DNA of 31,866 nucleotides from a virus. How positions within the stretch are numbered: the first letter of the stretch is position 1; every line of letters begins with the position of its first letter. Positions 1 through 31,866 of the stretch are shown here, in pieces. The DNA lies in IMG/VR virus record IMGVR_UViG_3300025120_000288, positions 1-31,866 of that record; one strand, written 5' to 3'. The position numbers and the translations under genes are program-made. Below the pieces are notes generated by a model that made no database searches, was not told the origin of the DNA, and saw only the letters and a program-made list of their open reading frames with translations.

Positions 1-692
1 ATCCGCCGCCCTGACATTCCCGCGCCTTCTAGAATAGATTCAGCTCTACTTGGTGCGATTTCATTTGACGCCCATCTTTGCCACGTTTGAACGCGGGTTA
101 CATATTCGGCGCATTGTTCCTCAATGAATCCGGCGAATATCTCAGGGGTAAAGCCGGACGTATGGCGGGCGGCCTTCTTGGTGTATTCGCCCATTGTGCA
201 ACCATTAGTACAAAATAGATCGAGGGCACCGGCAAACAATCGCACCGCCCCAGATCCATTAAAACTATTAGTAAGTCCGATTTTGAATAGTAATTGAGTA
301 CTTGAACCATTCAACTGTCGGATATCAGCGCCTAGGCCGTTAAATACTAATTCAATGCGCGTGTATTGCCCGTCATAACTTGATTGTTCTTTAAGTTCGA
401 CGCCGCCCAATGCATGGGGTGGGAGGGCCTTTTCTGCGCCTTCTTTCATCATTTGATATATCGGGCCATTCGGGGCGATACCATAACGGGCCCCGACTAC
501 TCCGAGGGGCTTATCATTATCCAAACGGGTAACGGCGCGGCCTATGGTTTTATCTAGCTTGTATGCAATTCCACGTCTCTCAGTATATAAGGGTGTTAAT
601 TGCGCCTCGAAATCGGTTGTACTTGTAAGCTCAGGCCATGAAAACATGGGGCGGGCTTTTGAAATATTAAAAACGTTATTTTGTATATTCAT
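1..692 (-). CDS. DUF932-like phage/plasmid protein, C-terminus cut by window edge
   Basis: An open frame of 230 codons begins at the ATG at 692 and runs off the left edge without a stop, so the C-terminus is missing. The translation resembles the DUF932 family of plasmid and phage proteins (function unknown). It has the signature LGVVGARYGI at residues 63-72 and a later block SFNGSGAVRLFAGAL at 143-157, followed by a conserved Cys-Thr-Asn-Gly-Cys at 161-165. An AG-rich stretch before the ATG can serve as ribosome binding site. A sigma-70-like promoter and a leader shared with the neighbouring Gp88-like gene lie upstream, so the two genes are probably co-regulated though separately transcribed. 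Codons look richer in G and C than in the rest of the window, which suggests a plasmid-like origin. Family assignment is from remembered motifs. Confidence 0.75.
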   Translation of the reverse strand, partial: MNIQNNVFNISKARPMFSWPELTSTTDFEAQLTPLYTERRGIAYKLDKTIGRAVTRLDNDKPLGVVGARYGIAPNGPIYQMMKEGAEKALPPHALGGVELKEQSSYDGQYTRIELVFNGLGADIRQLNGSSTQLLFKIGLTNSFNGSGAVRLFAGALDLFCTNGCTMGEYTKKAARHTSGFTPEIFAGFIEEQCAEYVTRVQTWQRWASNEIAPSRAESILEGAGMSGRR

Positions 693-708
693 AATTATTA
701 CTCTCTTT

Positions 709-780
709 TTTTGCTAGTTATGCGGGGCCACCACGGCCACCGCTCAGGTGATTATATACATTTACTGCGCCCTTAGTAAA
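709..780 (-). promoter_or_regulatory. Promoter and conserved leader of the DUF932-like gene
   Basis: Read on the minus strand, TTTACT (775-780) and TATAAT (751-756) are separated by 18 bases, a good sigma-70 pair. The spacer holds ACTGCGCCCTTA (764-775, plus-strand reading), which recurs with one mismatch in the promoter at 1668-1695. GCCCTT/AAGGGC form a short inverted repeat over the -35 region. The leader carries CCACCACGGC (728-737) and TTTTGCTAGT (709-718, plus reading), both also found in the second leader. The rest of the 200-base gap between the two minus-strand genes shows nothing else recognisable. Confidence 0.6.
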
Positions 781-892
781 GGGCACTGTTAAGGTATTAA
801 TTAAAAGCCCCCCAGATAACCAAGAACCCAATACCAAAAACAGATAAAACCAATCGCTGTATAAAGGGGCTTCAACGTTGGGCCGCCTTTAT

Positions 893-1612
893 TCACGCGG
901 CCACCATCATTGACGGGATGATATCAGCATCAACGACGAATCCGTTATCTTCCGCCTTTGCAAGTGCCCCTTTTGCTTTCAATGCAATAATGACAGGGCC
1001 CGCGATACTATTAACTAGATCTGACTTATCGCCGTCTATAACTTGACGCCCTAGAAATTCCGCCGGGAATTCTTTCCTGAAGACCACCGCGATAGGAACC
1101 GGGAATTTTAAAGCGCGTTCAACCTGCGCGGCGTATTGTGGCCGGCCTGAGTAACTAAAAATCAAATTATAATTGTCCGGTATCCCGTTCCCGATGCGTT
1201 TGGCGCGTTTGGTGTAGTCGTAAAAATAGATAGCGGGGAACATTTGCGGAATGTCGTAAAGCTCCCATGGAATGTCTGAAAGTACATTCAACCGGACGGC
1301 CGGTTTCTTTCCGGTACGCTTACACAATGTTTGAAAATTATTTAACTCGAGGCATAACCGCTCCAAGAATTGCGGCCGGTCATTGTGCCAGAGATCCGAA
1401 CGCCATTGACGCCCCGCCGCTACATTATCAAAACGACCACGGCCCGCCGATTTTAGACAGCCCTCGAAGCATCCCGCCGCCTTACTAGCGGGGCATAATA
1501 TCCGATCGGGCATAAGGGAGAGAGATGCGACCCTATACTCTGCGCCTTTGTTAGTTTTTTTGATCTTGGTGTTGCCGTTGCCGGTGTCTAATAATTTCAA
1601 GTGCTTATTCAT
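893..1612 (-). CDS. Gp88-like conserved phage protein, function unknown
   Basis: This 239-residue protein resembles a phage family related to mycobacteriophage Gp88. Visible marks are a three-cysteine cluster C40-x7-C48-x3-C52 followed by a Gly-Arg-Gly segment, the block RLNVLSDIPWE in the middle, and FYDYTKRAKR shortly after. Three closely spaced cysteines could hold a metal or iron-sulphur centre, but no activity is established and that is my inference. The start is the ATG at 1612, 11 bases after the conserved ACTAGCAAAA leader motif. Its own promoter lies at 1668-1695. The gene sits beside the DUF932-like gene in the same orientation, opposite to the replication genes. Base composition is relatively GC-rich. 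Confidence 0.7.
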   Translation of the reverse strand: MNKHLKLLDTGNGNTKIKKTNKGAEYRVASLSLMPDRILCPASKAAGCFEGCLKSAGRGRFDNVAAGRQWRSDLWHNDRPQFLERLCLELNNFQTLCKRTGKKPAVRLNVLSDIPWELYDIPQMFPAIYFYDYTKRAKRIGNGIPDNYNLIFSYSGRPQYAAQVERALKFPVPIAVVFRKEFPAEFLGRQVIDGDKSDLVNSIAGPVIIALKAKGALAKAEDNGFVVDADIIPSMMVAA

Positions 1613-1623
1613 TGTATATACCT

Positions 1624-1695
1624 TTTTGCTAGTAATGGCCCCGCCACCACGGCAAGACCTCAGTCCGAGTATATCACTACGCCCTTAACTATCAA
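1624..1695 (-). promoter_or_regulatory. Promoter and conserved leader of the Gp88-like gene
   Basis: On the minus strand TTGATA (1690-1695) and TATACT (1668-1673) are 16 bases apart. The spacer contains ACTACGCCCTTA (1676-1687, plus reading), one mismatch from the matching place in the first promoter. The leader repeats CCACCACGGC (1644-1653) and TTTTGCTAGT (1624-1633) in the same order as at 709-737. A TTAACTA heptamer (1685-1691) overlaps the -35 side. Confidence 0.6.
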
Positions 1696-1814
1696 CCACT
1701 AATTACACTACCAAAGCCCCTATTATTATTTTTTAAAATAACGTTAAGTTAACTGTTGATTTTATTAATCAGACTAGTTAAACCTGAGTACCTGAGTAAA
1801 ACGCTATGAATACT

Positions 1815-1836
1815 TTGACGCGCCAGTTTTTTTAGT
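1815..1836 (+). repeat. T-tract repeat element, copy 1 (TTGACGCGCCAG plus T run)
   Basis: TTGACGCGCCAG followed by seven T and AGT. A near-identical copy lies at 2309-2331, in the same orientation upstream of the integrase. TTGACG could be a -35 box, but no convincing -10 follows at the right distance. It may be an operator or a site for a phage-specific factor. It lies 44 bases before the start of the 83-residue gene. Confidence 0.5.
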
Positions 1837-1879
1837 CTTTGTGACGGTATAGCATACAAACAGTAGAGAGGGCTCCGTA

Positions 1880-2131
1880 ATGAACGACCGAAACAAAAAC
1901 AAACAATACGCGGAGGATTGGCAGAAACTAACACTGACACTTGAAGAGGCAGAAGATCGATTTTATGCTATGGCAGACGCAATAGATTATGCAAAACAAG
2001 GTCTTGAGGGCAGTATTGTACGCATGAAATCAGGACGTTTAATTACGTTACCTGATGCCGAAACTTCAGACACAGTTGCCATAGTTTTACCAAACACCCC
2101 CAAAAATAAGCTCAAACTCATTAAAAAATAA
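1880..2131 (+). CDS. Unknown 83-residue protein upstream of the integrase
   Basis: I do not recognise this protein. It is small and charged, with a probable helical N-terminal half (about residues 9-45, heptad-like Leu/Ala spacing) and a basic, lysine-rich end. No membrane segment or cysteine is present. A strong purine-rich ribosome binding site (GAGAGGG) lies 7 bases before the ATG. The gene is divergent from the Gp88-like gene and precedes the integrase by about 240 bases, with the same T-tract element upstream of both. That context would suit an excisionase or a lysogeny regulator, but the sequence itself does not show a helix-turn-helix that I can defend. Confidence 0.6.
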   Translation: MNDRNKNKQYAEDWQKLTLTLEEAEDRFYAMADAIDYAKQGLEGSIVRMKSGRLITLPDAETSDTVAIVLPNTPKNKLKLIKK

Positions 2132-2152
2132 CCCTGTACACCCTTAAAACGT

Positions 2153-2191
2153 AAAAAACCCCAGTGTTGATCCCGGTCAAGGGCACTGGGG
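2153..2191 (-). terminator. Intrinsic terminator pointing leftward
   Basis: CCCCAGTG (2159-2166) pairs perfectly with CACTGGGG (2184-2191), and the loop has a further TTGA/TCAA pairing. On the plus strand six A precede the stem at 2153-2158, so on the minus strand the hairpin is followed by six U, the classic intrinsic form. On the plus strand no U run follows. No minus-strand gene ends here. It may still serve as a weak bidirectional stop for the 83-residue gene. Confidence 0.6.
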
Positions 2192-2278
2192 CTAAAAGGG
2201 ATGCCATAAGGGGAGGATAGGCAACCACAGGAATGTTGATAGAAGGGTTAACTACCAACTCTTATAAGGTACACTAAG

Positions 2279-2298
2279 GTAGTTACTAATGCAACTAC
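2279..2298. promoter_or_regulatory. Inverted repeat upstream of the integrase, possible operator
   Basis: GTAGTT and AACTAC form a perfect 6-base inverted repeat separated by 8 bases. It lies just upstream of the T-tract element and about 75 bases before the integrase start. Position and symmetry suit a repressor or integrase-binding site. It could be chance in AT-rich DNA. Confidence 0.35.
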
Positions 2299-2308
2299 TA
2301 TCTTATAG

Positions 2309-2331
2309 TTGACGTGCCAGTTTTTTTTAGT
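2309..2331 (+). repeat. T-tract repeat element, copy 2 (TTGACGTGCCAG plus T run)
   Basis: TTGACGTGCCAG followed by eight T and AGT, matching the copy at 1815-1836 except for one substitution and one extra T. It lies 41 bases upstream of the integrase ATG and overlaps a TATAGT at 2304-2309. Two copies in the same relation to two plus-strand genes point to shared control. Confidence 0.5.
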
Positions 2332-2372
2332 TACCTTTGGGCTACGACCTAATAACTAAAAAGGATAGTAGT

Positions 2373-3476
2373 ATGAAATATTTAGAAGAGAGAAGGAGAG
2401 CGAACGGCACCAAGTTCTGGGCATTTAACCCGTCTGTTGCGGTACGTTCGGCGTTGGATGTAGTGTACAAGCCGTTTGACGACAAAAGGGAGGCACAACA
2501 GTATTGTAAGCGTATTTCTGAAGACTTCAGCCAACACAGAAGGACAAAGAATAGAGCAAACAAAGACACGTCAGGTGTGACTGTTAACTCATTGATACAA
2601 TGGTATATACATCACCCAAAGTTCAAAAACTTAGCAGAGCGTAGCCGTAGAAGTTATACAGATGCGTTTCATGTGTGTCTGCACATAACATCAGGCCGAA
2701 ACCCTACGACTTTTGGGGAAAGATTAGCCAAAAATATAAGTTATGACGATGCTGACATATTGTATGACAAGATTTTAAGACAGTACTCGCACCACAGAGC
2801 CAACCATGTAGTGAAAGTCTTACGTCGGGCGTGGTTTGTGGGCATCAGAGGCAATCGGGTAGACAAGAACCCTTTTGCAAAGATGGGAACGAAGCAAACT
2901 GAACATAGAAAGTATCAATGGACGCCTGAACAGGTTGATTTAGCTATTGAAACGGCTGACAAGATGAACCTTTCGTCAATGGGCACACTGATACTCATGC
3001 AATACTATCTGTGTGCAAGGCCGGGAGACATGCGCCAGTTAACTTATAACTCACAGTATCAAGATGGCAGTCCTAACGCATACAAGGACGGTGTGGCTTA
3101 CTTCCAACAAGAAAAGACACGCAGAAAGAATCCGATAAATATGGTTCTCCCTGTGCCCGACCGTTTAAGAGAAAGACTAGACAGTTTAGTTCAAGTAGAC
3201 GATGGGATAATTATCCGAAATGAAAAGACCCAACAGCCCTACGACCAGTTCTTCATAAACAAATGTTTCCAGAAGATAAGGTTGACCGCAGGACTACCAT
3301 TTGAACTACAAATGAGAGATCTTAGACGCTCCGGTGCTACAGCATTACAGGACAGTTCGGCGACTACTGAGGAGATCATGAGCATCACCGGACACAAGGA
3401 TCGAAAGATGCTAGAAATCTACTTAAACAAGAACGTAGCAGTAGCACAAAATGCTATGAATAAGAGATTTGGCTAA
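2373..3476 (+). CDS. int: Tyrosine-family site-specific integrase
   Basis: A 367-residue tyrosine recombinase that would join the phage attP to a host attB. Catalytic residues are visible: R216 in the segment CARPGDMR, R318 in RDLRRSGAT, H341 in TGHKD, and the nucleophile Y350 in LEIYLN. A lysine-rich EKTRRK segment between them fits the beta-hairpin lysine. The usual histidine three residues before the second arginine is R315 here, a variant I have seen in other phage integrases. An N-terminal arm and core-binding region occupy about residues 1-170. The frame is open from a TTG at 2337, but the ATG at 2373 follows AAGGA at a good distance and is chosen. The attP core lies 134 bases beyond the stop, the normal arrangement. 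Confidence 0.95.
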   Translation: MKYLEERRRANGTKFWAFNPSVAVRSALDVVYKPFDDKREAQQYCKRISEDFSQHRRTKNRANKDTSGVTVNSLIQWYIHHPKFKNLAERSRRSYTDAFHVCLHITSGRNPTTFGERLAKNISYDDADILYDKILRQYSHHRANHVVKVLRRAWFVGIRGNRVDKNPFAKMGTKQTEHRKYQWTPEQVDLAIETADKMNLSSMGTLILMQYYLCARPGDMRQLTYNSQYQDGSPNAYKDGVAYFQQEKTRRKNPINMVLPVPDRLRERLDSLVQVDDGIIIRNEKTQQPYDQFFINKCFQKIRLTAGLPFELQMRDLRRSGATALQDSSATTEEIMSITGHKDRKMLEIYLNKNVAVAQNAMNKRFG

Positions 3477-3609
3477 TGATTCTTAGTAGGGTAATTATTA
3501 ATGTAATAACAAAGGTAATAGCCACTTTTCAATCATTCGCCTCTATACCACTCAATAGAGGTAATTGTATCGTGTTTTTATGTAATCAATTCAATGACTT
3601 ATTTTTAAT

Positions 3610-3649
3610 TGGCTCCGGCGGTAGGGATCGAACCTACGACCAATTGATT
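3610..3649 (-). other. Phage attachment site core (attP) copied from a host tRNA 3' end
   Basis: Read on the minus strand, these 40 bases form the 3' part of a tRNA: the end of an anticodon loop and stem (TTAATCAAT beginning just outside), variable loop TGGTC, T-arm GTAGG-TTCGATC-CCTAC, acceptor strand CGCCGGA, discriminator G and CCA. No 5' half is present, so it is not a tRNA gene. A tRNA tail next to an integrase is the usual form of attP. Anticodon positions 35-36 read UU, and G73 with A72 favours tRNA-Asn(GUU) over tRNA-Lys. The surrounding gap of about 340 bases (3477-3818) holds only this core and the TTAACTA cluster. Confidence 0.9.
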
Positions 3650-3703
3650 AAGTCATTTATTAATAAAAACAATAGGTTAAGAGATCAAAAAGTGGTTGTT
3701 ACA

Positions 3704-3734
3704 TTAACTAAGGTTTTAACTAAATGATAGTTAA
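3704..3734. promoter_or_regulatory. Cluster of TTAACTA heptamers near attP
   Basis: TTAACTAA occurs at 3704-3711 and 3716-3723, 12 bases apart, and the inverse TAGTTAA at 3728-3734. The spacing is about one helical turn. The cluster lies between attP and the primase gene, so the copies could be integrase arm-type sites or operators. Similar copies occur at 1685, 1775, 2248, 5064 and 5075. Confidence 0.45.
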
Positions 3735-3818
3735 TCCTTGACGGATGGTGATTTAGGGTGTATAAAAGCGAGGCCGCTCCGGGGCCGAGCTACCCCTAAT
3801 AACCTTTATGGAGCGGAT

Positions 3819-4595
3819 ATGTACAATAAACAAGAACAACTACAAATACTACAATCCATTAAGCTTTCGGATGGCGAATCTAAGACGATAGATTGTCCTT
3901 TTTGTCATGGTAAAAAGAAGTTCAGTATTAGTCATAAAGACGGTGTACTTCTATGGAATTGTTATAAGGCCCAGTGCAATGCTAAAGGTGCATGGAAGAA
4001 GGGCTACTCCCTATCTGGATTGAAGAATAAAATATCTAATACCTTGGTTGTTGCAAAGAACAAAAACCGGGGGATGCCTAAGATATTATCTAACCCTCAG
4101 TATCACCCTCATCTTATTAAATACCTTGAGGACAACAATTGCCTACCCGCATTAAATCAAGGTCTGGTATCCATAAAATATGATCCGGTAGATAACAGAT
4201 GTCTTTTCATGATGAATCATGATGAAGGGGCAGTCGGACGTTCATTGGGGGGTAGAAACCCTAAATGGCTATCTTACGGAGATGTATCTGGAATACTACA
4301 AGTAGGTAACAGTCAGACGGCTGTAGTGGTAGAGGATGCCCCTTCAGCCTGTTCAGTTGCAAGTACAGGTATGTACACAGGCGTGGCTATTCTTGGTACA
4401 AGCATCACTCAGCAACAGAAACGGGCCTTAACAAAGTTTAATAGATTAATTATATGTCTTGACAACGATGCTAAAAATAAAGCAATGATGTTGTTATCAC
4501 AGCTAAGGGGATTAGTTTCTACATCTGTTAGGTTCATAAGTAACGACTTAAAGAATGAAACAACTACTCGCATCGCCAAGATATTAGAGGAATAG
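3819..4595 (+). CDS. DNA primase (zinc finger plus TOPRIM), T7 gp4 N-terminal type
   Basis: This 258-residue protein would make RNA primers at the phage fork. A zinc-binding domain at the N-terminus has C26-x2-C29 and C48-x4-C53. A TOPRIM domain follows, with the acidic residue E172 in VVVEDAPSA and the D215-N-D217 pair in CLDND, which bind catalytic metals. T7 gp4 fuses primase and helicase; here the helicase is a separate gene 500 bases downstream. The frame is open from 3738, but that would read through the region after attP. The ATG at 3819 follows GGAGCGGAT and places the zinc finger at a normal distance from the start. Confidence 0.85.
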   Translation: MYNKQEQLQILQSIKLSDGESKTIDCPFCHGKKKFSISHKDGVLLWNCYKAQCNAKGAWKKGYSLSGLKNKISNTLVVAKNKNRGMPKILSNPQYHPHLIKYLEDNNCLPALNQGLVSIKYDPVDNRCLFMMNHDEGAVGRSLGGRNPKWLSYGDVSGILQVGNSQTAVVVEDAPSACSVASTGMYTGVAILGTSITQQQKRALTKFNRLIICLDNDAKNKAMMLLSQLRGLVSTSVRFISNDLKNETTTRIAKILEE

Positions 4596-4598
4596 CAA

Positions 4599-4766
4599 AT
4601 GCAAGACAATTATTTGATGGTAACAAATGATTTATCGCACACCAGTGTCGGTTTCTTTGGAAATCCTGTAACTCATTGGTGCAACCCTGCATTAGCTGGC
4701 CCATATAACTTAATGAGATATAGAAAGGTGGGGACTATACGTTCCACCAGATTAGTAGAGGATTAA
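4599..4766 (+). CDS. Small unknown protein of 55 residues
   Basis: A short frame begins with ATG 3 bases after the primase stop, with GAGG at the end of the primase gene as ribosome binding site, and ends with TAA 13 bases before the next gene. The tight packing and good initiation signals support it. The protein has no recognised domain. It carries a His-Trp-Cys in the middle and a basic Arg-Tyr-Arg-Lys stretch near residue 41. Probably an early phage protein of unknown role. Confidence 0.5.
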   Translation: MQDNYLMVTNDLSHTSVGFFGNPVTHWCNPALAGPYNLMRYRKVGTIRSTRLVED

Positions 4767-4779
4767 AAAAGGATATAAC

Positions 4780-4983
4780 ATGGGAAAATTTAGAGGGATA
4801 GTCGTGATAGACTATGAATTAGATAGTTACAAACAAGTAGCAAGCGAAGAACAATCATTGGAAGATGCCATCAGACAATTGGTCAAAGGTAATCCCCGGG
4901 TTGTACGCTCCGAGGTGGACATAAAAGAACGCCGGGGAGACAAAGCACCAGACATTAAAAAGATGAAATTAAGGTCAAGCTGA
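4780..4983 (+). CDS. Unknown 67-residue protein before the early terminator
   Basis: The start ATG follows AAAAAAGGA at a normal distance. The product begins with a short hydrophobic strand (GIVVIDYEL) followed by an amphipathic helix (about residues 22-36) and a basic tail. It resembles small phage proteins found between primase and helicase, but I do not recognise a family. A strong intrinsic terminator begins 25 bases after the stop, so this is the last gene of the primase transcript. Confidence 0.6.
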   Translation: MGKFRGIVVIDYELDSYKQVASEEQSLEDAIRQLVKGNPRVVRSEVDIKERRGDKAPDIKKMKLRSS

Positions 4984-5007
4984 CAATAAAATTACAGCAT
5001 GTCGAAG

Positions 5008-5036
5008 AGCCCTGCTTTTTAGCGGGGCTTTTTTTT
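5008..5036 (+). terminator. Intrinsic terminator ending the primase transcript
   Basis: AGCCCTGC (5008-5015) pairs with GCGGGGCT (5022-5029) with one G-U pair and a six-base loop, followed by a run of T to 5036. This is a textbook plus-strand terminator. It separates the primase transcript from the helicase-to-MazG genes. Confidence 0.9.
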
Positions 5037-5063
5037 GTCCTTCACTCATGTTATTGTTGCGTC

Positions 5064-5082
5064 TTAACTAATCTTTAACTAA
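5064..5082. promoter_or_regulatory. Pair of TTAACTAA sites before the helicase gene
   Basis: TTAACTAA occurs at 5064-5071 and 5075-5082, 11 bases apart, ending 9 bases before the helicase ATG. The pair repeats the arrangement seen at 3704-3723 before the primase. Placement just after a terminator suggests transcriptional control of the replication genes. I find no strong sigma-70 pair here. Confidence 0.4.
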
Positions 5083-5091
5083 AGTCGAACT

Positions 5092-6315
5092 ATGGACATT
5101 AAACTATTAAAATCCCTACTAGCATCTGAATTTTATACAGAAAATAAATCCAACCTAACGTCCCACCTATTCGAGGGGGACATCAAAGACTGCTACGACA
5201 TCCTAGTAGCCGCACATGAGAAGTATGAGCATGACCTAACTGCACACGACCTGACCGCATTATGGGAGAACAGTAACCCTGTAGCTACCCGCTCCGAGAA
5301 AGAGTCGTTTGGAGATTTAGTCACCCAGATACAAGACACAGCCCCTCTATCCGATTCAGTAGCCGCAGATGTCATTCATGGTATCTGGCAACGGCACATT
5401 GGGTCAAAGGTAGCCAACCTAGGTATTGAGTTAGCTGATGGAAACACCAGTGCAATGACTCGCCTAACCTCATTGTTAGATCACACCAAGGATGGTTTTA
5501 TGCCATCGGACTTTGGTGAGCCTACTACAAAAGACATCCATGAACTGCTTGCTGAAGCTAGTGATGATAACCGATGGGCATTTAACATAGGTACACTAGG
5601 CCGTCATGTCTATGGTTTAGGCCCCGGTGAGTTCATGTGTACCTTTGCATTACCTGAGACAGGTAAGACCGCATTCTTAGTTAGCCTATGCACCGGGCCT
5701 GAAGGCTTCTGCCATCAAGGGGCCAAGGTAATGTTTCTTGGCAATGAAGAGAAGACAAGCAGGACAATGCTACGTGCCATGCAAGCTTGGTGTGGTTTTG
5801 ATCGTCAACAGATAGCCAACTCTCCCAACAAAGCCCGGCAGAAGTTTGAAGAGATAGCCGATTTGTTTGAGATGAACGAGATACAGGAGTGGGATCTGGC
5901 AAAGATAGAAGCCTATATTGAACTGAAGAAGCCTGACGTGCTGATTATTGATCAAGCAGACAAAGTTAACATCGGTGGTAACTTCAATGCGGGGCATGAA
6001 CGCCTAAGAGAACTATACCGTCGCTTACGAGAGACAGCCAAGAAGTACGAGTGCGCTCTCATTGCAGTTAGCCAAGCAAGCAACGATGCCAAGGGACGTA
6101 CACGCCTATCTGGCTTCGATATGGAAGGCAGTAAGATTGGTAAGATGGCAGAGACAGATCTGGTCATTGGCATTGGACGCCATGAAGCAGGTGATGTTGA
6201 TGACTCTGAACCGGATACCACACGCTACCTGACCGTTAGTAAGAATAAATTGAGCGGGTGGCATGGAACAATCATCTGCAACATCCAACCCGAAATATCA
6301 CGCTATGTGGAGTAA
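5092..6315 (+). CDS. Replicative DNA helicase, DnaB/RecA-fold type
   Basis: A 407-residue protein with an N-terminal helical region and a RecA-like ATPase domain. The Walker A segment is ALPETGKT at residues 186-193, with Ala where the first Gly is usual. Walker B is VLIIDQAD, with D288. A later block, ALIAVSQASNDAKG, fits DnaB motif 3, and the segment after it ending in ETDLVIGIGRHE also matches DnaB-like phage helicases. It would form a ring and unwind DNA ahead of the polymerase, working with the separate primase upstream. The next gene starts 3 bases after the stop. The start ATG at 5092 has only a weak AAAG ribosome binding site, so initiation is less certain than identity. Confidence 0.85.
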   Translation: MDIKLLKSLLASEFYTENKSNLTSHLFEGDIKDCYDILVAAHEKYEHDLTAHDLTALWENSNPVATRSEKESFGDLVTQIQDTAPLSDSVAADVIHGIWQRHIGSKVANLGIELADGNTSAMTRLTSLLDHTKDGFMPSDFGEPTTKDIHELLAEASDDNRWAFNIGTLGRHVYGLGPGEFMCTFALPETGKTAFLVSLCTGPEGFCHQGAKVMFLGNEEKTSRTMLRAMQAWCGFDRQQIANSPNKARQKFEEIADLFEMNEIQEWDLAKIEAYIELKKPDVLIIDQADKVNIGGNFNAGHERLRELYRRLRETAKKYECALIAVSQASNDAKGRTRLSGFDMEGSKIGKMAETDLVIGIGRHEAGDVDDSEPDTTRYLTVSKNKLSGWHGTIICNIQPEISRYVE

Positions 6316-6318
6316 TGT

Positions 6319-6837
6319 ATGCTTATCACTTTAAGTAGGCAGGATGCACACACTTGTAAGTTAATGGGGGCCGATACAGTCAAGCTTTGTGAGATGCAAG
6401 GTTTTAAGCCTCGACTAGAAAACGAAAACCAATCACGGGTAGATGCCAATGTGTATGGCTTCAAGGCAGAGTTTGCTGTGGCACGTCTGCTTAATCTAGA
6501 TACCCCTACAGTTAATGTGGTTACTGATGGTGGAGTTGATCTTTGGTTTGATGAAACATCAATCGATGTTAAATTCACCAACGCGGAATACGGCCCCTTA
6601 ATCTTTGATACAATGCCTAAGTTTCGAGCGCAGTTAGCTGTGTTGGTTAGCCGTACTGAAAGCCCAAATATCATGCGAGTGAATGGTTGGGTGGACAGAA
6701 GAACATTCAAGAAAGAATCAAAGCCAATAGATTTTGGTTATGGGGAAAGGCTCACAATGGAACACGATGAATTGTTTCCAATTGAAAGCCTATGGAAAAC
6801 ATTAATGGAAAATAAATTTAAAGGGGAGTTAACATGA
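6319..6837 (+). CDS. PD-(D/E)XK nuclease-like protein
   Basis: The 172-residue protein has the spacing of a PD-(D/E)XK nuclease core: E51 in GFKAEFAVARLL, D74 in DGGVDLWF, and D83-x-K85 in the strand SIDVKF. This fold underlies restriction enzymes, Holliday resolvases and repair nucleases, so the exact substrate cannot be told. It lies between helicase and polymerase, and its stop overlaps the polymerase start (ATGA), suggesting translational coupling. A role in processing replication intermediates is inferred from context. Confidence 0.6.
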   Translation: MLITLSRQDAHTCKLMGADTVKLCEMQGFKPRLENENQSRVDANVYGFKAEFAVARLLNLDTPTVNVVTDGGVDLWFDETSIDVKFTNAEYGPLIFDTMPKFRAQLAVLVSRTESPNIMRVNGWVDRRTFKKESKPIDFGYGERLTMEHDELFPIESLWKTLMENKFKGELT

Positions 6838-8969
6838 TAGAACGGGTAATTGTATTGGACTTAGAAACAACAGTTCAGTTTGGTGAAGATAAGAGTAAAG
6901 ATAACAGCCCATATAACCCGAAGAATAAAATAGTATCCGCACACTGGAGAATGATTGAGTCCGGCGTATTAGGCCCGGCTAAACACGCAGTCTTCTATCA
7001 TGATGATAAAGAGACCCCCGATAGCCCCACAGAATTCCAAGAGGACATTACTCGGGCTGAATTAATTGTAGCCCACAACGCCAAGTTTGATGTGTCCTAT
7101 TTAAAGGAGGCTAACTTCAGCCTACCCGACAAGGTCTATTGTACGTTTGTAGGTGAGTACATCTTTGCTAGAGGGCAACGGCAGGAGCTATCCCTTAAGG
7201 CTACGGCTGAACGCCGGGATGTTACCCGGAAGAAGTCTGACCTAGTAGATGGCCTATTTAAGTCCGGTATCGGGTTTGATTCTATGCCATTGGCCACAGT
7301 CATTGAGTATGCGGACGCTGATGTCCTATCAACCGCAGAGATCTACCTAGCACAACAGAAAGATCTTCTTAAAGAGTCAAACGTAGGCTTACTCCCAGTA
7401 TTCAATCTGATGAATGATATGTTGTTGTTTCTTGTAGAGATGGAAGGCAACGGTATCTGCATCGACAAGGACATTTTGCACGGTGTGCGGGATGAGTTTA
7501 TTCAAGAAAAGGCTGACATAGAGAAGGCACTGGGTGAAATAACACAAGATGTTATGGGAGATACTCCTATCAATCTAAACAGCGGTATTGATATGACTGC
7601 TGTTGTGTATAGCCGAGTAGTTAAGAACAGAGACTACCATAAAAATGCATTCAACATTGGTGTAAATGCTAGAGGTAAACCTCTCCCACCCCCTCGCATG
7701 AACGCTAGTCAGTTTTCTAATACAGTTCGCAAGTCTACCCGCAGAGTAATGAAGACGGTAGCGCATCACTGTGAGACTTGCCAAGGCAGAGGACAGATAC
7801 AGAAAAGAAAAGTTAATGGTGATCTATACAAGAACCTAAGTAAATGTGTGGCATGTGAAGGTAAGGGCTACATCCTAACTGAAACAGGTCAAGTTGCCGG
7901 TCTTAAACTTATTCCTACCCAAGCCACTGATGCAAGTATCAACGGCTTTAAGACTGATAAGGTTACAATCAGGAAGTTGATTGGTCAAGCGCAGTCTAAG
8001 GATAACCTCGTTGCTGTTGAGTTTCTTACTAAGATATCCCGGCTAAACGCCATCAGTACTTATCTAGACTCTTTTATTAAAAATATAGATAACTCTACTA
8101 GGGCTACGGGCCTACTACACGCACAGTTTAATCAATGCATTACCCGAACAGGTCGTCTGTCTTCTAGCCAACCTAACTTCCAGAACATCCCAAAGGGGAC
8201 TAAGTTTCCCGTACGGAAAGCCGTACGCTCTCGTTTCAAGGGCGGCTCTATCATGGAAGCCGACTTTAGTGGGCTAGAGTTTCGGGTGGCCGGGGAACTG
8301 TCTCGGTGCCCTACAGTTATTCAACAGATACTTGATGGGTTTGATGTACACAAACAGACTGCCTCTATCATTAATCAATGTGAGGTTGAGGAGGTCAGCA
8401 AAGACATGCGCCAGAATGCTAAGGCGTATACGTTTGCCCCTCTATACGGCGGTATGGGTGCTAATGAGGCCCCGCATGTACAGGCGTACTTTAAAGAATA
8501 CTTCAACATCTATAAAGGTTTGTCTGAGTGGCATAAGACCCTCATGAGTGGTGTGTTAAGGAACGGTCTTGTACGAATTCCCTCGGGCAGGGAGTTCTAT
8601 TTCCCTAACACGAAACGACTCCGCAACGGACGTGTTACAAATGCTACAGCTATAGTAAACTATCCCTGTCAGTCCTTCGCTACGGCTGACCTTGTCGTCC
8701 TATCCTGTGTCCGGGCTCTACGCCGTTTCAGGAGGGAAGACTTTAAATCCAAAATCATTCTCAGTGTTCACGATAGTATCGTTGTCGATGTTTATCCGGG
8801 CGAAGAGGATGCAGTTAACGGCGCTCTGTGTTGGGCTATGGGAGAGTTGCCGGAAGAGGTCAAAGAGAGATTTAATTATGAATTACTCTTGCCTCTGGAT
8901 ATCGAAATAAACCTTGGCCCAAATTGGATGGAACAGGACGAGATAGCATTGACTAACGCCACTAACTAA
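6834..8969 (+). CDS. Family A DNA polymerase with 3'-5' exonuclease and DnaJ-type zinc insert
   Basis: A 711-residue replicative polymerase. The N-terminal DEDD exonuclease shows D9-x-E11 (LDLETT), D86 in AHNAKFD and Asp residues at 161/163 in YADADV. The polymerase domain has motif A with D477 in EADFSGLEF, motif B R526-x3-K530-x3-F534-x3-Y538-G, and motif C H646-D647. F534 matches Phe762 of E. coli Pol I. Between the two domains lie two CxxCxGxG repeats, C313-C316 and C338-C341, like half of the DnaJ zinc centre. I recall this odd insert from SAR116 phage HMO-2011. GGGGAG before the ATG is a good ribosome binding site. Confidence 0.95.
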   Translation: MIERVIVLDLETTVQFGEDKSKDNSPYNPKNKIVSAHWRMIESGVLGPAKHAVFYHDDKETPDSPTEFQEDITRAELIVAHNAKFDVSYLKEANFSLPDKVYCTFVGEYIFARGQRQELSLKATAERRDVTRKKSDLVDGLFKSGIGFDSMPLATVIEYADADVLSTAEIYLAQQKDLLKESNVGLLPVFNLMNDMLLFLVEMEGNGICIDKDILHGVRDEFIQEKADIEKALGEITQDVMGDTPINLNSGIDMTAVVYSRVVKNRDYHKNAFNIGVNARGKPLPPPRMNASQFSNTVRKSTRRVMKTVAHHCETCQGRGQIQKRKVNGDLYKNLSKCVACEGKGYILTETGQVAGLKLIPTQATDASINGFKTDKVTIRKLIGQAQSKDNLVAVEFLTKISRLNAISTYLDSFIKNIDNSTRATGLLHAQFNQCITRTGRLSSSQPNFQNIPKGTKFPVRKAVRSRFKGGSIMEADFSGLEFRVAGELSRCPTVIQQILDGFDVHKQTASIINQCEVEEVSKDMRQNAKAYTFAPLYGGMGANEAPHVQAYFKEYFNIYKGLSEWHKTLMSGVLRNGLVRIPSGREFYFPNTKRLRNGRVTNATAIVNYPCQSFATADLVVLSCVRALRRFRREDFKSKIILSVHDSIVVDVYPGEEDAVNGALCWAMGELPEEVKERFNYELLLPLDIEINLGPNWMEQDEIALTNATN

Positions 8970-8977
8970 TGTAATCT
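8949..8977 (+). promoter_or_regulatory. Possible sigma-70 promoter before the ssDNA-binding protein gene
   Basis: TTGACT (8949-8954) and TAATCT (8972-8977) are separated by 17 bases. The -35 box is inside the last codons of the polymerase gene. The next start codon is 50 bases downstream, a normal leader length. Both boxes have good consensus matches, but transcription is not otherwise shown. Confidence 0.45.
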
Positions 8978-9026
8978 TAAATATCTACTAAATTTTAATT
9001 AGTGTAACAACACACCGGAGAAATAT

Positions 9027-9878
9027 ATGAATGAACTCGCAACCGTTAGTAAATCAGAACAGATGGAGATTGCCGCCGCTATGGGTATGGGGGCTGTTAA
9101 TGATGCTCCTTCTAACGATAGATTACCTGAATTAAAGATTAATTACCAAGAAGAGAATGACCAAGGTCAGGAACTTCCCCGGGGTCAATTTTTTATAAAG
9201 GGAACTAATCAAGATCCCGTCTTTGCAAAGTCAGTTAAGTTTAGACCACTTAGCCAACTATTTCAGTGGCTTCAGTATGATGTAGCAGAAAACAAACTCA
9301 AGAATAAAACCCTACTAATCCCTAGTCTTCGTCAAGAAGCCCGGGACATGAAGGGTACCCTACGATGTGGCAAGCCTACATCTAAGGTCTTGAGGGAGGC
9401 TTCCACTGAAGTCCAAAAGAAATTCTCTGACATCAAATGTTTCCGTCAAGTGCGGGGTCTTGTATCTTATAAAGGTAAGACGGCCGATGGAGATACTGTA
9501 ACTGTAGAGAATGAACCCGTCATACTAATGCTGAAGGGCAGTAACTTTAATCCCTTTGAAGATGAAGTATTAAAGAAGATGCCCCGTGGGACTCAGATAC
9601 ATGAGTTTTGGAGTACGATTACTGCCAACAAGACCAAAGGTTCTGGTGGTAACGTGTGGTGGGTACTTGGCTTTGATCCTGACCTTAAAAACCCCGTGTC
9701 TATTGATGAAGATACCTTTGAGACAATCAAGGTAATGCACAACATGGTGAAGAATGAGAACGACCGCATTCAAAGCGCCTATGACAGTGCAATGAGAAAC
9801 GACCAGTTATCCGACGATGCAATTGATGCAATCGAAGGCGTAACGTCTGATCTCGAAGACGACCTGATGGACGACTAA
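9027..9878 (+). CDS. Probable single-stranded DNA-binding protein
   Basis: The 283-residue protein has no catalytic motif that I can see. It sits directly after the DNA polymerase and ends in a strongly acidic tail (about residues 265-283, mostly Asp and Glu), as ssDNA-binding proteins such as T7 gp2.5 do. The middle part is rich in aromatic and basic residues. Comparable proteins follow the polymerase in other marine short-tailed phages. The function is therefore inferred from position and tail. GGAG before the ATG gives clear initiation. Confidence 0.55.
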   Translation: MNELATVSKSEQMEIAAAMGMGAVNDAPSNDRLPELKINYQEENDQGQELPRGQFFIKGTNQDPVFAKSVKFRPLSQLFQWLQYDVAENKLKNKTLLIPSLRQEARDMKGTLRCGKPTSKVLREASTEVQKKFSDIKCFRQVRGLVSYKGKTADGDTVTVENEPVILMLKGSNFNPFEDEVLKKMPRGTQIHEFWSTITANKTKGSGGNVWWVLGFDPDLKNPVSIDEDTFETIKVMHNMVKNENDRIQSAYDSAMRNDQLSDDAIDAIEGVTSDLEDDLMDD

Positions 9879-9883
9879 CAACA

Positions 9884-10048
9884 GTGAATTGTTGGAACTG
9901 TCGCACTGAACTCATTTGGGGCGGCGACCATGACTTAGAAGACGATGAATTTCATTCCGTCGTTGCTAATTTTAGTTGCCCCAACTGTCAGGCCCACGTC
10001 GAGTTTTATTTCCCTCGACATCCCGAAGATCAATTAGACGAAGAGTAA
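9884..10048 (+). CDS. Zinc-ribbon miniprotein of 54 residues
   Basis: This frame begins with GTG and encodes two cysteine knuckles, C3-x2-C6 and C32-x2-C35, separated by a Gly-Gly-Asp-His-Asp segment and an acidic stretch. The pattern is that of a zinc ribbon and resembles a small protein common in marine phage genomes. The gap from the preceding stop is 5 bases and to the next start 3 bases, so it fits the operon exactly. The ribosome binding site is weak and the start could be debated. Function is unknown; DNA, RNA or protein binding are all possible. Confidence 0.65.
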   Translation: MNCWNCRTELIWGGDHDLEDDEFHSVVANFSCPNCQAHVEFYFPRHPEDQLDEE

Positions 10049-10051
10049 ATT

Positions 10052-10828
10052 ATGAGTGATGTTTCCGAGGACAAGGATAAAGAAGCGGGTCATTGGTATG
10101 ATAAGCAAGGAAACCCTAAGTACACAATTATTGGGGCCAACGGCAAGGAAAGAAACACTACCCTACGGGACGCTAAGAAAGAAGGCTTCGTACCTTCTGT
10201 TACTACCGTCCTTAACATTGCCGCTAAACCTTCCCTTGAGAATTGGAAGATCACTCAAGCACTTAACTCTGCTGTTACCCTGAAGAGAGGCGAAGATGAA
10301 ACACTGTCTAGCTTCTTTTACAGGTGTAAGAAAGACTCCAAGAAGATTACCAAAGCCGCCGCTGAACGTGGGACAATCATACACAATCTGATTGAAGATG
10401 GGTTCAATGGTAAGGCGGATAGTAAAGTATACACTCTTATCAAGGAATATCTTGATGAGCATTTCCCCGGTGAGGAATGGATTGCCGAGGACTCATTCTG
10501 CTCTGAGTTAGATTACGGTGGTAAGATTGATCTGTACTCTAAGTCGGGCATCTTTGTTGACTTTAAAACTAAAGACAACCTCGAAGGTAAGAAGCCAGAG
10601 AACTTAGCCTTTGATAACTACGGAATGCAATTGTCAGCCTATGCACAGGGCTGTGGGTACATAGATGATGTAGAAAGGGTTTCTATATTCGTAGACCGTG
10701 AACATACGGATATTATTATTGGGCACATCTGGGACAAGGCGTCCCATCAAAAACACCGGGAGATGTTTAATAGTCTGCTTTCTTATTGGAAGCTAGTCAA
10801 AAATTATAACGCACCCGAGACAAGCTAA
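10052..10828 (+). CDS. Cas4/RecB-type PD-(D/E)XK exonuclease
   Basis: A 258-residue nuclease of the RecB/Cas4 group. Motifs in order are H111 in GTIIH, D160 in GGKIDLY, D170-x-K172 in VDFKTK, and Q193-x3-Y197 in QLSAY. Such phage enzymes degrade host DNA and process ends for recombination, the role T7 gives to gp6. The cysteines that hold the Cas4 iron-sulphur cluster are not evident. Its stop overlaps the endonuclease I start (TAATG), so the two are probably co-translated and act together. Confidence 0.8.
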   Translation: MSDVSEDKDKEAGHWYDKQGNPKYTIIGANGKERNTTLRDAKKEGFVPSVTTVLNIAAKPSLENWKITQALNSAVTLKRGEDETLSSFFYRCKKDSKKITKAAAERGTIIHNLIEDGFNGKADSKVYTLIKEYLDEHFPGEEWIAEDSFCSELDYGGKIDLYSKSGIFVDFKTKDNLEGKKPENLAFDNYGMQLSAYAQGCGYIDDVERVSIFVDREHTDIIIGHIWDKASHQKHREMFNSLLSYWKLVKNYNAPETS

Positions 10829-11280
10829 TGGCCTTTCGCAATATTCGTAAAATGGCCATCATCAATGGCTATCGTTCAGGCTTAGAAGAAGACATTGGTC
10901 TTCAGCTTAAACAGGCCGGAGTAAAGGCAGAGTATGAGCCTTTCAGAATACCCTATCCTGTTCCTATTCAATCAAAGCATTACACCCCGGACTACGTCCT
11001 TCCCAATGGGATTGTGATTGAGTCAAAGGGCCGATTTACGCCAGAAGATAGAAAGAAACATATCTACATCCGGGATGAGTATGGCCCGCTGTTAGACCTT
11101 CGTTTTGTATTCAACAACCCCCGAGGCAAGCTCCGCAAAGGATCGAAAACTTCCTACGCCGATTGGTGTGAGAAGAACGGTTTTAAATTTGCCGCAAAAG
11201 AAATCCCGACAGAGTGGATGGAAGAAAAAGCCAACAAGAAATCTCTTTCCCTACTCAAACAATTGAGAGGCAAGAAATGA
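10828..11280 (+). CDS. T7-type endonuclease I (Holliday junction resolvase)
   Basis: The 150-residue protein aligns by eye with T7 gp3 over its length. The catalytic residues fall at the same numbers as in T7: E20 in YRSGLEED, D55 in YTPDY, E65 and K67 in VIESKG. The end also matches, with TSYADWCEKNGFKFA and IPTEWM. The enzyme cuts four-way junctions and other branched DNA as a domain-swapped dimer, clearing replication intermediates before packaging and helping break down host DNA. Translation is probably coupled to the exonuclease gene. Confidence 0.95.
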   Translation: MAFRNIRKMAIINGYRSGLEEDIGLQLKQAGVKAEYEPFRIPYPVPIQSKHYTPDYVLPNGIVIESKGRFTPEDRKKHIYIRDEYGPLLDLRFVFNNPRGKLRKGSKTSYADWCEKNGFKFAAKEIPTEWMEEKANKKSLSLLKQLRGKK

Positions 11281-11633
11281 GTAATAATAACTTTGAAGGT
11301 GCATTCCTTGAACTAGTACCCAACTACGAAGAAGAAACTATCGACTTTGTTATAGGTTGGGAATTTAGTAACGAAATCGAACCCATGTTGGTAGAAGAAG
11401 TAAAGAATCTTCTTGCGGGTATATTCGGCCTAGTAAGCGCCGACGAAGGTTCAGTCTCAGCAATTGGTGAAGTTGTCCGAAAGGTATCTGATTTTGACGG
11501 TAGAATAAAACCTTCCGGTGATAACGAAGCAGAAATAATCTTTTCTCCTGACCCAGATTTGATGGATCAATTGTCTACAACAGACAACGTAGTTGATCTG
11601 ACTAAATACAATCCTAAAGGCAAAAAGCACTAA
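11277..11633 (+). CDS. Unknown acidic 118-residue protein
   Basis: The frame is open from 11214, but the ATG at 11277 overlaps the endonuclease I stop (ATGA), the coupling seen elsewhere in this operon, and is preferred. The protein is acidic, with many Glu in the first half and a short basic end. I recognise no domain. Its end overlaps the dNMP kinase start by one base (TAATG). The setting suggests a DNA metabolism or host takeover role, without direct evidence. Confidence 0.65.
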   Translation: MSNNNFEGAFLELVPNYEEETIDFVIGWEFSNEIEPMLVEEVKNLLAGIFGLVSADEGSVSAIGEVVRKVSDFDGRIKPSGDNEAEIIFSPDPDLMDQLSTTDNVVDLTKYNPKGKKH

Positions 11634-12190
11634 TGGCCGAGCTACTCATAGGGCTCTGCGGTAAGAAAGGTTCTGGAAAGACTTTTGTAGCAGAACACCT
11701 GCGTGATGATAAAGGTGCCACTATACTGCGCTTTGCTGATACTCTTAAAGCAATGATGAGAGTTATGGGTCTTACCGAGTCCCAGATAGATGGAAATCAA
11801 AAAGAAACTCCAAGTCATATCTTGAACGGAAACACCCCCCGCTACGCTATGCAGACCCTAGGGACTGAATGGGGACGGGAAACTATATACCAGAACATTT
11901 GGGTAAACATTCTTATAGAGAAATCAAAGAGCGTTGACGGCCTAGTCGTCTGTGATGATGTACGATTCCCCAATGAAATAAAGGCTATTCACGAACAGGG
12001 TGGTATAGTTGCGTGGGTTGAACGTAAGTCTATCTACGCCCAAGGGGACACTCATTCTTCTGAGACATCCATAAATTCCAACCACTGTGATGTCATCGTA
12101 GACAACACCCGGGATATTCACGTTGTGGCCAGTAACATCCTTGGATGGGCTGACTTGCAACAACAACTCACACGTAAAAAATTAATTTAA
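11633..12190 (+). CDS. Deoxynucleoside monophosphate kinase
   Basis: A 185-residue P-loop kinase resembling T4 gp1, which phosphorylates dNMPs so that nucleotides recovered from host DNA can be reused. The Walker A loop is GKKGSGKT at residues 10-17. A second conserved block, CDDVRFPNE, lies near residue 105 and matches this family. The adjacent ribonucleotide reductase and the upstream nucleases fit one recycling pathway. The assignment rests on these two motifs. Confidence 0.8.
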   Translation: MAELLIGLCGKKGSGKTFVAEHLRDDKGATILRFADTLKAMMRVMGLTESQIDGNQKETPSHILNGNTPRYAMQTLGTEWGRETIYQNIWVNILIEKSKSVDGLVVCDDVRFPNEIKAIHEQGGIVAWVERKSIYAQGDTHSSETSINSNHCDVIVDNTRDIHVVASNILGWADLQQQLTRKKLI

Positions 12191-12204
12191 TTAGGAGCAG
12201 TTAA

Positions 12205-14082
12205 GTGGATCAGTATCAAAGTTTTATTCATAAAAGTCGCTATGCAAGATGGCTATCTGAAGAAGGAAGAAGAGAGACGTGGGAAGAGACAGTACAACGC
12301 TATGTAGACTTTTGGATTAACCGTGGCCAGATAGACAATAAGACAGCTACAAAGCTGTACAATGCTATCCATAACATGGAAGTCATGCCCTCTATGCGCT
12401 GTATGATGACAGCCGGGGACGCATTAGATAAAGATAATGTAGCCGGGTTTAATTGTAGCTACCTTCACATAGACAGCCCTCGTAGTTTTGATGAGCTAAT
12501 GTATGTTCTTATGTGTGGTACGGGCGTAGGGTTCAGCGTAGAGCGTAACTTCATTACTAAGTTGCCTGTGATTGCTGAGAGCTTTCATTCATCAGATACT
12601 GTGATTGTAGTATCGGATAGTAAGATTGGTTGGGCCTCTGCCTTCCGTGAGTTGATAGCTATGTTATACGCCGGGAAGATCCCTAAGTGGGACATGAGCC
12701 GTGTGCGAGTAGCCGGTAGCCGACTAAAGACATTTGGTGGTAGGGCGTCAGGCCCCGAGCCCTTGATTGATCTATTTAATTTCTGTGTAAATGTATTTGC
12801 TAAGGCCGCCGGACGGAAGCTGACAAGTATCGAATGCCATGATGTTGTGTGTAAGATTGCAGACATTGTAGTTGTTGGTGGTGTGCGCCGTAGTGCATTA
12901 ATCAGCCTGTCTAACTTAACTGATCAGCGTATGGCCAGAGCTAAGAACGGAGCTTGGTGGGAAAACGAAGGCCAACGTCGATTGGCTAACAACAGTGTTG
13001 CTTACACAGAGAAACCAGACTTTGAGGCGTTCCTAAGTGAAATGCAAACGATGTATGAATCTAAGGCCGGTGAGCGGGGTATATTTAGCCGCGTTGCCGC
13101 TCAGAAGATAGCAAGCCGTAATGGCCGTAGAGATTCAGAGCAAGACTTTGGTACTAACCCATGTTCAGAGATCATACTGAGATCTAATCAGTTCTGTAAT
13201 CTGTCTGAGGTAGTTGTCCGATCTAATGACACATTAGAAACACTTAAAGAAAAGGTAGAAGTAGCGGCCATCATTGGCACACTGCAAGCTACATTAACTG
13301 ATTTTAGATATCTAAGAAATATCTGGAAGAAAAACACAGAAGAAGAAGCCTTACTTGGTCTAAGCCTTACAGGCATTATGGATCATGCTGTACTAGGCAA
13401 ATCTTCTGACAAATTAAATTCATGGTTAGAGGAGATGAGAGATGTTTCAATACAAACTAATGAAGTATGGGCGAAAAATTTGGGGATTAATCCATCCGTG
13501 GCTATTACGTGCGTTAAGCCTAGTGGTACAGTGTCTCAGCTTGTTGATAGCGCCAGTGGCATCCACCCTAGGTTCTCTAGCCACTACCTTAGAAGAGTAC
13601 GCTCAGACGCTAAAGACCCACTCGCAAACTTTATGGCAGAATCGGGATTCCCTGTAGAACAGGATGTTATGAGCCCTACGTCTGTAGTGTTTAGTTTCCC
13701 GGTAAAGGCACCCAAGACAAGCACTACCGTTAAACAAGTGGGGGCCATGCAACAGCTTGAACTGTGGAAGACTTATCAAAACAGTTGGTGTGAGCATAAA
13801 CCCAGTATTACTGTGTACTATACCGATGATGAATTCTTAAAGGTTGCACAGTGGATCTGGGAGAACTTTGATCTTTGTTCGGGTATATCATTACTCCCGG
13901 TGGTTGATCATGTGTATCAACAGGCTCCTTACGAAGACATAACACCTGAGATGTATAAAGAAGCATTGAAGACTATGCCGACTAATATTGATTGGGAAGA
14001 CCTTAAAAACTTTGAAGCAGAAGACAATACAACAGGATCTCAGGAACTTGCATGTGTTGGCGGTGCTTGTGAAATAGTTTGA
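12205..14082 (+). CDS. nrdJ: Class II (adenosylcobalamin-dependent) ribonucleotide reductase
   Basis: A 625-residue monomeric reductase that would convert ribonucleotides to deoxyribonucleotides using a coenzyme B12 radical. Visible marks are FNCSYL near residue 82, GTGVGFSVE shortly after, the catalytic NPCSEI segment near residue 318, and the C-terminal redox pair in ACVGGAC, from which electrons are delivered. Lack of a small-subunit gene and the single-chain layout support class II. The enzyme depends on host cobalamin, which limits possible hosts. GTG at 12205 is the start, 9 bases after AGGAG. Confidence 0.9.
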   Translation: MDQYQSFIHKSRYARWLSEEGRRETWEETVQRYVDFWINRGQIDNKTATKLYNAIHNMEVMPSMRCMMTAGDALDKDNVAGFNCSYLHIDSPRSFDELMYVLMCGTGVGFSVERNFITKLPVIAESFHSSDTVIVVSDSKIGWASAFRELIAMLYAGKIPKWDMSRVRVAGSRLKTFGGRASGPEPLIDLFNFCVNVFAKAAGRKLTSIECHDVVCKIADIVVVGGVRRSALISLSNLTDQRMARAKNGAWWENEGQRRLANNSVAYTEKPDFEAFLSEMQTMYESKAGERGIFSRVAAQKIASRNGRRDSEQDFGTNPCSEIILRSNQFCNLSEVVVRSNDTLETLKEKVEVAAIIGTLQATLTDFRYLRNIWKKNTEEEALLGLSLTGIMDHAVLGKSSDKLNSWLEEMRDVSIQTNEVWAKNLGINPSVAITCVKPSGTVSQLVDSASGIHPRFSSHYLRRVRSDAKDPLANFMAESGFPVEQDVMSPTSVVFSFPVKAPKTSTTVKQVGAMQQLELWKTYQNSWCEHKPSITVYYTDDEFLKVAQWIWENFDLCSGISLLPVVDHVYQQAPYEDITPEMYKEALKTMPTNIDWEDLKNFEAEDNTTGSQELACVGGACEIV

Positions 14083-14095
14083 TAGAGCATTGTCT

Positions 14096-14290
14096 ATGTC
14101 TACAAAAACCCCACAAAAGAAACCCCTACAGGTGGCTTTTGATATGGGTGAAAGAGCTTTCATAAAAGGTATCTTTACGAGCCCCTATCGTCGTTCTTCC
14201 GTCTTGCACAAGGAATGGCAAAGGGGCTTTAACTATGGGTACTTTTATAATATAAAGTGTTTGCAACAATATACTGAACTGTTTACTTAA
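14096..14290 (+). CDS. Miniprotein resembling ribosome modulation factor (RMF/CrpP-like)
   Basis: A 64-residue basic protein. The pattern A-x3-G-x2-A-x3-G, then PY, then W-x2-GF-x2-GY resembles RMF, the protein that pairs stationary-phase ribosomes into inactive dimers, and its relative CrpP. Ala-Phe-Asp-Met-Gly-Glu-Arg-Ala-Phe lies at about residues 15-23, the Pro-Tyr at 31-32 and Trp-Gln-Arg-Gly-Phe at 43-47. This is a pattern match by eye; the tail differs from RMF. The ATG at 14096 is chosen over a TTG two codons earlier. It ends at the -35 box of the promoter for the MazG-like gene. Confidence 0.6.
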   Translation: MSTKTPQKKPLQVAFDMGERAFIKGIFTSPYRRSSVLHKEWQRGFNYGYFYNIKCLQQYTELFT

Positions 14291-14310
14291 TGGTACATTT
14301 ATTGTAACAT
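14282..14310 (+). promoter_or_regulatory. Possible promoter of the MazG-like gene
   Basis: TTTACT (14282-14287) and TAACAT (14305-14310) are 17 bases apart. The -35 box overlaps the end of the RMF-like gene, and the next ATG is 27 bases downstream of the -10. Agreement with consensus is moderate. Confidence 0.4.
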
Positions 14311-14337
14311 TAGTATAAATAAATCAAGGAATTGTGT

Positions 14338-14640
14338 ATGAGTTTAGACGCTTTAAATGAACAGATCTTACAGTGGGGATTGGACAAAGGCATTCTACCC
14401 CATGCTGAACCTTTGGCTCAGTTAGATAAGACTAAAGAAGAGGTGGGTGAATTAGAACTCGCTATCTACGAACATGATGTCGATGAAGTGAAGGATGCTC
14501 TCGGAGATATATATGTGACCTTGGCCATGCAAGCTGAAGCATGGAATTTCACGATGGAAGAGTGTGTGCAATCGGCATACGATGTCATCAAAAACCGCAC
14601 TGGAAATATGGTTAACGGTGTATTTGTTAAAGATAATTAG
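14338..14640 (+). CDS. MazG-like nucleotide pyrophosphohydrolase
   Basis: A 100-residue all-helical protein with the MazG-type metal site E34-E35-x2-E38 on one helix and E50-x2-D53 with D57 on the next. Members hydrolyse NTPs or dNTPs to monophosphates. In phages they are thought to adjust nucleotide pools; an effect on (p)ppGpp has been proposed but is disputed. It has a single MazG domain rather than the tandem pair of E. coli. The ATG at 14338 lies 7 bases after AAGGA and is preferred to the TTG at 14332. Confidence 0.85.
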   Translation: MSLDALNEQILQWGLDKGILPHAEPLAQLDKTKEEVGELELAIYEHDVDEVKDALGDIYVTLAMQAEAWNFTMEECVQSAYDVIKNRTGNMVNGVFVKDN

Positions 14641-14648
14641 GAGTACCT

Positions 14649-14915
14649 ATGACTGAAGTTAATAATGCAGAAGATACTGCACCAACAAAATCTGTAGAAG
14701 ACCTTTTAGATTCTATGAAAGGACAACTTGAGAACTGTATCATTACTGGATTTAATGCTGAGGGTAACCTAGTTATGTCTAGCTCGATACCAAATGTCCC
14801 GTATATGCACTGGACACTTAACCGTTCTTTGTTCGAGTTGAATCTGTTTGAAAAGCAGTCTTCCTCACAGCAAGAAACCCCAGAGTCTGTTGACACTGAG
14901 GCTTCCGAAGAGTAA
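14649..14915 (+). CDS. Unknown 88-residue protein at the end of the replication operon
   Basis: The gene starts 8 bases after the MazG-like stop with AGGAG in the gap. The protein has acidic, low-complexity ends around a central part (about residues 25-65) with alternating hydrophobic residues that could form a small beta domain. No family is recognised. It is the last plus-strand gene before the convergent terminator. Confidence 0.6.
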   Translation: MTEVNNAEDTAPTKSVEDLLDSMKGQLENCIITGFNAEGNLVMSSSIPNVPYMHWTLNRSLFELNLFEKQSSSQQETPESVDTEASEE

Positions 14916-14922
14916 TATTTAA

Positions 14923-14945
14923 GCACCTATTTTGCTAGTAGGTAC
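14923..14945 (-). other. Stem-loop carrying the ACTAGCAAAA motif
   Basis: GCACCTA (14923-14929) pairs with TAGGTAC (14939-14945) over seven bases with one wobble and a nine-base loop. The loop holds TTTTGCTAGT (14930-14939, plus reading), the same ten bases found in the leaders at 709 and 1624. On the minus strand it follows the end of the long structural operon but has no U run, so a processing or regulatory role is more likely than termination. Confidence 0.45.
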
Positions 14946-14946
14946 C

Positions 14947-14992
14947 GCCCTCAACTCCGTCTAACCAACGGGCTACAGTTGGGGGCATTTTT
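14947..14992 (+). terminator. Intrinsic terminator of the replication operon
   Basis: GCCCTCAACT (14947-14956) pairs with AGTTGGGGGC (14977-14986) with one wobble, an inner CCGT/ACGG stem lies within the loop, and five T follow. It stops plus-strand transcription at the convergent boundary. The T run overlaps the TAA of the minus-strand gene. Part of the loop resembles a tRNA D-arm when read on the minus strand. Confidence 0.75.
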
Positions 14993-17900
14993 ATTGCTGA
15001 AACTCGGGCGGTACAGCCTCTAAAGTTTCTATTGGGCGTTCTTTATTTAACGCTACCCCACTTCTGATCATATTTTGCTCTAGTAATTTTAATAGTGGGT
15101 TTCCGGTGGCATCTTTTGCTACAGCTTTCATGACCTGATCAAAATATTGCGGAGATGTAACCATACTATCTATTTGAGATTCAATAGCTTGAGCTATCTG
15201 TTTAGATCTTCCATCAACCATTGCGGCACTGAGAGTTCTTGCCTTAGTCGCAACGGGATTAAGAACGCCAAGCGTAAGGACAATTATTCGATTCATCTTC
15301 TCTTTTAGTTTTTCATCTAATACTGTTGAAGAGCCGAAGTTATTTCCTCTAAGTGCCCGATTGTTAACTGCAACATCAAGAACCTCCAGTAAATGGGTAA
15401 TAGCTTCTGCTTTCTGAGGTTCATCCTTAAATACAACTTTTAAAGTACTCAGAGTATTGTCAAACTCTTCGCCCAGTATAGTAGTTAGCTGTGTTGGACT
15501 AAGTTCTCGGGTCGCACCCACCCCATCCGTTGATACTTCACTAGCAATGCGCTTGTTAGTATAAATACGATCTTTAATGTAGCTTACATATTTAGACTTT
15601 AGACCATCCCTTATAAGAGGGTTGCCTATTTCGTCTGCCTGTCTCATTAAATCTTCTAATGCATCAGGCGCATTCTTTGAATTAAATATAGTTCTAAATA
15701 CTTCACTTGGATCAGACATAACTGACGGGTTTGATCCTGATAGATTATTTATAAACTTAGATGCCGCATTTTCTTGTGCTTCTTTTAAGACAGACTGATA
15801 AGCTTGTTCAGCGATTGCATTGGCTTGCTTTGCAGAAGTCAACCCCAACTCAACCATTTCTAAATTAGATACAGTATCTTCAAATAACTTAACAGCGTCT
15901 GGGTTGGTCGCCTCTAGTTGTTTAATGTAGGGTTGTATAGACTCACGTACTTGCGCCGCGCTTACTTTGCCTCCTGCCTCAGTAGACTTTGTTAAGCCCC
16001 GTATAGCCATAGCTACATATGCCTGTGCCATGTCAGTGCTAACTTCTCGTCCAGAGGATTTAGTCAATGCATTTAAGAACGCTTCTAGTTTACCCGTAGT
16101 CGCGGCCTGTTCTGCAATATTTAAGGCTTGCATCCCTAGTTCATAGGCATCTTCTTGCCCCATCCTAACACCCGGGGCTACTTCTTTTGCTCTAACCTTA
16201 CGGGCCTTTGCTTCCCACTGGGCTAATTCATCTGTGCGTAAATATGTTGCGGCATGGTCTTCATACATATCCATTGCCGCACGGAACTCTGTTTGACCCG
16301 AGGTCTCAGCGGCACCGTCTATCCATTCTTTTAATTGGACTAACGGTTTAGATGTTGGTGCGCCACTTGCTTCTAGTGCGTTTAATCTTCGAGATATCTC
16401 TGGGCGAAGGTTGGTGTATAGCCATTTTAAATCGATGTCACTAAGGCGGTCTAGTACTTCCGGGCCTGTTTCCATGATTGCTTTGCCATCAGCGTCCTTA
16501 CCAAGAACCCTTTGTTTAAGTCCTTTCAGCATCTCACTAAAGGGATCTTGTTTAGTTGTCGCCGTGGTAACAAAATCAAAATCGTTTGTTTGCTTAGATA
16601 CAGATTCAATAAGATTCTTTAAATCTTCCATATCTACCGGAATATCATCCGGCAATGTTTCAAAAGCATTATTATATTTGTTATAACTGGCTTCCCAACC
16701 TTTAAACAAATCATCTCCAGTAAGCTGTTGGAATGTTTGCATATCGGTAGATGTATTACCTAAAGAACTTTCATCTCTTGCCCTATTAAGCATTCCAATA
16801 ATTGTATCTTTGTCTTGTGTAGCATCAGACACACGTTCCGCTACCTCAACACCTAGTCGAGTACTTTGTACATTAGACAGGGCCTCCTCCACCGGCTCTA
16901 AGACGTTCTGAGCCAGTAATCTACCAGATACATTCGCTTGTACAGATCCACCCTCTATAGCTTCATCCGCTACATCACTAAGCACACGACTAGCGTCTGC
17001 ATTAATAGAGGCTTCTCCGGCTTGTACTACCCTATTTCCACGACGGCCCTGCTTTAAACCTACAATGTTATCAATTATGCTTTGTGCGTATTGGTCTACT
17101 AACCTTTCGTATTCTTCTGGGCTCTTAGTTGCTTTCATCCAACCATAGGCTTGCTCAACGTAGTCCCTTGCTCCGATAGCTAATGAAGTTCCTGTATCAA
17201 GTTGCAGAGCATTCCCGGGCAATATGTCTACTATAGTTTCTGTCCCATCTGCATTTTTTACTATCTTCTGCCCTAATATACCCAACTGAAAATCTTTGTT
17301 GTCTAGTACAACTTGGCCAAGTATTCTTGCTCTTTCAGCAAGTATTTCTCCCGGCAAATCATCGGTTATACCTTCATCTATTTGTTTTAACAGAAGCATT
17401 CCAATTTCAGCTTCTCGCTTGCTTGAGTTTTTAGAAAGTTTTGGAACTATTTTTTGGCCAACCCAACTAGCCCCCGCACCAAGTGTTTTTATCGCCACAC
17501 GCCCTAGGGCAGTGAACGCCTCATTATCAATATAATGTCCTAGCTGACTATTTGTTTCTGAGTCTATACCTACAAACTCTAGAACATCGTCTCCTATCAA
17601 CGGTTCCATGTCTTTAGGAGTAGCTAATGTCGCCCCAAGGTTTGCCCCTCTTTCTATAAACAACCCTCTAAGCATCATCTCTAGTTTTTGTTTAGCATTC
17701 TTCGGGTCTATCTTTTTAACTTCATCCCACTGTTTTGATATCCAGTTAGCAAGTTTCTTTGACCCCCCCAAAACCTCGTCTATTTTATCAACACCCTTAC
17801 CGCCCACTGCGGCCCCCGCAATAATCGGAACCACATCTTGCACAGCTTTTTCTATAGCATTGGCAGATGGGTAGGTTGGAAAGTTTTCCGCTATATAATT

Positions 17901-18467
17901 TGTTTCAGGATCAGTGATAAAATCATCTGTCCCCGGAGTTCTTTTGTTGGTGAAAGGAATATTAAATCCTTTTTCTATACCTCCAGACAAACCTTTTACA
18001 GTATTTAATATTGCACCCCCGAATCCTCTTTGGAATGCATTAGATTCTGCGGGTTTTGGAACTATGTACTTGCGGGGCTCTCCGTCTTGATTTTTAAAAG
18101 ATTGGGTTCTAACCTTTTTAAACATTGTGGGCTCACCTTTACTTTCAAAAATAGCCGTATTAGAACTTTCAATTGCCTTTTTAATCATGGCATTACGCGC
18201 ACCACTTGAGGTGGCATTTTTGTATTCGTCCGACTCCACTACCTGAATTACAATAGGGTTTTCTTTCTCCTCTTCTGTAATTGGAGTTTCCATTCGATCA
18301 ACATTAAGAAACTTCATTTCGGGGTAGTAGCCACCCTCTGTGAAAGATTCTTCTCCAGTAAATGGAGTTGTGCTTTCTCTCTTTTCAATAACTTCTTTTT
18401 GGTTTTTCGCTAAAAGATTATTGAGAACATCTAGAGTATTCTGATCTGTATTCGTAATCGAACTCAT
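14991..18467 (-). CDS. Large virion protein, probable DNA-ejection (internal virion) protein
   Basis: An 1158-residue, largely helical protein at the end of the structural operon. It has a charged disordered start, a glycine- and alanine-rich stretch around residues 205-220 and another near 330-345 that could insert in a membrane, and a long coiled-coil-prone second half. No enzyme motif, including a transglycosylase site, is visible. In T7-like phages the longest gene downstream of the other virion proteins is the ejection protein gp16; position and size support a similar role here. The gene starts 2 bases after the preceding stop. Homology to gp16 is not visible by eye. Confidence 0.6.
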   Translation of the reverse strand: MSSITNTDQNTLDVLNNLLAKNQKEVIEKRESTTPFTGEESFTEGGYYPEMKFLNVDRMETPITEEEKENPIVIQVVESDEYKNATSSGARNAMIKKAIESSNTAIFESKGEPTMFKKVRTQSFKNQDGEPRKYIVPKPAESNAFQRGFGGAILNTVKGLSGGIEKGFNIPFTNKRTPGTDDFITDPETNYIAENFPTYPSANAIEKAVQDVVPIIAGAAVGGKGVDKIDEVLGGSKKLANWISKQWDEVKKIDPKNAKQKLEMMLRGLFIERGANLGATLATPKDMEPLIGDDVLEFVGIDSETNSQLGHYIDNEAFTALGRVAIKTLGAGASWVGQKIVPKLSKNSSKREAEIGMLLLKQIDEGITDDLPGEILAERARILGQVVLDNKDFQLGILGQKIVKNADGTETIVDILPGNALQLDTGTSLAIGARDYVEQAYGWMKATKSPEEYERLVDQYAQSIIDNIVGLKQGRRGNRVVQAGEASINADASRVLSDVADEAIEGGSVQANVSGRLLAQNVLEPVEEALSNVQSTRLGVEVAERVSDATQDKDTIIGMLNRARDESSLGNTSTDMQTFQQLTGDDLFKGWEASYNKYNNAFETLPDDIPVDMEDLKNLIESVSKQTNDFDFVTTATTKQDPFSEMLKGLKQRVLGKDADGKAIMETGPEVLDRLSDIDLKWLYTNLRPEISRRLNALEASGAPTSKPLVQLKEWIDGAAETSGQTEFRAAMDMYEDHAATYLRTDELAQWEAKARKVRAKEVAPGVRMGQEDAYELGMQALNIAEQAATTGKLEAFLNALTKSSGREVSTDMAQAYVAMAIRGLTKSTEAGGKVSAAQVRESIQPYIKQLEATNPDAVKLFEDTVSNLEMVELGLTSAKQANAIAEQAYQSVLKEAQENAASKFINNLSGSNPSVMSDPSEVFRTIFNSKNAPDALEDLMRQADEIGNPLIRDGLKSKYVSYIKDRIYTNKRIASEVSTDGVGATRELSPTQLTTILGEEFDNTLSTLKVVFKDEPQKAEAITHLLEVLDVAVNNRALRGNNFGSSTVLDEKLKEKMNRIIVLTLGVLNPVATKARTLSAAMVDGRSKQIAQAIESQIDSMVTSPQYFDQVMKAVAKDATGNPLLKLLEQNMIRSGVALNKERPIETLEAVPPEFQQ

Positions 18468-18469
18468 TC

Positions 18470-20518
18470 TTAATATTCCTCAAAACTATAAGTACCCGTG
18501 GCTACTGTCTTCGTACTGCCGTCGGCTTGTTTTTCTAGCCTTGTTTCCATAAACAAAATAACTTTCTTTCCCAAAAGACTCTTAGGCATATCCATTGCCA
18601 AATATTCTTCACCTGCTTTTTCAATTAACGTTGCTTCTTTTTTTGACAGTGCTTTACCTTGAGACCATTCATAGACACTTGCCTGTTGCTTACCTAAATC
18701 AGATGCGTAGTACTCTTTAACTCCTAGTATGGAATTTCCTACTATCTCTTGACCCCCGGGGAACATCATAACGTTTTGCACTAACGCATTATTACGCGCA
18801 TCGATTGCCGTAGCATTCCATGTTCCATATAACTCGTTCGTTAATCGTCTTAGGTTGTTTGAGAAGGCTTCATAACTATTGGCATTAACAACAGATTTTG
18901 AAATTACATTGTAGTCTTGGTTACTAAACCCGTTTCCACTCTGTCCCAAGGCTTTACCAGTAGCAAATATAGTCCTTACTACAGCCGCGTTAAATTCTTT
19001 ATAGGCGTTTGCTGTCTCGTCCGATATATTCATATTGTCTACTTCAAGATTTATACTTGCTAATAGACTTGTTGAACTTTGGTTAGGGTCATTTTCTTGA
19101 AGGTCTCCTATTAGATTAACTAATCCTCCTACTTCTTTAGAGAAGCTTGAGAATAGGGAAGACCCTCCACCCTCTAGAGTTCTTAGAACGGCCTCGTTAT
19201 CAAACGCTATTCTATCTAAACTCATTAAGTTCTGTGCGGCCGCCGACGTAGCTATTTGTGCCTTGCTAACGTTTCCATAGACAGTACTAGCCGCTTGAAC
19301 TGCTTTAGTTCTTGCCTCAGACATATCTACCGTAGTTACATTATTAATTCTATCTGCGGATATGATCGAGTCATCTGAAAGTTGATACCCTCCACCTTCT
19401 ACTTTACTGCCCGTACCGAACACAGGCTTACCGTCATCTCCCTGATAGATTATAGCGAATACGTCGGGATCACCTTCTTCTCTAGTAAGTGAGGCAAGTC
19501 CTAAGAAGGCTGAATCATGTGCAGGTTTAACTTTAGTAAACCAATTAGTGGCTTCTAGTCTTTCTCCTTCATCGTCAGAGGTCAACATCATAGTATACTT
19601 GGAAAGGTCTGCTCTATACGTTCCTTCGGTCAAAGTACTGTTTGTACCTTCTTTATCAAACATTCTTTCTAGACCCACTAGCATCTCATTTTGTTTTTCA
19701 GGGTCGTTATTTAGTGCTTCGTACTCAGGGCTATTCATAAGATTGAAGACAGCTAACTCTTTGGGTGTTTCAAACGTTTGCTTACTAGCTTCCCCAGACA
19801 GAGATTGTTTATATTCAGCAAGTATAGTTACTCTTTCAGTAGAACTTGAAGTATCCCACCGAGGATCTTTCTTAGCGGCTATAACAGCCTGTTTCTCAAA
19901 GCTAAGAGTGTTGTCGTCTTTAGTTTCTGTACCTTGCGTAAATGTATAGTTTGCGTCACGTTTCTTAGGAATATACCCGGCTAGAACCTCGGCGTAGTAA
20001 TCATTGTCCACACCAAGAGTTGACAGGGTTTTAGATTTTATTCTTTCTTCGCTCTTTAATGCCTTCTTATCTTTATCAAAAAGGTCTGAAAGGAAACTTC
20101 CTTTAGGTTTAACATCAGGAGCCGGGAGAGGTTCTGTCTTTTCGTTAGCAAGTAAAGTGTCTGTCTGTTCAGCGACATTACTTTCTGGTTTAGGTATAAT
20201 CTCATCAAATTTAGATCCCGGAGTTCTTACTTGATTTAAAATTTGTTGTGCAGTTAAGCCACCCTTAAACATCTGGTATATTGATACAACAGCATCATTG
20301 GGAATAATGCTATTTGATTGTGTTAAAGCTTCCGCTTTCTCCATTATCTGTTGATCTGCTAATTCGTTTTGATCAAAAACAGATTTTTCCTCTGCAAACT
20401 TTTTTGCGCGGCTACGAACTTCGTCTTTTTCATCTTGTCTTTCTAGTTCTAATTGTCTTGCGTGTTCGGTCATAAAACCTTCGGCGAACCCTGCAAAAGC
20501 GTCTCCAAAATCACTCAT
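18470..20518 (-). CDS. Probable internal virion protein of 682 residues
   Basis: The protein starts with a short segment rich in Phe, Gly and Ala followed by a highly charged helix (about residues 18-60). The rest is mixed helical with no cysteine cluster, signal peptide or catalytic motif that I can see. It lies between a small conserved gene and the 1158-residue gene with overlapping or nearly touching ends, so it is made from the same transcript. By analogy with T7 gene order it may be a gp15-like ejection component. That rests on position only. Confidence 0.55.
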   Translation of the reverse strand: MSDFGDAFAGFAEGFMTEHARQLELERQDEKDEVRSRAKKFAEEKSVFDQNELADQQIMEKAEALTQSNSIIPNDAVVSIYQMFKGGLTAQQILNQVRTPGSKFDEIIPKPESNVAEQTDTLLANEKTEPLPAPDVKPKGSFLSDLFDKDKKALKSEERIKSKTLSTLGVDNDYYAEVLAGYIPKKRDANYTFTQGTETKDDNTLSFEKQAVIAAKKDPRWDTSSSTERVTILAEYKQSLSGEASKQTFETPKELAVFNLMNSPEYEALNNDPEKQNEMLVGLERMFDKEGTNSTLTEGTYRADLSKYTMMLTSDDEGERLEATNWFTKVKPAHDSAFLGLASLTREEGDPDVFAIIYQGDDGKPVFGTGSKVEGGGYQLSDDSIISADRINNVTTVDMSEARTKAVQAASTVYGNVSKAQIATSAAAQNLMSLDRIAFDNEAVLRTLEGGGSSLFSSFSKEVGGLVNLIGDLQENDPNQSSTSLLASINLEVDNMNISDETANAYKEFNAAVVRTIFATGKALGQSGNGFSNQDYNVISKSVVNANSYEAFSNNLRRLTNELYGTWNATAIDARNNALVQNVMMFPGGQEIVGNSILGVKEYYASDLGKQQASVYEWSQGKALSKKEATLIEKAGEEYLAMDMPKSLLGKKVILFMETRLEKQADGSTKTVATGTYSFEEY

Positions 20519-21053
20519 CGTTTAATTCCTCGTCTTCAATGCCATACCCAAGCATATCTGTCTGTTCTTCATTTGTAGCAGGAGACATAAAGCCCATTGA
20601 ATCATCTTCAATTTCTTGTTCTACAATGGCTTCTTCGGGCTCTGTAGTTGAATTATCTAATTCTTTTTGTTTAAGAAGAGGAACAGAGGTAGTGTAATCA
20701 GCTATTTCTTCTATCCCCATGTCATATTCAATGCCATATGACTTTGCCATTATCTCAAGCATACGGGCTACTGGCCCGGCAACAAGAATTGCATAATCAG
20801 GAGTAAATTTCCCCCGACCCACTGCAAGAGTTACAGCCATGTCTGTAATAGTCGAAATTTCAGTACCGGCCTTTATCAGACTCATGTATCGTTTACCTGT
20901 ATCCGTCTCTGTTAGGCGTTCAACGATATGCTCGACTGCTCCATCGAGGTCAGTAATGTCTGGGGGTCTATGCCAAGGCCAATTACGAGTATCGCTGGCA
21001 TAGTTAGCACCGGGAATAGGAGCGTCTGGATTATTAGGATCATATAGACTCAT
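20511..21053 (-). CDS. Unknown 180-residue protein in the virion operon
   Basis: The N-terminal part has the tryptophan- and proline-rich segment NWPWHRPPD near residues 23-31, then a helical domain, and the last 45 residues are mostly Glu and Asp. It overlaps the next gene by 8 bases and the previous one by 14. I believe similar proteins occur in the same place in related marine phages, but no function is known to me. It may be a virion or assembly protein. Confidence 0.6.
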   Translation of the reverse strand: MSLYDPNNPDAPIPGANYASDTRNWPWHRPPDITDLDGAVEHIVERLTETDTGKRYMSLIKAGTEISTITDMAVTLAVGRGKFTPDYAILVAGPVARMLEIMAKSYGIEYDMGIEEIADYTTSVPLLKQKELDNSTTEPEEAIVEQEIEDDSMGFMSPATNEEQTDMLGYGIEDEELNDE

Positions 21054-21234
21054 CAGCTAACTCCTTTTTTTTCTTCCTTTTCTTTTTAGGGGGGTTAAGT
21101 AACTCTTCTTCCAGTTCATCAAAATATTCACGGGTGTACTTAGGCTTTTTGCCTGACGCCGTATTAAGTTCTACGGGATCAGTTCCCTCATAGTATTTTT
21201 TAATTGATTTAATAATCGCTTCTTCAAATGTCAT
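21040..21234 (-). CDS. Small charged 64-residue protein
   Basis: A short protein with an acidic centre and a run of lysine and arginine near the end (about residues 50-58). Its ATG overlaps the stop of the S74 protein (ATGA) and its end overlaps the next gene, so it is embedded in the translational chain. No family is recognised. The basic tail would suit DNA or RNA contact or packing with virion DNA. Confidence 0.55.
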   Translation of the reverse strand: MTFEEAIIKSIKKYYEGTDPVELNTASGKKPKYTREYFDELEEELLNPPKKKRKKKKELADESI

Positions 21235-23075
21235 GCTTTCACCTTGTTGTAATCAACTCGTAAATACCCGTCTGTACCGCGTGTAACTGCTTCTGAATTT
21301 TTCTTTTGTAGCTCTTGAGCAATAACGCCGTAGGTTGGAGTTTCACCAAAGCCTTTATCTTTAGCTTCGTCTGTCCAATCCCATGTATAAAGATTTGTTC
21401 CATCAGATAGGTTTCCATATTTTTGTATATTATCTTTAAGTCTCATATCTGATACGTAGGCCGCCCCTACTGCCCCTACGGCTTTAAATACACTTGATAA
21501 CATAGAACTCTTCGCTTGCTTTTTAGCCGCCGCTAATTCCATTTTGGCTAATTCAAGTCTATGTTCTCTATCCTTCTCATTCTCACCTTCTTTCCAAGCG
21601 TAGTCTAAGAGAGAGTCGGAACGATCCCATAACTGGTTTAATGCCTCAGTTGTAAGACCAAGCATGTTCTTAACGTCTGTAGCGGCCGCCTGAAACTCCA
21701 TCTCAGAGTTAGAAAGCGTAACTGTCTGTCTCCACTTAGCATTAGCGGAATCCACTGCGTACTGCATGTTCATGTAGAACTGCTCTCTGGCATTTTCCAA
21801 AGACGCATTAAACTGATTAGCTTGATTAACTTCACCAACATTGAACTGAGACATCTGGTTCTTCTGTCCAGTGTTGTACATATCAATACTTGCACCTAGA
21901 TTATCGTAGAACTTATTCATCTCGTTAGTCGCCTCTGCTCCGAAACGACGTGCTACGTTGGTCTGGTTAGCATCCTCTAAGATAGATTGTACCTTAGCCT
22001 GAGTATTGATGACTGACATTTGCTGTTCGTTGGCTAAATTAGCCATATCATACTGCATAAATGTCTTAGCGTTAGTTACCGCTATAGTTGTACGAGTATC
22101 TAAGTTTGCTAAGTCCATTTTAGATAGGACGTTAGCTTTGTTAATAATCTGTTGTTGCTTATTATCTAAATTCTTTAAGGTTACTGTCTGGTAAAACTTA
22201 CTGTCTGCTTGGGCAATTGGTAGTGTTGCCTCAATCATAGCAGATGTAGCGGCAGATATGGCCGCAGTACCTGTAACACCTGTAAATGCAAATGTTCTAT
22301 TTACATTACGCATAATCCCGGCGGCCCATGTAGGAACCTTCGGGTTGCCGTCTGCATCCACAAACTCTTTTGTTAGGATTTCTAGTTGGCCTTTTACTGT
22401 GGCCTTAGAGTCTAGGTAATTACCTTCACCAAGTGTCTGTGCTAGTATTTTACCTGATATAGTACTGGTATCAATGACTGTACTAATGTTTTGGTGTGCA
22501 AAATCATTTAAAGCTACGCCTGTCTGGTTGATAGACCCGTCAGCATTAACACCTGTACCTACACCTTGCTCATCAATTGTTATATCATCGGGATTAATGA
22601 TAGCATCTTCATTGGTATCCATTGTAGCGGCTGTACCAAGGTTATCATTTACATCATCAAAGGTGGTGGCCGCATCATAAGTGGCGGCATCTTGACTATT
22701 AACATCAGAAGCTGTGGCCGCAGTACCTGTCTCAGCATTAACAGATAACCCATCAACATTCATGCCGTACTCACTACCTGTGAGGTTAGTACCTGTCTCA
22801 TTGCCCGTCATCGTAGGTACATTGTCCGATAGATTAGCACCTAGATCGTCCATAAAGCCGCCGGGATCTGTCGCTCTATCCCCAACCAAGCCATCTACGC
22901 TTAGGCCCGCAACAACATTGGCGTTGTTTGCAACGGAGGATGAGGAGGTATTGTTTGTTGCGTAAGTTGGAGTAGTAGGGCCGGTATAAACCTGCGGATC
23001 TACTCCATTAACTCCATCCATCCCCGCCGGTAAAGCACTAGGATCTCCGACTATACCTTGATTTGATGTAATCAT
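21231..23075 (-). CDS. Virion protein with C-terminal peptidase S74 intramolecular chaperone
   Basis: A 614-residue protein. The first 200 residues are low-complexity and acidic, rich in Asn, Thr, Asp and Gly. The middle is helical. The last 73 residues match the S74 chaperone domain, which trimerises phage fibres and spikes and then cuts itself off: S542 and K547 lie in SDMRLKDN, followed by YTWDW, GVIAQE and the end block DGYLRVDY. S542 and K547 are the expected catalytic pair. It follows the outer spanin directly. Whether it is a tail spike or an internal protein is open, since fibre-like beta repeats are not evident. Confidence 0.75.
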   Translation of the reverse strand: MITSNQGIVGDPSALPAGMDGVNGVDPQVYTGPTTPTYATNNTSSSSVANNANVVAGLSVDGLVGDRATDPGGFMDDLGANLSDNVPTMTGNETGTNLTGSEYGMNVDGLSVNAETGTAATASDVNSQDAATYDAATTFDDVNDNLGTAATMDTNEDAIINPDDITIDEQGVGTGVNADGSINQTGVALNDFAHQNISTVIDTSTISGKILAQTLGEGNYLDSKATVKGQLEILTKEFVDADGNPKVPTWAAGIMRNVNRTFAFTGVTGTAAISAATSAMIEATLPIAQADSKFYQTVTLKNLDNKQQQIINKANVLSKMDLANLDTRTTIAVTNAKTFMQYDMANLANEQQMSVINTQAKVQSILEDANQTNVARRFGAEATNEMNKFYDNLGASIDMYNTGQKNQMSQFNVGEVNQANQFNASLENAREQFYMNMQYAVDSANAKWRQTVTLSNSEMEFQAAATDVKNMLGLTTEALNQLWDRSDSLLDYAWKEGENEKDREHRLELAKMELAAAKKQAKSSMLSSVFKAVGAVGAAYVSDMRLKDNIQKYGNLSDGTNLYTWDWTDEAKDKGFGETPTYGVIAQELQKKNSEAVTRGTDGYLRVDYNKVKA

Positions 23076-23342
23076 TTATTTACTCTTTATCTGTTCGGCC
23101 GTTTCGGCACATTTACGAAGTTTGTCGCGTAAGGCGGCGTAATCCGAAAGGGCGTCAACTACGGCTATACTGCCGTCGGTCTCAGGTAGGCTTTCTATTT
23201 CAGTTATTAATTGGTCGTTAAATTCTCTTGCGTACTCAATGATAGGAGGACAGTAGACTTCTATCTCAGTCTTATAGACCGTGGTCGCGCAACCGCTTAG
23301 TAAGCTCATCCCGATTGCGAGGCTTAACACTTTGAATTTCAT
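23076..23342 (-). CDS. Outer-membrane spanin lipoprotein (Rz1-like)
   Basis: An 88-residue protein with a signal peptide ending in the lipobox LLSGC (Cys18), so the mature chain would be lipid-anchored in the outer membrane. It starts inside the inner spanin gene in another frame, overlapping it by 71 bases, the embedded layout typical of Rz/Rz1. Spanins join inner and outer membranes and fuse them in the last step of lysis. Two further cysteines occur at about residues 31 and 78. Confidence 0.85.
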   Translation of the reverse strand: MKFKVLSLAIGMSLLSGCATTVYKTEIEVYCPPIIEYAREFNDQLITEIESLPETDGSIAVVDALSDYAALRDKLRKCAETAEQIKSK

Positions 23343-23535
23343 TATTAGCTTTCTCCATCTCCTGATAGAATTCAGCCCGGTCTTCTGCCGCTTTAGCAGA
23401 GGCTTTTACTTGCTTAACCTCTTCAACCTTAGCTCCGTCTCGTCTACCTATGATATAAAGTATAGGTAATAACGCGGCTATTATGGCCGCTATTATTAGT
23501 TTAGCTTTATTAATTAAGATACTGAAAGGGTTCAC
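23272..23535 (-). CDS. Inner-membrane spanin (Rz-like)
   Basis: An 87-residue protein with one N-terminal membrane segment (about residues 11-30) followed by a charged periplasmic coiled coil. The start is GTG at 23535, overlapping the preceding stop (GTGA). The outer spanin gene begins within its last quarter. Sequence similarity to lambda Rz is not visible, but topology, overlap and position after the endolysin make the role likely. Confidence 0.8.
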   Translation of the reverse strand: MNPFSILINKAKLIIAAIIAALLPILYIIGRRDGAKVEEVKQVKASAKAAEDRAEFYQEMEKANNEIQSVKPRNRDELTKRLRDHGL

Positions 23536-23666
23536 TTTTTCTTTGTCTTCTTCTTAGGGAACCCGGCTTTCATATTAGCATAAGCTTTCGGTGTAATAGT
23601 AGACTTCTTCTTAGTCCGGCTAGTTCCTGCTTTCTTACGCTTGTTTATATTGTCGTATAGACTCAT
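23532..23666 (-). CDS. Small basic 44-residue protein in the lysis cassette
   Basis: A short frame between endolysin and inner spanin, overlapping both by one to a few bases (TAATG at its start, GTGA at its end). The product starts MSLYDNINKRKKAG and has a lysine-rich end; about one third of residues are Lys or Arg. I recall similar small proteins in marine short-tailed phages in this position. Tight coupling on both sides strongly supports expression. Function is unknown. Confidence 0.7.
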   Translation of the reverse strand: MSLYDNINKRKKAGTSRTKKKSTITPKAYANMKAGFPKKKTKKK

Positions 23667-24394
23667 TACTTTACTCCTTGTCGGCTGTCTTTAATTCTGG
23701 CGTAGGTTACTAAAGCAACACCTGCCAAAGATAAGGCTAAAAAGGCGTACTCTATGTTCTCAGAGTATCCCACTAGAGGCTGTAGCTGTGAGGCTACTTC
23801 ACCAAGTATACCGGCACTTCCGGCAACACCTGCACCTGCTAATGTTTTAGACTTCTTTAAAGGCTTAATTGCAGTCTGCTCAGGCTTTTGGGGCATAAGA
23901 TCACCACCATCTGCCGCTAGAGGAGCATCCATTGCAAATAAAGCCGCCTCAGCCGTTCTACGTCTAGTCAGGCCACGTAAAGAAACCTTAGTTCCTTCAA
24001 CTTTAGCCTTGTCCCATCGTAGGATTTCAGAAGGTACTTCATCATACTTCCCTGCATTTAATTTTGTTAGCAAAGTACTTCGTTGGAAGTTTCCTGCGCC
24101 TAGATTAAATACAAAGGATACTAATGCATCAAACTGCCCTTGAGACAGTGGAACGCTTACATGGCGTTTAACGGCCGATCCTGCGTCGTTTAGATCATCC
24201 TTTAGGTAGATGTCACATTGATCGACTGAAGCCCGCATACCGCTTTTAACGCCTCTACAATGGCCATAGCCTATAGTCCACTTACCTGCCGGACATCTAT
24301 ACGCACGAACATCACCTTCATCGGTGACCTTGTGCAATCCTTCAAATCTTTTTACTAAATTAATACCTTGTTCGGATACTGTTGTTGGGTTCAT
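23666..24394 (-). CDS. Endolysin, GH24 lysozyme with C-terminal membrane segment
   Basis: A 242-residue muramidase cutting peptidoglycan at lysis. The GH24 catalytic set is E18, C34 and T40 (Glu-Cys-Thr instead of Glu-Asp-Thr), in FEGL and CPAGKWTIGYGH; a seven-residue insert separates E18 from the usual spacing. The catalytic domain ends near residue 155. The tail has a proline/lysine linker and then a hydrophobic helix at about residues 215-235, which could anchor the enzyme in the membrane. No N-terminal signal is seen, so release would depend on the holin or the tail. The gene overlaps its neighbours on both sides. Confidence 0.9.
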   Translation of the reverse strand: MNPTTVSEQGINLVKRFEGLHKVTDEGDVRAYRCPAGKWTIGYGHCRGVKSGMRASVDQCDIYLKDDLNDAGSAVKRHVSVPLSQGQFDALVSFVFNLGAGNFQRSTLLTKLNAGKYDEVPSEILRWDKAKVEGTKVSLRGLTRRRTAEAALFAMDAPLAADGGDLMPQKPEQTAIKPLKKSKTLAGAGVAGSAGILGEVASQLQPLVGYSENIEYAFLALSLAGVALVTYARIKDSRQGVK

Positions 24395-24663
24395 CTAAAA
24401 TACCAAAATGCTGTTGAAATTGCCCCTGATGCAAGTATCCAGAATATTCTTTCTGCAAATCTAAGTGTCTGACCATTTGTTGACACATGAGTTGCTAGTT
24501 CTGTTACTTTTTCGTCCATCTCTTCCTGTTTTTTATCGTACTTATTCATTCTATTAAACACTGTGACCAAACGCTCCTCCATTCTTGCTAGGGCTATTAC
24601 TGCATCGGATAACTTGTCTATTTTACTTTCCATGCGAGAGAGTCTGTCTTGTTCTGCCATCAT
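24391..24663 (-). CDS. Holin-like protein with coiled coil and C-terminal membrane helix
   Basis: A 90-residue protein. A charged helical part with heptad spacing (residues 5-65) is followed by one hydrophobic segment (about 70-87) and a short end. This layout resembles XhlA-type proteins associated with lysis. It overlaps the endolysin start (ATGA) and follows the repeat fibre gene after 8 bases. Being next to the endolysin, it is the best holin candidate, though tail-anchored single-span proteins can have other roles. Confidence 0.65.
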   Translation of the reverse strand: MMAEQDRLSRMESKIDKLSDAVIALARMEERLVTVFNRMNKYDKKQEEMDEKVTELATHVSTNGQTLRFAERIFWILASGAISTAFWYFR

Positions 24664-24671
24664 GCTACCCC

Positions 24672-27600
24672 CTAATACGTTCGTGCATATGGCGAGGCGA
24701 AACCGCTATATACTGCCGCCGGGGCCGGGGCTCCTGCTGTTGGACTTTTATTACCCATACTTGCGTTTGAACCTTGAACGAGTGAACGGTCGGAGATCTC
24801 CTTCATGAGCCGATTAATGTCTAGGGCCTGTTGATCTACCATTTCACCGTTCATTCGACTGTAGGTGCTGAGGATTAGCTGTCCTTGGTCATTTAATTCA
24901 CGTTTTAAGATGTTTCCGTTTTTATCTACTGCGTTAGCAATCAATCTACCTTCGTCCGTAAAGGCATTTCCCAGAGCAGTCATTCTATTACGCATCCCTG
25001 CGTCTAGGTCTGCGACTCCTTCTGTAAGCATTGACTTGACCTGTGTCAGACGATTAACAAAGTCTGCACGTCCAGATCTTTCTTGCTCACTTAACTCATC
25101 AAAACGACTAGCAAACCCGGACTCTATGCCCGACGCCATTGACGTAAGACTTCTGTCCATGTCACTGCCAACTGACTCTATAGAACCACTGATTGCCGTT
25201 AAGAACTCTTCTGTAGAGCTAAACCGGGAGTCAAAGTCCTGTGTAAGTAGATTGGCATTAAACTTCTGTGAGTTAAGTAATTGACCTGTAGCGTTATCTA
25301 CACTGCTTATAACCAACTCACCGTTTTGATTAATCTCTCTGAATAAGAAGTCTCCGTTAGCGTCAATACCACTACGGATAAGGTCTCCGTTCTCATCAAA
25401 GGCACTTGTTAGACTAGTAAACTTCTCTTGTAGGTCAGACCCAAACTGATCACCTTGGGTAGACATTAGAGTTCGTAGGGAATCCATGTTACCTTTGAGG
25501 TTAGCTTTTAACTCTCCCGAGGATTGTTGGATACCATCAAATGCACTTGTTATCTGATCCCCTAGGCCGCCCTGCATTTCGTTTAGCTGAGTAGAAATAG
25601 CACCGATATCCGTGATCTGTTGATCAATTAACTGGCCCGCAGAGTCAAAGGCTGAAGTAATTAAATTACCTTGAGAGTCTAAATCACGACGTAATTCATT
25701 TCCGTTCTCATCAATTTCACTACGGATAAGTTTACCTTCCTCATCAAAAGCGGACTGTAGCGATTTTAAGTTATTAGCAAACTCTGTATCAATGTTAGAA
25801 CCAACGTCACCTATTTGGTTTCTGATGTTGCTTAGAGAAGTAATAACGTCGGCATTGCCTTGTTGGCTTCCTGTCATCATAGCGTCAAATGATAGAGCCA
25901 GTTGATCTCCAAGACCTTGCTCTACGCCATTCAGTTGGGCCGCCACATCTAAAACATCAGTTTTTGTTTCACTTAGTACTTCGCCGGTGGCGGAGATTGA
26001 TTTAGTAATTAAATCTCCCTGTGCATCAATTTCCCGAGTAATAGTTTCGCCGTTTGCACCTATCTCTTCTTGTATTAAAGTTCCTGTTGCATCGAATGCA
26101 GACTGAAGAGTATCTAAATTATTGGCAAGTTCCCCTGACAATCCACTACTAACGGAGTCTACTTGGCTAGTAATAGCACTCATTGCATTCATGACTGCGG
26201 TGTTGTTAGAATCTCCCCCTGTAACTAGACTATTAAACGATGCAGTTAGCTGATCACCTAAACCTTCCTCAACATTGTTTAACTCTGTAGAAATATCTGC
26301 AATGTTAATAGACTGCTGATCAATTAACGTATCTGTTGCATCAAACCTAGAAACTAAAAGATCACCATTTTCAGTCAGGGTTCTACTTATAGTATCACCG
26401 TTATCAGCAATCTCTTCAGATATAAGATTTCCTTGCTCGTCAAACGAATCTTGAAGAGACGTGAAACTATCTGCAAGAGAGCCCTCAAGCCCCGTACCCA
26501 TATCCCCAACCTGAGTAGTAATACTGCTTAGGGTAGTTTGTATACTTTCCGTAGCTGTAACAGATCCATCTGCCATTCTTTTAAAGGACGCTGTAAGTTG
26601 ATCACCAAGACCTGTGCTTACAGTGTTTAACTCCTCAGACATACTTGCAATGTCTAAAATAGATCTTTCTATGGCTTTTCCATTTGCATCAAACTTAGTC
26701 TCAAGAATATTACCTTGAGCATCAAACTCCCGCGTAATGTTTTCTCCAAAGGTATCAAACCCTCTAGTTATTAAGTCTCCGTTATCATCAAAAGCTTCAG
26801 ATAGGCTAGTAAGATTGTCACTTAACTCATCGGAAATACTGGTACCAACATCTCCTATGTTTCCAGAAATAGTACTAAGGGTATCAGAAATATTAACTTC
26901 AGACTGAGCGTTAGCATCAGATAAAGAAGATACAGCAGACGTTAGTTGATCTCCAAGACCAGTTTGAACGTTATTTAATTCTGTGGCAACGCTTGCAATA
27001 TCTGTAGACGTTTGACTTATGACTGTGCCGTTAGCATCAATAGCGGTAGTCAACAACAATCCTTGGTCATCTATTTCCCGAGTAATAGTTTCGCCATTAT
27101 CGCCTATTTCTTCTGAAAGGAACTTACCTTGGGCGTCAAATGAGTCAGTGATAGTTGAAAGATTAGAAGTTAATTCTTCAGATAGTCCGGTACTCACATT
27201 ACCTATTTCACCTGAAATTGTAGATAAGGTATTTGTAATATTTGTGCCAGAATCTGATACATCCCCAGATAAAGCCGTGAAAGAATCAACTAATTGATCA
27301 CCAAGACCTTCTTGAACAGTATTTAATTGTGTGGCTATATCACCAATACTGGTTTCTGTCTCACTAACTAGATCACCATTAGCATCCAGACGTTTGACTA
27401 ACAGATTACCTTGAGCGTCTAGAGATCTAGTAATGGTGTCTCCATTGTCAGCTATTTCTTCGGATAGGAATGTGCCTGTCGCATCAAATGCAGACTCAAG
27501 CTCAGTAAATCCACTGGTAAGCTCCGTTGAGACGTTGGTATCAAGATCACCAATAAGACCATCGGTAATCTGGAAGGCATTAAGAATAGAGTTTCTGCTT

Positions 27601-29036
27601 TCTTCTGCGGCTGTAGAGTCACCAAACACAGTAGTAAATTGATCTTGTACACCTGTCTCAAACGAGGAGATGTTATTCATCAATGTGTTTATATCTAAAC
27701 CTTGCTGATCAATTCTTTTTCCTGCTGAATCAAATTCTGCAATAAATAACTTACCGTTAGCAGTCATAGCTCTAGTAATTCTACCACCTTCACCTGTGAC
27801 AGAATTTTCAATAAGAAGACCTTGATCATCAAAAGATGATGTAAGATTGGCGTAGGCGTTTGCTAAGTCTGCATCTAGGTTAACGTTTTCTGAGGAAAGA
27901 ATGTCTTTTACAGAATTAAGTTTATCAACAAAATCTTTTCGTGTTGCTACACCCTCGGCACCTACGGCTGTTTGTCCGGTAGCTATATTAGTGGCAATGT
28001 CTGCAAAGTTAGTTGTGTTTTCTGTTCTTCCATCTTCTACACTTGTACCAACCGATGATACATCTGTACCTAGGCCAGATAGACCTTGAGCTATATCACC
28101 AAAGTTTGTTTCGTTGGCAGAGGTGCCAGTAGCAACGTCAGAGGCTACAGACGCTATGTCTGAACCTAATGCTGTGTTTTGATCGGCCTGAGACTGCGCG
28201 TAATTTCCTAGTGACTCTCCCATAGCGGTAAAGCCGCCAGATACAGTACTAGCAAGATCGGTACGAGCCTCATTTGCTAATTTAGAATAATCACTAAAAT
28301 CTCCAGTAAAATCATCTAGAGAAGTTTGTAAATTTCCTTGTCCTGTTGCAAGTCCGGCTTGTCCTGCCGCTAAATCAGCATAGTACCGACCTGCATCTCC
28401 ACCATACTTATTAATCAACTCTTCTATGTTAGCCTGACCGCCCAACACATTAGTAGAGGTGTCCGTTAACTGATTACTTATATTAGTTTCTACAGTACCA
28501 AGATCTTCACCCAGAGTGTTAAACCCTTCGTCGATAGCAGTATTAGTGTTATCAAAGTTGTCAGTAACTGTACTACCTAAAGTATCAAATCCAGTAGCCA
28601 TTTCGGCGTTAGTATTGTCAAATCCGGCCTCTATATTATTATCTACTGTATCAAACCTACCATCAACCCCAGAAAACCCATCCACAATTCTTGTATCCAT
28701 TGCAGAAAACCCGGTATCTACAGAGTCTTGGATGCCAAGATTTTGACCCATGATGACTTCATTTTCATCTTCTAGGTAACTAAACTGATCTTCTGCGTAA
28801 TTAGCCGCGTCTGTAACGTCACCACTAAGGCCAGACAGGGCCTCATTGACACCATCAAAATTAGCAAAACCCTCATTCATGGCATCCATTGTGGTGTCAT
28901 AACGGGCATCTGCCGCTGTGCTTAGGTTCCCAATGTCCCCAATAATAGTCCCTTGGTTAGCAACCAACTCATCGTGTTGAGCATCTCCTAAACCTGTATT
29001 GGTAGTGTTGGTAGTACTTCCTCCGCCTCCACACAT
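24672..29036 (-). CDS. Giant repeat-built fibre-like virion protein (1454 residues)
   Basis: The protein starts MCGGGG without a hydrophobic signal, so it is probably not a lipoprotein. Residues 50-200 carry short repeats of the type GF-x-(4-5)-V/I-D spaced about 11-14 residues, like trimeric coiled coils. Residues 398-1414 hold about nine copies of a roughly 116-residue unit, each with an FD-x2-G-x-LI segment, DANG or DAQG turns and a GLGDQL segment. The last 35 residues are rich in Ala, Pro and Gly. No S74 domain, hydrolase or known receptor-binding domain is seen. Composition is very low in Trp, Cys and His. Size, repeats and place in the tail gene block suggest a long fibre or tail-length protein. 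Confidence 0.65.
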   Translation of the reverse strand: MCGGGGSTTNTTNTGLGDAQHDELVANQGTIIGDIGNLSTAADARYDTTMDAMNEGFANFDGVNEALSGLSGDVTDAANYAEDQFSYLEDENEVIMGQNLGIQDSVDTGFSAMDTRIVDGFSGVDGRFDTVDNNIEAGFDNTNAEMATGFDTLGSTVTDNFDNTNTAIDEGFNTLGEDLGTVETNISNQLTDTSTNVLGGQANIEELINKYGGDAGRYYADLAAGQAGLATGQGNLQTSLDDFTGDFSDYSKLANEARTDLASTVSGGFTAMGESLGNYAQSQADQNTALGSDIASVASDVATGTSANETNFGDIAQGLSGLGTDVSSVGTSVEDGRTENTTNFADIATNIATGQTAVGAEGVATRKDFVDKLNSVKDILSSENVNLDADLANAYANLTSSFDDQGLLIENSVTGEGGRITRAMTANGKLFIAEFDSAGKRIDQQGLDINTLMNNISSFETGVQDQFTTVFGDSTAAEESRNSILNAFQITDGLIGDLDTNVSTELTSGFTELESAFDATGTFLSEEIADNGDTITRSLDAQGNLLVKRLDANGDLVSETETSIGDIATQLNTVQEGLGDQLVDSFTALSGDVSDSGTNITNTLSTISGEIGNVSTGLSEELTSNLSTITDSFDAQGKFLSEEIGDNGETITREIDDQGLLLTTAIDANGTVISQTSTDIASVATELNNVQTGLGDQLTSAVSSLSDANAQSEVNISDTLSTISGNIGDVGTSISDELSDNLTSLSEAFDDNGDLITRGFDTFGENITREFDAQGNILETKFDANGKAIERSILDIASMSEELNTVSTGLGDQLTASFKRMADGSVTATESIQTTLSSITTQVGDMGTGLEGSLADSFTSLQDSFDEQGNLISEEIADNGDTISRTLTENGDLLVSRFDATDTLIDQQSINIADISTELNNVEEGLGDQLTASFNSLVTGGDSNNTAVMNAMSAITSQVDSVSSGLSGELANNLDTLQSAFDATGTLIQEEIGANGETITREIDAQGDLITKSISATGEVLSETKTDVLDVAAQLNGVEQGLGDQLALSFDAMMTGSQQGNADVITSLSNIRNQIGDVGSNIDTEFANNLKSLQSAFDEEGKLIRSEIDENGNELRRDLDSQGNLITSAFDSAGQLIDQQITDIGAISTQLNEMQGGLGDQITSAFDGIQQSSGELKANLKGNMDSLRTLMSTQGDQFGSDLQEKFTSLTSAFDENGDLIRSGIDANGDFLFREINQNGELVISSVDNATGQLLNSQKFNANLLTQDFDSRFSSTEEFLTAISGSIESVGSDMDRSLTSMASGIESGFASRFDELSEQERSGRADFVNRLTQVKSMLTEGVADLDAGMRNRMTALGNAFTDEGRLIANAVDKNGNILKRELNDQGQLILSTYSRMNGEMVDQQALDINRLMKEISDRSLVQGSNASMGNKSPTAGAPAPAAVYSGFASPYARTY
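24795..27845 (-). repeat. Array of about nine diverged 116-residue protein repeats
   Basis: GLGDQL or GLGDQI starts at residues 577, 693, 809, 924, 1041 and 1157, giving steps of 116, 116, 115, 117 and 116. Degenerate copies lie at 462 (GVQDQF) and about 1273. The FD-x2-G segment recurs from residue 400 to 1359, the last step being about 30 residues longer. At the DNA level units have diverged, so the array is old or under selection for protein structure. Confidence 0.8.
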
Positions 29037-29038
29037 AA

Positions 29039-29503
29039 TTACGCCTCTCTTTTCATTATAAGTCCGACCTTTTTAAAGCCGTGCATTTCAATTAATTTTT
29101 CGTATCCATCACCTGCTATCCCAGAGGTAATACCAATACATATTTCGTGAGCATTATTGCTCTTTGACCACTCAAAGAATTCTTTAAACATCTGGTTGAT
29201 GTACTTTGCTATTCCATCCCGACACTCAGGTTTAAAAACCATCACCATGTCTTGTGCTATTTTCTGAGTAGAGAAGAAGTACTCAACTATATTCCCTAAA
29301 AAGAAACCAACTACTTCACCATTGTCCTCTACTACTCTCATGAAAGTTGTGGACTTAGGATCTGTCCCGGTTGATACCCAATGGTATGCTTTGTCCGAAG
29401 ACCAACCGCATTTTTCATATAGGCTGTTTTCTTGAAACCATCTTCCTAATTCGTTTATCTGGTCAAAATCCTCCAGAGAGGGTGTACGCACTATGCGGGC
29501 CAT
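29039..29503 (-). CDS. GNAT-type N-acetyltransferase in the virion operon
   Basis: A 154-residue protein with a GNAT-like layout: an N-terminal helix pair (RTPSLEDFDQINELGRWF), a central strand pair around VVEDNGEVVGFFLG, and a C-terminal part ending in HGFKKVGLIMKREA, which is typical of these folds. The acetyl-CoA loop is degenerate (near KPECRDGIAKYI), so activity is uncertain. Acetyltransferase-like genes are known within the structural region of other marine short-tailed phages. It lies 2 bases before the giant fibre gene and has a promoter at 29573-29602. AAGGA precedes the ATG. Confidence 0.75.
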   Translation of the reverse strand: MARIVRTPSLEDFDQINELGRWFQENSLYEKCGWSSDKAYHWVSTGTDPKSTTFMRVVEDNGEVVGFFLGNIVEYFFSTQKIAQDMVMVFKPECRDGIAKYINQMFKEFFEWSKSNNAHEICIGITSGIAGDGYEKLIEMHGFKKVGLIMKREA

Positions 29504-29560
29504 GTATGTCCTTGAAATAATACTAATATGGGGGTGATACTTTGAAATATAAAAGAGATT

Positions 29561-29602
29561 TTATATAGTGTTATTATACACTTAAATCCCTATATAAGGC
29601 AA
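29561..29602 (-). promoter_or_regulatory. Promoter with nested inverted repeats before the GNAT gene
   Basis: On the minus strand TTGCCT (29597-29602) and TATAAT (29573-29578) are 18 bases apart. The -10 sits at the centre of an AGTGT/ACACT inverted repeat (29567-29571 and 29578-29582), inside a wider TTATATAG/CTATATAA repeat (29561-29568 and 29590-29597). This symmetry suggests an operator. The gap 29504-29616 shows no terminator. Confidence 0.6.
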
Positions 29603-29616
29603 GTATAACCTCCCCG

Positions 29617-29718
29617 CTACCTGAATATTAAAACTCCCACAGTAAACCCAAGGAGTATCAAGGCGAGAATCAACCCCGCCCATGTATATTTGTCCGACCA
29701 ATCTTGCCCTGATATCAA
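29617..29718 (-). CDS. Possible 33-residue single-span membrane peptide
   Basis: A short frame begins with TTG that overlaps the preceding stop (TTGA), with GAGG about 10 bases earlier, and ends with TAG at 29617. The product has a polar start with two Trp and then one strong membrane helix (about residues 15-31). Coupling to the gene before it follows the style of this operon. The rare start codon and small size make it uncertain. It could be a holin-like or superinfection peptide. Confidence 0.4.
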   Translation of the reverse strand: MISGQDWSDKYTWAGLILALILLGFTVGVLIFR

Positions 29719-29927
29719 AATATGGTTACCTCATCAGTCTCTTCAACCCATTTTGGAATACAGTACCCTTGTACGGGTACTAAAAATTCCCCTTGTGCCT
29801 GTAGGCTTATTTTTCTTGCAAAATATATACAGGTATTTAGGTCTCTCCAGAGGGCAATTTCTTGAGTACTCTCTAAAAATTCACCATTGTAGGTCTGTAG
29901 CATCAACGCGAATACAAGCGTTTTCAC
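29715..29927 (-). CDS. Exported 70-residue cysteine protein, copy B
   Basis: The start is GTG, overlapping the preceding stop (GTGA). A short hydrophobic N-terminus (Leu-Val-Phe-Ala-Leu-Met-Leu) looks like a signal. It is followed by a domain with two cysteines (about residues 33 and 56) and the end motif KWVEETDEV. The neighbouring upstream gene encodes a related protein with the matching pattern signal, GE, L-x2-L-x-(1-2)-C, C-x-(2-3)-W-VEE. The pair looks like a tandem duplication. Function unknown; a periplasmic place is inferred. Confidence 0.6.
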   Translation of the reverse strand: MKTLVFALMLQTYNGEFLESTQEIALWRDLNTCIYFARKISLQAQGEFLVPVQGYCIPKWVEETDEVTIF

Positions 29928-30118
29928 CGTATTACCTTAGTACCCTCTTCTACCCATGTAAGCCTACAAATACATTCGGTAGGCTCATACTTGGATTGTT
30001 CTCTACTTAATTGTTGACATAAAAACCGGCAACTTTGTAAGTTATGGAAGTACAGTGTTTTGCTCGGATCAATTTCCCCAGATACGGTGAAAAATAACAA
30101 AGCAATGACCATCTTCAT
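29924..30118 (-). CDS. Exported 64-residue cysteine protein, copy A
   Basis: A short hydrophobic N-terminus (Met-Val-Ile-Ala-Leu-Leu-Phe-Phe) is followed by a domain with four cysteines (about residues 30, 34, 49 and 51) and the end motif TWVEEGTKV. It matches copy B downstream over most of its length, with a different number of cysteines. The start ATG overlaps the previous stop (ATGA). Disulphide bonds in the periplasm are plausible. I do not recognise a family with a known role. Confidence 0.6.
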   Translation of the reverse strand: MKMVIALLFFTVSGEIDPSKTLYFHNLQSCRFLCQQLSREQSKYEPTECICRLTWVEEGTKVIR

Positions 30119-30417
30119 TTTTGTTGAGCTAAGAGGGCCGCAACCAACGCTTGTATCTGCTCATTGGTCTTCTCTTGTATCTTCTCCTGCCGGGCCAAAC
30201 TCTCAACGATAGCCTCAACCTTAGTCTCTGTGACGGCCTGAGCCTGTCCATTAGCCTGAGCCCGGTCTGCGGCCTTTTTTGCTATGGCGGCAATTCGGTC
30301 ACGTTCTTCACCTGCAAAGGCTGTATTGGCTTGTAATACTCCCCATGATACTGCCAACGTCACGAAAGCCACCCCCAATGGGACGCTCCATGTAGGCAGA
30401 TTGATCTGTCCGCTCAT
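30115..30417 (-). CDS. Membrane-anchored coiled-coil protein, possible second holin
   Basis: A 100-residue protein with one membrane segment at about residues 12-35 and then a long Ala- and Gln-rich helix with heptad spacing (about 38-98). The topology is opposite in order to the holin-like gene at 24391. It could be a holin, antiholin or membrane scaffold. Its start overlaps the preceding stop (TAATG), and its stop overlaps copy A of the exported pair. Confidence 0.6.
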   Translation of the reverse strand: MSGQINLPTWSVPLGVAFVTLAVSWGVLQANTAFAGEERDRIAAIAKKAADRAQANGQAQAVTETKVEAIVESLARQEKIQEKTNEQIQALVAALLAQQK

Positions 30418-30677
30418 TAGTCACCTCCGGGTGAATTAGCTTCTAAACTTGCTTGATATGCGGCAATAACCGCGTCTGTATGAACAGCGGCACAAATAGC
30501 TTGCACCTCTGTAGATTCGTTGCTGTAGTCATCACCAGCATTTATGACATGTCTGTGGAAGCCGGAGGATAGCTCAACGCCATCTTCTAAGACTTGCGTA
30601 CAAGTCCTGATTTGAACCGTTTTATGTACTCCCACGATCTCTATTTTGTCTTCTGATATTACTTTTTCTAAAGCCAT
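30417..30677 (-). CDS. Conserved 86-residue phage protein after the tail fibre
   Basis: The protein has alternating strands, a segment FHRHVINAGDDYSNE near residues 40-54, and the block QAICAAVHTDAVIAAYQ near the end. I recall similar proteins directly downstream of tail fibre genes in many marine phages. No function is established. It may be a fibre assembly factor, judging from position alone. It begins 42 bases after the fibre gene with AGGAG before the ATG. Confidence 0.7.
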   Translation of the reverse strand: MALEKVISEDKIEIVGVHKTVQIRTCTQVLEDGVELSSGFHRHVINAGDDYSNESTEVQAICAAVHTDAVIAAYQASLEANSPGGD

Positions 30678-30695
30678 TGTATTGCTCCTGTCTGT

Positions 30696-30713
30696 GCCTA
30701 GAATCCACTAGGC
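30696..30713 (-). other. Stem-loop in the gap after the tail fibre gene
   Basis: GCCTAG and CTAGGC form a perfect six-base stem with a six-base loop in the 42-base gap between the fibre gene and its downstream neighbour. No U run follows on the minus strand. It may mark RNA processing or partial termination. Confidence 0.4.
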
Positions 30714-30719
30714 GTATGG

Positions 30720-31866
30720 TTATGATGTTTGGTAATGAAAAGTACCCCTTACACTCGCGTTTCCTGTTCCTAGCCCCATAGTCGCTTTTGTTGCAAAAGC
30801 ATAATCGACTGCGGAAGCACTCGTTATCCAAAGATATGTTAAAGTGCCTTGTGGGTGTACTGCTATAGGTTTTTCGGTAGAGGTATTTGTTGCAAATGCA
30901 ACAGGGCCAGAGGCCGCAGTAGTAAACGGAAGGTTACTAATTCTTAAACTTCCACTTGTTGATAAGCTACTTAAATCCGTATTATAGAGATTAACTGCAA
31001 TAGTGACGTATCTACCTATTTTTGTATAAGAGGCCGCAGGCATGTTAATAGTATTAGTGCCATCCCCTAAAACTGCCGTAAAAGTTCCAGTTTCGTACGA
31101 ATCCAACTTGTTAGCCGCGCCTGTACCGCCTAAGTAGACACCGCCTGATAGGTAGAGGTCTTTAAAGCGAGTATTAGACTTTCCAAGGTCAACACCGTTA
31201 TCTCTTCCTGCTACAGTCGTAACATTAATCGGCATTATCGTGTTATCTGAGGCGTTAAAATAAAGTCCAGTATCGCCTGTCCCAAGATATATGTTGCTGT
31301 TTACAGTACCAATGCTACCAACGGTAGCCGTATCTTTCTGGAGGCGTAAAATCTCACCATTTCCAGATAGCCTGTTTAAACGAGCAACCGTGTCATTGCT
31401 AACAGTAGCGTTAATATCTCCAGTTGCCATCGCTTGAATGCCGACAGTTGAATTGTTTGCGCTAGTCTTACCCACCAAAAGATTTAGAGAATTATCAATA
31501 CGCATGGCTTCAGATACACCACGAGTAAAAGTTAAACCTCCACCTTTTCCACTTCCCTGATGCTCAATAAAATAATCTGCACCATGAGAAGCTAAGACAA
31601 GAGAAGCACCTCCCGCAGTGCCGCTATTTTGATTTGATATAACAAAGTTAGTTCTGCTGTTACTGCTTTCCTCAAAACTTGCTATTGATACCCCGCCACC
31701 TGTAGGAGCATAAGCACCAGTCTGACCATAGTTAAGTCGCCCTGATGAGTCTATTCTCATGCGTTCTTGATAGGCATTAGACGTATCGTTGGTGTAGAAA
31801 AGCATATCTGCGCCAAATGCTGTGCCATCTGTTTTGCTTTCTATCTTTGACCTGACAACATTACTA
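30720..31866 (-). CDS. Tail fibre / receptor-binding protein, N-terminus cut by window edge
   Basis: The frame is open to the right edge; the visible 381 residues are the C-terminal part. Features typical of phage fibres are the repeated ERMRIDSSG and EAMRIDN segments, the beta-rich region with DLGKSNTRFKDLYLSGGVYLG, and the junction KLDSYETGTFTAVLGDG that leads to a C-terminal beta domain of about 125 residues. That last domain probably contacts the host surface. No S74 chaperone follows in this gene. The internal ATG at 31805 is not the start because coding continues upstream in the same frame. Confidence 0.85.
   Translation of the reverse strand, partial: SNVVRSKIESKTDGTAFGADMLFYTNDTSNAYQERMRIDSSGRLNYGQTGAYAPTGGGVSIASFEESSNSRTNFVISNQNSGTAGGASLVLASHGADYFIEHQGSGKGGGLTFTRGVSEAMRIDNSLNLLVGKTSANNSTVGIQAMATGDINATVSNDTVARLNRLSGNGEILRLQKDTATVGSIGTVNSNIYLGTGDTGLYFNASDNTIMPINVTTVAGRDNGVDLGKSNTRFKDLYLSGGVYLGGTGAANKLDSYETGTFTAVLGDGTNTINMPAASYTKIGRYVTIAVNLYNTDLSSLSTSGSLRISNLPFTTAASGPVAFATNTSTEKPIAVHPQGTLTYLWITSASAVDYAFATKATMGLGTGNASVRGTFHYQTS

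Follow-up and report, generated by a model that had tools for sequence, protein, structure and literature searches.

A tRNA-Asn 3' end between the integrase and primase genes as the probable attachment site of an HMO-2011-type phage

The stretch of viral DNA analyzed here (the window: 31,866 nucleotides, positions 1 to 31,866 of IMG/VR record IMGVR_UViG_3300025120_000288) carries, between a tyrosine integrase gene and a DNA primase gene, 42 bases from the 3' end of a tRNA-Asn(GUU) gene. We consider it very probable that these bases form the attP core of a phage that can integrate and is probably temperate, an HMO-2011-type member of subgroup III (CRP-3-like) with a Rhodobacteraceae host. The reading draws on exact identity with the tRNA, the host group that this identity indicates, synteny with phage CRP-3, the domain and motifs of the integrase, an IHF-like motif at a constant offset, and the exact core in a relative, L122. 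The closest relatives carry the end of initiator tRNA-Met, and the lineage appears to have switched its insertion address. The features are listed in Table 1.

Table 1. Features in and around the putative attachment site (positions in the window).
Feature	Position	Strand	Remarks
Tyrosine integrase, 367 aa	2373..3476	+	Pfam PF00589, 7.7e-09; PHROG integrase, 3.5e-28; motifs
Integrase-side arm of attP	3477..3609	.	Between integrase stop and core; diverged from L122 as far as about 3587
IHF-like site TAAGTCATTGAAT, one mismatch to YAANNNNTTGATW	3589..3601	-	By eye
attP core, 3' end of tRNA-Asn(GUU), positions 35-76 with CCA	3610..3651	-	Exact 42-mer in Rhodobacterales tRNA-Asn(gtt) genes
Primase-side arm of attP	3652..3735	.	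Closest to arms of fMet-type phages
IHF-like site TAACCTATTGTTT, one mismatch	3667..3679	-	At an offset shared by 42 attPs of the group
Putative sigma-70-like promoter TTGACG - 17 nt - TATAAA, before replication genes	3738..3765	+	Pattern match
DNA primase	3819..4595	+	PHROG DNA primase, 1.2e-21
DnaB-like helicase	5092..6315	+	72-75% identical to fMet-type phages (L350 group)
DNA polymerase, HMO-2011 type, two CXXCXGXG motifs	6834..8969	+	

The initial annotation had described a 40-base tRNA 3' end on the minus strand at 3610-3649 (AATCAATTGGTCGTAGGTTCGATCCCTACCGCCGGAGCCA), lacking a 5' half and lying 134 bases past the integrase gene, whose stop codon ends at 3476. Inspection of the sequence confirmed the coordinates, strand and content, and the core observation is real; only the extent had to be amended. 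Positions 35-36 of the tRNA (TT) match as well, so the shared block is 42 nt rather than 40, and minus-strand 3651-3610 is identical to the Rhodobacterales tRNA-Asn(GUU) gene from position 35 to the CCA. The block consists of a T-arm (GTAGG-TTCGATC-CCTAC, with a 5-bp T-stem), a 7-nt acceptor strand (CGCCGGA), G73 and CCA. Identity with the host tRNA ends at position 34, where the phage has C and the tRNA has G; the anticodon loop is therefore shared only in part, which we counted against the reading. The 5' half of the tRNA is absent, and ARAGORN calls no tRNA across the window.

The 42-mer was scanned against one genome per GTDB species, and at least 119 contigs matched. The 119 contigs listed are all from Alphaproteobacteria, comprising 114 from Rhodobacterales and five from records without an order, so that among these matches every genome with an assigned order belongs to Rhodobacterales. 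The exact 42-mer occurs in 275 of 397 genomes sampled evenly from one GTDB family, that of Rhodobacteraceae MAG ASP10-04a, which is far above chance; a reversed control pattern gave zero among the matches listed. The 40-mer first described is found on at least 120 IMG/VR stretches. ARAGORN recognized 106 host gene copies as intact, every one as tRNA-Asn(gtt), and 105 of the fetched copies are one identical 75-nt sequence. The preference of the initial annotation for tRNA-Asn(GUU) thus held, and the bacterial tRNA ending in all 40 bases that it looked for is found, exactly, in Rhodobacterales. TTAATCAATTGG fits the anticodon arm of tRNA-Lys as well; tRNA-Lys as the source of the core was ruled out by the acceptor stem and by ARAGORN.

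The host is most likely a Rhodobacteraceae (Roseobacter-type) bacterium. The fragment had also been proposed as a handle for naming the host, and this proved correct at the level of the order, where all the listed genomes with an assigned order agree; since the match is family-wide, the host can be named to family but not to genus. Assigning a host through a tRNA-derived attP is established practice, and its resolution is broad (PMC3861242). Around fifteen truncated tRNA-Asn copies in genome contigs resemble attR sites of other elements, from which we conclude that the tRNA-Asn gene is an integration hot spot. In Rhodobacteraceae strain SB2 (L449), two truncated tRNA-Asn ends at 4882 and 9503, 4.6 kb apart, adjoin a tyrosine recombinase-like gene and two adenylate-cyclase-like genes, an instance of other elements using tRNA-Asn. 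This SB2 element has no phage gene in common with the window and was rejected as kin of its phage.

All the catalytic motifs of a tyrosine integrase are found in the window protein (ARPGD, EKT, RDLRR, TGH and EIY, providing R, K, R/R, H and Y). Alignment with relatives indicates that the gene probably starts at ATG 2373 and not at TTG 2337; for the primase, ATG 3819 behind GGAG is a likelier start than TTG 3738, where the listed ORF opens. The gene order is integrase, attP, primase, helicase, polymerase, which places the integrase upstream of the replication module. The polymerase motifs are CETCQGRG at 313 and CVACEGKG at 338 (a partial DnaJ domain). Over 99% of the query, its identity is 62% to CRP-3, 57% to CRP-235, 56% to CRP-212 and 51% to CRP-738; to HMO-2011 it is 38%. 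By these comparisons the window is a fragment of an HMO-2011-type phage of subgroup III, CRP-3-like. We note that a GP88-family gene (893-1612, minus strand; Pfam PF17338, 1.4e-36) lies upstream of the integrase on the opposite strand. A search of the window that took in part of the small ORFs turned up no repressor gene, which we also counted against the proposed reading.

CRP-3 is the one HMO-2011-type phage proven to integrate: others verified that it inserts into tRNA-Met(CAT) and interpreted this as lysogeny (PMC6918029). CRP-3 (a Roseobacter phage, MK613345) resembles the window in having its integrase upstream of the replication genes and a minus-strand tRNA 3' end just before the primase. 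The published phage-side primers, which we located at 2829-2849(+) and 3642-3662(-) of the CRP-3 record, flank the tRNA-fMet fragment at 3171-3210, and the window fragment lies at the homologous place; this synteny supports the original reading of the fragment as attP (PMC6918029). The two phages differ in that the core of CRP-3 comes from initiator tRNA-Met, its integrase is 42-43% identical to that of the window, and thymidylate synthase and other genes lie between its integrase and attP. CRP-3, CRP-212, CRP-235 and CRP-738 each have a tRNA 3' end, oriented as in the window, directly upstream of the primase; in the subgroup I phages HMO-2011, CRP-1 and CRP-345 the integrase adjoins the primase directly and leaves no such gap. 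An integrase is present in most phages of subgroups I and III (PMC9038755, PMC6918029), and within subgroup III CRP-3 integrates and the other integrase-bearing members are likely temperate (PMC9038755). The earlier view of the group as one discussed mostly as lytic, with a temperate member unexpected, is therefore outdated, integrases being common in these two subgroups and CRP-3 an integrating phage (PMC9038755, PMC6918029).

The isolate Roseobacter phage CRP-738 (MZ892992, host FZCC0089) also has a tRNA-Asn 3' end before its primase, matching the window at 40 of 42 bases (95.2%; attP-like site at L123 2934-2975). It differs in a T-stem variant, GTTGG/CCAAC, and in its integrase, which is only 28% identical. 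The variant core has no exact match in 121 family genomes. No integration site of CRP-738 is reported in the literature searched, and our literature search found no published report of tRNA-Asn as an HMO-2011-type integration site. We predict that CRP-738 integrates at tRNA-Asn in FZCC0089.

In the mechanism that we propose, the integrase would bind the core and arm sites, host IHF would bend the arms, and attP would recombine with the host tRNA-Asn(GUU) gene in its 3' half. The attP of CRP-3 is exact with its own tRNA only from position 39 onward, so strand exchange in the family is probably at or beyond this position, and the crossover of the window phage would probably fall there too. The phage copy would take the place of the displaced 3' end, and the host tRNA would therefore stay whole; and because attP lies between integrase and primase, the integrase and the replication genes would lie at opposite ends of a prophage. 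The motifs may point to a role for IHF. When scored against the IHF consensus YAANNNNTTGATW, the best match in 42 attPs of the group falls at one constant offset with 8-9 of 9 informative positions, compared to mostly 6-7 in shuffles. Near the site at 3589-3601, the nearest relatives carry TAAGTCATTG or TAAGCCCTTG shortly past the CCA. Inverted repeats between the two arms are marginal relative to shuffles (2/100). An 83-codon frame at 3476-3727 (+) crosses attP and is possibly a small gene behind the integrase; it has no Pfam match. Its first 26 codons resemble by eye a frame in L122 (MIL..V.......VATFQ.F..IPLN), which stops before the core.

Neither attL, attR nor a prophage of the window phage was found in the collections searched, which is weak evidence and no disproof; nor did these collections contain the prophage with this integrase beside tRNA-Asn that the initial annotation had looked for. 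A search of GTDB genomes with the integrase gave no relative, and exact patterns of the attP flanks occur, across viral contigs, in L092 only. Searches with the polymerase and with an integrase profile found no HMO-2011-type prophage in the 397 family genomes, the integrase search having been run without a positive control; the single polymerase match is 31% identical over part of the query and lies inside a 976-aa frame. The lack of HMO-2011-type polymerase prophages in these genomes would fit a transient integration at tRNA-Asn by a phage that is not truly temperate. The T7-like cyanophages S-TIP37 and P-SSP7 are, like the window phage, marine podoviruses with an integrase and a tRNA-derived attP, an arrangement that permits integration without stable lysogens; they belong to a different phage group and their attP matches tRNA-Leu (PMC8776855). 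We regard such transient integration as a real but minor possibility, because absence from reference genomes is weak evidence, with no positive control for the integrase search, and because integration of CRP-3 at tRNA-Met was verified and read as lysogeny (PMC6918029). Lysogeny of the window phage is our inference.

The lack of an integrated copy, together with an integrase only 28-30% identical to other tRNA-Asn integrases and nearer to fMet-type ones, would also fit a tRNA-Asn fragment that is a non-functional leftover, the present integrase using another site. This is very improbable: all 42 bases are exact, the core is unchanged in L122 beside an integrase only 77-78% identical, and a T-arm scan between the integrase and primase of the window gave the Asn end only and no fMet fragment.

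More than 100 relatives carry a tRNA end in the same position and orientation as the window. About 56 HMO-2011-type viral contigs besides the window have a tRNA-Asn end at the homologous place, and an initiator tRNA-Met end is found at about 100 loci, a count in which some contigs appear twice. One locus, L277, has a full tRNA with a C1/A72 mismatch, the mark of an initiator tRNA. tRNA-Asn would be a second common integration locus beside tRNA-Met, and many uncultured HMO-2011-type contigs can be assigned to a host group.

The backbone of the window is, on sequence comparison, fMet-type and its address Asn, a placement that rests on single-gene trees (integrase, helicase, polymerase). Its integrase is 41-44% identical to the fMet clade, compared to 28-30% for other tRNA-Asn integrases. 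Its helicase is 72-75% identical to those of fMet-type L350, L436 and L442, compared to at most 54% for tRNA-Asn-type phages, and its polymerase is 78% identical to that of fMet-type L350, compared to at most 56%; in both trees the window groups with the fMet-type L350/L436/L442 (SH-aLRT 97 and 100). The CRP-738-like tRNA-Asn integrases come together as a single clade (100/100) in the best integrase tree, and the window and L092 fall inside the fMet clade (96/85, 95/96, 84/95). The ten primase-side arms most like that of the window are all fMet-type, the best five well above shuffles, although a whole-group comparison was not significant (p 0.10); the integrase-side arm gave no signal for either address class in the comparison of arm similarity.

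Given this fMet-type backbone, the lineage most likely came to its Asn address independently of the CRP-738-like phages. With all three trees and the primase-side arm nearest to fMet-type phages, a second, separate arrival at tRNA-Asn is the best reading, although the integrase tree alone is no proof of it: AU tests rejected neither a single tRNA-Asn clade (p 0.12-0.23) nor an fMet clade without the window (p 0.24). These two topologies (p 0.23 and 0.24), and the long branch of the window, leave some room for a tRNA-Asn address that is ancestral, kept by the window lineage and changed in the fMet clade, with no second arrival. We think this doubtful, since in the trees of helicase and polymerase the window sits deep within the fMet-type phages (SH-aLRT 97 and 100), though the history of these genes may differ from that of the integrase. 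Separate arrival, which we prefer, would have come about by replacement or re-targeting of integrase and core. The low identity of the integrase was rejected as proof of replacement: pairs with helicases at 70-80% have integrases spanning 36-81%, among which 41-44% is not exceptional. Integrases vary more than helicases across the group, so this is a general tendency in which the window is low and not extreme.

The comparison with L092/L122 (IMGVR_UViG_3300001472_003890) gives a closer view. The core and primase-side arm of this contig are identical to those of the window and its replication genes are 98-100% identical, whereas its integrase is 77-78% identical and its integrase-side arm has diverged. 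Aligned along their length, the two are 98-100% identical from 3606 onward and 58-81% over the integrase. The last mismatches ahead of the core are at 3582, 3586, 3587 and 3605, and on the integrase-side border of the core, within 3588-3606, identity jumps from about 70% to 99-100%. It is as if the integrase side had been exchanged between near-identical phages with its breakpoint at the core edge. L256 and L329 likewise have a diverged integrase and attP region inside an otherwise near-identical stretch. On balance we lean, by no great measure, toward the view that the address of HMO-2011-type phages is an exchangeable module: by swapping integrase and core, the fMet-type lineage of the window would have moved from initiator tRNA-Met to tRNA-Asn without any link to the same step in the CRP-738 clade, and near-identical phages would keep swapping integrases at the joint at the attP edge. 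Integrases that share an arm layout but differ in core offer ready-made pairs for examining how the target of a tyrosine integrase changes. One further contig, L419, has a fMet-clade integrase, 72% identical to that of fMet-type L255, and a core from a third tRNA (AGAGGTTCAAGTCCTCTCGGGCCTACCA, locus about 4223-4250); this core has no exact match in 121 family genomes, and L419 may represent a further change of address, or another host.
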